NCBI GenBank assembly: GCA_031213475.1
Contig: JARUPZ010000014.1
Coordinates: forward strand, 1,860,001-1,924,000
Length of the DNA: 64,000 nucleotides
Source: Nereocystis luetkeana
Lineage: Eukaryota; Sar; Phaeophyceae; Laminariales; Laminariaceae
Reading direction: 5' to 3'
The notes beneath the pieces are model-generated. The model worked only from the letters and a program-made list of their open reading frames with translations, searched no databases and was not told the origin of the DNA. This document shows, one piece after another, positions 1 through 64,000 of the stretch. Each line of letters begins with the position of its first letter. Within the stretch, counting starts at the first letter, position 1. The position numbers and the translations under genes were made by a program.

Positions 1-580
1 GGCTGCGAGAAGAATGCCAGAGGCAGTGATGAAGAAAGAAGGGAGGTTGTCGTCGAACTCGTTTATGGTGTACGTTAGGGCTAACATGGAAGATCCCGTA
101 TGGGTATCAGAGGTGTAGGAGAATGGGGGGGGGGGGGTGAGAGACAGCCAGGACAAGGGACTAGATGGGGCTGGATACTTTAGGTGCTACTCCGCCCGGT
201 ATAGTAAGGACCGCTTGGGCCACTGCAAAGTACCCAAACAGCCCCTACACATATCCGGACAAAGGGGGAAGGGAACCGCGGTCTCGTGACGGGAGGCGTT
301 CCACTAGCGGAGCGTGCCCGGTAAGGAGGTCGACCGCGTTTCGTACGTGTGGGTGGGGGGCAGGCGCAAGCAAGCGAAAAGGGGACGGGGCGACCCCCCC
401 CCCCCCCCCCATTTTCGTTTTCTCTCTTCCCTCCGGCTTTATATAGAAGGCGTACGCCCGCAGGGGGGGGGCGGGGCCAGGGCAGCCCCCTCCCCCCCCC
501 CCCCCCCCCCCCGACCATATACCAGGTACGTCGTATATGTTCTTTATTAATTTTATTGGAATTTCGTTTTTCACACTGAG
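1..580. repeat. Low-complexity G/C homopolymer region
   Basis: It has G runs near 125-137 and 470 and C runs near 401-414 and 490-512. Open frames across these runs on both strands are poly-Pro or poly-Gly artefacts. An ACCAGGTA motif lies at 521. I see no gene. Confidence 0.6.
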
Positions 581-582
581 CC

Positions 583-730
583 GACGTCCCCGACGGCTTG
601 GTACGAAGGTGTTCCGCGTGCCTACTGGTAGTATGATCAATTTCTTCGTGGGTTCGACTCTCACTGGGTGCACACTCGTCAGGACTTTTTCTTGTCTTGC
701 ATAAAAAGTGAATAGCGGAAAGCCCGAGAG
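583..730 (+). mobile_element. tRNA-derived SINE, family B, 5' part
   Basis: A tRNA-like head with an A-box-like segment (GGCTTGGTACGAAGG) and a B box (GGGTTCGACTC) is followed by the body motif AAGTGAATAGCGGAAAGCCC. The same head and body order recurs at 52203-52505 and, reversed, at 16745-17050. Confidence 0.55.
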
Positions 731-799
731 GGTGGGTGAATTAACAACTACCAGGTATGTATTATGGGGATTCTTTCTGGGCTCCACGAACTGAGAGTA

Positions 800-1240
800 T
801 ATATGTGTAGACCGAATATACGCATTTTATTCGGCAGGAGAGTCAAAACCACCGATGGACTCCTCAGAATGCTCCCGGGAGCTTTCCGATAACTTTCGTG
901 AACATTTTTTTCCGGTTCTCCGAAGTCCTTCGTACAGCTGTAGTTTAAGTTTTGGAGCAGCGAATCAGTTTTCTCTGGAGTGTCCAAAATAAGATTGTCA
1001 GAAATGGGGCCAGAAATATTGTATCTTTGAAGATTTCTGGCGAACCATCATGATGTCCTCAGAACTGGCAATAAGGACGAACAGTCAAACCACGACCGGC
1101 CACCCTGGAGAAACGGGAAACTGTGCTCGAGAAGGCTCTCGGAAAACCAAAAGGGGAGCATCCTCAGAAGTCTACCGACCGGTGGTTCTGACGGTTCCGT
1201 CGAGTAACTCGCGTTTTTTTCAGGGAAAAAAACGGTTCTT
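800..1240. mobile_element. Foldback repeat copy 1
   Basis: Two arms of an inverted repeat. The left contains GACTCCTCAGAATGCTCCCG and an ATCAGTTTTCTCTGGAG core; the right contains GAGAAACGGGAAACTG and GAGCATCCTCAGAAGTCTAC. The same blocks in the same order form 8705-9180 and flank the nested element at 39453-40838. Confidence 0.55.
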
Positions 1241-1264
1241 GGAGCTCTTTCTGAGACGGATTAC

Positions 1265-1800
1265 CATGGGCTAAGAGGTAATCGATCGATCTTTTACCCC
1301 TATAGCTCAGTAGGTAACACCTTCACATTTGACGTCGTCCACGTATTGGGTTCGAACCTCACTTCAAACCTTTCTTTCATAGGCTTTCGTTTGCGTCCCT
1401 AAAAGCACATTTATTCCCTGGTTCCCCGGGTAGTGAAGCGAAGCGGGTAGGCCAGCGTACAGATGTACACGGTTCCGACGCCCCAAACATCCCGCCGTTT
1501 TGAGGAGGGAGAGTGTTATAATGCTTACCCTGGGCTGGAGGCAATCGATCGACGTTTTACCCCTTTAGCTCAGAAGTAAACTCCTTCCTCATCTCAAAAT
1601 GTTCCCATAGTTGCAGCATTCGATGAAAGTCGACCAGCAGTGTGACTGCTGAACCCCATGCATGCGCGATCAAAATGAAGGCACGTACCGGGAGGGGAAA
1701 GAAACGACACCTGTGACCACGGCTTGTCCAGAATATCGCAGAGGGCAAAACTTCCTACGGAGGAAGCAAAAGTGATGATTAAAACAAGCAGAAAAAAAAT
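1265..1800 (+). mobile_element. Tandem tRNA-headed SINE copies
   Basis: ATCGATCGA...TTTACCCCTATAGCTCAG with a B box (GGGTTCGAACCTC, about 1347) is followed about 265 bp later by a second copy of the head (TTTACCCCTTTAGCTCAG). The body from about 1615-1760 matches SINE-B at 52380-52490 (TGACTGCTGAACCC, then CACCTGTGACCACGGCTTGT). The head does not form a complete tRNA because no 3' partner for an acceptor stem is present. Confidence 0.5.
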
Positions 1801-1980
1801 CCAGGGAAACATTGGGAGTGACGGCAATATGGCTGGTGACGTGACCGCAAATGGGCAATCGATCATTTGACATGACGGTAAGTGACGGCTTAATCCGGTT
1901 ATAGGAACGAAAAGTCCCCGTTTTTTCAAAAAATCATCACAATAAAAGTGAAAACCATACTTTCCGAGCGTACCGGGAGA

Positions 1981-2661
1981 TGCCATTGCCTCCAGGGAGC
2001 CGACGAACTGCTGGGCCTAGACCGGGGTACATAATATACGTGTGTGTGTTCTTGACATAAGACCGTTCTTTCTACCGGTCGGCATCCAGCACAACTACCA
2101 GTGTCTGTGCCGATTCCCGTTTCTTGTTCGGTTGTCCTCGATCAAACAAACAGGGAAATAATAGGGGAAAACTCCCGAAACTTTAGTTTCCCTACCTACT
2201 TGTACAACCTCACGCTCAGCTTCTTGTGAGTCGACCTATGTGCTGCAAAAAACTTTGTGCGGGATCCGGGTCTTATTGGTCAAGGCGGGTCTTGCAGCTG
2301 CCCGGCGTGGTTTTGGGAAAACGCCACTAACACGCGACGGGGCCGTGTAACTGCCCCTGCCGACCTCAAGCCCCTCAAAGGGTTGGGGTTCGGGTTCAGG
2401 TTAAGGTCAAGCCTAGGGTTGGGTTGGTCTAGGCCGACGTGCAAGGTTGAAACTGACGAACCACGCCTTGCACAAAGTTTTGTGCAGGGCGCTCCTGCAC
2501 ATACATAGCGGGAGCCGTTTTGTGTGGGATCTCCTATGTGTGTTGGCAAGTTCGTTCTATGAGAGCATCATCGATAGAATTCATATTGTAATGAGGTTGT
2601 ATATATACTTTGCGTTCGTACTCTGTGTCTCATCGCCATGACTAATTGGTAGATTGAGGAG
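1981..2661. other. Intergenic stretch with a repeat fragment
   Basis: About 2040-2125 is an inverted fragment of the dispersed 'GGCACGGACACTGG...GTGCTGGATGTCGACGG' repeat (family Y). About 2380-2440 is GGGTT-rich. I see no convincing gene. Confidence 0.4.
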
Positions 2662-3187
2662 TGTGATATGATATGTTATCGGGCTTTAGAAAAGGATACG
2701 AGATAGCCAGAGGTATCAGAGCCCTGAATACCCTAAGGGTATTCCTGAGGCTCTGAAGTTTATCTCGGTAGATTAGACAGCCAGTACTATCAAGGCCTTT
2801 GTAAGGACGCAAGGAACGTTCCGAGGATAGACTTCCCTCAAAGACAATTCCCCGTAAAAATGGGTTTGAGTAGGCTAAAGAAGTATCTTAGGGTTTGGCT
2901 ACTCCTTTAGGTAGGAACACCGATAGAAGAAGAAGAGTAGATCAGCGTCCGAGGAACGTTCCTTGGACTATTATTCACCCGTCTAAAGGGTCAATGGAAG
3001 GTATAGAATGGGCTTGATACCTCGAATCGAGCCCCAATCGAATCACTCTCAAACTGTTCCATTTTCTCTCATCATGAAGGGGGATAACATGACAATCAAG
3101 AAAGAAGTCTCCGAAACAAGAGAAGCTGCCTTCCGAGCCAATCCCTGCATTCCATTCTCCTTACCTCTATCATCGGGCTCTACTACA
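2662..3187 (+). repeat. Left LTR-like repeat
   Basis: 526-bp direct repeat paired with 3750-4344; alignable along its whole length with scattered substitutions, so the insertion is not recent. Confidence 0.55.
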
Positions 3188-3749
3188 CGTGGCGTCGTCG
3201 GCAGGACCCGAATCTGCGCCTGGAATCACAACGGGTTTCCAATCCATCGGAGGCACTTTTGTAGGGGTGTATCTCAGCCTACCACCCAAGGTGGCCTGGT
3301 GAACGATTGTTTCTCAGACTCATCGCACATGATGAGGACAATATCCCCGAGGACCAGGTTGGAAATCGCGAAGAACTGGCCTCACCTTGTGGCGACGTCG
3401 ACATTTGTGGGGAACGTGAACCGTGGAAGCGGATCGATCGTACGCAAGTCGAGTGTTGTGTACGGTCACCGAACAGAACGGCGTTCCGCTTCCGTCATGG
3501 GTTCAGAGTTGTGGATCGGCCCCTGGCCTATTCGGTTTGGCCCCTCTTTCGGCGGGAGTTTCTGAGAATAACACTGCCGTTACACCTATTATACGCCTCA
3601 CTATGAGGTGTGAGAAAATCCATAGCCTCATTTCGTTGTTTTGAATAGCCGCATCTTCGACCTCCCTTCCCGGTATTTTTATAATGAACTTCGTTATCAT
3701 CCATCCACCGTCGTGTGATCTGCATATACGACTATCCAGGGTGGGCTAA

Positions 3750-4344
3750 TGTGATATGATATGGTATCGGGCTTTAGGCGTGGTTATTAGATATCCCGCA
3801 GTATGAAAAGCCTAAATTCCTTGTGCATATTTCTGGGGCTCTAAAGTTTCCCTTGGTGAATAAGAATCAAAGCCCTGAAAACCCGAAGAGTATCCCTGGG
3901 GCTTTGAAGTTTACCTCGGTAGATAAGGCAGCCAGTACTATCAAAGGTTTTGTAAGGACTCGAGCAATGTTCCTAGGACAGACCTCCCTTAAAAACAAAA
4001 TAACCCGTAGAATTGGGAGTGAGTAGGCTATGGAAGTATCCTAGGGTTTGGCTACTCCTTTTGTTAGGATCATCGATAGAAGAGAAGAATAGACCAGCGT
4101 CCGAGGAAAGTTCCTCGGACAAGTGTATTTACCCGTCTAGCGGGTTAATGGAAAGGAAAAGAGTGGGCTTGCTACCTCGAATCAAGCCCCAACCGAATCA
4201 CTCTTGAACTGCTCCCTTTTTCTCATCACAACGGGGGATAACACGACAGTAGTCAAGAAATATGTCTCCTAAGCAAGAGAAGCTGCCTCCCGAGCCAGTT
4301 CCTGGATTCCACTTCCCTTACCTCTATCATCGGGTTCTACTACA
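3750..4344 (+). repeat. Right LTR-like repeat
   Basis: 595-bp partner of 2662-3187, longer because of an internal duplication of about 65 bp near 3835-3915. Confidence 0.55.
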
Positions 4345-4699
4345 GGACCGTGGCATACGCCTAACTTGGTCAAGCTTATTAGGCTACTACTGCGTTAGCT
4401 TGTTTGCTGTCTCCCAACAACAGTATTTCTTGATATCCCATTTCCTATCCAACGGCGGTGTGGGTGGGCGCAGAAACCTTCAACCTGTGGGGGAACGGGG
4501 TGTTAGTGTGTTAATATGCATCAACTGTCAGGTACGCTACTGTTGTAGAACCGAACGAAGAACGATGTACAATGATACGTTAATGCCTTCGATGTTCTTC
4601 GGCCTGCCCCGTTCATGGGGTGGACCGGGGAATTCCGCCAGGACCTGCAATGGTCTTGAGGGAACCTTGCGCGGTCTGGCTGGTGGTCTGCTTACTACT

Positions 4700-6560
4700 T
4701 TAAGGACCGCGTGGGGTGATATTTTTCTTCTTCACCCCGACGCCAAGGACTTCATCTCTGAAGCAGGGCGGGTACATCGCAATAGCAGAGAGCGCTACAT
4801 TGGCAGCCGGGGGAGTGGAGAGGCTGGACACAGAGTGGGTACGCATGCACGACAGGAAGGATGGGAGTGTCCGCGTTGGCTGGGACGGCTGCACCCAGTC
4901 AACGGAAACCAAGGCGCGTACCGGGCTACGAAGCGGAGAGCCACATTCGTCATAGAGACAAAAAATGAACCAATAGAAGCAAAATAAAATATGGGGGCGA
5001 ACCTCACGTCGATTGTCAAAGAAAGCAGTACGTGAGGCTCGAAAGAGAGAAGGAGGCACTTGAGGCGGTGGCGGCCTATAATGTGCGCACTCTGGCTTTA
5101 AAGGGGGAACACCGGTACGGACATGACGAGCGTGTACAGGCAAAGGGCCAGCAACTCGGCTGTAATTTCATTGTGGCCTGCAGTAACCTCGGAGGTCCGG
5201 CAGCACGACGTTCCGTGCGGCAGAGCATCACGTTTTCTGTTCAGGCCAGGAAGAAAACAGCTGCCAGGCAAGGGCTGTACGCGGTAGGTCTAGCTGTCAA
5301 GGAATCGTTGCCCTGGTATACATAGAGTATGTGTTCGCTCACTGGTTTATTGACGAGCGGCTTATGTCTCTAAGCTTTAAGCTGGCTGGTAAATGCGAGG
5401 GAGGTAAATTCGTTTGCGTATGCTCCAACTCATTGTACGCAGGACGACGAACTAAGACGTATTTTCTGGCACAACAAGCTGGAGGACTTGGTAGAACAGA
5501 TTTCAACGAAAAAGTGTTTGTTTATACTGATGGATGCTGACGCGCAAACTGGACAGATAACGGATTGGTGAGGTAATGAAGGAAGTAGAGTGCTTGGACC
5601 ATACACTTACGAACGTGACGTTCTTAACGATAATGGCAAACGACTTCTAGAATCGGTCATTCGCCACCAATTATTGCAAGTCAGCTCTCACCAACACGTT
5701 TTTCACTACACGCAAGGGGGGAATATCGCATACACACAACGGCCCCAGCCCGAATGACCGTAGGCAGGCTGACTACATCTCAAACCGTCAAGCCCATCGA
5801 CCCAGAGTACAGTATGTTAAAGTCGTCCCACAGCCTGCTCCCTCAGCTAAGGCCGACTCAGACCACAACATTTTGTATATCAGAGTCCGACTACAAAGTC
5901 GGCTGAAGGGCTCGCTGAAATGATGACAGTCATCGTGACAGCCTGTGAAGTACCAGGCGTCACGGTCTCGGAAGAGAAGACTAGAGACAATGCTGCTACG
6001 AACACTGGACCAGACAACCCTCGCGCCACCGCTCGTCGTCGAAGCAGCAGGCCAGAGGTATTAACAGACGACCCAATTATTTTATACCTAGACGGCATTA
6101 TTCACGAAAACGCTGACCTCTCGCTCGAAATAGATCGACGGATCCATCTCATGCGGGCATGCCTCAAACGCTTCGGCCCCGAGTTCTATGATAGGATGAC
6201 CGTCCCCCTTAGCCTGAAAGTCCGAATGCTGAAGGCCGAGGTGATTGAGGCCCTGCTGCACGGGTGTGTGACGTGGATCCTCAGAGCGGAACACTTTGCC
6301 AAGCTTCGAACGGCTCACCATCAAGTGCTCTTGCGAAGCATTATTAGCTTCCAGCGCCGACTCCGTTCCGACCACACCGCCCTCTCGTACGCGACTGCCC
6401 TCAACATGAATGACACGTTGCGTGAGAATCAAAACGATCATCCGTAAATGGCGGCTCATTTTTTGTGGGGGTCGTGGCACTGCAAAGCAAGGAGCGATTA
6501 CCCAGTCGGGTAATGTTCGGGACTATGGCCGGTGGGGAGAACTAAGACCTGGTGGATAGT
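4700..6560 (+). pseudogene. Non-LTR retrotransposon (LINE) relic
   Basis: Read across frameshifts, about 5075-5320 resembles the start of an exonuclease-endonuclease-phosphatase domain (YNVRTLAL, QLGCNFI, GLYAVGLAVKESL). About 5330-5530 gives FIDERLMSLSFKLAGK and a degraded DANARTG-like segment. About 5590-5890 gives VLND-type and THNGPSPNDRRQADYIS, then SDHN, the conserved C-terminal His-Asn motif of these endonucleases. About 6050-6440 matches the region after the reverse-transcriptase fingers and palm (DGIIHENADLSLEIDRRI, LKAEVIEALLHGCVTW, KLRTAHHQVLL). The palm with the YxDD box is missing between about 5930 and 6050, so the central RT is deleted. Stops and frame changes throughout make it inactive. 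Confidence 0.7.
5920..6447 (+). pseudogene. Longest remaining ORF of the LINE relic (RT distal region)
   Basis: 175-codon open frame. Its first 40 codons do not resemble the family. From about residue 45 it follows the post-palm region (DPIILYLDGIIHENADLS, RACLKRFGPEFYDR). The conserved reading frame is lost after about 6447, where the next frame still shows the RKWRLIF and MFGTMAGG-type tail of the element. Confidence 0.6.
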
Positions 6561-7045
6561 TCAAGACTTACTTCGCATGGATGCATAGTCGAAGACCTGG
6601 ATGCACATGCTCTGGCATTTTCATGGTAGTCCATGGTGATATGAACTGTTAATGCCGTGAGAACGCCATAGCTAAAGTATCGTGAAACCTCGTGGGACTT
6701 GAATGGTACCTTCACAGCGCTTTCATGGCGCCTCATGGAACCTGATGGAATAGCATGGGACTTCTTGGCACGTCAAACAATTTCCATGGCATTTATTTCA
6801 TGGGACCTCATGGCGGTTCCATGACAGGTGGTGCCATGGCAGTCGGTATCACAAACGTTCATGAAATCGCAGACCATGTATAGCAGTACATTTAATGAAA
6901 GTGTCATGAGGCGCCATGAGAGCCCATGAAAGTGTCATAGAGTCTTCATGGAAGTGCCATGAAAGTGTGAGGGCAGTCCCATGGAGGTGGCATGAAGTCC
7001 CACATGAGAAACCACCAAGTGTCATGAAGTGCGCCAGGGCGTTCA
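6560..7045. repeat. CATGG-rich degenerate array 1
   Basis: CATGG, CATGA and CCATGG words recur every 10-25 bp with TTCATGGNAGT- and AGTGTCATG-like surroundings. It is too irregular for a classical satellite. ORFs through it are repeat artefacts. Confidence 0.55.
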
Positions 7046-7599
7046 TGAAAAGATAAATATTGTGTGCCTGACCTCGCTCGGAGTATCTACCAGGTACAGA
7101 ATTAATATTAATATTAGTAGTAAGTACGGAAGTACTAGTACCCGTATCGATTAAAATAATTGTTGCCGGTTTGAACAGCCGAATCTTCGATTGGAGTTTT
7201 GACTCCCGGATGCTATGATTACCATCCTTGAACGTATAGTTGTGGAGTCTTCATCTACGGCTGCCCAGGGAGGACTCTTGTTGCCATGGACAACGTATGT
7301 ATCATATGGGCTACAGGCAGAGAGAAAAAAGGATTACCAGGTACGAGACAGGTACCACGTATGTATGAGATTGCTCAGTATGGAATGAATGCTCTCTGGA
7401 TGGCGCAAGACGAGGGGGGGCTAAAGAACGTCTATGACCAGTCATCAAGGTAGGCTACAGTAGTAGTGTACAAAACTGATCACGGTGGACTACAGTAGTA
7501 CTCTACCTGGTCCAGTCCAGTCCACAGTCCACCTAGTCCATCAGTCAGCCCACCAGTCCCGTGTTCCTTTTGTTGGACCTTTGGAGCGATCCTGCGAGG
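7046..7599. other. Gene-free stretch
   Basis: It contains ACCAGGTA motifs at about 7089 and 7336, an ATTAATATTAATATTAG run, and a short CAGTCCAGTCCACAGTCCA repeat at about 7510-7530. No coding signal seen. Confidence 0.4.
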
Positions 7600-8405
7600 A
7601 GTTGTATTGCCTCACAGGCATTATCAGTTTTGTATGGCTAGGGGGAGAGTTGCGACCCCCTCTCACCCAGCACTTGCCCGTATGCTTCCATTCGTGACGG
7701 CGGGGATCAAGAGCAAGGAACCGAGACAGATTGGTATCCCCAACCCAGACAGTACGTGGCGCAGGGGTGCTTCCAGGCAACCTGGTAACCGGTAAGGGCC
7801 TCCAAAGGTTCCCAGAAAAAACAATTCGAGAAAAGAGACCAACAAACAAGTACGACACAAAACATGCCAGGTACTGCACCAGGTACCTGGTATACAACGA
7901 GGATCTTTAACAATCTTGGAGAAGGGATTTTTAGGTTGGTAGGTTGTTCAGGTGTTTTGGTTCCTGTTAGGATCGAGGTACGGGCGAAGACTCCAACCTA
8001 ACCCTAACCCTAACCCTCGTAAACAACAACTTCAACCGTAGTACATACGTAGTAATTGGTGGTGATGAGGCGCGACCTCAGTACCTGCAGAGGTCAGCTG
8101 AATCCACACGAACGAACATCTACGTACGTACGTACGCGATCGTACCTGGTGTGTACCTGTGCCCGTGACAAAATATTTTCTTGTATTCTTCTGTCTTTTG
8201 GGAACCTTTGGAAGCCCTTACCGGTTACCACAGGTTGCAAGGAAGCACCCCTGCGCCACATACAGTCTGGGTGGGGTGTTTCAATATGTCTCGTCTACTT
8301 CCGCTTGCTCCCCGCCGTCACGACTGGAAGCATACGGGTAAGTAAGTGCTGGGTGAGAGGGGATCCCAACTGTCACCCTAGCCTTACAAAGCTGATAACT
8401 CCCTG
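7600..8405. repeat. Long inverted repeat, arms of about 210 bp
   Basis: 7600-7812 and 8195-8405 are reverse complements at roughly 85-90 percent by eye. Shared blocks include CCTTACCGGTTACCA, GGAAGCACCCCTGCGCCAC, CCCCGCCGTCACGA and AGCATACGGG. The 380-bp loop carries a short CCTAACCC run (7997-8017) and two ACCAGGTA motifs. It could be a TIR element or a foldback; no gene lies inside. Confidence 0.65.
7997..8017 (+). repeat. Interstitial telomere-like CCCTAA run
   Basis: Three and a half CCCTAA units. Too short to mark a telomere; it lies in the loop of the 7600-8405 inverted repeat. Confidence 0.5.
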
Positions 8406-8704
8406 TAAACAACCAAACAAAATATTTACCATTTATTTATTTGCTCGTATTCTTTGCGACCAAAATATGTTTAAAGATCGAAAAGGGCGACGTCAATGTT
8501 GCTGTATTTTATCATCAAGTACATAATAAAAAGCAAGTTTGGTATCATGTACCAGGTATATCATATACTCCTTTCATAAGCAAACGACCCAACGGTTGAA
8601 GTATGGGAATCGAATTCATAAAAAAACGACGGTCCTGCTGATGATGATGAGTGGAAAAAAAAAAAAAAACGGTTGCCATTTTCGATTAATAGTAGAAGTG
8701 GGGA

Positions 8705-9180
8705 AATTTTGAAGGGGTCTCAGAAGTTGTTTTTTTTTGCCGAAAACCCGCGATTTACTCGACGGAACAGTCAGAAACACGGGTAGACTCCTCAGGATGC
8801 CCCCCTAGGTTTTCCGAGAGCTTTCTCGAGCACTTTCCCGTTTCTCCAGATTCGTATTAATAGTAGGACTGTTCGTCCATATTTCCAGTTCTAAGGACAT
8901 AATAACTTTTCATCAAAAATCTTCAAAGGCCCATTATTTCTGGCCCCTGTCCTCACAAATAGCCTTATTTTTTACCCTCCAGAGAAAACTGATTGGCTGC
9001 TCCAAAAGTTAAACCAGGATTATCAAGAAACGGGAAACTGTTCCTGAAAGCTCTTGGAAAACTACGCGGAGCATTCTGAGGAATCTACACGTGTTTTTGG
9101 CTCTCCCGCCGAGTAAAACGGGTATAATCGGCCTAAAAACCCAGTTCTGAGGGCTCAGAAATAGTTTCCCATAATACCAG
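8705..9180. mobile_element. Foldback repeat copy 2 (most complete)
   Basis: The left arm (about 8710-8850: GATTTACTCGACGG, GACTCCTCAGGATGC, TTTCCGAGAGCTTTCTCGAG) is repeated inverted in the right arm (about 9025-9175: GAGCATTCTGAGGAATCTAC, CCGCCGAGTAAAACG). The outer ends read GGGGAAATTTTGAAGGGG and TAGTTTCCCATAATA. No ORF inside. Confidence 0.6.
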
Positions 9181-9464
9181 GTAGTTGGTAGCCAAAATAA
9201 ATTGTCAACTGCAAACCATTTTCTCAACTTGAAAAATGCAATCCATTGCCCAAACTCTAAGCTTATCGCTCGGTTTTCTATAGTCTTCCAGCAGTGTGCG
9301 GAAGAGTCTTCCAGTAGTAGTATAGGAGTCGAGTAAGTGCCGAGTTTAAGCGGTTGTTTGCAAATATCAGAGAGGACTGTTGTTGTGTCAGCTCCGCTGG
9401 CGCCTTTGGTGATTGTTGAAAATGAGGCCCTAAAACCGCAGACAAAGATGCACACGTATCTGAT

Positions 9465-10745
9465 GTTTCCATGGCAGTGGCATGGACTGTAATGGCACTG
9501 CCTGTCATGGCACAGTTATTAATAGTGACTCTACATTATTATTAGTTGGACAACCCATGGGCCCATCCATGAGCCATGCCATGATCGATCATAGATAAGC
9601 CCGTGGTCGACCATGATAGACCATGACATGCCCCATGGTGCATCCCATGGTAAAATTATGACCCATGGTAAGCCGTGGACCGTTCCATAGCATGCACGTG
9701 GCCCATGGTGTAGTCCATGGTGCACCATAGATCACTCCATTGTCTGGGCTATGGTAATCGACCACGGCAGCGTGTAACATAGCATCCGTGGGTCAAGCCA
9801 CGAAAAAGGGTTTTCCATGGCACATGCCGCGGGCATCCATGGGCCATACCACGGATAACGCCATGACGATAGCCATGGGTGGTTCCGTGGCACGTGAAAC
9901 ATGGTACATGCCATTAATTGAAACCGTCCATGGGATATGCAATGGTGTGTGTTCATAACAGGACTCGTTATGACCGGTCCCATGGATTTTTCCATGGACA
10001 CACCAGGTGGAGTGTCCATGGTCGCCTCATGGCGCGTGTCATGGACCATTTGTTTATAACATACTCAATGGGAGAGCCCACGGGGCCCGCCACCACCATT
10101 CGGCACACCACAAGGAATGCCATGGCATCATGGCATGTACCATGATGCTCCGTGGTGTACACCGTGGAGTAGCCCCTGGCATGAAAACGCCCTCATGTAC
10201 CCTCAACCAACGATAGTTCATTTCATATTGCGACCCATGGGGTGTTCCATGGAGAAAGCCGTGGCCTAACTCTAACCCTAGCCATGGGGCATACCTCGTG
10301 GTGTGTCCCATGATGAAGCCATGGCATCGACCATGGGTCAGCCCGTGGGGTGAACCACGAGGCACACCTGAGTTTGCCGTTGCGTACGCCATGATCATGG
10401 TTGACTCCATGAGACCATCCATGGACATAGCCAGGAGATGTCCTATGGCAGGTGTCGGGGAGCTGTTCCATGATCGGTCACGGTGTTTCCCGAGGTCGAC
10501 CATGGGTTGGACCATGGACGGGTCCATGAACACTGTCATGAATCAGTCCATGGGCCCACCCATGGGCCAACGCATGGTCGACCACAGGGTTTATCCATGA
10601 CCGGCCATGGCATGGCCCATGGACGAGTCCATGAACGATGCATTATATCAGACCATGTGCCCACCCATGGGTCGATCCATGGTCGACCACGGGCTTACCC
10701 GTGACCAACCATGGCATGGCCGATGGACGGGCCCATGGGCCGTCC
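9465..10745. repeat. CCATGG-rich array 2 (1.3 kb)
   Basis: Dozens of CCATGG, CCATGA, CCGTGG and CCACGG words are spaced roughly 8-20 bp apart over 1.3 kb. Because CCATGG is its own reverse complement, both strands give ATG-rich His/Gly/Pro/Trp open frames, which I treat as artefacts. Confidence 0.65.
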
Positions 10746-10849
10746 ACCCAATGTATATAATTGCACTTTGATGGCAATGGCTATCACGACACTCCACCCC
10801 CCCCTCACCCCCCCCACCTCCACTCACCCACACACACCCTACACTGTTA

Positions 10850-11260
10850 TGGCACTGCCGTTGGGCTGCTATGTGCGCTCATGACACTGCTATGGCCCTC
10901 CCGCGGCTTGCCACGGGCTTACAGGATCTCCCCAAGGCCTGTCATCGTGTAGCCATGGGTTTCCATTGACCATGGGCTTTGATGGCACTCCCATGGCACT
11001 ACCATGACTTTGGTAGACCGACATGGCACTACCGTGACCTTTCTTGGGGCCATGGGCCTTGATGGCGCACTCCCAAGGCACTGCCATAGGCTTTGATGGA
11101 TCGCCACAGCATTACCATAGGGTTCATCAGGGGTATTCACGGCACCGCCATGGCACTGCCATAAACTGACATGACCATTTCATGTCACTGTCATGCCTTG
11201 ACGGCACTCCCGTGGTACTGCCATGGGCTCTGATGAACCCGGGGGGGCACTACCATAGGC
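10850..11260. repeat. ATGGCACTGCC-type array 3
   Basis: Units such as ATGGCACTGCCATGGGCTTT recur with drift at about 18-40 bp spacing. Related short stretches occur at 9465-9520 and 12300-12530. Confidence 0.55.
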
Positions 11261-11716
11261 TTCCATGTGGGTTATTAAGGGCCCCTTCGGACAAAAAATA
11301 TAAGAGCGTTGCAGTCTTCTAAAATGGAATCCGGTTTTTGTTCCTAATTGCAACACTATTTCTGGTCTAATTTCGACCTTTCTTTCACGAACCCCTACCG
11401 AAAACGACTTTCCTCCAGGTCTATTGCTCATACCATCTTCCTCACGGCAGTTTTAGAGAGCATAGGCCATAGGCAGCCGTTTTGTTTCAGGTGCCGGATT
11501 GACCCGACGTCTTTTTCATCACAAAGACTACGTCTAACTCAAAAAAAAAATCCCCATACTTCTGCTACCGATGCATGCCAGACTGACTTTGATAAAACCA
11601 AGTTTATCAGGCTGCTAGCTGACACTCTTTTTACTTGGATTTTCGTCGACAAAGTCGAGCACTACTGCAGTAGTAGGCGAATCTACTTGGGGTCCTAGTT
11701 CTATCGTCAGTTACTA

Positions 11717-11845
11717 TTACGGGGGACCATAGTAAATAGGACCAAATATTGTTAGCTAAAGCAGGAAAAAAATATATATATGTACGTTTTTGTATGTAAC
11801 TTAGATCATATTTACCACCAGGGTATTTACTATGGCCCTCCGTGA
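11717..11845 (+). mobile_element. MITE-1 copy 1 (diverged)
   Basis: Ends TTACGGGGGACCATAG and CTATGGCCCTCCGTGA; longer than the 105-bp norm owing to internal A/T expansion. Confidence 0.7.
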
Positions 11846-11900
11846 TGGCGTCCTACGCTGCCACAGCAGACTGTAGATACCAAACAGGAGCTCCGGACTA

Positions 11901-12005
11901 TTACGGGGGACCATAGTTAATAGGACCAAATATTTTTAGTAAAAATGGTTAAATATGTAGGTTTTTATGTATACCATAGGTCCTATTAACTATGGTCCCC
12001 CGTAA
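11901..12005 (+). mobile_element. MITE-1 copy 2
   Basis: 105 bp with near-perfect inverted ends (TTACGGGGGACCATAGTTAA), flanked by TA on both sides. The core GGACCAAATATT...ACCATAGGTCC sets the orientation called plus. Confidence 0.85.
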
Positions 12006-12299
12006 TAATCAGAATACCTGTTTCCGAGCAATTTCGTTTCGTGATGCAAACACAGCAATGTCTGCCCTCGCTGGCAGATCTAGGGCTCCAACACCGTCTA
12101 GAGACCAAAACGAGCACGCTATACGTTGGTCTGGAGGTAGTCTGAGGCCTAGTAATGAAGCCATGCCGTGTTCGGTAAAGGAGTTGTGACATGTCGTTAA
12201 TATACCAAAACTAGTGTTTCTGCGGTAAAAAACACGAAAAAAAAAATAAGACGCGAGTACTCTTTTTTATTTCGACCGAAGGCCGGAGAAGCCCCTAAA

Positions 12300-12530
12300 G
12301 GCACTGCAATGTCACTGTCGCGCACTGTCATGGATTGCCATGGCAATGCATGGACTGCAATCACAATGCCATGGGAGTGTGGTGGGATACCCGTGGTAGT
12401 ATCGGTCACACGGAAACGGTAGTGTGCTCATGGCAGTGCCATTGGAGGCCATGGCAGCGCCATCGAAGGTCACACGGCACTACCATGGGGCATGTTCATG
12501 CCATGGCAACCGGTGCCATGAAAGTCCAAC
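12300..12530. repeat. CATGG-rich array 4
   Basis: Same ATGGCANTGCCATGG style as 10850-11260. Confidence 0.5.
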
Positions 12531-12904
12531 TATCAGACCAGGAGTGGGAAAGAGTATGGAAGAGCAGGCAACCAACGGAGTTAGTTGTGTGGGTGTTCGG
12601 AAAAATACAGTAGTATCCCCCAGGCGCAAGTAAAACGGGGGTGGTTTTGAGGGTGGGCGCAAGGTGGTGTCGGGAGATGCACAGCAGTAACCTCCAGGCG
12701 CAAATTCTGCGCAACACAGAAAAATGGTATGAGGATAACCCTTACCAGGTACCTGGTATACAGTTCGGGTTACCAATATAGTACATCGACAAAATCACAA
12801 CGCTGGCTGGTTTCAACATGTATGTGCCTACTGTCTCGCGGGGGTAACACCACGATCCTATCAATAGGGGTCACAGCTCATATCTGTAGGTATCACACCA
12901 TTTT

Positions 12905-13910
12905 TTAGTAGCTCAGCTGGAGGGGGGGGCTGCTTGGGATGTAAACAAACCACTTGTTCTCGTGGTCGGTAAGATTCGAGCATGCTGCTTGGGATGTAAA
13001 CAAACTACTTGTTCTCGTGGTCGGTAAGATTCGAGCATCACACTCTCGGGCAAAATCCACAAAAAAACTCAGGTTCCCACTATTCAAGCAGCTCGGCTCG
13101 AGGAGGATCACAGCCTGCTCGCCACCCGGCACGTTGTGTTGACGCACACTCGTATGAATGGGTTGGTGGGCGATAAGGGTCGAGAACCACTCCTTCGGAA
13201 AAAAAAAAGTACCGAGATTCAGATTCCCACCAGGTGAACTAAAGCAGCAGCCCGGCCCGAGGAGGGCCACAGCCTGCGGACCGCGGGCACCAAATGTCTT
13301 TTGATCCACGGCCAACTTTGTCAAATTTTTATTTTTTTTCCTATCATCAGTGACGTCACAGTACAGGATCACGGAACCGACAAAGGATTTTCCGCTAATC
13401 AAAAAAAAAAAGACCATTATTAAGGAAAACAACGCGGGCACCAAATGAGTTTCTCTCGAATCTCGTTCACTCAGTTGTACTTCGCTCTGGTATTGAACCA
13501 TTATCCATACCTATATGGTTGGATTCTCTGAGAATCGGTAGTAATCACACTTTCTTCCGTGCAGATTGTACGAGACTCAGTCCCCTGCTACGCTCATACC
13601 TGGTAGCTCCTACCGGTTGAGCTCGGCTTGAGGAGGATCCCAGGCAACTTGCTGCCTGGCATTGAACCACACGAATAGTTAGTACTTGATCACATTCAGG
13701 AATCACGCTTTCGGGCTAACCGTTCGAGACTCAGGCTCCAATCATTTCAGGCAGCTAAATAGACCAAATTAAGAAAGACCACCTGCTGGCTACTTGCTAG
13801 TGACTGGCTACTTGCTAGTGAAGCGCACCAAATGGTCCGTGGTCGACAAGAGTCGGGAGCCACACGTTCGGGCAAATTCCGTGAGACTCGATTCTCCTGT
13901 AACGCATTCC
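12905..13910. repeat. Degenerate tandem repeat region
   Basis: A 55-bp unit is perfectly placed in tandem at 12931-12985 and 12986-13040 (GCTTGGGATGTAAACAAAC...GGTCGGTAAGATTCGAGC). Diverged blocks GCTCGGCTCGAGGAGGATC, GCCCGGCCCGAGGAGGGCC and GCTCGGCTTGAGGAGGATC (13090, 13245, 13620) and GAATCACGCTTTCGGGC-like blocks recur to about 13900. The 198-codon minus-strand frame here encodes these repeats and is unlikely to be a gene. Confidence 0.55.
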
Positions 13911-14427
13911 TTGATACATGCATGCACGCATATATGGGGACACGGTTGCAGTCCACAAGGTGTGGTGGCCGCGGATGAAGGTTTTTGAAACAGCTTTGGT
14001 TGTCGCCGTATTGATTGTCGAAACACAATAAAAAAACAAAACCTTCAGGGAGGTGGAAGGGGTGCTGGCCTGGGCAAACAAACTCTGTCCATTTCGCCTT
14101 ATCTCCTCCCCCTGGAAATACGACTAACTCGATCGCGCGATGGAAACTCTATGCAACACCCAGATGCAACGCTTACCTACGCTGTGGTATTATACCACAG
14201 CTCTTCTATATAACACTCCCAATCAATGGATCCATGTACTGCAGTCGTATAGAATGTATCCAATACAATGGCAATCGTTGGGAGAGAAGCATTGTACCTA
14301 CTCCGATAGAGCTCTAAATAAGTGTTTGACAACGGGACACCCGTGGATCATCTATGCGTAACGCGCACGTGCTCTCACGCCTTCTATGCACACAGCCAGC
14401 AATGGCGATATGCTGCAACTTTACTGC

Positions 14428-14590
14428 TGTGACACACGTCAATGGCACACTACTTCCCATCACGAGACACGGCTGTCAAAATCGACCCCGTGTCAAAATC
14501 CTCATGCACTACTGTGACACACCACCTCTCAACACGAAACACGGCTGTCAACATTGATTTCGGGTCGAATCCTCATGCAATACTGTAAAC
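14428..14590. repeat. Two-copy tandem repeat
   Basis: CTGTGACACAC...ACACGGCTGTCAA...TCCTCATGCA occurs twice, with the second copy beginning near 14514. Confidence 0.5.
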
Positions 14591-14807
14591 ACACCCTTCA
14601 GCGACATCCACACAAAGTTCACTTTCTACATGAGCCTGGCTTGACAGGAAATAATTCAATAGCTCGCTCGGTCGACGCGGCTTGTGGCATGGCCGCCTAC
14701 AGGTCCAGGTGCAAACCCCAACCAGTCCACACAATCGACCAAACCTGTTGGAAATCAGTGGGGTTAAAAGGAGAATCTTCAACCTATTTCCTCCCCTCAA
14801 TCTATCC

Positions 14808-14932
14808 TTCAGCAAAAGCTACTGAGACGTCGGCAAACGCTACGGAGACGTTAGCAAAAGCTACTGTAACGCCAGCAAAGCTACTGAAACGCCAGCAAAC
14901 ACTACTGAAACGCCAGCAAAAGCGACTGAAAA
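14808..14932. repeat. About 20-bp tandem array, six units
   Basis: Imperfect units of AGCAAAAGCTACTGAAACGCC. The open frame across them (AKATETSANATET...) is repeat-derived. Confidence 0.6.
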
Positions 14933-15040
14933 CATTTCTCTGGCCTAAGACAGTAACACATGGGACAAGAGATTAAAACATTTGGAGACCAAAAACCCCT
15001 CCACAATAATCAAACCAAAATCGCGTGTACCACCTCAAGG

Positions 15041-15231
15041 TTACTTGGAGAAAATGGGTAAGAACGTGAGCACACCGAGCAGCCCCAGAGCCGCGACAGC
15101 GACGCCGTTGCTTCCCCGAACGCCCAGCGACGTGTCCTGAAAACTCTGTATTCGAGAAACTCGTTCGGCAGAGCCAAGCGCCACCGACGGCGCAGTCGTA
15201 ACTACGATGGGAGCGGGGGACGCATTCCCGC
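15041..15231 (-). CDS. Exon 7: stalk and hydrophobic C-terminal anchor
   Basis: 191 nt ending in TAA. It follows a TGTCAG acceptor in the phase left by exon 6. It encodes a Ser/Thr/Ala/Val stalk and then GVAVAALGLLGVLTFLPI and FSK-stop. A terminal hydrophobic segment with a Ser/Asn/Gly region before it is typical of GPI-attachment signals; a simple membrane anchor is the alternative. Confidence 0.65.
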
Positions 15232-18200
15232 CTGACAAGGCAAGCGGCGTACCGAACAACACGCGATCGGGCAGTCAAGGCAGACGAGTGGGACAGTGAG
15301 TAAAGCATTCAGTGGCTGGACTTGACGACTATGGCTCTGCCCCAAAGTACGCGGACAGTTTGTATATTAAGACGTAATCCAAACGGTTGTTATAATCTGC
15401 GACAGCGACATTCGCTCGTCGAGTGGCAAAGTAAGCCAACCATCGGACAGGTAGACCCCCACTCGATGAACTACTGTAGATCTATCAGGGCAGATATACC
15501 CCTGACCTACAGTACATAAGCGATCTGAACGGTATAGATAAATGTTTGCAGGGTGCGATCCGTAGGACACGGCTCTAGTACACATGTTCGCTGAGTGGGA
15601 CCTGCGCAATACGGCCCTTGCGCAACATCTCATAAACGCAAAAATATCATGTAGATGATCTTCGTATGGAATATCTACTGTAAATCGTCATGTGTCCGAT
15701 GCGTGTTAAAACAGTCCGCACGCCGGACAGACCACATCACTCGACAGATCACAGATCATTTTCACGGGTATCTAAAAGTTTCCACGGAGCGGACCTGCGA
15801 ATAACATCGGAATGACCTGTACACACTCCCGAAGCAGTCCTGTACAGGGTGTGGTTATGTAACAACGAGTGCGCCCTCGAGCACTGTACTCTAATTGGGT
15901 AACAATCTGCTGAGTGACCTGTAAACGGCTCCGCTTGATGTAGGACATACATTAACACAGATGTCCCAACCCCTGATCAGTACCATGTACGTAGGTGAGG
16001 CAAGTCATCATGAAACGCCCGACGTGTGAAACAGTTTGTAGCCTTTGCTTCCATCTTCACAACGGCGCGACGTCTACAGCCTTCGTCGAACAACCCACCG
16101 AACCGGTGGCCCTCGCATTACCACTACCGTTAAAAGCCGAATCATTTCGAGCGAAGCGAGATGTTACTTCGCAGGAATCTTCACGGGTCGTGACCTCAAC
16201 CCACGAATCAGGCCAGGAAGATTTTGAAACCCCACGGGTCGGGTTGGTTCCGGTGGGGTCAGGATAATTTCAAATTATCACGAATCGTTGGTCCGGTCAC
16301 CGTTACCCGACCTGACCCGACCCGACCCGACCCGCGGGGTTTGGCCCACAACCCGTGAACCGCCCTGCGAATTTCCCCGGCAGCCGAAATATAGGGGCTC
16401 CTCTTGAGAGCGGTGAACCCGGAGATCCTATGGAAAACCTGCGGTCTGATATTCTATAGAATATCTGATTCTGGATGAAATCCGCGCTATCCGACCAAGA
16501 ATCTCCACAAAAAAAAACACACACACACACACGGCTTGCACCAGCCGCGCACAGAGGTGAAGCTGGTTGACTATTAATATCTACAAATATCCACAATAAC
16601 AATCATAGTAATCAAACCAAAATCGAGTGTGTAAAGATTATCATAAGAGGCGACATGGTATTTGGGCACACCGTGGGTTTTGATCACTGATACTATTTAA
16701 ATATTTGTAATCATCACTTTTACGTTCCAGTTTAACTCGTAGAAGGTTTTACCCTCGGCCGTCTTCTTCTGGGCAGGCCGTGGTCACAGGTGTCGTCCCT
16801 TCTCCCCCCCGGTACACTCTACGTGCCTTCATTTTTTGTCGCGCATAGGGTTCATTCAGCATTCTCACTGCTCGTCGATTTTCATCGAATATAGCTAACT
16901 CACGCTTTGGCGCTTTTCGCCACTCATTTTTACGCAAGAAGAAGTATTTACGAGTATGCATGCACTCGGTCAGACTTGAACCCACCAGAATGGTGAAAAT
17001 GGTCTCAGCAGGCACGCGGACCACCTACTAAGCCACCCGGGATATGGCCCCCAGTAATAGCGGGAGCTACCCTATCACCATATAATATGCTGCCATAAAA
17101 CAGCAATCATGCGCAGTCATGGGCTTTCAGAATGGGCTTGTAAACTAAACTCACATATCGAGCCGTCCGCGTCGTCAGTTGTTTCTTTGTAAGCACTCAA
17201 TACGCAGCACGGACAAACAGGGTAGTCCGGGAGATCCTCGCCCGGATTGTTCTCCATGAAGCGCGTCGTGTTGAACAGGCAAAGCCGGCAGGCTTCCGAG
17301 TCGCCTGGAAGCCAGCGAGAAGAGCATAAACGATGCCAGCAGGTCAAGCGATGGTAGTAGGGTCGAACGGCGGCAGTACAGGGACAAATGATATGGCAGT
17401 AGGATCGAATGGCGGCACTGGACAAAAGAAGGCAACAGGGTAACATGACGGCAGTAGGCTCAAACAACGGCAGAAGGGTCGAATAAAGGCAGTAGCGTTT
17501 ACGACTCGGCCCAGCTACGAAACGATAGTTGACAGTCCGCACTAACTCCACACCACATCCAAATTCCGAGGAAATTCCATGCAGTCGGGAATAGTAATTC
17601 CTGAGTACATCTCCATTCCGAGAAATCTCTATTAATAGGCGGTCGGCGGCCGCGCCGAGCCTTGAGGATTTTGAAGACACTGTAGTGTCCAACGTCAATC
17701 ATACTTGAACCCTTTGTGGAAGCTCGCCCACGGTGCCAAGAGCCCTCAATGACGTATCATGTCATACAGGCAGTGAACAATACGTGTCATGTCATACAGG
17801 CACGGACATGCTTGTCCAGGCCGAAAACGGGAGCAGTATTCCGGGAGGAGGAGAAAAGGAGACCGCCCTCGTTGGAGGAGCGTGAGCCACGGACGCAGGT
17901 GCACCCGGAAACCGAAAAAAAAAAAAAAAAAAAAAGTCGGGCCTCGTTTGTCCCCCTCGGCCCGCCATCTCTATTAATAGCGCCACTTCAAGCCAAGGTA
18001 GGAGCAGTCGCCGCTGGCTACTTACTGTAGTATAAAAAACATTATTCCAATATGTAAGAAAAAAAATGCCAGTTCAGCAAAAAAAATTACGTCCAATATG
18101 AAGAAAAAAAATGCCGGTTCAGCGAAAAAACTACGATGCCCATTATTGGGGGTTTCAGAGAGGGGGGAATGCCACAAAGTGACGATTGCAGCATTGATTG

Positions 18201-21200
18201 GCCACACGAAGCAACAGCCACGCATGTCTGCTGCCTGAGGTAGGGGACGTGCTCAGTGCTCTTACCTTAAACAGGAAATGGTAGACACGCGCGCAGCGCG
18301 CTGACACTTGGAACTACAGTGTTGCACGCTCTTTTAGTTGTGTAGGAGACTTCACACCTCTGACAGATCATCTACAGATCATCTACAGATCATTCCCACT
18401 TCATGATCTACAGTAGATATTTCAGGGGGGATAGATGTCTGATCTGTACCATTACGTCTCGACCTTCTGCAATAACTCTAGCTATAAAAACAGCCATTAT
18501 AGAGTGGTATGGTCTACTGTAGCTCACGTTGCCGGGTGGGAGCCCTGCATGAACTACAGTAGAACACATTTCCTGGGTTGGATCTGTATTACACATATAC
18601 ACAGACCCTGCACATCGCACGAGAACGGCAGTGTACAACCTAGACGATCTAGACCGTGACTTGCCCGACTTGTGGGAGCTATGCACGACGCCACCCCTCG
18701 TTGCTTGTTTTGAAACCGTTCTACTCCAATCAAGTCAACGAAAGGGTAAAACGAAATGAAAACACTTTACCTCGGCACCCTGGCTCTTTCTCTTCCGCGA
18801 TCGAGGTGGTGTTGCAAACAGGGTCGTAAAACATCCCGACCCCCATGTCAAGGTTCCCAGCCCAAGTCTTTGCAGTGCATGAGGCGTCCAACGGAAGGTC
18901 GCACTCGTGGCCTTCCCCATCTTGATGCGTCCACAGGAATCCAATAAATCAAAAGCGTTGCAAACGATAGCGGACAACGAACACGCGAGAAGTGAGTGCG
19001 TGCATAGGCGGGGTAGGTAAACCAAGGGGATTACACACGCATTGTACGACCCCAACATGCAAGAGGATTGCGATCACAGTGTGCAGCGCAGAGGCGAGGG
19101 AGAGGGAGTGCATAAGCGGGGTGGGCGGAGGGAGGTCGAGGGGGTACTAATGTCATGTATGGCCGTAGTCGTATCACGATAGACCCTCGATCACAAGCGC
19201 GCGGGGGGTCGGGGGATGCTCATGCGGTTTACGAGCCCTACTCGTACTCGTAGCAGGCGCGTTAGTGGAAAAACGGCCAAGCATCTCTACCCCTACTTAT
19301 GTGTATTAGTGTGTACCTGGTAAGTCTGTTTTGTGCCCACGAAATAAATCAAGGGAGATGAGCCACCGTATACTATAATCGAGAGAATAACACCTCCTGG
19401 GACCAATTTCCGAGATGAGCTTTTCAAAACCCAGGGGGGTACGTACACACATCGAAAACGGTGGCTTTGGAGAGATCTACACAATATATTTCCATATTTA
19501 CGTCCATCGCTCGGCGTTCGCAACTTCCCCGTGATCGAGAAAACGAGCTTTGAAATTCGTCCGATGGGGAGCGCTATCGCTATTACGGGGGACCATAGTT
19601 AATAGGACCTACGGTATACATAAAAACCTATATATTTGACAATTTTTACGAACAATATTTGGTCCTATTAACTATGGTCCCCCGTAATAGCGTGTTGTCG
19701 TGCGCGTTATGCGGTCATATGTGTGGGGCTGGGCACTGGCACAGTACATACTGGCAGTACTCATCTACTGGCAGTAGTAATCTACTGGTTGACATGGCCA
19801 GTAAAATCGCCAGTAGTTTCTTATTTACGTACCCCCAAGAAACACGGCATATTTCAGTACGGAAACTCACCACATGTGTTTCGAGAGGACAGAGTAGACA
19901 GTGTAAAAGTCAGCGGCCCTCAGCTCTCAAGCATGAAACGTCCTTCCGAGTGGTGCAAGATGGAGTCATTTCCTGTATCACATTATACAAACTACTACAC
20001 TTTTTTCCTATGGTTGTTGGGTTCGGGCAAAAAAGAAACATGCAGTTATCTAAAGGATTGCCGAAGCATTGTGGCCGAGTGCGCTTACGGTGAACTAAAT
20101 ACGTGTATTTCTTGATCAACTCTCTACTGCAACTCCTCCAACGATGGCCGACACGGCAGCAATGCTCTGGGCCGTCTCACCTGACGGGGGCACAGGAGCA
20201 GCTGTCTCCCCCTCGACAGTGCGTTCTGAATTCCAAGTCCAGGTTCAATCAGCGTCGTCAGCAACAAGCGTTACCGGGGCGCGATAAGTCAGAGGTGGGA
20301 GGGAGGGAATCTCTCATCCAAGGCGATACTTCGAAATAGGCATGCACCTATGTACGTACAATACAGTAGTATCGTCAGCTGTCGAAGTAAGAGTCAACAA
20401 ATAACTATCTGGTGAAGGGTTTTCAACCGATCACCCGCAATTCCACCACATCCGTACACTAGATCGCGACAATGAGTACACCCCCCCCCCCCCCCCCCCC
20501 CCCTCTTGGTTTATAAGCACGCCATGGTTTGTGTCCAGTGCTATCATGTCTAAATTTTATGGGCATAGGATATGCAGCAGTAGTACGAGGAGGGTTGGGG
20601 TGAGTGAAAATGGTTATGGTATACTTTGAGCTATTACTAGTCCTGTGTTTAGTGTGAAAAAATATACCAGGGTATATATTTTTTACGAGGCGATATGGCA
20701 CTATTCTTGCACCGCACATGATCCTCCCAGGTTGAGGGCGGATCGACCTACTCACGCGTCCAAGATGAAGGCAGCTTGCGCTATCATATTATCGTCGCCA
20801 CGGCAGAACCGTCCAGAATTACAATACCTGTTGCGTGCTATAGATTATCAGAGTTGGATTGGCATGCGACACACATGTTAAACCCCACATCTGGTCAACA
20901 AGCGTGGTAAGCTTCGAGCTCTGTTTTCACCCATCCACCGGAGGAAATTTCCTATCTACAAAACTCCCTGGGAATTATTCCAGGCCCTATGGGAATTGTA
21001 AGAAATTGTAGTACTTCGTATCAAGCTGGTCTACATCCGGTGCTACATCCGGTGCGCTAACTTCCGTTCCTGCCATGGAGGGGATATGAAGGCGTTACGT
21101 TTGCATACACCAGACGCCAGCGACACAATCACACACCTGACGAAGTCGAGACCACGGCGCTCGGTGCCGAACTTGTAGTCGCACTCTCAGCGCCAGAAGG

Positions 21201-24200
21201 CCCCAAGGTAGGCCTCGCCGCTGCCTCCACCGGCGCACCGGTAGGGGGTACGCCGAGAGGGGTGACCGTCGGTAACAGCACAGGCCCCAGCGTGGTCACA
21301 GTGGCGGCCGGACGGCTGGTGTTACTGATCGCGGATGGAGCCGGAGAGGCGCTCGTAGTGGGGGGCGCCATGGGGGCCGTGGTCGGGCCAGGAGAGCTAG
21401 GCGCCACGCTCGGCTTCGGCGTTACCGCCGCACGAGTCGGCTTGGCTGTTGGTTCCGGTGATGGGGCTACAGGCCTCGGCGTTAAATCTGGCACTGCTAC
21501 AGGCTTTACAGGGGCTGAGGTTGAGTCTGCAACTGGAGCTGGTGTTGGTTCTGGCTCTGGTGCAACAGGAGCCGAAGTTGGTTCTGGTTCTGGTACTACT
21601 GGCCCGGGAGTTGGAGGTGGTGCAGGGGCTGGCGTTGGGGGGGGCTGCGGGGGAGGGGTAGGATCGGGCGCAACCGGGGAAGGGGTGATAGCTGTGGGAG
21701 CAGGAGTGGTGGGGTCTACTGGCGGTGCGGTGGGCTTCAAAGGGGCTGGAGTGGGGTCCGGGACTGGAGGCGCAGTGGGCTCCGGAGTCGGTGGGGTGGG
21801 CTCTACAGGGGACGGTGTAGGTTCCGCTTCTCCGCACATAAACGCTCCCGCCGATGATTTCGGGGCAGACGCGATGGACAAGTCGGCGGAGGTGTCATCT
21901 CCAGGAATCGCAAGCTCGAAGTCGTAGTAGTACGTCGAGCCCTGGCCGGGGGGGGGGGGGGGGGGGGGGGTGAGGAGAAGGTAGGCGAATTCAAGCGACA
22001 GCGGTTGAACGGGAAACCGTCCGCCAACCCTGTATTTCTCGCCATCGCACATGGCATAGCATCGTTCGTGCACACCGCACCACACCATGGTACGCCCCAA
22101 AGAAACTTGTCGGTCGTCTCGTGCGTTCATGTCCCCTATTCGCGTGGAAAGAAATTTGACCAGACAGAGCACCGCTTTTGTTTATCCGCCACCTTTCTGC
22201 CAAGACAACTGCTAAACGAGCTAATAATAGTCCGAAAGTACTCGCAACTTTGACCCCGGAGGAGAGGCGGGAATCCCGTCCGGTTAACTATCCGAGATGG
22301 GTCAAGACTATTTCCGAAAAGACTCGGTCGGGACTCCTCGCTTTCTGGGGCAAAAACCGATTTGGAAAGCAAAAAAAAAAGTTGTCCTTGACCTCGTAAA
22401 AAAGTACCAGGTATCGCATAAAAAACGGTATCAAAGAGGGTAATTTTATCCGGCCACTGGAAAAAAAAAAAAAAAAACGGAAAAGGGTGCTCGTATACGC
22501 AGTATATATACGAAAATATAAGTCTTGCGGACAGACAGACAGACAGACAGACAGGCAAGTTTGCATTTACCAAAACAGAGACTCAGTTCTACAAACTGAG
22601 AATACTCTGCACGCACAAGTATATGTGAGAATCTGGTGCACAGCACTTACCGCAGTATCGAAAGCAACCATCTGGGAGACATAGTCGAAGTCGAAGCAAA
22701 TGTGTAGCTCGTCGTCCGGCACGACGATGAGGTTCGCTCCCCTCACTTTTGCTCCCACGTTGGACTGGAACCGCGTGCACGTACATGTTCACGTTTTTTC
22801 CAGCCAAGTTACATGTTATTCAACACGGGAAAGAGGAGGGAGATAGATACTAATTGAGGTTGCTCTATCGACAGCAGCGGTAGTTCCCACATCGGGTAGG
22901 AAAGTGAGTTGGCTGGAGCTCCCGTCTACCAGTATTCATCTATTTTTTAGTCGGCTGGGCAACTAACTGACTTTAGACGACTAGTTGGCTGGAAAGTTGG
23001 CTGGCTGTCGCCAGCCAACTAGTCGACTAAAGCCAGGCGAGCGTAGCGAGCCAAAAAAGCCCCCCCCGGCCGAGGGGGCCCCGCTGGAGGCACCCCCAGA
23101 GGGCCCGCCGGAGGCGCCTCCGGAGGACCCCGCTGAAGGTGCCACCGGAGTAAAAAAATACGCTACTCGTATTTGGCTTCGTTTGACTCAAACAAATATG
23201 ATGCATCGGCCAGGTTATCTCTCTGCTTTTTGGTCACGAAAGGTTAAGTTTTAAGTTCGTCTCAGTTTATCAGGCTATACACGTAGGGATGCACCAGAAA
23301 TATGGACAAGCCGTCCCGGTTTGGGGATCTCTCGCTGGTGCCCCATTTTGTCGCAACCGGAAATATTCGTGCGGAACGCAGTAGCAGACCACCAGTGCAA
23401 CACAAAAACAGAAACGAAAAAAAGTTGCGCGCACTCGGTCGGCGAGGAGCGCTCGGAACGGCCACTTGTTCGACGGACGCTTCAACACTGTCTTGGCCTG
23501 CTGTCAGGCTGGGCTCAGCGCTGCCGGCACCTTCGGTCTTGCCATCGGCACCGGCACGGTCGATGGCGATGGGTTGGAGCGCCATGAGTTGCAGAAGACC
23601 TCTCTGTGCACTCGCAGCGTGGTAGTTATTAGCTAATAATAGTGTTTGTACTACTTGGGAGATGCCAGCAAATACGTACCTGGTACCCCGTACCAAACTA
23701 GCCTTCCTACAAGCAAGGAAGCCCAAAAGTGAAAAATGGTTGGATACCGCCGCAACCAACTGTAATACCTAGCCAACTTCAAACTATCTGGCGACTATTC
23801 CTATTCGTCAACCAACTCACAGCCCTACACATTAGAGTGGAACAGCGTACAGTTTTCGAAGATTTTTCAACCGAGGCATTGCTCTTTCATCGGAATGCCA
23901 TGGCAAAAGGGAACAGGAGAAGCCACGAAGACAGGATGAAAGATTTTACCATGACAAAAAATATGACAGGAATCCCACGACGTAAGGATACTTAAAACAT
24001 CACGACCGCACACTGCGGTAAAAAGTCATACAACCGTACACGGCGTTCCACTTTGGAGACAGGTACACGCCAGGTTAACCCGTTCACTACTGCAATATGT
24101 TACTTCTATACGCCTGAAACTACAAGCGGTTTGTCTCCAAAACCGAGGGAAACGTCCTGATGGGATTAAGGCAGCTTGAACGACGCACTCCGCATAGCAA

Positions 24201-27200
24201 TTCAATGAAGGCCACTATCCCTCGATTCGAAGTCAAGGCGACACCGCAAGTCTCTCAAGCAAGTCCATGTTTCCATACGGGTGCACCAAATGTTTCCAGA
24301 GGCTCGTCACTTGAGGAGCTCCAATATACCACAGTAATACCTGGTACTATTATTACACTAAGTCACCACTAAGTCAACCGAAACCTGCCTTTTGATAAAA
24401 AAAGGGCAACCCGAACGATACCATGGCCTGCGTATACAGCGAACAATTGAAAAAAAGGATGGTCCCAGTGACATTGGGTATGTCCTCATCTCAGTAGTCC
24501 TCATCAGGTCGAACAACTTCGGCTAACGAAGCGCCTAACGCTGCACGCATTTGGGTACACCGTACACGTCCACATGTCTGCTTGGTATCATGCCGTACCC
24601 ACTCACCCTGTACGCGGTATTAACGTCGCCCACGTGCTTGCAGTAGCAGATGGTGATAGTCAGCTCGACACCGCCGTCCAAACTTGAAGACGTTTCACCG
24701 CTGCCACCAACGAACCATAAATGACGAAAAAAAGTGCAAAAGCTTGAATCAAGGTATACGAAGTATGTCGGCCGCAGCCACTGTTGTGGGCGGCTCAGCA
24801 ACTGCTGGCCAGGTACTTTATCGTGATTTTCAAGGGCAGCAGAGGATTGTCTGTTAGTGTGTCATATCACCGTCACGTGCTGCATACACTTGGTGCTGCC
24901 AATCACGAGATCAATCGGCAATGTCTGTTATGAAACTAAGTCCAAGTCCATTGTAAAAAACAAACCCAATCCAATCCAATCCAATCAAGTTCCAGTCGAA
25001 TCAAAACCCAATCGAATCCACAAACTCAAACCGGTATTATATCTACTCGCACGAAAAAGCGTCAGGGGGGCGCGACCGTACCGTAGGAAGCAAACACTAA
25101 GGTTCGATATATCGAGAAAATGACACGTACACCCACCGCTGCCATCTGCACGTCACAAGCGAAGCCAGGAGTATTGAAGTTTGAACGTGTCCCAAAAAAA
25201 TAAATAGATGTTATGTACGAGGCGTTTGATCGGCCCAGCTTCGACTAAAAGCTTTAAATATACTTGACTGTAACCCCTGACCCCTACGTAGCGCCTCATA
25301 TCTACAACTCTAACCCTAACACCAACCGCCCGGAAATTTTCTCGGAATGACAATGTAGTGGGGAATTACAGTATATGATGTGGATTATCAAACATTTCGT
25401 CGAACCTGGGCCAAATCGTAGAAACACTACCAGGTACAATTGAGCTGTTCGAGACTTGGCATCACCTCGATAGAATGGTTCAAATACGCTTTTTACTGTA
25501 TAGCCTAATGCGGAGGACAGGCTACGTAGATACCGTCAATCTCCGATCACGCATGCCAACCATGAAGACGCGATAACCAATGTCCGGTCTACGAGACCCG
25601 CCGTCATGGATGGTCTTCACAATCGGTGACGTTCGGGAATGCAAGTGCCCGACGCTTCCAGGGAGAAAAGGTTTCTTCATGAGAACACCCATGCTGCGAG
25701 ACACGAGGGAGGTCTTGTTTAGGCATCTCCTTGCTGCATGCCACGAAAGAAAAGTGCACGTCAAGGTCTCGGCCAGACCCGTCCGAGACCCCGACAAGCT
25801 CGACGACTATCGGAAGAGGTGATTTCAATATTGGCGTCGACGATTTTTTAATATCTCAGAAAATGATAAAGAGAGGCAGCAAATCGTACGCCGTAGCGGC
25901 AGCTGGGGCTAGTCGCCCTGCTGTACCTATGACCACGGCGGCCGCTGAAGCGTCTTCCTCCCCGGGAGCATCTTTCAGCTCAGCCTCGGCCAGCACGACC
26001 CCCCCTGGCCAGAAAGGGAACGCCTGCCCACCGCACCCCAGCCACGCGCCCTGACCCTGCTAAAACCACCAACGTGTTTGACGCAATCGCGGAGGAGACC
26101 GAATCCACTGACGAGAGCGGAGAATCTGGAGCGGAGGATCGCGACTTAGACAGTGGCGGTCGCGGCTGCGAAGGAGCAATGAAGCGGAGGAAGGGGGGAC
26201 CAACAAGACGCCCCCGATCAGCGCAGCGAGGACGACCGAAATAACGGACACCAACTCGGTGGGTTCGGTCTCCCCTGCGATCGCGTCAAACCTGTTGGTA
26301 GCTTTGGCAGGGTCGGGGCGCGTGGCTGGGGTGCGGTGGGTAGGCGTCCCTCGACTCTGTGTGGGCAAGGGTGGTCGTCGGCAGGACGACAGCGCCCGAC
26401 CCAATGGGGGTCAGCTGTAACCATTGTGGCTAACGCTGACGGGACCCCCCGGTTCTTTATCGAGTATCGGTCAACCATCTCCAGAAATATTGTGCGAAAA
26501 CCATGGCGGATGCCTGATATGAACGCGCATACACTGTAGCGACATTTATCACCATCTGCGACGTGCAAATTGCTTACCGTCGAATACCGGTTGCAGAACC
26601 TGAAGAAGACAAAACCACCAACCTAACCCTCTATAACCCCAATCCCGACCGCTTGGGAGATTTGTCGGATTCAAATGGGTAGATGTGATTAGGAGATGTG
26701 GGGACTATCTATCAACCACTTTGTCCAAGCTAGGCCAAGTCCCAGACGGTACTGGAGGATTATTTACTACATACGCCGAGTTTCTGACAAAAAGGTTGGC
26801 ATATGCTTAATTTAACCCCTTGACCTATGGAACCAGAGCTTCGAGAAGCCCGGATATTTTTTTCCGAAGGAAGATGTAATCACGGAGTTACTAGAACATA
26901 CGGGATGTATATCCTTCATGAGACCATGTAACACGCATGATACGCGCGATCAAAGTACCACCATCTCGGAAAGCCTGGATTATTTTTCGGAATCAAGATG
27001 TAATCAGGAGTTACTATTCATGTCAAGAAAGTACGTTTGAATGGTGTGAATTATCAACCATTTCGTCGAAGCTGGGCCGAAGTGGTAAACACTACTTCGT
27101 ACTGGGAAAAAAAATCACAACGATTGTCCTAAACACTCCTGAAACAAAAATCACATCGATCGCGACAGAAACAAAAACCGAGACAATGTTGGGCGTGCAC

Positions 27201-30200
27201 GATGAGAATCGAGCGTCGGATCGACTCGACATTTTAGGCACGTAGTAGACAATTTTAGCGGGGACTATTATTAATAACTCATTAGCCCTGTCGGGGGGCT
27301 TGAGCAAGGAGAAAGTGGATACACCATAGGGACTGAAGAAGATTGCAGCATCGGCCCACCGCTTGATTGAGGAATGCTTCATTTTGGTGTCCAAACTACA
27401 CTGGAAGGAGTCGTGCCCAAAATACATGGCCCCGCTGAAACTGCTCCGCGCTCACACTGACTACTACCGTCACTAGTCACCAAAAACGGTTCGGTAATAC
27501 CAAAATTTAAAAAAGGAAACCAGGCTTTTGAAGTTTTGGTAAAATTTCTCTGGGTTCCCCACTAATAAAATTGGGAGCGAGGCAAGGCGGGCTCAAAAAC
27601 AACAGAAGCCTTTTATAGTGAGAGGTCTTATCGAGTACCGAGTGGATATTACAATTTGTTAGCAACGATCTTTAGGGGAAGAGTTGTCTTCAAATTGATA
27701 AACCTGTGGTCCGCCCTCCGGAATCGTGGTCCGTGTTCGGAGTGATATCGCAATTTTCTCGCTAGATGCGAAAGCGGCGCGGCCGCGTTCCTCGCCCGTT
27801 TCTGGTCCGGTTTGGATCCGGTTCGGCGTCAGGGTAAGGGTTGGGGTTTGGTGGGGGTTGGGTTTCTCGTCTTTTATCACCTATGGACCTTTTTTGGGAA
27901 GAACGTGGAACGGCACAGTACGAGCACCGATATACAGCCCGCATGTCTTACATATTCATACTTCCCCTGCACTTCGGACACATACATCCCCCCATCAGTA
28001 CATGTACCCATAAATTAAGTGTGTACCAGGTATGTGTGTAATGTAACACGCAACATAGCAAATATAGCACACCAATTCCCTGGGACGAAGTTCGGAGTCG
28101 ATTTGACGCGAGCCAAGATAGGTGTGCATAGCACTTATTAGGCGGGAAAACGTTTTCTTCTGGTTGACGGGGAGACGCTTACAACCCAAAATCGTCGGAA
28201 TTTCACTCGTGTGTTACAATGTTTTCGTTGTACTCTCATTATTTGGCCATCGGAACGCTCATCGGGTAGCACTTACTTTTCCCCTCCAAAATACAAATTT
28301 TACTGACTGGTATTAGCTAAAGATCCTGAGGTGAAAAGCTAAGCCTCGGAAAAAGAATGGTGCACTTCTACCACATCATGCGTCATTTCCTTCACAACAA
28401 GGTGGCCAGACAAAACCACAATGGTGGCTTTGGAGAAATCTCGACGATATGCGCCCGTACGCGCATCGCCCCCCGGTGTTTGCACTCTCCCTGTTGTCGA
28501 GAAACTTAGGTAGCGTACAAATTCGCCCTGGCATAATAGGCATCTTGCGTGATACCTGATCTCTGGTATAGGGGACCCCCGCAGCCTACGGCCGGGCTGC
28601 TTCGTATGACGGATGCTGTAATCGGCACTGCTTTTTTACACGTTTTTCCGTGGAAAGATATAATGGGTTCAATAGGCTGTTCATGTCGGTGTGGGGGGGG
28701 GGGGGGGGGGAGGGGGCACACTCGGCCCCGTTGCCCATGAAAATAATTACGCACCGCGCACCGCGGACAGACCATCGATCTCCACTTCACGATCTCAAGG
28801 TTTCACGGCAGATAGATTCCTGCTCCGTATACAATCTACGTAGCTCACGTTGCAGGTGGGAACCGTATCGTAACATGTTTCATAGGTTGGATCTCTACGA
28901 TACAGATCCTGCACACCATCTCATAACGGCAGGCTAGGATCTAGATGATATATCGGTAGATGATCTACAGTAGAAGATCTATCTGCAGATCATCTTTCCG
29001 ACGTGTGAAGGAATAGCAACCAAGGACAAACTTTAACGATACCAAGGGATGCCGCTCCTACCACAACTTATCGTTGATGAAAAAGGAACGCCGACCAACG
29101 ACAATAACGATTCCCACTATTAACTGACGAGGGCCAAACATCTAGGCCTAGCAGAGCGGCGCGGTCTTTCTCAAACTCTTTGGCGTTACTGCTTGTGTTC
29201 CCGGAATGTTTCTGATTATATAGAGTGAGGGCCAAACATACAACTAGCGAAGCGCACGCGGTGATTTTTAAGCCCCAGGCACTACTACTGGTGCCCCCGT
29301 CATTCCCTTTACATATTCGGGGGGACCACAATAAACAAGACCTAGGGTATACACAAAAAAATCATATCTGACTATTTTTACAAACAACATTTGGTTATAT
29401 TTACACTATGGTCCCCCGTAATAGTATAAGGCCAAAAATACACCTAGCGGAGGAACGTGGGCCGCACGGTGCTTCGTGAGGACCCACACATACGCCTAGC
29501 GAAGAGACGAGAGTAGAGGGTGGTTTCTCCCCGACACGAGAGAGAACTGCGAGAAATCTTCCCCGATCAAAGGCAACGAGCGATCAAACCAAGCCGAAAA
29601 ATAAATGTCGGAAACTCAGAAGACTGAATGCAACGGAGCAAAAGCAGCTGCGTCATCAAAACACCCACCCACTACCGTCATGGAAAAGCCAAGTCAACTG
29701 TGTCCCCGGCATGTGTAGCGACGGGGGGGGGGGGGGCAGGAAGCGCCTAGGCGGGGGGGACGAATGAAGTACCGTGAAACACGTGTGATAAGATAACCCA
29801 CGGGTGATAAGGAAACACACGGGTGATAAGATAACACACGGGTTGTAAGATAACACACGGGTGATAAGATAGCACACGGGCGATCAAATATAACACACGG
29901 TTCACCACATGGCACACCCCCTATATGTTCCTAGGTGGTGCTCTCCAAAATGAGCGGGTCACACAATGAAAACGGTGCCTGTGGGAATCTCGTCGGGACA
30001 CTTCCATAACAGACAGATGCATCGCTCTGCTTGTGCACTCGCCCCGCTGTCCAGATAATTAACTGGGAACGTCGCCCGAAGGAGAGGGGGTATGCTGCGC
30101 ATCAAAGGAGTTACCCCCCGATACACGGCAAGCAGAAAATAGTTGGACGCACGCACTGAAGAGTAACACGAAGCAGTCGCACCATCCAACACATACACAG

Positions 30201-31161
30201 CACCGTGGAGAGACATATTTCAGAGGTGTCTTTGGTCTGGGGTAACCGGTAACCAATCCAGGTACAGGTAGAAGCTAGCCGGGACTGGACCAGGGGGTAC
30301 ATTACGGCAAATGTTATTCCGCCTTAATGCCGTACCCCCCGCAACTTTTGCGCAATACCCTACTAATACTAATATTAATACCAAAATTGGGCAACACACC
30401 CAGGTGCTGTAGTCCAGTAGCCTGTAGTATATAGCGCCAAACGCCTTACATACCCTGTTTACGCGGGTTTTTACTCGAGCAGAGGGTAAAAAAGGTTACA
30501 CGTTAACAACGGGTGCACAGATTTTGACCATATACCCGGGTAGCAGGGTCGAGTAGCCTGCAGTATGCTAAGAGATGGTGCCATATCATCACTGACGCCC
30601 TGCTCGCCCGGGTGTCTACACGGGTAGAACGGGGTGCAACCTGCTACCGCATGCAACACAGACCCCGAACACCAAACACGCTTCTTTATTACGTCGTCAT
30701 ACTAGGTACGATATTTTGGATAGTATAGCCCCGAGAATGAAATACTCTTGGCATTGACCCTAGTGTCATACCCGCGAGCCTGCCTACCCCACCCACGCAA
30801 ACCGCAGGAAGGCGCCAGCCCTACCCAAACACGCCATCGGCAATCTCACTCAGCCGAGCGTAACTCCGCCTCCTCGAGCATACCGGTGTCCTATCTAGCA
30901 TACCACACACCTGTAGCAGTCGGCAGGCTGGTCAATATCTACCCCCGTGCAGTCGGCCGACGACATGTCAACTACGTCGTCGTCCCTCTCGATCAAATCG
31001 ACGCCGCTGAGCTCATACAGCGTGTCCCCCACCGCAATTATCGACGACCCGCAGGTCGTCTCCAAAACCCCGGAATACCCTCCGTTGACGGAAGCGACCT
31101 GGAGAGAATAGACGGCCAGTGACAGCGAAAGCGACCGTAGAGGCAGACGGTTAGGTTTCAT
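15041..31161 (-). CDS. Seven-exon gene: secreted, anchored Pro/Thr-rich surface protein (584 aa)
   Basis: I assembled this gene from seven minus-strand exons: 31161-30911, 24700-24607, 22764-22651, 21941-21137, 18920-18771, 17304-17155 and 15231-15041. Every junction uses GT-AG sites and the phases match at all six joins. The total is 1755 nt, 584 codons plus TAA. The order is: signal peptide (about residues 1-24, hydrophobic core LSLSLAVYSLQVAS); a Cys-containing ectodomain (about 25-192); a Pro/Thr/Ala/Val linker built of PTPAPV-like units (about 193-421); two Cys-rich exons (422-521); a Ser/Thr/Ala stalk; and a hydrophobic tail (about 562-584) ending in FLPIFSK without a basic cytoplasmic segment, as in GPI-anchored proteins. 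I recognise no named family. Comparable PT-rich linkers are common in algal and oomycete surface proteins. The model predicts a cell-surface or wall glycoprotein. Extra phase-compatible exons inside the 6.2-kb first intron cannot be excluded. Confidence 0.7.
15460..15640. repeat. GATC-rich dispersed repeat (family X), diverged copy
   Basis: Degenerate CGCTGAGTGGGACCTG, CCTTGCGCAACATCTCATAA and CTACTGTAGATCTATC blocks match the better copies at 18340, 28770, 32860 and 34690. Confidence 0.4.
16190..16345. repeat. CCCGACCCGA-type array
   Basis: Inverted blocks (CGGGTCGGGTTGG on the left, CCCGACCCGACCCGACCCG on the right) flank AATTTCAAATTATC. A similar structure lies at 31255-31425. They resemble clustered subterminal repeats of small non-autonomous DNA elements. 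Confidence 0.45.
16745..17050 (-). mobile_element. tRNA-derived SINE, family B, antisense in intron 6
   Basis: The minus strand shows GGTGGCTTAGTAGGTGG (A-box-like), then GGTGGGTTCAAGTCTGACC (B box), then the CACCTGTGACCACGGCCTG body segment. Same orientation as the host gene. Confidence 0.55.
17155..17304 (-). CDS. Exon 6: Cys-rich module 2
   Basis: 150 nt, phase 1 to 1, the same length and phase as exon 5. It follows an excellent pyrimidine-rich TTCCAG acceptor and ends at GTGAGT. Cysteines occur as EACRLCL and VCPCCV, a CxxC...CxCC arrangement able to form disulphides or bind metal. NTT gives a candidate N-glycosylation site. Confidence 0.65.
17305..18770 (-). other. Intron 5 of the surface-protein gene
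   Basis: It contains a decayed GGCAGTAGGGTCGAA tandem (17340-17490) that keeps the frame upstream of exon 6 open, an A21 run near 17915-17935, CTATTAATAG motifs at 17631 and 17970, and a family X copy (18340-18690). Confidence 0.45.
18340..18690. repeat. GATC-rich dispersed repeat (family X)
   Basis: It starts with ACAGATCATCTACAGATCAT tandems, then TTGCCGGGTGGGAGCCCTGC, TTTCCTGGGTTGGATCTG and GACCCTGCACATCGCACGAG. The block order is shared with 28770-29010, 32860-33090 and 34690-35250. Confidence 0.55.
18771..18920 (-). CDS. Exon 5: Cys-rich module 1
   Basis: 150 nt, phase 1 in and phase 1 out, between an ATCAAG acceptor (weak pyrimidine tract) and a GTAAAG donor. Cysteines lie in GHECDL, DASCTA, DPVCNT and EPGCRG, with a possible N-glycosylation site NTT. 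This reading frame is not the longest ORF here, but it has the highest third-position G/C and is the only one compatible with its neighbours. Confidence 0.6.
19583..19687 (-). mobile_element. MITE-1 copy 3
   Basis: 105 bp, ends TTACGGGGGACCATAG and CTATGGTCCCCCGTAA. The flanks GCTATCGCTA / TAGCG extend the inverted symmetry. Lies in intron 4. Confidence 0.85.
20144..20287 (+). CDS. Short coding-like ORF in intron 4 (uncertain)
   Basis: A 47-residue frame begins at an ATG in a good start context (CAACGATGGCC) and reads MADTAAMLWAVSPDGGTGAA, with G/C-leaning third positions. It lies opposite the host gene. No homology is recognised, and an isolated exon or chance frame is equally possible. Confidence 0.15.
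   Translation: MADTAAMLWAVSPDGGTGAAVSPSTVRSEFQVQVQSASSATSVTGAR
21137..21941 (-). CDS. Exon 4: end of ectodomain and Pro/Thr-rich linker
   Basis: 805 nt. The acceptor GGCCAG is preceded by a run of about 22 C (seen as G on the plus strand, from about 21949). The exon opens with GSTYYYDFELAIPGDD and ends the folded part at FMCGE. It then runs through roughly 230 residues of imperfect PTPAPV / EPEPTPAPV / PPTPGPV units, a probable O-glycosylated stalk. It ends TCA G at a GTGTGT donor. Without splicing, a TGA would follow two codons later (21129), so a truncated isoform is possible. Confidence 0.7.
21949..21971. repeat. G/C homopolymer at the intron 3 acceptor
   Basis: About 22 G on the plus strand. 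On the gene's strand it forms an all-C pyrimidine tract just before the GGCCAG acceptor of exon 4. Confidence 0.7.
22536..22556 (+). repeat. (GACA)n microsatellite
   Basis: Five to six GACA units, in intron 3. Confidence 0.7.
22651..22764 (-). CDS. Exon 3 of the surface-protein gene
   Basis: 114 nt, exactly 38 codons, phase 0 to 0, between a TTCCAG acceptor and a GTAAGT donor. It encodes an alternating hydrophobic and acidic stretch (ANLIVVPDDELHICFDFDY) that looks like beta strands of a small extracellular domain. Confidence 0.65.
22971..23032. repeat. 22-bp-arm hairpin
   Basis: CTTTAGACGACTAGTTGGCTGG (split over 22971-22992) pairs with 23011-23032 at 21 of 22 positions around an 18-base loop. 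It is followed at 23055-23150 by a very GC-rich segment of GGAGGCGCCTCC-like palindromes. Confidence 0.6.
23450..23625 (+). other. Coding-like segment inside intron 2, strand ambiguous
   Basis: A plus-strand frame (FNTVLACCQAGLSAAGTFGL, then AIGTGTVDGDGLERHELQ) has high third-position G/C and ends at a stop near 23627. The minus strand also has an open, plausible frame (LLQLMALQPIAIDRAGADGK), with a phase-0 CAG acceptor compatible with an extra exon between exons 2 and 3 but no good donor. I cannot decide between an antisense exon, an alternative exon and a captured fragment. Confidence 0.25.
24607..24700 (-). CDS. Exon 2 of the surface-protein gene
   Basis: 94 nt. It follows a GGCAG acceptor and ends at a strong GTGAGT donor. 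It supplies 1 nt to finish the codon left open by exon 1 and ends in phase 0. It encodes GETSSSLDGG, then VELTITICYCKHV, adding two cysteines to the ectodomain. Confidence 0.65.
25580..25822 (+). other. Coding-like ORF, 80 codons, unassigned
   Basis: The plus-strand frame from ATG 25580 reads PSWMVFTIGDVRECKCPTLP, then HLLAACHERKVHVKVSARPV, ending at TGA. Cysteine, basic and hydrophobic spacing and third-position G/C look protein-like. It lies in intron 1 of the minus-strand gene beside the inverted duplication at 26017-26349, so both may belong to one decayed element. Confidence 0.3.
26017..26349. repeat. Inverted duplication of a coding-like segment
   Basis: 26017-26108 and 26255-26349 are inverted copies, at about 85-90 percent by eye. 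Each reads as THRTPATRPDPAK followed by TN-FDAIA-ETE (plus strand left, minus strand right), so the conserved thing is a protein-coding frame. The spacer encodes an acidic then basic stretch on the plus strand (GAEDRDLDSG, KRRKGG). Confidence 0.5.
27246..28760. other. Gene-free stretch of intron 1
   Basis: It contains GGGTTGGGGTTTGG-type sequence near 27840, ACCAGGTA at 28023 and a G run at 28689-28709. Nothing coding is supported. Confidence 0.35.
28770..29010. repeat. GATC-rich dispersed repeat (family X)
   Basis: Blocks CTCACGTTGCAGGTGGGAAC, ATAGGTTGGATCTCTACGAT, GATCCTGCACACCATCTCAT and CTACAGTAGAAGATCTATC, in the same order as at 18340-18690. Confidence 0.55.
29316..29421 (-). mobile_element. 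MITE-1 copy 4 (diverged left end)
   Basis: Ends TTCGGGGGGACCA and GGTCCCCCGTAA; A/T-rich core as in the family. Confidence 0.75.
29778..29905. repeat. About 19-bp tandem array, six units
   Basis: Units of ACACGGGTGATAAGATAAC with small changes. The Cys/Leu/Ser-rich frame on the minus strand is a by-product. Confidence 0.7.
30911..31161 (-). CDS. Exon 1: signal peptide and start of ectodomain
   Basis: The first ATG (31161) opens MKPNRLPLRS followed by a hydrophobic run and a plausible signal-peptidase site near VAS-VNG. Cysteines follow in the contexts TTCGSS, SADCTG and ADCYR. The exon ends with TAC AG before a GTGTGT donor, leaving 2 nt. Directly upstream of the ATG is a T-rich tract ending in TTAG, so a 5'UTR intron ending two bases before the ATG is possible. 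Confidence 0.65.
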
Positions 31162-31254
31162 TTCTAACGAACGCAACAGAAAAAAAAACAAAATCACGAT
31201 TCGTGACGTGTGTACTACTGTAAGTTCAGGGCTGTTCGCAGGTCATAACTCGAC

Positions 31255-31425
31255 CTTCCGCGGGTCGGGTCAGAAGGTCTTCACAATACCAAAGTCGGGT
31301 CGGGCGAGGTCGGATCGGGTCGGGTCGTAAAGTCTTGAAAATCTGACGGGTCGGGTCGGGGTCAGGTTAGGTGTGTTGACCTGGCCCGAGCCGACCCGAG
31401 CCGACCCGGCCCGATCCGCGAGTTC
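31255..31425. repeat. GGGTCGGGTC-type array
   Basis: GTCGGGTCGGGCGAGGTCGG and GACGGGTCGGGTCGGGG on the left, CCGAGCCGACCCGAGCCGAC on the right, with an AGTCTTGAAAATCTGACGGG centre. Same construction as 16190-16345. It lies just upstream of the surface-protein gene start. Confidence 0.45.
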
Positions 31426-31547
31426 TAACCCCCACCAATAAACGGCCGTGTGTGGAGGCGGTTTGGATTGGAGATGCGTCACTTCATGGCACGAATGTAA
31501 CCAACTTTTCCACCCAATCAACACTCTTGACGGTAGTATAGGTACTA

Positions 31548-31652
31548 TTACGGGGGGCCATAGTTAACAGGACCAAATATTGTTAGTAAAAATGGTTAAA
31601 TATATAGTTTTTTATGTACACCATAGGTCCTGTTAACTAGGGTCCCCCGAAA
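31548..31652 (+). mobile_element. MITE-1 copy 5
   Basis: 105 bp, ends TTACGGGGGGCCATAGTTAA and TTAACTAGGGTCCCCCGAAA. Confidence 0.8.
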
Positions 31653-31884
31653 TACCAGGTATATGATATAATTCACTTTTCATCTCTAACACAGCGTGCA
31701 TCAACCTCCATCGTCGAACAAGTTTGGTAGGGTCTACTGCGAGACTAGAAATATTACATTTCAACCCTATTCATGATAGGATTGCACAATGCACATCCCC
31801 TTGTGAGAACATATCGTATTACTTTGGAACTAGACTTCAGCGGGTTTAGGTACATGTTCAGTGCACTATTGGCAGTACAAGTGA

Positions 31885-32010
31885 TGACGAAGGCAGGAAC
31901 CGGGAGGGGGGAGGAGAGCCTGCTGTGTGACTCCGGATCTGAGTTACGGCTAGGAGGGAGAGAGAAAAGAAGGGCAAAGAAGATAACTGGGAAAAAACGG
32001 AGAAGAAAAA
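31885..32010 (+). mobile_element. SINE-A fragment, 5'-truncated
   Basis: It matches the 3' half of SINE-A (GGAGAGCCTGCTGTGTGACT, GATCTGAGTTACG) and ends in the GATAACTGGG-A-rich tail. Confidence 0.55.
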
Positions 32011-32040
32011 ACTGCACTACTGCTGTAGTAAAAGCGTTGA

Positions 32041-32127
32041 CCCTTCAAGGGCTGCCGTCCCGTTTTGGGAAAACCAGTTATAATTCAAGTTGCTTGTCCC
32101 CAAGAGGGGACAGTCCCAAAAGGGGGT
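32041..32127. mobile_element. MITE-2 (piggyBac-like) copy a, diverged
   Basis: CCCTTCAAGGGCTGCCGTCC...GGGACAGTCCCAAAAGGGGG, preceded by TTGA. Confidence 0.5.
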
Positions 32128-32246
32128 CTTTTCTTCTTCGGTCGCCAAGACCTCTCGTGACCGTAACACACTAAAATAGGTTTTGTATTCCTGGGAGTTG
32201 GCTGGCTAGACAACACCGTATACCTGGTATATACAAAATCACGCTG

Positions 32247-32352
32247 TCACGGGGGGCCATATTAAACAGAACCTACGGTACATACAAAAATCTATATATT
32301 TCTCTATTTTTACTATAAATAATATGGTCCTATTTACTATGGTCCTCCGTAA
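32247..32352 (-). mobile_element. MITE-1 copy 6
   Basis: Ends TCACGGGGGGCCAT and ATGGTCCTCCGTAA; outer flanks GCTGTC and GACAGC form a further inverted match. Confidence 0.75.
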
Positions 32353-32591
32353 TAGCGACAGCACACACCAGCTCCGGCTAGAAAACTGCGGGCACGAAAT
32401 GTCTTCCTCTCTAAGACTAAAAACACAATCGCTAGGTAACAACCTACACTTACAACTTACAGCAGATAGATGCGTGCGGCAAATTCGCAGGGTCCTACTT
32501 TACGTATTTGTGTCTACGAGGCTGGCGCGTTCATGGCTCGATGCGTAAGTCGGATAGGCGGCTTAAAGCACCCGTCAAGGAATAATAACTA

Positions 32592-32702
32592 TTACGGGGG
32601 TCCGTAGTTAATAGGACCAAATATTGTTAGTAAAAATGGGTAAATATATACCGGTAGGTTTTTATGTATACCATAGGTCCTATTAACTATGGTCCCCCGT
32701 AC
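32592..32702 (+). mobile_element. MITE-1 copy 7
   Basis: Ends TTACGGGGGTCCGTAGTTAA and TTAACTATGGTCCCCCGTAC; carries a short CCGGTA insertion in the core. Confidence 0.8.
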
Positions 32703-32859
32703 TAGTAACTGCCCCCGTGACACCCACCCAATGCATGCCTTGCGAGCACCCCTACTATCAGCTGATGAATATTATAGATATATACGGTGACGTTGGTCGC
32801 CATCGGCGGTGCCATCTGACGAACCAACCACGCCCATTTCATGGAGAGTTTTTCAGATA

Positions 32860-33090
32860 AATTCCTGGTCTGAATGATCTGTATGATCTATAGCCCGTGT
32901 TGCCGGGTGGGAGCTGTGCTATTGATCTGAACATACAGACCCCGCAAAACAGAAGATAGCATAACCGCAGATAGAGGATCTACGTGATGGGTATCGTAGA
33001 TCGTGATCTGCCCAGCGCGTGCAACGTTCAGCGCGTGTCCGAATTCTTCCAAGAGAGACACTGCGCGTACTTCACATGACCAGTACACGG
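32860..33090. repeat. GATC-rich dispersed repeat (family X)
   Basis: GTGTTGCCGGGTGGGAGCTG, GACCCCGCAAAACAGAAGAT and GATCGTGATCTGCCC blocks. Confidence 0.5.
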
Positions 33091-33142
33091 CAACAGTTTC
33101 AACTTACTGCTTCCATTTCCCTTTCACCCCTTTCAGATTCTA

Positions 33143-33248
33143 ATACGGGCGGACCATAGTTAATAGGACCTACGGTACACACAAAAAACAATATATGATC
33201 ATATTTTTACTATCAATACTTGGTCCTATATACTATGGTCCCCCGTAA
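33143..33248 (-). mobile_element. MITE-1 copy 8
   Basis: Ends ATACGGGCGGACCATAGTTA and TATACTATGGTCCCCCGTAA. Confidence 0.75.
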
Positions 33249-33259
33249 AAATAGTACAG

Positions 33260-33429
33260 TATCGCAGTCCCCTATTGGGGACAAGCTACCTAGCAATAGA
33301 GTGGTTTATCCCCAAAGAGGGAGTGCAGCTTTTGCCTTGACCCTTTTAGGACTGCAGTCCCGTTTTGGGGGAAAATTACTTAGAATTTGAGTGGGTTGTC
33401 CCCAAAACGGGACTGCGGTTCTAAAGGGG
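33260..33429. mobile_element. MITE-2 copy b beside a decayed second copy
   Basis: 33341-33429 runs CCCTTTTAGGACTGCAGTCC to GGGACTGCGGTTCTAAAGGG and is followed by TTAA (33430-33433). 33260-33335 is a degraded copy in tandem. Confidence 0.65.
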
Positions 33430-33433
33430 TTAA

Positions 33434-34680
33434 AAGGGTAAAATAAATAGCGGCTTATTCATAGTCTACTACGACCACCAGGACGAGAACCAGTATCGTA
33501 GAGCGCAGAACTTGGCGCGGCTTCCTGAAAATGGTTGAGATCTGGTAGTCCACACTAACTCTTCGATGAACTTCAACCATCTTGTCGGCGCTTAGCCAAG
33601 TCGTTTACAGCCCCAGCCCCCATTTTAGGAGCTAAACAGGGAATGGAGCTCTTGACCCCGCCGCCCAAGAGGTTGCGTGGCATCGCAGCGGCTTCCTCTA
33701 GTTTGTGTTTCACAACTGTCGTTCATTGTTATTTTATGTTATAATTAGGACAAGGCAGAGCGCGGCCGCCGATTCGCCCGAAGTATCTACCGATGCCTCA
33801 TCACTATTCGCTGCAGCAATACAACAGCAGTAGGAAGATATAGCGGTGCAGCAGATGCGAAGGACAGGGTACTTACGTAGTTGCGCATGTATCGGAACCC
33901 TTGGAATCACGCACGTGCTGATGGGCGTCACAAACGCCGGGTCTTGTAGAGGTGCACCAGGTATTGTATTGTATAAATTGCGCATGCACAATGAGCGCAT
34001 ACATATGAACATACACACAGCACGTGTTGCACAAGAGGTTCTGTTCAAACGATACATTTCGCAGGTCGACGCCATATTGGAAATGGGAAACGCCAGCACG
34101 TGCCGCCTGCGCAAGACAGATCCGCCGGGGGGGGGAAATAGATTCGGCACTAGAATCATCGGCAAGATATACTGGTGTCAAGTATACAAAAAAATAGATA
34201 TACCATAGTAGATTCGGCGAAAAGCGGGTGGAGTGTGTAGATTGGCGGTCTTCGATCCACGACGAGCGTGAATGTTCCTGCGCCCACCTCAAAGGAAGGG
34301 ACTGGGATGAAGGGAGCGATGCAATCGTCGTAATAACACGTGAGGCAAACCACTTTTTCATTGTATACCTGGTGCCTGATATGTTCGTACGTACCAGGTA
34401 TGCGTTTGTTTGTTTTATTTTGCACGCGCGCAGAGGAAAACAATGGACGAGGACGGCGAATGAGTCTGTGAGTCGCTGAGCGAACGAAAGCGGAGGTGGA
34501 CTGACCAGAGCGATTCAAGAACGAAGACAGGAACCGCACATGCATCAAAGGGCGTACGAAGCAGAAGCAGGCGGGAGCGACTACCTGGTAGATGAGACCG
34601 ACCTCGAGCACGACCCCAAGAGAGCACCATGTATACGTATAATGTTAATGTCCCCACACATCAGAGATCAGATTCCCCTT
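33434..34680. other. Gene-free stretch
   Basis: Several mid-size frames overlap on both strands (for example 33846-34208 plus, 33873-34361 minus), none with consistent codon bias, splice context or recognisable motifs. ACCAGGTA motifs at about 33957, 34393 and 34581. Confidence 0.35.
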
Positions 34681-34689
34681 TCACCATCA

Positions 34690-35250
34690 CCTTGATATTC
34701 TAGGGCAGACAGATCACTCCTTTTTATTATCTGCACGACCTTGATCATGCTTGTGCCGGGTGGGGCCTGTATGAATTACGCAATGCTTCCAGATCAGACA
34801 CACAGGTTATGGTATACCAGGTATAGATATTTTGGGACAATGTAGCTCCCTGCTACCGGGTATATACGATCGGCACGAACTACTGATGTATAGATCATGC
34901 TGCACACCTCGGACAGATCGTCTACAGATCATGATCTAGATCCTTCAAGGCAGATAGATATGAACTCGCTCATGTTGCCGGGTGGGAGCCATATGTAGCA
35001 CGTGTTTCCTGGGGTAGATCCGTACTACAAACAAATCCTGCACAACCTCTCACAACCGCAGGTGGTGAATCGCTATACAGTAGATCATGATCTATCTGAT
35101 CTATCCGAGGTGCCCAATGTTCGCCGGCTGGGATCTGTGCGGCACAGCTCTTGCTACCGCGGTGATCTGGATGAAAAGGGTCTTGCACAGCATACCACAA
35201 CGGCAAACACAGGATCTACCTGCGAGTATAGATTCATAAATATCGCGATT
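34690..35250. repeat. GATC-rich dispersed repeat (family X), tandem copies
   Basis: At least two copies in a row. The block GTTGCCGGGTGGGAGCCATA (34975) and its variant GTTCGCCGGCTGGGATCTG (35117) each precede a CCTGCACAACCTCTCACAAC / CTTGCACAGCATACCACAAC block. Confidence 0.55.
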
Positions 35251-35514
35251 TGTCCGATGAGTGTAACATGTATCCCCGATTTGTCCGCTGGTAGGTACTG
35301 TGGCAGTAGTACAGGTTCAATGGCAGGCAAAGATGCTACGTAGGCGGCCTGTTTTTTTTTTACGCGCGTCAACGTTTCTTGTGGTCTTAGTCTACTATAC
35401 CATACACTATTAATTATTACCTTACCAGTACTATTTTGGTGGAGGGGGGAGGGGGTGCACTCATGCCATCCGTGGCCATAGCCGTATGATCATGTGTCCT
35501 AAACTTTTCCTGTT

Positions 35515-35640
35515 TTATTTTTCACCGAGGTATTTCTTCCACTCCAGAGTTTTGTTGGAGCATGTCCTGCGACCATGCACTGACTGCATTGTATTGTGGC
35601 GATGAGTTAATGTGACAACAACGACAACAACAAAGACGAC
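35515..35640. mobile_element. Family Z repeat end
   Basis: GAGGTATTTCTTCCACTCCA, then GTTGGAGCATGTCCTGCGAC, then GAGTTAATGTGACAACAACG match the inner arms of the 47816-48544 hairpin and the fragments at 38580-38660 and 57720-57770. Confidence 0.55.
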
Positions 35641-35750
35641 CCTCGGCATCCCTACGAACACTGCTGGGACGGGACACATCGGGTTTTCACCGACCAGGCA
35701 GACGTTGATTGCTTGCGCCAAGCTCGGAGTGCCGAGGGGAGTTCGATCGG
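35640..35750 (-). other. Exon-like segment, unassigned
   Basis: A minus-strand frame with strongly G/C-rich third positions reads TPSLAQAINVCLVGENPMCP, then VPAVFVGMPR. It runs straight into the family Z repeat, so if it was an exon its downstream end is disrupted. Confidence 0.25.
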
Positions 35751-36419
35751 CGAGGTCGCATGAAGGGTGAGCTGCATCCTATACACGAAGAAACCGCTTG
35801 TGAGGCGGGCTTTCTTGCATACGGATGACAGCGCCGCATGGATTAGAGTAGGGAAAAAGCGAAGAGAAGGGGTAACAAAAAAAACGAAAGTCTTCTACTG
35901 AGATCTGCAGCAAGGCTTACTGCCTGCGAATGTTCAGATGGGCAATGGGAATACCAGCCGTGATCATGCGTCAAGTTAAAGTTGCTGAAAGACTCGAAAC
36001 AAGATGCTTCCAACAATGCGATTAGTAGGAAAGAGGACCCACCTTCGACATCTGTGAGCAACCTCGAATTCTTGGTAACATGAACCCACTTGATGTTGAA
36101 TTTATAGCGCCAAAGGGGCTCAAATTTCCGTCCAGAGTGCTATTTATTAATGCCGGGCGCGTGGTGTGCGTATGTCATACCAGCGACAACCGGCCTATTT
36201 GGCCTTGATAGAGGCAAGGCGGGGGTGCTTCCAAAAAAACGTACTTCCTTCGAAGCCAAGGGCGACAAACGTTACGGAGGAGGCAGCGCATGCAGCAAGC
36301 AAGCGGATATATAGCCCTTCTTACTTTTCCCCTCTGGGGCATTATAAACGTCATTATGGTAGATGACAGAGGCAAAACACGTGTCGAATTTAAATGGCGA
36401 GTGCAGCGTAGGGGAGTGT

Positions 36420-36475
36420 AGCGACAAGGGCGCAGGGCAGGGTAGGGCAGGGCAGGGCAGCGCAGGCAGCATGGT
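36420..36475. repeat. (GGGCA)n microsatellite
   Basis: GGGCAGGGTAGGGCAGGGCA-type repeats. Confidence 0.6.
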
Positions 36476-36499
36476 GAAATTGGTCATGTGCTCGTACTG

Positions 36500-38100
36500 C
36501 CGCACAATCTTTCATGTCACGCAGTACAGATAGTAGTCCCAAGATGAGATCGCAACTCCTGCTTGTTCATTTGTTTGCTGACCATGGGTTCCTAAAGGGT
36601 TTACTACTACGGTGGGAGTATGAGTTATTAATAATAATAGCTGACTACCCTAACAAGAAACCCTGCCGAGGGGAGCGATCGTTTTTCCGCGCTCGTCTTT
36701 CTTTTCCAAAAACGGGGAGATTGCCAAAAGTATAGTGTTCGACTTGAAAACCCTTACTAATGTACAGTTATCGGTAACACGAACGCGAAAAGAAAGATCG
36801 AAACCCTACGTCAACTCTACGCTCTTTCCCGGGCAAGTCGCCGACTAGTCGTTTAGTTGGCTAGATACTACTACAGTAGTGGGTGATACTATACTACATG
36901 CACGAATTGACGAAAGGGCAAGTCAGGTAGTTGGTTTACTTCGCCACCCAACCAAAAACTAAAAACTACTCGTGGAGTTCAGGTGAGGCATGCCTTACTC
37001 AAAGCCCTGCCATAGGGTTAGTCCACGTCTACGTAATACCTGGTACCTAGTACGGTTTCGGATGTATGTTCGCTGTGTCCTCCTGGGGTCTTACGGGCAG
37101 TACCTCACACGCTTCGTCGACAAATGCCGCTCATTCCTCCGACATAAACCATCGAAACGAGAGCAAGCTGCAAGTCTCGCGATACGGCTGCACGTTTTAG
37201 AAAGGCCGTACAGTCTTTTCTGGCAACTTAATGCTGTGGCATTGGACATAGAGGGCACTGCTCCGATCAACAGTAACACTGCTGCTTGTTGTCAGCAACA
37301 TCAGTAGCATGAAGAACGATAGAATAATTACACATAATTGATAGTATAATGGTATGTACACACGAGTACAGTATATACACGTACTGTATATAGCACGCGC
37401 GATCGACGTATATTGGAACGTGCAGCTTGCCAAATGCGTTTCGGCTGAACTGTCGATCTCACAGTAGTCGAGGTGGTTTTTTATTTGCTAAAAATCTGAT
37501 GCGTTTCTCGGAGTTCGGGTTTCGGGGAACTCCCTGTTTTTGTCTGTGTTTGTCACTCCGAGACTCCTCCGGACATACTGCTGTAGTTTAGCACTAATAA
37601 TACGCGTCAGTACAAAATAAACGAGCCCGTCTGATCGGGAACATTGCAGTATTTCTGCCAAACGTCAACAAGCACACTCGGACAAGCACAAATATATACC
37701 AAATCCAAGTGTTAAAAACACAGCAGCAACAACACTATATAATTGACGACCAGACCGCACACATGTTCATTATATTATTCTTCCAAAACAACCCCCGCAT
37801 CGTCGTCAAAGCACGATCACACCATCACGCATGGAACGGGGACGAAGCGATTCACACCGCAGCTGGGAGACCACTCAACAATGTACTGAAGCATGTACTG
37901 AAGAGACGACTAAAAGAAAAAATTGAGCCAAACCGTCAGGAGTTTTAAGCGATCTCCGAAGCCCGAAAATCAGAACCTTCTATTATTATTAGGGGACAGT
38001 AAATCATGCAATTTTTTTGTCTCAGTTCCCAGAGGGGGCAAAAATCATCAGACCTTCTGGGAACTGAGCCCAGTTCTGAGCGGTCTCTCGTGCCTCCAGG
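36500..38100. other. Gene-free stretch
   Basis: No supported coding. A CGACTAGTCGTTTAGTTGGC segment near 36840 resembles the hairpin at 22971. ACCTGGTA at 37038. Confidence 0.35.
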
Positions 38101-38119
38101 AGCCGAGAGCACTTGAATT

Positions 38120-38434
38120 TTGGGTACTTATGACCACAGCAGCTGTACTACTGCCCATCTGCCGAGTATATCCGTCACCAACGCCAGAGCATCACACATA
38201 CGGGCTACGGCACTTGCGCAAGATGTGGCTTCTCCCTCACATGGAATCGATAGCAGCAGCAGCAGCAGCAGAAGCAGCAGCAGCACTGGCGATTCGACGT
38301 CGCCTGCGAAAATCAACCCGGGCTCGGGTAACGAGACCAAGCTCGCGGCGGCGCGGGGGCCGTTGGCTTTGCTTCCTTTGCCACAAGACCAACCGAGGGT
38401 ACATAAAACCAGTCTCCGAAATCAAAAGCCATAA
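38120..38434 (+). other. Ser-rich exon-like segment with AGC repeat
   Basis: A plus-strand frame reads ASPSHGIDSSSSSSRSSSST, then GDSTSPAKINPGSGNETKLA. The serine run comes from an (AGC)n microsatellite (about 38251-38286). Third positions are G/C-rich on both sides of the repeat. Other frames read poly-Ala or poly-Leu. Strand and boundaries are uncertain; no domain recognised. Confidence 0.25.
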
Positions 38435-38579
38435 TAGACGGTCCTTATTTCTTATGCACCTTTTTGTGGAGCTGCAAAACTACTAAAATAATCACCAGAA
38501 ATCACGGCTCGAAAAAATGTCATTACACGAGTTGGTCTCAGTGGTTGTTCTCGCAACAACTCATCGCCAAAAAAACTAC

Positions 38580-38660
38580 TGGATGTAGTCCGTGGCCTCG
38601 AGACAGGCTCCAATAACTCTGGAGTGGAAGAACACCTCAGGGATATATACATGTATATAC
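38580..38660. mobile_element. Family Z repeat fragment
   Basis: GTCCGTGGCCTCGAGACAGG, then CTCCAATAACTCTGGAGTGG, the reverse complement of the 48032-48090 segment. Confidence 0.5.
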
Positions 38661-39576
38661 CGCTACAAGCACAAAAACACACACACATCACAACTGAAGC
38701 GCATCGGATCATACAAAATTCCGCCTGCTGCCGCTGCTTCGTTCGGTGTCCATTCTTTGTTCCTTACCAGGTACATTATTAATCTGCTGTTATTAATCGC
38801 TCACTGCATCAATACCCTATGTACAATCTAGCCCGTTGCCACAGAATGGCCCCATAATGTGATAAATATTCTGCGCGAGTATCACATGAAACGATATGAT
38901 ATGGTATGGTATGGTATCATATGATAAATGATACGATAATGATATCGTAAGAAAATGATTTACCAGAAGGTATTTGAGTATTTGATGTTTGATACCTCGC
39001 GTCCGTCCGCATGAGATGCGAAAAATATACGGTTGCCGACTCCGGATCGCGAACGGTTTGCAAATCCACACAGCAGTATTACCAGGTTCCAGGTTCTAGA
39101 AGAAAATGCGATTCTCAAAGTGTGATAGCAGGTCCAAAAAATAGAAACGCCTCTACATGTGTGGTGGAAACCTCTCTTGTATACGTGTTGTCAAAAGGGG
39201 ATGATAGCAAGCCACCCCCTACCTCAAGTTTTTGCAGTAGCGACTTTTGAGTGCGATTCTCACAACCATCACTCGTCCGTAGTCCTATTTTACTATGTTA
39301 GCGTATTATTAATTATTATTAGTCTATACACAGACTGCGGTATACAAGGTAACCGGTTTGCTTGTTTTCTAATCTGCAGTGTGGGGGAACGTGCATCGCG
39401 GAAGAATATATCATTGCCTTTGGTTCTTTCGTCATTTGTTTCGTGGTATTTAGACCAACTATTATGGGAAAATTTTGAAGGGGTCTGACAACTGGCTTTT
39501 TTTGCCGAAAAACGGCGATTTACTCGACTGGACCGTCAAAAACACCGGTAGACTCCTCCAGGCCAACTCTTCTGCA

Positions 39577-40438
39577 GTCGGAAACTAGGATTGAAAAAGC
39601 CGGTTTCCGATTGGTTATTTTTCCGACTGCATTGCGAATAGCTACCCTTCTTATCGTCCGTCGGATCGAATATACAGTCTTGTGTTTTTTCTGGAGACCA
39701 GGAGACGCTTGATGTAAGTGAGTGAGTGTAGCTTGACCACTGCTGTACGAAGCACCGATAAAAAAAGGGTATAAATTAAATAGGGTAGACGGAAGTCGGT
39801 TCGAAACTGCTTCGTCGTAATGGTCGTAATGGTCGTACGTATGCCTCGTGGGGTCGGAGAGGTCGTCATCCCCCAGCACCTGCGCCCGACCACACATACA
39901 TGATGTCTCGCTTCTTCCTCGAGCAGCGTGTGAGCTTCACACGCGGGGGCGTTCTCCCCCATCTCGTCCTCGAGGCCATCAAGACGCTGGGTTTCTTCGA
40001 CAGTCGCCAAAGCTACAGCCAGCGCAGCAGTTGGCAAAAGGTCATCATCGATACCGCCTACTGCGGCCATCGGGTGCTGTCACGTGCTGCTGATGGACAG
40101 AGCTGAGGATATATCACGCTGACTCGAGCCGAGCAGCACCAGAAGTGACAGCAGCCAAGCCAGCGTCGCCGATGTCGTTGTATGGGGTTGTGTCGTATGT
40201 CGTGTTGTGTGGGTGTGTGATACTCGTACGAGTATGCGGCTGGACTTTCTAACATTTCCGATTGCACGAATCCGACGGACCAGTTGGATCGAAAATCTCA
40301 GTTTTTTCGACTGTCTGGCCCAGTTGGAAATCATAATCGTTTTTTTTTTTCATCGAAAAAAGCGTTTTTTCAACAGCATAAGATTGCCTTTTTTTTGTCT
40401 CCAAACGGAAACCGGCTTTTTCAATCCTAGTTTCCGAC
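39577..40438. mobile_element. Nested 862-bp TIR element
   Basis: The 33-bp end at 39577-39609 (GTCGGAAACTAGGATTGAAA...) is repeated perfectly inverted at 40406-40438 (...TTTCAATCCTAGTTTCCGAC). Weaker inverted blocks (GTCCGTCGGATCG) lie further in. The interior has a 69-codon coding-like frame. No transposase is recognised and the target duplication is unclear. Confidence 0.65.
39894..40106 (+). CDS. Coding-like fragment inside the nested TIR element
   Basis: The frame around ATG 39900 reads MSRFFLEQRVSFTRGGVLPH, then LVLEAIKTLGFFDSRQSYSQ, ending at a TGA at 40104. About three quarters of third positions are G or C, well above the opposite-strand frame (MAAVGGIDDDLL...). It resembles host exon composition, so capture of a host exon by the element is one explanation; a transposase remnant is the other. 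Confidence 0.3.
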   Translation, partial: TYMMSRFFLEQRVSFTRGGVLPHLVLEAIKTLGFFDSRQSYSQRSSWQKVIIDTAYCGHRVLSRAADGQS

Positions 40439-40954
40439 AGCATAAGAAGTGGCCTCAGGATGCTCCCTCTAGTTTTCCGAGAGCTTTGTCGAGCACTTTT
40501 CCGTTTCTCCAGATTCGTAGTTGGACCGTTCGCCCATATTTCCACATCAGAGGACATCATCATTTTTCATCAAAAATCCTCCAAGATCCGTTGTTTCTGG
40601 CCCTAGTTTTGACCAACAGCCTGATTTCTGAGACTCCAGAGAAAACTGATTGGCTGCTCCAAAAAATAAACTAGGACTCCGGAGAAACGGAAATTGTTCC
40701 TGCAAGCTCGCAAAAAACTACGGCGAGCATTGTGAGGAGTCTATCGGCGTTTTTTTGTTTCCCGCCGAGTAAAACGCGTATATTCGGCCTAAAAACCCAG
40801 TTCTGAGAGCTTAGAATAATTCCCCATAATAGTTGGTCTTAGTTACTGCAGATACGAACTAAATACATTGATACTTGGAAAAACTAAACTGCTACGAGTA
40901 TAACTGCTCTGTATCTTGTCACAAAAGGCATGAAAAATCGTATGAAGTTGCCGT

Positions 40955-41052
40955 CTATTCGAACCCAAGATGTACATATTATCTATTCGAACCCAAGATG
41001 TACATAATATAATACCTGGTATCAATATTCGAACCCAAGATGTACATATTAC
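40955..41052. repeat. Three-copy tandem repeat
   Basis: ATTCGAACCCAAGATGTACA occurs three times, the third after an ATAATACCTGGTATCA insertion. Confidence 0.7.
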
Positions 41053-41088
41053 AAATATTAATATTGGTTTCGTACTCGCATGAGTAGT

Positions 41089-41469
41089 CTATTTTCTAGG
41101 CCATATTTCATAATTCGATTGTTCTGACCCACCGAGAGAAACAAGCAGGAAGGAGGAGCGGACGACGAGCAACAGCATGATGAGAGAAAACAGCACGAAC
41201 ATCGCGCTTATAGTGCTGTAGTATTCTGACTCGATCTCCTGGATCATTCCATGAAAGTATTGGATTTTTGGATGAGGCCTCCTGCGCGGCAGGGGTCCTC
41301 GTCCGGCATTTCGCCCCGCGCCGTCACGTCCTCCGGAGGCGGTGGGGTCGGTGTCGACCGCGTGGTACCTACAGTAGGCATCTCGTTCTACCTCTCGATA
41401 ATTATTTCGTGCCCACCTCTGCTCACGAGGTTTTGGGAACGAACATGACGAGTGATCGTAGGCGACCAC
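41089..41469 (-). other. Possible exon with one membrane segment
   Basis: A minus-strand frame reads a Gly/Arg-rich part and then EIESEYYSTISAMFVLFSLI, MLLLVVRSSFLLVSLGG. The last 40 codons have very G/C-rich third positions, and a CG-GTGGGT donor-like site follows at about 41115. An acceptor-like TGTAG lies near 41374. It would give a single-pass membrane protein exon; partners are not visible. Confidence 0.3.
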
Positions 41470-42282
41470 TCCTCAATACAAGTTCCAGACATTTCTGATG
41501 GTACACCTAGTTCCATGATGTGTGCCAAATCATTTCCTCTGTTGCCATAGCCAATTTTTATTCGTGGGATAGCCTCGGGTATCACACGAACATGTAACCA
41601 TCTGAGTACCAAGTGATCGCAAAAAGGAGAATCAAACGAGAGACTCAACCACGTGGCGGGCCCAGGGTACGAGTAGATTCCACGGCTAAAACCAGAGTAT
41701 CGTACTCGAACTCGTGTGACAACTCCATCCTATGCAAGCCTACTGTATGTACTATGTACTATTAATAACGACACAGAATCAATGACGAGAAGGAAAACGA
41801 AACAAAGAAAGACAGACAGAAAGAACGAACCAACGAACGAACGGGAAGACCGAACGAAAAAAAATACTCAGTGACCCAACAAATACGTCAGGAAACAGCA
41901 CTTTCTTCCGCCCCGAATAGACAGAAAGCAAATTACTACCGGTATTTAATACCAGGTAGTAAGTAACATGATGAGCACGAAAGTGGCTAAAAATTGCAAA
42001 TTAGATCGAACTTGCCTTCACCCGTGACTGGCACCGAAGTACTGATGTATCATACGTATATTCGAGGTGGAGGTTCCAGTGGAACACTCGACCCCATGTA
42101 CGTATTTACACCCTTGACGGCAGTGATGTCGCACTTATACTGGAACACGTCGTGCTTAAGGCCTGTATTTACGAGCAACTTTCTTTTTATTTTCGTAAAC
42201 GAATAGGAAAAAACGCGTTTTATTCGATCGATTTGAACAGAATTTCGGCACAAAAGTAGGACTATACTGTGGCCTCCCCCTA

Positions 42283-42498
42283 TCGAGGAAAAACGCACTT
42301 TATTAAAAAAATCGAATAACGCACAAAGGTCAACCAACACCCGTGCGTAAACAACGGCGCAAGCGACAGCCCGCGTCCTTCCCGGGGCGCCGCGGCCAGC
42401 GGCTGCGTACCTCTGCAGGCACCGCCGGAGAGGCTATCGCTCTTGGGATGTCTTGGGTGGCTGGCGCACCCCCGAAGCCCCACGCAGGCAGCAGCCAT
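42283..42498 (-). other. Possible first exon or small ORF (72 codons)
   Basis: ATG in a good context (CAACATGGCTGCTGCC) opens MAAACVGLRGCASHPRHPKS. Third positions are G/C-rich for about 55 codons and an AATAAA-like sequence follows on the minus strand near 42300. A GAG-GTACGC donor-like site lies near 42412. No homology recognised. Confidence 0.3.
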
Positions 42499-43042
42499 GT
42501 TGAATCCGCTTTTTTTCGATATTTTCGAATTTCAACTCAACAGGCCTGCTTCGTGAATCACTCTTCGACCAATCAGATAGCTGCAACCCAAACCAACCGA
42601 AAATAATGTTTCGGCAATTCAATAAAATCAATCCTCGTTAAGACGGCAGAAGGCAACATGCGGATTACTTTAGCGTAGTTAGGGCAAAAAAACAGAGGAC
42701 GTTTTTAAACGCCCCTGCCTACGATCGAGATGCACACACCAAAACGAGGAAACCCCCTTTTGTCTTCCTAATGTATCTGAGTGCGTATCATTATTTTGGG
42801 TCGTGCTGCAGCAGTGCCTCTTCTTCAGAAAGTAAGTTGCCATGCGATTCAGGACCAGGCTGAATTGGTTCTGGCACGACTTGCACCAAAGGTATCAGGA
42901 GACAGCATGTTCACTCCATGACAGACAGCAGCTTCGCCTTGACATGCCTTGACTGACACCAAACTACTAGGTTTTAGTGTGGAACAGTCGGCCCTACTCC
43001 CTTGACAGCTCCCGATTTGCCATGCTTGACATGTCTCCTGAC

Positions 43043-43148
43043 CTCTTTGCATGCAGGTACCGTGCCAATTGTTGTAATCGCCTCTGAGGTCAGGAGAGAT
43101 GTAGATAAACGGATCGAATCTCTCGCGGACACCTTCGTGCTTCGGCTC
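43043..43148 (-). other. Exon-like segment, unassigned
   Basis: Between a GGCCTAG acceptor and an AGAG-GTCAGG donor, the frame reads EPKHEGVRERFDPFIYISPD, then LRGDYNNWHGTCMQR. Composition and splice context are protein-like; no family recognised. Confidence 0.25.
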
Positions 43149-43249
43149 CTAGGCCATACAATACGACAGTGACATTGTCGCAGCAGCTCGCAGGGCCGCA
43201 GCGCGAGCTCTAGTCCAAAAACGGCGTCCAGGGATAGCAAAAATGAAGG

Positions 43250-44870
43250 GTTTCCTGTAGAAACGTATGGCTTGTGCCATCCATCAGGGAATTTGGGTCA
43301 CGTAATTGGGGCGTCCATTCACCGTGTTTACGTAAAAAAAAAACGCCGTGAGCACGAAATTACGTATTGCGACATCACAGCTTCACAGCGTACGTTTTCC
43401 TTTGCCTGACACGTCTCGTGAAATATTTGGTGACAAATAAGAGAAAAAGAAAATACCTGTCAACTGCGTACACCAAAAATAAGGCATGTCGATGCTAGTT
43501 TTCCAAAGTATTGCGTTCGATAAAACGCTTGAGATACTTTCGTACCGCCGCTGTGGGAAAAGCGGGTAACAAGGGTTTTGTTTCTTCTAGGGTTATTTTT
43601 CATGCGGCTGCACGCGACGCCTTTCGGTGTGTCTTGTCGTAATTCTGTCAACACGCTGATAAAGATCAGGTCATGCGACGATAGACCTTCGATCTCGTCA
43701 ACATGGCGTCAACCCACGGTCAACCCGCTCCGTGTCGGCCAAGGCCAACGAAGGTAGATGATGGCCTCGAAGATAGCAGGTGGACCCGTGGTCTAGGAAG
43801 TTGCCGGCCGCATCCTACGCTCTTCTCCCATATCTGAAAAAAAAGTCTATTTGTTTGCCATCCGAGAGGGATCGAAAAATGTTGTCGTTTGGTTTTTACA
43901 CACCAGCGGCCAAACCGTACGTATGCAGCGCGTGTTATGTAACTCGTTCCTATGAAATTCGGTTATACTCCATCTCTTGATGTACCAGGAATACGTATGC
44001 CCCAGCAGCATGGATGGGTTCGTGTTACATCGTATGGCCGATGCTCTAATCGTCACATTTCTTTTGGATTTTTTCCCTCTATAATAAGATCAAGTCATGT
44101 CACAAAGGGATCGAAAGTTGAAATACTCGGACAAAAAGCAAAAATACGACTCCTGTTAAGATTTGGGAAGCTGGCTCTCTGTACCACCAAATCCGCCTTT
44201 TCCGAAATATTATGCAAGTCACAGAGAGTTTTAGTATGGGATTCGGGGGATAGCATGTGCCCGCTATTTTGTTGGTCGCTCGCGCCCGCAGCAAGAACAA
44301 GCAGCACCGACAGCAGAGCAACAACAGCAGCTCCCCCCCCCGTGTAGTTCCAGAATTACGAGGAAACATACTGTTTATGTGCCAGTAATAAATACTTGCT
44401 GTCGCATTGATTTATTGCATCCTGATTGCATCATGAAACCAGCCCATCAGACTGCTGTGGCATGTCTAGACTCCACGGCTAAGGGTAGTGACTGAAAACA
44501 AGTATACCTGGTCCGTTTTCAATTGAAAAACAGGCGCATACTCAAATCAAGTAAACAACACCCCCCACGAGGCACGTGATTGGCCAAATGGATATCATAC
44601 CTGTTTTTGAGCAAAGATGGGGAGTGATGGCGATTGGTCTCATTACGTGATCGGAAATGGACAATCACGTGACGTGGCGGCAAGTGACGGCCAACTCCGA
44701 GGACACGGACGACATTTCCCCGTTTTCGTTAAAAAGCCTCACAACGAATTTGAAAACCGTTTTTCCTACGTACTATTTTTGGTACGTACGTACGATTTTG
44801 TTTCACGATTTTTTTCTTCTTTGTTTTAACGATGTTTTCTTTTGCCGTCGCCAAGCGCACGTGAGGAGCT
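43250..44870. other. Gene-free stretch
   Basis: Only a short Gln-rich frame near 44275-44345 (PQQEQAAPTAEQQQQLPPP) is notable. ACCTGGT at 44505. Confidence 0.35.
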
Positions 44871-44877
44871 TGATTAA

Positions 44878-44977
44878 CCTTTTAGGGCAGAGCTGTAGTC
44901 CCGTTTTGGGGGAAAACCACTCAAAATTTCAAGTAATATTTGCTTGTTCCCTGAATCGGACTGGAGTCCTAAAAGCG
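44878..44977. mobile_element. MITE-2 copy c
   Basis: Preceded by TTAA; CTTTTAGGGCAGAGCTGTAG...GGACTGGAGTCCTAAAAG. Confidence 0.6.
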
Positions 44978-45237
44978 TAAAAAAAACTTTGAGGGATTAC
45001 GAGATCAAGAACGATATGCAGTGCTGCTATTTTTTTATGTTCGCAAGGGGTTTTTCCAGCGAGATATGGAAACGTTTTTGAGAGAGGGGATTGAGGGATC
45101 GTGACGGATAAACCCGGTGACGTGACCGACGTGACGTGGTAACGGTGCGTACAGGCAGACGCCGTTCCTCATGTTTGTTGTTGCAGTGTACTTGTGGGTC
45201 ATTGAGTCATTGTCCCTCAAGAGACGGGTAATGTACG

Positions 45238-45291
45238 ATGTGTGATTGTGGTCAATCAATCTCATCTGTGATTGTGGTCAATCAATCTCAT
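45238..45291. repeat. 27-bp tandem duplication
   Basis: TGTGATTGTGGTCAATCAAT(CTCATC) occurs twice. Confidence 0.7.
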
Positions 45292-45676
45292 CATGGTTCA
45301 TGGGGTGTAGTTTTACTCGATTCCAGTATGCACTTTATTTTACTCCAAACGGAACGGGTGTACCTGTTTTTCGTTATTGCCCTAGACGTTATTCCTATTA
45401 CAATATACGGAAACGAAGTAAAAATCAACTATTAATAGAAGTAACTTTGACTTTTTAGAGTGTTCTCTATAAAAACAACGTCGAGCTATGTCCAACACGT
45501 TAATGAGATACACATAAAGAAGCAGAACCTCCGCAAATTACCTCACGAAACTGCTGGTAATAACTGCAACACCTACCAGGTAACCAATAACTACTCTGTA
45601 CAAGCAAATCCAATACCTTGAGAGTACGTACAGTAGTGGAAAAGCGAAACACACCAACCCACAGGAAGCCTTTTGA

Positions 45677-45777
45677 CCCTTTTGAGGCAAACTCAAGTCC
45701 CCTTTTTCGGGGAGAAACCATTCAAATTCCAAGTAGTTTGACCCCAAAAGGGGACTGCAGTCCTACCTGTAGAAGGG
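45677..45777. mobile_element. MITE-2 copy d
   Basis: CCCTTTTGAGGCAAACTCAA...GGGACTGCAGTCCTACC, preceded by TTGA. Confidence 0.6.
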
Positions 45778-45779
45778 TT

Positions 45780-47276
45780 GCGTTTTCTATCAAGATGATA
45801 TTGACAGTACGGCAGAGTAGCGCATCAACCCACACAGGAGAAGTTTAGGAGTGTTCTGTATTGAGACGGTATAATAGTACACGAATGCGGCTGAAGATCG
45901 CGGTTGCATCACAAAAAGCACAGCTATTAAATAGCCGACGCTCAACTCATTAGAACTCCTTGAGACCAAACAATACTCCTGTAATGATCAAGCCAACGAA
46001 CAGACCAGAATAGACACGAAGTCAACGCCAACCGGCCGACCACATAAAGAGTGCATGATACACAGCGGGGCATGCATCACACACGCATCGCAGGTAGCGT
46101 CTTACACGAGAGGCAAAATGAAAGGGCCGAAAATCTCCACCGCCGCAGCTGTTCATGCTATTATTGGTATAGCGGGAGTAACGGCTACTATTAATGCTTT
46201 TACTAGTAATGCGGAAAAAACGGAATGCTACTATTTAATAGTGCTGTCACAATTAACAGCATAGCGGGAGAAACGGAGTCATGAAGAGCGAGAAGATACT
46301 GTCCGTGTCCTGTGCCCTTACCGAGGCCGGTCTGTACGCTCTGCAAACGTATCCCTAGGTGGCCGTAACAACATTCTGTAGGGTCGCGTACATACCACTA
46401 TTAATAGCGAAAACTGCTGTTATCGCGAAATTTACTGCCAGGTATTCTACAGATTTAGTACAGTATGTCGCCAATTTTTTTTAATTTACTATACCTCACC
46501 AACAAGTGGTTAGACATTCTTGTCATTGATTGACACTATAAGCAAGCCTTGACTACGCAGTCAGCTGGCCGACGTCGCCACCTGTGTACCGGAAAAAAAT
46601 CAACACACCGCCTGATTATCTCCACAAAAAGAGGGGGAAAAAAACGTAAAAGTGAAAATGGTCGCCGGCCGAGCACTCTCCCCCGACTCACCCCCTCGTC
46701 AAGAAAATCAGCTTGGGAATTCGACCAGGGGGGGCGGGCTTTTCCCTGAACCTGCGTCTGGTGCCTGATATCACAATTTACAATCGATAGTATTCCATGA
46801 TTCCAAGTGGTAATCTACCTAATAATAGCGAGGGTGTCATTGAGCAACAAAACGAGGCTGGTCTTAAATACGTACCAGGTACGTGCAATCGTTTTTTTTA
46901 GCTTCCAGTAAAGCTCCACCACAAAATCGACAAAAGACAATGATTGATTGGTATTGATTGGTCAAGCACCGCTTTTTCGGGATGTTTTATTGGTCAACCA
47001 ATTTACGTACACCACGCATGATTACGCCTTCCCGCCAATTGACACCCTGATCCCCCGCCCAGGCCTGAGCCCTCCGACCCGAAGCAGGGTTTATTAATAA
47101 GAGCACCCTGAAATCGAGGTTCGGCCGCAGCAGATCCAGCGTCGGCCGCAGACGGCAATTAAGTGCAACTATTTGTTGGTGGAATTGAGTGGCAATCTAC
47201 CTTCCTTCTCAGAAGCAAACGTCGATGAACCTATAGTACAGCCTATTGTTACCCTATTAATACTAATATTACACAA
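45780..47276. other. Gene-free stretch
   Basis: It has CTATTAATAG-type motifs (46191, 46393, 47090, 47260) and ACCAGGTA at 46875. No convincing coding. Confidence 0.35.
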
Positions 47277-47381
47277 TTACGGGGGACCATAGTGAATAGG
47301 ACCTACGGTGCACACAAGAAACTGCATGTTTTCCTATTTTCACTCACAATATTTGGTCCTATTTACTGTGGTCCCCCGTAA
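47277..47381 (-). mobile_element. MITE-1 copy 9
   Basis: 105 bp, ends TTACGGGGGACCATAGTGAA and TTTACTGTGGTCCCCCGTAA, flanked on both sides by CAA (47274-47276 and 47382-47384), a possible 3-bp target duplication. Confidence 0.85.
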
Positions 47382-47815
47382 CAAGCAACGAATGCATGCC
47401 TACCACATACTACGTACATTAAAAAAACTTGTAGAAAAAACATCAGCTGTTGAGATTGAGATACCAGTGCCTGGTAGAGGATTTCGTCGCAACTTATCTA
47501 TCTGTTACATCTAATGAATACTCGTACTACTCGTATGTTATTAATACTTCGATTTGTGATCCGTCGATCGCGTGTATATTTAATATACAGCGGTGTATGC
47601 ATATGCCCAACAGACTGAAGCCTGGTTATGGCCATCATCGTCATGATGCACTCCTTTCTTTGGGACCCAAGTAACTAGCATGGTGCCATCTGGGCAACTT
47701 TGCGTGTCTGTATGCTCCAGTGCCTGCCTTTGGTATTTTCTTTCCCCCCCGCCCGTGATTATCGCTTTTTTGTCCCTTTCATTTTTCTTTCATTCCCGTT
47801 TGTACCTCTTTGTGT

Positions 47816-48544
47816 CTTTGTTAGTATGGTCCGTTTTGCCTTTTTTTTGCGTTTTGCTATCTGCGTCTGTTTTAGTTTTGTTTTTGTTTTTGTTTTGCTT
47901 AGCTTCATCTTCTTTTTTTTAGGTTTTTGTCTGCTATTAATATTAATAGTCTCCTTTTTGCTTCCCTGGTGTCCGCAGTGGTGGAGTGCGTACGCTTGTT
48001 TTTTGTTTTTTGCCTCTGTTTTTACTTGAGGTATTTCTTCCACTCCAGAGTTATTGGAGCCTGTCCTGCGACCACGGACTGGATTGAATTGTGAGTTAAT
48101 GTGAGAACAACAACAAACAACAAGATCACGTATGTCCTCTGGCTCAAAAATCAGGTGCGCAGGAGACCACGTAATGAAATTGAAAAAATGGTGTACGTGG
48201 TACAGATGTATGAAAAGTACGATCAATGATAAGATATTTGTTGTTGTTGTTCTCACATTAACTCACAATTCAATGCAGTCCGTGGTCGCAGGACAGGCTC
48301 CAATAACTCTGGAGTGGAAGAAATACCTCAAGTAAAAACAGAGGCAAAAAAAAAAAAAAAAAACAGGCATACGCACTCCACCACTGCGGACACCAGGGAA
48401 GCAAAAAGGAGACTATTAATAGCAGACAAAAACCTAAAAAAAGAAGCTGAAGCTAAGCAAAACAAAAACAAAAACAAAACTAAAACAGACGCAGATAGCA
48501 AAACGCGAAAAAAAGGCAAGGCAAAACGGACCATACTAACAAAG
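47816..48544. repeat. Long hairpin: inverted arms of about 310 bp
   Basis: 47816-48123 and 48233-48544 are reverse complements with few differences (arm-specific poly-A/T lengths and small indels), around a loop of about 110 bp. The outer part includes GTTAGTATGGTCCGTTTTGC; the inner part is the family Z end (CTCCAGAGTTATTGGAGCCT, GTCCTGCGACCACGGACTGG, GAGTTAATGTGAGAACAACA). No ORF beyond repeat artefacts. Confidence 0.8.
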
Positions 48545-49303
48545 ATTATACCGCTTGAGGGGTTCCGAGTATGGAAAAGTGGAAAGAGATATGGGTGGCG
48601 ATGTGTGGGGTGAAAAGCTAAGTCTACTCTATTAACAGAAGATCAAAATATGAGTAAGGCCATGTCCAACGGCAAACTGCTTTTGATATCTTGAAAATGG
48701 CGGTTTCAGCACCTTCGCAAGCGTGTTTGACCTGGGAAATGGGCGAATCGGCCACGTTCTTTTCAAATCCCATCCGCTACTTCGCGAGAGGCACCCAGGA
48801 TTGCAGCTTGAAAGTTTGTTGATACACCCCAAGTTACTCTAAATCCGTTTCGTGCGCTATTTTCCCGAAAAATAGGCCACAACTTTTCAGACGAAAAAGA
48901 AAAAGGCCAACTTTTGTCCGAATGACTTTTGTCCGAAAATGACAAACACCATAAAAACTTCGAACGACTCCGCGGGAAAAAAGAAGAACGGGTCGAGATA
49001 CATCTCGCCTCTCGCCTCTCACCTCCCACCATATTATAGGGCCGCAAGTATTCTGAGAAGAGCGACCTTGGTTCGGTCGGATTTTGCACCCGAAACGTGA
49101 CAGCAGGGAGAAAACACATTCTCGGATATTTTCTTCGGGTTTTCAAAATACTCCCGTAAGAGATGGCCTGAAGACAGCAAGAGTTGTGCGTTTCTACAGC
49201 AGATTGTGTGTGTTTCTTCAGGTTTCTTCGCTATGTGTACAACTTTCATCGTCAATTCAGGCGATGATCCTGAACGCATACATATACACCGTGAAGCACT
49301 TGA

Positions 49304-49386
49304 CCCTTTTACCACTGCTTGTAGAATAGGCCCCACACGAACTTCCAGTTATGTTGTCCCCAAAAAGAGGGGTAGTTCTGGAGGGG
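49304..49386. mobile_element. MITE-2 copy e, diverged
   Basis: CCCTTTTACCACTGCTTGTA...GTTCTGGAGGGG between TTGA and TTGA. Confidence 0.5.
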
Positions 49387-49850
49387 TTGATATAACACAC
49401 AGTTGGTAGCACAACCCCGGACGGATTTAGAATTTCCAAGGCGTTTTTATCGACATTTATCGACAATGAGAAGAGGGGAGAAGACAAAACGCCGAGCGAC
49501 GCGTCTGTCCACGGAAAAATCTCGACGAGACATTTTCAAAGCCACCATTTCGAGTGCCAAAGTGTGTGCCTTGGTCGGGAGAAAATCGGGAAAAAAAAAA
49601 AAACGGTTTTGAACGTCATCCCACGGGCGGTGTGCTGGGTACTATATTGCGTGTTGCAGCAGTATACTGCTGTACGGGTACGGTAATAGTCGCTCGTGAC
49701 GCCGCCACGGAAACTGCCTCGTCAAACGAATTGCGCTGATCGAGCCGGCTTCATCACGTCGCTGAATGAAGTATTGGCTACTTGGAAAGGCAACACAAGA
49801 GACATTCGCAAATCGCTCGAACTAAAGCACGCATATACAGCAGCATCGTA

Positions 49851-49961
49851 TTACTGGGGACCATAGTTTATAGGACCTATGGTATACATAAAAGCCTACC
49901 GGTATATATTTAACCATTTCTACTAACAATATTTGGTCCTATTAACTATGGTCCCCCGTGA
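49851..49961 (-). mobile_element. MITE-1 copy 10
   Basis: Ends TTACTGGGGACCATAG and CTATGGTCCCCCGTGA; CCGGTA insertion in the core, as in copy 7. Confidence 0.8.
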
Positions 49962-50500
49962 TAGTGGTACCAGGTACCCGGTATTGGTATGGGACTCGCG
50001 GAATATGGTGTGGCTTGCCCGTCGTTCCAGTATTATGAAATGGGATTGCCTATATAAGATAGTGTATTAAATCGGGGATATTGGTGCGACCCGGGTATTA
50101 TGTTTCCAGTGATCAGTAAGTAATGTGACGAGGGATACCCTATACCCTGGTGTGATGCTGAAACAACAATCACACAACCCCGCTGTATGCTGGAGAAACC
50201 ATCAGAGGGTACCATCCGGAGAGAAGTGAGGCACGGTAAATCTACAAAAGCAACAGCACACTCTGTGCGAACGTGCGAACTGACAAGATGACACATATAG
50301 TCAATGCACAGCAGTACAGTATTACCTACAACTAACCACGAGCATAATACGCTATCATATACGTAGCGGGAGCTGTTGCTTGCAGCTGTGCATACCGGTA
50401 TGAGGGCACACCACCCAATCCTTTTTCAAACAAATATGATTCCATTCCATTCGCCATTTGGCAATATTTGCAGCGGTTACTCCAATGATACAGAACTTTA

Positions 50501-50644
50501 CCCTTTTCGTGATGCAGTCCGGTTTAGGGGACAAAGCACTTGGAACTAGAGTGGTTTGTCAAAGCACTCGGAATTAGAGTGGTTCGTCAAAGCACTTGGA
50601 ATAAGAGTAGTTTGCCCCCACAATGGGAATGCAGTACTGAAGGG
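50501..50644. mobile_element. MITE-2 copy f with internal triplication
   Basis: CCCTTTTCGTGATGCAGTCC...GAATGCAGTACTGAAGGGG. The centre holds three tandem copies of a 28-bp unit, CAAAGCACTTGGAACTAGAG(TGGTTTGT). Confidence 0.65.
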
Positions 50645-50775
50645 GTAAAGGCCCGTTTCTAAGAAACATCAGTTGAGCGTTGAGGCTCAATGCCATAATT
50701 GTAGGCACGTTCGCCCTGTACTTTAAGAGAAGTTTCCTATTTCTCTGGGCTCTCTTTGACCGCCAAGTTTCTTGA

Positions 50776-50864
50776 CCCTTTTAGAACCGCAGTCCCGTTT
50801 TGGGGACAAACCAGTCTAATTTCTGGTAGTTTGTCCCCAACACGGGACTGCGGTTCTAAAGGGG
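50776..50864. mobile_element. MITE-2 copy g
   Basis: CCCTTTTAGAACCGCAGTCC...GGACTGCGGTTCTAAAGGGG, preceded by TTGA. Confidence 0.75.
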
Positions 50865-51089
50865 AAATTTCGGTACCGATCATCCCCGATACGTGCGTCG
50901 ACTCCAGTACAACAAAAACAAATCGTTCGTGCAAAGGGCTCTCATCAACCGCTGCAGTTTCTTATCTTAGTGAGCTCTTGAAACATTATCATACGGCCGT
51001 GCTCTGTGCCCAGTGAGAAATGCGTTGATTTTGATGTTCTACACACCGATGTAATGCTGTAGAAGCAGATAAAGCAGATATCATATTCG

Positions 51090-51215
51090 TTGACTCCGCT
51101 GGAGACGGCCAAAAACGTGGTCAGGCCATCGAGCGAGGCCCTGGAATGCACCAGCCCACATGGAGAATGCCGAATCTTCAATGGGGTTGCGATCACGCGG
51201 GGCGGCGGCGGGCCG
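51090..51215 (+). other. Exon-like segment, strand ambiguous
   Basis: The plus frame reads TPLETAKNVVRPSSEALECT, then SPHGECRIFNGVAITRGGG, with G/C-rich third positions. The minus frame (RASLDGLTTFLAVSSGVNEY) is nearly as good. No splice sites convincingly bound it. Confidence 0.2.
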
Positions 51216-51679
51216 CATCACTCCCGGAAAATGAATAGAGTTGTCACAAACTATATACTGAAGTCGGCTGGTGGTTTTGGGGGTGCTGCATATTCGGTTG
51301 AAAGGTTTTGATGAAAAAATGAATCAATGAAGGAAAAAGCAATCCACGGCTACAATAGGACCTCCACACTGCCGCAGGTTGTTGAACAGCAGCATTCTAG
51401 TACAGCAGTGCTGTACTCTGTAGTCCGAATTTCTTGTTTAGTTCGGCGTTTCCGAATCGACCTCGCTTCTTATCTCGTGTGGGCGTCGATTGCTGAGGTT
51501 TCTTATGTTGCTACTTATGATTTTGTGGGCCAGTTTGAGCTGCATTTGTTACACCTAATCCTTTACTTTTCGTGAAAAGCGGAGCCTCATTTTTTCACTG
51601 GCAGATTTCATACTGGCATCTTATCTTACTGGCGGCCTATGCTCGTAGTACCATCGACAGACGGATGAAACATTAACTA

Positions 51680-51784
51680 TTACGGGGGACCATAGTTAAT
51701 AGGACCTGTGGTGTACATAAAAACCTATATATTTGACCATTTTTACTAACAATATTTGGTCCTAGTAACTATGGTCCCCCGTAA
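51680..51784 (-). mobile_element. MITE-1 copy 11
   Basis: 105 bp, ends TTACGGGGGACCATAGTTAA and GTAACTATGGTCCCCCGTAA, with TA on both sides. Confidence 0.85.
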
Positions 51785-52202
51785 TAGAACACAATGACTC
51801 AGAACATGGAAGGTGCTAACCGCAATCCGGCCTGAATACTCGACAAAAAATAAACCCAACAAAGCCGTCCCCCATATGAACGACTCTGCGATAACCTCCT
51901 AACCAACGTGTCACCAATCCTTTCGTTTATCATGTCGTTAATACTGAATATATTAATATATTCCTCATCCTTCCCTCTCCCCGGAGGAAAGAAAACACGA
52001 AAACACCACAGATACCTCTCTACGAACCCCAGATTTCCTCCGTCTAATCTTAATCTTCCACATATTTGAATAAGATGTGCTGTTGTACCAGTGTGTGTTC
52101 TTCACATTGAACCGTTATTTATTTTACTCTGCTCACTGAATAACAAACAAGGTACGATATTGTCTACGTACGTGTTGTAGTTATGGGACTCCAGAAAATA
52201 TC

Positions 52203-52505
52203 GGCGTGCCCGGTGGCTTGGTAGATGGCCCGCGTTCCTAATCAAAATATGAGTTTCGTGGGGTCGAGTCTCAATGAGTGCATGCGACTCGTAGGGGTTT
52301 GTTCTTGAATGAAAATAATGATTACGCAGCGGAAAGCGCGAGAGCGTGAGATATTAATAGCAACATTCGATCGAAATCGACGAGCAGCGGAAATGCTGAA
52401 CCCTACGCGCGATAAAAACGAAGGGACGTACCGGGGGGGAGAAGGGACAACACCTGTGACCACAGCTTGTCCACAAGGTCGCTAAGGGTAAAAACCTTCT
52501 ACGAG
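52203..52505 (+). mobile_element. tRNA-derived SINE, family B, near full length
   Basis: Head: GGTGGCTTGGTAGATGG (A box), GTGGGGTCGAGTCTC (B box). Body: ATGATTACGCAGCGGAAAGC, GCTGAACCCTACGCGCGATA, CACCTGTGACCACAGCTTGT. A CTATTAATAG-like site interrupts it near 52343. Confidence 0.65.
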
Positions 52506-52555
52506 TAAAGCTGAAACGTAAAACCGATGGTACAAAACAAAAACTTGCAACTCTC

Positions 52556-53300
52556 TATTTATAGGATTCAAGAATCGGCACGGACACTTGTGCTGGAATG
52601 GATGTCGACGGACAGGAATAACGGTTTCATGTGAAGAATACGCTCAACCGTCAACATCAAGCACACTCAGTGTCCCTGCATATTTTCCATCCTATTGCGT
52701 GTATAAACATGGCAAAGGGTGTGTATGGCTAGGTTGCCGAATCGGTTTTCTGGCAGAGACGGGAACCCATGGAGTACGATTTTCTCCGTCTCTTTTCTCT
52801 TTTCCTTCTAATTTTTTGGGTCTCTCTCTTTGTTCCCTCTCCCTTCCTCGCCGTCGTTATGCCGGTATCATCCTCTCCTTCGAGTTGCCTTATCCGTGCA
52901 GCGCCCATCTGTCCTTCTTGAGTACGTGTGCAAGCCTTCTCGCAGCGTTTCTGATGTCCTCGAGTCGTTGGTATCATCTTCCATTTCAGGACTTATTTTC
53001 GTTTTATTGTCTTTTGTATTTACTTTCTGGTCCTGCTTGTATTGTCGTCTTCTCGCACTCGGTACGCTGACATTTCACTTGCTTGACACTTGAATTTACG
53101 ATTGTTTTTTCTTTGGGTTACGGCCTTCCTCGGTGTCACAGTATGACAACCGAATTAGCAACACTAATGGTATTTTTCTAGGTTAAATAATCAGGAGGTA
53201 CACTGGGTGTAATCCTGTCCACACAACTACAGCAGTAGTATCTCTATTAATAATAGGATTAGGATTCAGGTCGGACACGTGGTGCACTGATAAAGCTGGG
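52556..53300. other. Family Y repeat copies and an unsupported 160-codon ORF
   Basis: GATTCAAGAATCGGCACGGA, then GCTGGAATGGATGTCGACGG, begins a dispersed repeat also seen at 2040-2125 (inverted), 61795-61850 (inverted), 62480-62570 and partly at 53230 and 54160. The plus-strand frame 52588-53070 crosses it and is Ser/Leu/Tyr-rich with no domain, so I do not call it a gene. Confidence 0.4.
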
Positions 53301-53423
53301 TAGCAAGAACGCTTTACATGTTTAATCTGAAGGCAACGCTTGAACTACGCAAGCTCTGTGGTCACAAAACCACGGCATTTATTTTATTATATTTTTGTGG
53401 TTACGAAACCACGGCATTTTTAT

Positions 53424-53762
53424 TTATTATTTCGCTCATTCCATTTATTATCTTCGCATATCTTCTTCTCTCTCTCCTTCCAACTCGTAACTCAGATCCG
53501 GGGTCACATAGCAGGCTCTTCTCCCCCCTTCCCGCTACGGTACGTGCCTTCATTTTTATCGCGAGAAGATTTCAGCATTTTCTTCCCTCGTCGACTCGCA
53601 TCGAGTTGTGCCTACCCACGCTGCAAGGCGCTCTCAACAATTGAATCCTTTTTATTTTTATTTTTGCTAATAAAGTCAAATGTCCGACCCACCTGGGGCT
53701 CGAACCCAGGACTCAAACACAAGTAGAATTCGAGGTTAGCCACTTGAACCACCGGGGCGACC
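53424..53762 (-). mobile_element. tRNA-derived SINE, family A, copy 1
   Basis: On the minus strand it starts with GGTCGCCCCGGTGGTTCAAG (A box TGGTTCAAGTGG), then GAGTCCTGGGTTCGAGCCCC (B box GGTTCGAGCCC), then a body with GCCTTGCAGCGTGGGTAGGC and GAGTTACGAGTTGGAAGGAG, and an A/T-rich 3' end. Confidence 0.75.
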
Positions 53763-54390
53763 GGGCATTTTTGTCTGTAGATAACTACAATAGGCTGTAT
53801 AAAAAAAGTTGTAGCCGCGAGCAGAGCAGACACAGACCGCAGCAGTATTAATAGTATTGACAGCAGTGCAATGCCATGTTTATCGTACTGGATACGACAG
53901 GCACGACATTCATGCTGCTAGCAATCCAGATGCGTCCAAGGAGAACACGAGCGAAATAAAAACAAAAACTAAAAACTAAAACATGGCTGAACAAAGTTAG
54001 CAAAACAAAGGAAGTACATGTAACATATACCAGGTAGAGCAGTATCATGGCTGCTTATTGCGATTTATCTTGATATGATATCATATACTACGTACCTCAG
54101 GTACGTAGGTATTATATATGATAAATAATTGTGACCACATGAAAAAAAACTACATAAGATCTCTCTATTAATAGGATAAAAAATCGGGACGGACACTGGG
54201 CGTACTCAGAAGTAGCTGTGTTGCGTCTCAACTGAAAAATCAATTGCTCTTTGATTCAAATCAGATCATTTCAAAAAGTCTACGAGGTATCCCAGTTCAA
54301 GTTTATCTATTTTCATCTATTCTGATTGAAATCAATCCCGGTCGAGATCTCCATCACTACCATTTCGCTGATTTCTCGAAGTTTTTGCTT

Positions 54391-54398
54391 GTTATTTG
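54391..54398 (+). repeat. hAT target-site duplication, left
   Basis: GTTATTTG, identical to 60304-60311. Confidence 0.9.
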
Positions 54399-54429
54399 CA
54401 AGGCTTATCACGGTATTTTGGCGGGACGG

Positions 54430-54740
54430 TAACGGCGGTAACGGCGGGACGGGACGGGACGGTAAAACCGTCGTCAAACTGGTCCCGCCGTCCCGTCCCG
54501 TCATCAATTTCTGCCCCGTTGAACTTTACCGTCCCGTCCCGTCAAGAAAATCACTCCCGTTGAAAATAACCGTCCCGTCCCGTCGAGATACTTTCATTTA
54601 CCGTCCCGTCCCGTCATCCACCGTTGTCTTTACCGTCCCGTCCCGTCATGCACCGTTGTCTTTACCGTCCCGTCCCGTCATGCACCGTTGTCTTTACCGT
54701 CCCGTCCCGCCAACAAAACTTGCCCCTCCCGTCAAATATT
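54430..54740. repeat. hAT left subterminal repeats
   Basis: About eight CCGTCCCGTCCCGTC blocks are separated by short A/T-rich spacers such as ATCCACCGTTGTCTTTA. Likely transposase-binding arrays, by analogy with the subterminal motifs of Ac and Tam3. Confidence 0.75.
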
Positions 54741-56410
54741 CAAATATGCATCACCCCCTGCCCGTTGTTTCTTCACGTCCATTGCCACCAAGAAGTAATT
54801 CAGACTGTATGTACATTAAATTTAAATTGAAGTTACACGAATTTACGAAAAAATACAAAAATTTGAAATATTTACATGAAATAATGAAATAATGAAATTT
54901 TGGATTTACGAATTTACGAATGTGAAAAAAAGTTTCTTCACATTGAAATTCACTTTGTTTCCACACAGATCAAGCCTCGACGAGTAGCAGCAGACTTGGT
55001 ATGCACATTAAAGTTTAAATTGAAGTTATACGAATTTACGAAATACAAAAATAAAAAAATACTGGTATTTTATATGTAGAAATTAAAATAGAAAAAAGAA
55101 AAAATGAACATTTGGTATTATTAATTTTTTTTCGGTATGTATTTTTTTATTATTGATTATTTGCTTGAAGTTCATATCATATGATTTTCAGTGGCAACAC
55201 CTACCAGCCACCCGCTTGCACCCACACACAGCACAGCAACGGCAGCAGTATAGTACCGCCGTGGCCGGCACCGCGCCATGAATGCGTATTTCACGATCGC
55301 GGCTGAGCAACCAGCACCGGCACCAGCATCACCACGGCCACCGCCACCGCCCCCACCACCACCAACCAACACAACCACGACAGCCACCAGCACGCCAGCG
55401 CAAGCACAGCCACCAGAAGAGCTACCAGCTGGCACGGCAACCGTTCTTGGGGCAGGGGTGGGGAGGCTTCAGAAGACGTCGCCCGTGTGGCAACACTTCT
55501 CGGAGTTCGACCCGCCGGTCGGGAAAAAAAACGTCAAGTGCACGGTGGTCACAAAGTTGCCTGCCTCGGGGCTGCTTGGCGCGCGCAGCGAGCGGTGCGG
55601 GAAGCTTTTCACGTACACTCGCGCGGAAAATGGAAAGAAAAGCTCCGGAACAAGCGGCCTGCTCAGCCACCTGAAAGAGTGCCACCCCGCCGAGGGTAAG
55701 GCGGCGGTCGAGGCAAGCCGTTCATCCACATGCACCAGGGAGAAGCGTGGTGAAGCCTTGTCAGGTGAGCGATTGTGTGCTGCACATGGTGGTATCTGTG
55801 GGAGGTTAGATACAGCAGCAGTATAATGTCAACTCCTGTGCTGCTGAATTTCGAAACTGGAATTTCGATAAGAGTTGTTTTTGTCTGTAAACTATCAATA
55901 TTAATTATTTATAGACAGACTACCAGAGGTATGTACCAGGGTATATATATAATATATACTGATAGGAGTACATGGTATATATACTGGTGTAGCAGTACCT
56001 CGTGGTTTCCCGATAGACTAACGCAGGATTTACGTACGAGGTACGTGGTGTGTGTGTGTGTGTGTTCTTCACAAACTGCTGTCATCCCCGTGCTGCTGCT
56101 GTCTTGCATTGAAAAATGAAAAATGAAAAAATGATCCGCTCTCGATGTTCCAGTCCTCGGCGTATGATCATTGACTATGTTCCCTGTCCCGTTTTCCGTA
56201 CTCGTACGTACTGCTCCTGCTGCTGCTTGTGTTGTTTTGTGTGGTGTGCAGGCCAGGGCAAAGATGGCGTAGATTCGAAGGTCCGCATCATCGAGGGACA
56301 CATGCACCGCGCAATGACGAAGAAGCAGCGGGAAGAGCAAGATCGCCGCTATGTCATCCTGTGCGCCTCCGAGATGCGACCTTTCTCCATGTCGTCCGGA
56401 GCTGCGTTTC

Positions 56411-57225
56411 GGTACTTCGTCGGGGGGCTTTCTCCATCTTACGTCTCCCAGACCATCCATCAAACAACCATCGATCGCCACCTGGGTACCCTGTTCAAGG
56501 AAGTGAAGGCCTCTATCACCGTAAAGCTCCAGGAGCACGTCAAATCCGTCAGGAAGATGGGCTGGTATGGCCCCTGCGTCAGAGCGCAGGTGGATCTGAC
56601 AACTGCGAACAACGTCGAGTACGCCACGATGTCCCTTTCTTGGATCCCGCAGGATTGGTCTGAAATGGAGCGAGTGACGGTGTGCACGAAGGCCTTTCCA
56701 GGGAGGCACACGCAAGAGGAGGTGGAACCCTGGCTCCGCAAGGTCAGGTTTACGCGAGGTTTACGCCTGACCTTGCGGAGCCAGGGTTCCACCTCCTCTT
56801 GCGTGTGCCTCCCTGGAAAGGCCTTCGTGCACACCGTCACTCGCTCCATTTCAGACCAATCCTGCGGGATCCAAGAAAGATTTACGCCTGACCTTGCGGA
56901 GCCAGGGTTCCACCTCCTCTTGCGTGTGCCTCCCTGGAAAGGCCTTCGTGCACACCGTCACTCGCTCCATTTCAGACCAATCCTGCGGGATCCAAGAAAG
57001 GGACATCGTGGCGTACTCGACGTTGTTCGCAGTTGTCAGATCCACCTGCGCACTGACGCAGGGGCCATACCAGCCCATCTTCCTAACGGATTTGACGTGC
57101 TCCTGGAGCTTTACGGTGATAGAGGCCTTCACTTCCTTGAACAGGGTACCCAGGTGGCGATCGATGGTTGTTTGATGGATGGTCTGGGAGACGTAAGATG
57201 GAGAAAGCCCCCCGACGAAGTACCG
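56411..57225. repeat. Inverted duplication of transposase exon 2
   Basis: 56411-56750 is followed by its reverse complement. A 121-bp inverted segment occurs twice in tandem (56760-56880 and 56881-57001), and the second copy continues to about 57225. Minus-strand frames therefore repeat the exon 2 protein. The two arms differ at only a few bases (for example GTCAGAGCGCAGG versus GTCAGTGCGCAGG), so the event is recent. Confidence 0.9.
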
Positions 57226-57276
57226 AGGCTGCTGCTGCTTTCTTTTTTCTATTTTGAGCTACTATTAGTACCGTGA

Positions 57277-57293
57277 TACCGTGATAAGCCTTG
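57277..57293 (+). repeat. Internal copy of the hAT right terminus
   Basis: TACCGTGATAAGCCTTG, identical to the element's right TIR, lies inside the element just after the inverted duplication. It is not followed by GTTATTTG. Confidence 0.8.
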
Positions 57294-57767
57294 TTTTGTT
57301 TTGTGTTGTTGTTTTTTTTTTTTTCTCTTCCGTTGCTTCCCCTGCGGGCGAATGTACGAATTAGCCGCCATGGTCGGCCACTTCAGTCACTCCGCGGTCA
57401 ACAACGACGCCTTCAAGGCCGTACAACGCGAAGTCCAAGAGCTAGCTGCAGTCTTGGAGCTGATTCGTCGCAACGACACGAGGTACGGCGCGGCGAGGGG
57501 GTCAAATCCTAGATATGGCAGGTATCATACAGATAGATTTTTGTTTTTTGTTTTTTGTGCTTTCTCCTTTTTCTTCCCTTTTTCCTTTGGATTGATTTCA
57601 TATTTCATTTTCTCATCTCTCGGCTGCGGTGTACGACACAGGAAGCTAATGCAAAAATGTACCAGGTATTTTGAACGTACACATTTACAGCAGTATTAAA
57701 TTCCTTTCGCCGGGACAGTATTTCTGAGTTGTTGGAGCCGTCCTGTGACCACGGACTGGAAATCTCG

Positions 57768-57773
<6 letters not shown>

Positions 57774-57798
<25 letters not shown>

Positions 57799-58113
57799 CC
57801 ATCCCATTCATTATCTTCGCACATCTTATTCTCTCTCCTTCCAACTCGTAACTCAGATCCGGGGTCACATAGCAGGCTCTTCTCCCCCCTTCCCGCTACG
57901 GTACGTGCCTTCATTTTTATCGCGAGAAGATTTCAGCCTTTTCTTCCCTCGTCGACTCGCATCGAATTGTGCCTACCCACGCTGCAAGGCGCTCTCAACA
58001 ATTGAATCCCTTTTTTTATTTTTGCAAATAAAGTCAAAGTCCGACCCTCCTAGGGCTCGAACCCAGGACTCAAACAAGTAGAATTCGAGGTTAACCACTT
58101 GAACCACCGGGGC
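57774..58113 (-). mobile_element. SINE-A copy 2, inside the transposase intron
   Basis: Full tRNA-like head at the right (TTGAACCACCGGGGC reversed) and a long poly-A tail (about 24 T on the plus strand) at the left. Inserted antisense in the 57483-58374 intron, so it is younger than the hAT copy. Confidence 0.8.
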
Positions 58114-58923
58114 ATGAGTTAATGTGATGACAACAGCAATAACAAGTATTTCTGTTTATTGTGTGTCAGATTAGGTGTCCTGTACTGCTGTATATTCGTA
58201 TATCCTCGCTCAGAACTGGTCTGGCATTGTTTCATACCTGGTACACTGCTTGGTGGATATATTCTCCGTATAAGCACGGCGAGTAACCCCCCTCCCCTTG
58301 TCCCGCCGCTCGTCCCGCCCCTTTTCGCTTTGTTTCCGTCCGTTGTTGCAAATTTTCAAAATTTATTGTTTTAGGTGGGGGTCGCAGCACGCGATGATGT
58401 CGCGCGTGCTCAGGCTCTACCGGTGTCTCACAGCATACTTCACGCAGAACCTGACCGTCCGCGCTCTGTACCCGTTGGAATGGCAAGCGGCGCTGGAGGT
58501 GACGAGCATCCTCGACCCCGCCGCCATGGTCAATACTCAGATCCAAGGGGGACGGCACGCCTTCGTAGGCAAGGCGATCAACGACTTCACCATGCTGTAC
58601 GAGTCGTTCGCCTTTGACACGCAGGACATCCGCACGCTGGACCCGCCGGACGGCCCGCTGAGCCCCGTCGCGACGGGCAGCCTCGTTCCGGAGGTGAAGA
58701 CAATGCTGAAGATCCTACTCGCGGACATGAACACCAGGAAGTTGGGTCATGCAACGCTGGAGGCAGAAATGATGAGCTTGGTGCTGGACCCTCGCTACAA
58801 AACCTGCTGCGAGGGGGTGTGCCGGAACGGGGGCGACGCCCTTAAGAAAAGCGTCAGCGAGGAAGTGACGAGTCAACTATCCTACTTCGTGGGACATGCC
58901 GAACCAGCCGCGGACGGAGGCGC

Positions 58924-58990
58924 TGGGTCAGGCGGTCCGCCGGGCGCCGGGGCAGGCAGTCCGCCGGGCGCCGGGGCAGGCGGTTCCGAG
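58924..58990 (+). repeat. In-frame GC-rich tandem in transposase exon 4
   Basis: AGTCCGCCGGGCGCCGGGGC-type 27-bp units, encoding GGPPGAGAG / SPPGAGAG. Confidence 0.65.
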
Positions 58991-59869
58991 GGTACCGGAG
59001 CAGGGCTACCAGGGCCGGGCGACGCAGGAGCGGCGGGCTCCGGGGCAGGGGGGGCGCCCCCTCCGCCCGCGATAAGTAGGTTGGAAAGGTTGAGGCTTGC
59101 GCGAAACATTGTACCGCAGTGCAGCAACGAGGATGGAACGGAGTCTCGTGCGGATGCCGCCCTGCGCGAGTTCGGCGAGTACATGAAAACGCCCGTTGCA
59201 GCCAATTCGCCTGACTTCGATGTACTCAACGCGTGGAAGGCACAGGCGATGGGTGGAGTAGACGCCAAGACGGGGGAGGTGGTAGTGCCGGCTCGCTGAC
59301 CCCATGTCGGACTGTTGGCTCGACTGTACCTGGGGATCGACACCACCAGTTGTCAAGCAGAAAGGAACTTCTCTGCTCTTTCGGCAGTTGTTAGCCAACT
59401 GCGCACCTCGCTCGGGGCTGACAAAATCGAGAAGATGATGCTGCTTAAGCTCAACTCGCACTTGATCCCCGGGCTAGCGGAGGTTCTCCAAGATGTAGCG
59501 GCGTTGAAGGCCAACTGCGACGCGGAGGCTGCCGCATCAGTCGCTGCCCAAAACGCTGCGGCTGGCGAGATTATTTCTGTAGACAGAGCATGATGAGATT
59601 TTCTCTGTACTTTAATGTAAAATACGAGTTCGTAGCGTAATTTGAGATTTGCAGTATGGGGATACGAGCTTCAAGATGAATTTTGATTTACGTACAACTC
59701 GCACGAGTGTTTTTTTTCGTTTGTTCCTCTGGAGCAACAGTTTTGGTCCAATGATCCAATGCCGCCCGCACTACTGCTGTTACTACTACTATAGTACCTG
59801 GTACTACGGTGTTTAGTACCAGGCATATTGTATACAACTCACATTTGGGACAGGAAAAATCGGTTCCAT

Positions 59870-60275
59870 GGTACGTCCGTCCCGTCCTATAGTGAAAAAT
59901 TGTTTTTCCGTCCCGTCCCGTCGTGAATAATGCATTCACCGTCCCGTCGTGAAAAAAAAAATACCGTCCCGTCCCGCCGTGAAGAAAATATTTACCGTCC
60001 CGTCCCGTCGCGAGAAATAGTTTTACCGTCCCGTCCCGCCGTGAAAATTTTTATTTACCGTCCCGTCCCGCCGTGAAAAAATATATTTACCGTCCCGTCC
60101 CGTCGTGGGAAAAACTGCCGTTGACTTTTACCGTCCCGTCCCGTCGTGAAAATCTACCCCGTTGAAATTAACCGTCCCGTCCCGTTGAGAAATTGTACAC
60201 CCATTTTACCGTCCCGTCCCGTCTTGATTTTTTTTTCCGCCAAACAAGTGAAAACAGTCCCGTCCCGTCCCGTCT
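59870..60275. repeat. hAT right subterminal repeats
   Basis: About eleven CCGTCCCGTCCCG(T/C)C blocks with GTGAAAA-rich spacers at roughly 30-35-bp spacing, in the same orientation as the left block. Confidence 0.75.
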
Positions 60276-60303
60276 CGATTATCAAGTACCGTGATAAGCC
60301 TTG

Positions 60304-60311
60304 GTTATTTG
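60304..60311 (+). repeat. hAT target-site duplication, right
   Basis: GTTATTTG, identical to 54391-54398. Confidence 0.9.
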
Positions 60312-60731
60312 CCGTCTGAGCCGTCCGCATGGCCTCTCCCCGCTATGCCGTGCGCCCACGTCTCCGGCCTCCGGCTCGTCACTTGACGCCTCCTGTGCCT
60401 GTTACACCTGGTATATGGTACTGCTAAACTATTAATACTACATTATATATGCTTCAGCGTAGCATCTGTCTTCTCGTGGTCACCCCTCCTAGCCCATTAC
60501 ATGCATGCCACTACGGAGCAAACACAAATACCAGGTATACAGGACATTGGTGTTCGTTGGTGAAGTACGTTAACCCACGAGTACCACCAGCTACCACGCA
60601 ACCACAGACCCCCAGCACCAGCTACCACGTTACCACAGCTTGTTATTGAGAGTCTCGTGCAAGAAAAATTATATCGACCGACATCTCTCCACTCAAGCGA
60701 TTGCGCCTCTTCGTGATCGCAATTCCTCCAA

Positions 60732-60836
60732 TTACGGGGGGCCATAGTTAACAGGACCAAATATTGTTCGTAAAAAATGTTAAACATACAGGTTTTTATC
60801 TATACCATAGGTCCTGTTAACTATGGCCCCCCGTAA
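60732..60836 (+). mobile_element. MITE-1 copy 12
   Basis: 105 bp, ends TTACGGGGGGCCATAGTTAA and TTAACTATGGCCCCCCGTAA; both ends carry the same G-to-C-paired variant (GGGGGGCC/GGCCCCCC). Confidence 0.85.
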
Positions 60837-61036
60837 TACTGAGAACAGGCGTTCCGATGCGGGGAACGATGCTTGCACAGCGAGATACTTGCGGGCAACT
60901 TGGCGACGATCGGAAACGTGTTTTGCTCCCCTGCCCGCCACCTAGAGGGGCCGCCGAGGATCTTCACACGGTTGGAACCGACCTGCTTCTGATTCCGGTA
61001 AAGGGACAATTCGTTCATGATAGCGTCCTTCGCCAA

Positions 61037-61327
61037 AAAAACGGCCATAGTCTTACGCGCGCCATGTGGGGGGGGGGCAGGGTGTCTACGCCTACAGGTG
61101 CTTGTGCATCCCAATGTCTTGTGCATCATAAAGTCTGGCTTGTTTCCCTTTCCGCCTAAAATAGATGCGTGAGCTCCCGAGCTTCACCAAAAGAATGGCC
61201 ATAGTCTTACACGCGGGGGGGGGGGGGGGGGGCGCAGGGTGTCTACGCCTACAGGTGCTTGTGCATCCTAATGTCTTGTGCATCATAATGTCTGGCTTGT
61301 TTCCCTTTCCTCATAAAATAGATGCGT
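61037..61327. repeat. 155-bp tandem duplication
   Basis: GGCCATAGTCTTACGCGCG...G-run...GGGTGTCTACGCCTACAGGT, then AATAGATGCGTGA, is repeated starting near 61193 with a longer G run (about 18). Confidence 0.75.
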
Positions 61328-61329
61328 GA

Positions 61330-62300
61330 AAGACGTTTCATCTGACCCTCCCTTCTCCTGTACCATACGACTGCTATCATCTATCATCTATCATCTACCA
61401 GGTATCATGTATCATACATCATACAACTGCGGTGGGGGTCCTCTTCTCCATCTCCCGTTGGGTTGATCGAATTGCTCGTTCGCAGCGTTGTTGGTTCCCC
61501 GTATTCGGTGTTGGCGAGCGCGTGTATTGAAAGTATTTACGCAAATATAGCCTGCCCTGCAGCTACTGCTGCGTCTGTGGGTACACGGCTAGACATAGAT
61601 ACCCTTATTCTGCTCTCTGCAGGCTCCTTCAAGAAAAGGCCTCGAAAGGCTGGTTAAACTCCGCAAAAAAGAACAAATCTCGGTGATTTAAACCATCTCA
61701 AAACAGATGTTGACGTTGTACCTAAAGACTTTGATCCGAAAATCAAAACTCCGAGCAACTTTGTCAGAGTTGAGGGTGGGTGTGTGAAGCGTCCTTTCTA
61801 GCCGTCGACATCCAGCACAACCAGTGTGTTCTTGAATCCTATTAATAGAGAGTTACGACAAGTTTTGTGGTGACTACGTCACAGAGATACTACATTGTTA
61901 TCCAGAAGGCAGAGTAGACAACTGTTGTTCTCACATTAGCCATGTCATCGTACTGGATACGACAGTCACGGCATACACATTCTATGAAAGTGGGAAAAGA
62001 AGTGCTTCCTGTCAAGATGTGGAGGCAACACAAACATGAAGGAAGGTATACGGGTATGATGAGCTGTAAAGCTACCGGCAAACTCCAAGCCGAAGAGAAG
62101 AGGCTTTCGTTTACAGGTTTACCAAGTTATTCCACAATGTGGTTGAGGTTCACAGCTGTCTACGATATCATACAAATTTGACCAACCCTACACGCAAGGC
62201 TAAAAGGCAATCGGACCTGACCAACGTGGCAAAAGAATAGTCCCTTCCACCTGTACAGCTCTTCAACCATCGTGTCCAAGAGTGGTGTGTGTTGTCTCCA
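61330..62300. other. Gene-free stretch with family Y fragment
   Basis: ATCTATCATC repeats and ACCAGGTA near 61380-61405; an inverted family Y end at about 61795-61850 ending in CCTATTAATAGAGAG. The short frames here (61463-61657, 61942-62181) have no supporting features. Confidence 0.35.
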
Positions 62301-62306
62301 CATTAA

Positions 62307-62396
62307 CCCTTTTAGAACCGCAGTCCCGTTCTGGGGACAAACCAGTCAAATTTCAAGTAGTTTTGTCCCCAAAACGGGACTGCGGTTCTAAAGGGG
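62307..62396. mobile_element. MITE-2 copy h, with TTAA duplication
   Basis: 90 bp, CCCTTTTAGAACCGCAGTCC...GGACTGCGGTTCTAAAGGGG, with TTAA immediately on both sides (62303-62306 and 62397-62400). Confidence 0.9.
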
Positions 62397-62479
62397 TTAA
62401 ATCGTCGTTTCTATTACTGCATACGTGGCAACGTAGTATCTCTGTGGCGTAGCTTTGTGACCACAGAACTTGTATCTCT

Positions 62480-62575
62480 TCTAGGATTGAAGAATCGGCA
62501 CGGACACTGGTTGTGCTGGATGTCGACGGGTAGAAAGAACGGTTTAATGTGAAGAACACACACACACACTGCTCA
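62480..62575 (+). repeat. Family Y repeat copy
   Basis: AGGATTGAAGAATCGGCACG, then GTGCTGGATGTCGACGGGTA, then AATGTGAAGAACACACACAC. Confidence 0.55.
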
Positions 62576-62612
62576 GCTTCATCCACCCAGTGTCCGTCCT
62601 GATTCCTTATCC

Positions 62613-62960
62613 TATTTATTTATTTATTTTTTTGCTCATCCCATTCATTATCTTCGCACATCTTCTTGCTTCTCTCTCTCCTTCCAACTCGTAACTCAGA
62701 TCCGGGGTCACATAGCAGGCTCTTCTCCCCCCTTCCCGCTACGGTACGTGCCTTCATTTTTTATCGCGAGAAGATTTCAGCCTTTTTCTTCCCTCGTCGA
62801 CTCGCATCGAATTGTGCCTACCCACGCTGCAAGGCGCTCTCAACAATTGAATCCTTTTTTATTTTTGCAAATAAAGTCAAAGTCCGACCCACCTGGGGCT
62901 CGAACCCAGGACTCAAACAAGTAGAATTCGAGGTTGACCACTTGAACCACCGGGGCGACC
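62613..62960 (-). mobile_element. SINE-A copy 3, full length
   Basis: The minus strand starts GGTCGCCCCGGTGGTTCAAG and ends in GGGATGAGCAAAAAAATAAA-type tail. Best match to copy 2. Confidence 0.8.
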
Positions 62961-63021
62961 GTATACTACACTACTATTAATAATAATTATGTGGTCACAG
63001 ACTGAGACAAAAGAAATTTAA

Positions 63022-63110
63022 CCCTTTTAAAACCGCAGTCCCGTTTTGGGGACAAACCATTCAAAGCCCAAATAGTTTGTCCCCAAAACGGGACTGCGGT
63101 TCTAAAGGGG
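63022..63110. mobile_element. MITE-2 copy i, with TTAA duplication
   Basis: 89 bp, CCCTTTTAAAACCGCAGTCC...GGACTGCGGTTCTAAAGGGG, TTAA on both sides (63018-63021 and 63111-63114). Confidence 0.9.
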
Positions 63111-63579
63111 TTAAAAACAAAAAATAAACGCAAATTCAAGGGTCAAGCCAGTGAAGTGCCAGCGTACCGGGTACGAGAACAAAAGAGCACAAGCTAGACC
63201 CGAGAACAACAAGAACAAAGGATAACAAAACAAAATATATTCTGCAATGAAACATAATACAGATGACGCTATTAATAGGAGTAAGGAAGGGTCAATATAG
63301 ACGGAAAGCGTACGTACTCGGGAAGGACATGTGCATTTGTGTTCTCCGTACCAAACGCTAAAACCTGTACTACTCCACATCTCCATGATACATCATTACA
63401 CAACATGCAACATGCAACATGCAGCATGCCATCGTTCGTACCCGATACGACAACCACCACCAGATACACCGAAAGAGAGAGAGACGACTAACAGCAAACA
63501 AAGAAAGAGAAAACGAAGACAACACGAAGGTGAATATAAACTCTCGTCTACTAGTGAAGCCGACGTAACGCATGTACCG

Positions 63580-63704
63580 TAGCGAGAAGGGGGGAGAAGA
63601 GCCTGCTATGTGACCCCGGATCTGAGTTACGAGTTGGAAGGAGAGAGAGAAGAAGATGGGCGAAGACAATAAATGGGATGAGCAAAAAAAAAAAAAAAAA
63701 AAAA
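63580..63704 (+). mobile_element. SINE-A copy 4, 5'-truncated, with poly-A tail
   Basis: It starts within the body (GGGGGGAGAAGAGCCTGCTA), continues GATCTGAGTTACGAGTTGGA and ends GGGATGAGC plus about 21 A. The 5' truncation suggests target-primed reverse transcription. Confidence 0.75.
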
Positions 63705-64000
63705 TGTACGGATGCACGGTGTCCTAAACGGTATTAATATTAATAGTACGACGTGACCCAAAGAAGATTGATCGTTGATCGCGCATCATTGGCTAAGTGA
63801 GCTGTGAGCTGCCAGTTTCGTGTTGAGCTCGCGTAAATCTATCAGCCCATGCAGGCGACATTCATTACAGCATTATGTGTCCTGCTTTGGTTTGGTATTT
63901 CCAAGCACAACGACAGTGACTCGACGGCACACCAACCGAGTAGACACGGCGGTGACAGGGTAACGGTTAGGCTTAGAGTTCCGGTTCGAGGTGGTGACCG
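63705..64000. other. Gene-free window end
   Basis: It has a GTATTAATATTAATAGTA motif at 63731. Nothing else supported. Confidence 0.35.

Follow-up and report, generated by a model that had tools for sequence, protein, structure and literature searches.

The window analysed here is a 64,000-nt stretch of the brown alga Nereocystis luetkeana (assembly GCA_031213475.1, contig JARUPZ010000014.1, positions 1,860,001 to 1,924,000, forward strand). It contains a hAT-type element, referred to here as copy W, with exons 1 to 4 of a transposase gene between terminal inverted repeats (TIRs) and a target site duplication (TSD), and with an inverted duplication of exon 2 sequence in its second intron (Table 1).

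Table 1. Features of copy W and its flanks (positions within the window)
Feature	Position	Strand	Remarks
TSD, left copy	54391..54398		GTTATTTG
hAT-type element (copy W)	54399..60303	+	Exact TIRs, 8-bp TSD, BED zinc finger, hAT dimerisation domain
Left TIR, 17 bp	54399..54415	+	Exact
Exon 1 (BED zinc finger)	55278..55764	+	Open frame; start and splice donor inferred by eye
Exon 2	56252..56741	+	Frame; by-eye acceptor; donor position conserved in L010 and L011
Forward arm	56409..56748	+	Final 333 bp of exon 2 and 7 bp of intron
GT of exon 2 splice donor	56742..56743	+
121-bp tandem duplication across fold-back end	56757..56998		Also given as 56760-57000
Second, partial inverted copy	56766..56879	-	114 nt, identical to 56635-56748 (100%)
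Inverted arm	56887..57226	-	338/340 identical to forward arm; in intron 2
Extra 17-bp TIR copy in intron 2	57277..57293	-	Exact; right-end orientation
Deletion junction	57362..57363		~854 bp present in L011 missing; placed by alignment ends
Remaining 3' part of exon 3	57363..57521	+	End inferred from donor, by eye
SINE-like repeat	57774..58113	-	In exon 3 - exon 4 intron; not there in L010, L011
Exon 4	58375..59593	+	Frame open to premature stop; acceptor-like AG ends at 58374
Premature in-frame stop	59297..59299	+	Without counterpart in three other close copies
Right TIR, 17 bp	60287..60303	-	Exact
TSD, right copy	60304..60311		GTTATTTG

Results

A hAT element with intact ends

The 8-bp TSD, short TIRs, BED zinc finger and C-terminal dimerisation domain of copy W place it among hAT elements, as a sequence-only reading of this DNA had proposed, and its ends are as intact as that reading had described them. 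In Pfam, zf-BED (PF02892) matched 55278-55763 (E 8.4e-6) and the hAT dimerisation domain (PF05699) matched 59300-59590 (E 4.7e-6), both above the cut-off. A TSD of the same length, AAAAAAAG, flanks a second copy of the family, L010; in a third, L011, a TSD was looked for and none was seen. Exon 2 encodes VDLTT, which we take to contain the first catalytic Asp, and a second Asp with a C..H stretch could be read by eye in L011 in sequence that is deleted from copy W. Exons 2 and 4 gave no useful Pfam or PDB sequence match for DDE catalytic residues: against PDB sequences exon 2 had no matches, and exon 4 had 13, with a best E of 0.11 and no transposase by name. Arrays of a subterminal CCGTCCCGTC unit lie at both ends of the element (54488-54733 and 59877-60236) and are perhaps transposase-binding repeats.

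An inverted duplication spans exon 2 and intron 2

The two arms of the duplication are separated by 138 nt and differ at two sites, 56550 and 56583. The sequence-only reading had exon 2 followed directly by its reverse complement, partly twice, from 56411. The duplication and its partial second copy stand, with the forward arm beginning at 56409 and comprising the last part of exon 2 and a few intron bases; this start is ambiguous by one base, which is shared with the first base of the resumed intron. The units of the tandem duplication, 56757-56877 and 56878-56998, differ once. As that reading had anticipated, the element carries a self-derived inverted duplication with the potential to form a long hairpin: the predicted RNA fold of 56400-57240 has an energy of -811 kcal/mol, against a mean of -307 for shuffled sequences (s.d. 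6.6, n = 20 shuffles), a stability far beyond chance.

Read by eye, the joints share few bases. At the forward-to-reverse joint, where copy W turns back on reaching TTTACGCCTG (56760-56769), CTG is shared; at the second joint, 56877/56878, 0-1 bp is shared; and at the third, where the reverse copy ends at 56409 and the intron resumes, a single A is shared and about 16 bp of intron are lost. We rejected as coding a 386-aa frame through the inverted arm, since the antisense frame at 55909-56715 overlies the native exon too.

The inversion is private to copy W among the copies found

We searched the genome (465,085,209 bases in 1987 contigs) by scoring the best candidates, so that all locus counts are lower bounds. 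An exon 2 probe found three loci, namely copy W, L010 (contig C8) and L011 (C17), and an exon 4 probe found four close loci (the same three and L027, on C19) together with L028 at 83% identity. The right-end pattern, at up to 3 mismatches, occurred at six places: the four close loci matched it perfectly and two others had 3 mismatches. An intron 2 probe returned three loci, all already known. Of the 12 matches from a protein search with exon 2, eight lay in the three loci and four elsewhere, at 29-39% identity. L028 is a distant relative (4031-5722 of its stretch, 81-83% in two pieces), in which family pieces occur in both orientations, with a 124-nt inverted pair at 81%; it is possibly another rearranged copy. 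In viral contigs, two protein scans found no relative (the one gave 14 pattern stretches, none confirmed, and the other none), and the TIR 17-mer had 4 exact matches, by our estimate about the chance expectation for a collection of that size.

L010 and L011 match the forward arm at 97-98%, and in both exon 2 runs into the same intron without an inversion. Their exon ends at a GT donor (CAAG/GTCAGT), and 34 bases past GTCAG comes the intron sequence that in copy W resumes at 57226. In copy W the donor reads CAAG/GTCAGG and the short stretch after it is slightly altered. The inversion is thus private to copy W among the copies found, being present in 1 of 3 exon 2 loci, and has not spread. Because the donor at 56741/56742 is kept in the two relatives, the inverted arm lies in intron 2, a placement that the earlier reading, with its exon-centred hairpin, did not have.

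The extra TIR in intron 2 also occurs in L010 (exact) and L011 (one mismatch) and is therefore older than the inversion. Inverted TIRs thus also delimit the segment 54399-57293. With the intron 2 probe, no short copy standing by itself turned up in the alga's own genome.

All close copies found are damaged

In L011, the stretch deleted from copy W runs from late intron 2 into early exon 3 and contains VDQG...N and C..H, read by eye as the putative region of the second catalytic Asp in hAT transposases. We considered a replacement of this Asp-bearing exon by the inversion and rejected it, as L010 and L011 show the two changes to be separate. These two copies have a common 4-bp insertion in exon 2 that breaks the frame, so that their exon 2 matches fall in separate frames; L011 carries another 4-bp insertion in that exon and has lost 8 bp from exon 4. 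L027 starts within part of intron 2, has a 4-bp insertion in exon 4 and, relative to L010, is missing about 0.8 kb between exons 3 and 4. The comparison covered exons 1, 2 and 4 and the 3' part of exon 3. The search for intact relatives that had been suggested thus ended in four close places, each with damaged exons; this statement rests on one assembly and on searches scoring best candidates only.

Age of the duplication

The arms diverge by 2/340, or 0.59% (exact 95% interval 0.07-2.1%), and the copies diverge from one another by 0.49-1.06% in the segments measured. Over four segments, copy W differed from L010 by 16/1601, 2/339, 2/411 and 11/1747 substitutions and from L011 by 17/1601, 2/339, 4/411 and 16/1742, and from L027, in the one segment present, by 10/1344. 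At 56550 it is the inverted arm that has changed, and at 56583 both arms are unlike the relatives. The arms are indeed near-identical, but the reading of the duplication as recent holds only loosely: because arm divergence lies within the copy-to-copy spread, there is no measurable sign that the duplication is younger than the divergence of the copies.

Other inverted and dispersed repeats

As controls, we scanned for inverted repeats with one seed and one distance limit throughout and a minimum arm of 60 nt (40 nt in the window). In six 10-kb stretches taken at random from this genome, no inverted pair reached 90%; one stretch had a 340-nt pair at 83%, its halves 2.5 kb apart, and the other five had none. 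The L010 and L011 stretches had no inverted pairs at the 60-nt minimum, the L027 stretch had two palindromic pairs at 72-73%, and the L028 stretch had four inverted pairs of 64-124 nt at 78-92%. The window itself had 17 at its lower minimum. The exon 2 structure, given its length and identity, is rare, but it is not the only fold-back in the window. A second near-perfect fold-back at 47836-48519 (nested pairs of 92, 71 and 121 nt at 95-98%) is probably a MITE or fold-back element, and an older one at 7621-8398 has pairs of 113, 55 and 42 nt at 84-89% around one common centre.

A dispersed repeat of ~340 bp occurs at 57774-58113, 53417-53758 and 62615-62956 (93-94% identity), with a poly-T end and, by eye, a tRNA-like stretch; it is probably a SINE. 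In L010 a copy is found elsewhere, within intron 2. A 157-bp tandem repeat with long G runs is present in two copies at 61028-61329. The window had no Rfam matches and no tRNAs, and 10 of its 24 ORFs of 150 aa or more, searched against Pfam at E 0.01, gave no matches. An Rfam scan of L040 had no matches.

Discussion

Origin of the fold-back

We consider copy W to be a dead, internally rearranged member of a small hAT family, its fold-back a repair accident joined by microhomology, with a probability of about 0.82; an ordinary cause of the fold-back is most likely. During repair or replication of the element, synthesis would have continued for ~28 bp past the donor of exon 2 and then changed strands, copying 340 bp of exon 2 backwards. 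A 121-bp restart during this backward copying would have left the tandem repeat, and synthesis would then have switched back to the downstream intron, losing the bases missing at the third joint. The ~854-bp loss, with the presumed second catalytic residue, and the gain of the stop codon would have been separate events. With its ends retained, the element could presumably move only if transposase were supplied from elsewhere, and its hairpin potential would be a by-product.

Joints with so little homology are the pattern of strand-switching synthesis, a general mechanism (compare PMC2621351). We infer that gap repair after excision may have been the setting of the switch. Ds-type derivatives, internally deleted or rearranged, form by interrupted gap repair, and copy W resembles them in its intact ends, damaged interior and short microhomology and filler at the joints. 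It differs from them in combining a fold-back, extra tandem copy included, with a large deletion that is separate from it. Two points speak against this reading of copy W: with 2 changes in 340 the fold-back is near-perfect, which fits a young or maintained locus too, and at least part of an RNA-interference gene set is present in the genome.

Both points bear on the possibility, raised by the sequence-only reading, that the locus silences its own family. Such a locus would give rise to unspliced RNA, started at the promoter of the element itself or in a flank, that folds into a 340-bp duplex, is diced and loaded into Argonaute and silences family members, as has been proposed for Mu killer and reported for the Tam3 locus NSt. 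Copy W has the inverted duplication of a hairpin-RNA silencer of the Mu killer or NSt kind, with near-perfect arms and a very stable fold, and its relatives match the arm closely enough that small RNAs could be expected to target them. Domain matches point to host RNA-interference genes: Piwi-domain matches in one place, in five pieces within 5.4 kb (C2:13350796-13356173), three of the five interrupted by a stop, as can occur where a match crosses introns; 11 RdRP matches, grouped into two clusters on C10; and a single partial match to RNase III (55/102 positions). A hairpin might therefore be processed, if transcribed. The authentic intron 2 acceptor is lost in copy W, which could favour unspliced RNA; between 57227 and 58400 there are seven acceptor-like AGs at 70% pyrimidine or more. 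Against all this, the inverted arm is situated past the splice donor of exon 2, so that a transcript spliced at 56741 would be without the hairpin, the inversion has remained at a single exon 2 locus, and a repressed active relative is not in evidence, with undamaged exons at none of the four close places in our lower-bound search. We therefore regard silencing by this locus as unlikely, and the earlier suggestion of it is not borne out. It is quite unlikely, too, that small RNAs from a coding-exon hairpin helped to shut down the element's own family, in a genome with an apparently single Argonaute, and that the damaged copies are the aftermath.

Two further explanations were considered. Some library types are known to yield palindromic joins as artefacts, and an assembly error or chimeric read could in principle have produced this one. 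We find this very unlikely, as the arms differ at 2 sites, the join carries a 121-bp tandem, normal intron resumes after a short deletion, and the sizes of ten contigs other than C14 (10.8 to 21.9 Mb) suggest long reads. The exact TIR that lies ~50 bp beyond the inverted arm, in fitting orientation, might instead be one end of a shorter hAT copy inserted in reverse. That origin is extremely unlikely, and we rejected it in substance: the internal TIR and its surroundings are present in L010 and L011, both without the inversion, the window has only three TIR copies at up to 3 mismatches and no second inner one, the forward and reverse copies stop within ~20 bp of each other, and the intron 2 probe gave only the three known loci.

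Comparison with known silencing loci

The analogy with Mu killer of maize that had been drawn for this locus is a fair comparison, but the New Stabiliser (NSt) of Antirrhinum, formed from the hAT element Tam3, is closer. Copy W shares with NSt a transposon-derived inverted arrangement that could be transcribed into a hairpin. In copy W the inverted sequence is 340 bp long, mostly coding, and part of a single element. NSt consists of two inverted Tam3 elements, set head to head within an intron of the host, and is reported to be transcribed into a hairpin yielding mainly 21-22-nt RNAs and to suppress Tam3; the small RNAs match the 5' terminal region with its transposase-binding motifs (commentary, PMC12449043). 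The Tam3 Old Stabiliser, OSt, is a rearranged pseudo-Tam3 and, like copy W, a non-functional element, but differs in the bidirectional transcription of its rearranged 5' end, which gives mainly 24-nt RNAs (PMC12449043).

Mu killer, according to the part of PMC3440606 drawn on here, is a partial inverted duplication of mudrA, of about 1.3 kb, and resembles copy W in being a partial inverted duplication of a transposase gene within a deleted element. It belongs to the Mutator superfamily, has two copies of the TIRA region and has been shown genetically to silence MuDR (same part of PMC3440606), whereas copy W is a hAT element with 340-bp arms that hold no TIR, and is described here from its sequence. 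The read-through hairpin model of Mu killer is itself partly disputed: as that part of PMC3440606 has it, silencing individuals express short antisense transcripts unable to form large hairpins; a new model is proposed there, and the paper allows that minor longer transcripts may act via a hairpin.

With Tam3 counted as a hAT element, hairpin repressors from hAT transposons are already in print (PMC12449043). A hairpin locus made from an inverted coding exon inside one hAT element was not among the open-literature titles and abstract beginnings listed. Copy W is a clear example of how defective DNA transposons gain inverted pieces of themselves. In Ectocarpus, according to the part of PMC12477816 drawn on here, little is known of how transposons are controlled, cytosines are not methylated and only one Argonaute is present. 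The confinement of the Piwi-domain matches to one place is consistent with a brown-alga genome (PMC12867755). If small RNAs are made from copy W, it would extend the transposon-derived hairpin repressors of snapdragon (PMC12449043) beyond plants.
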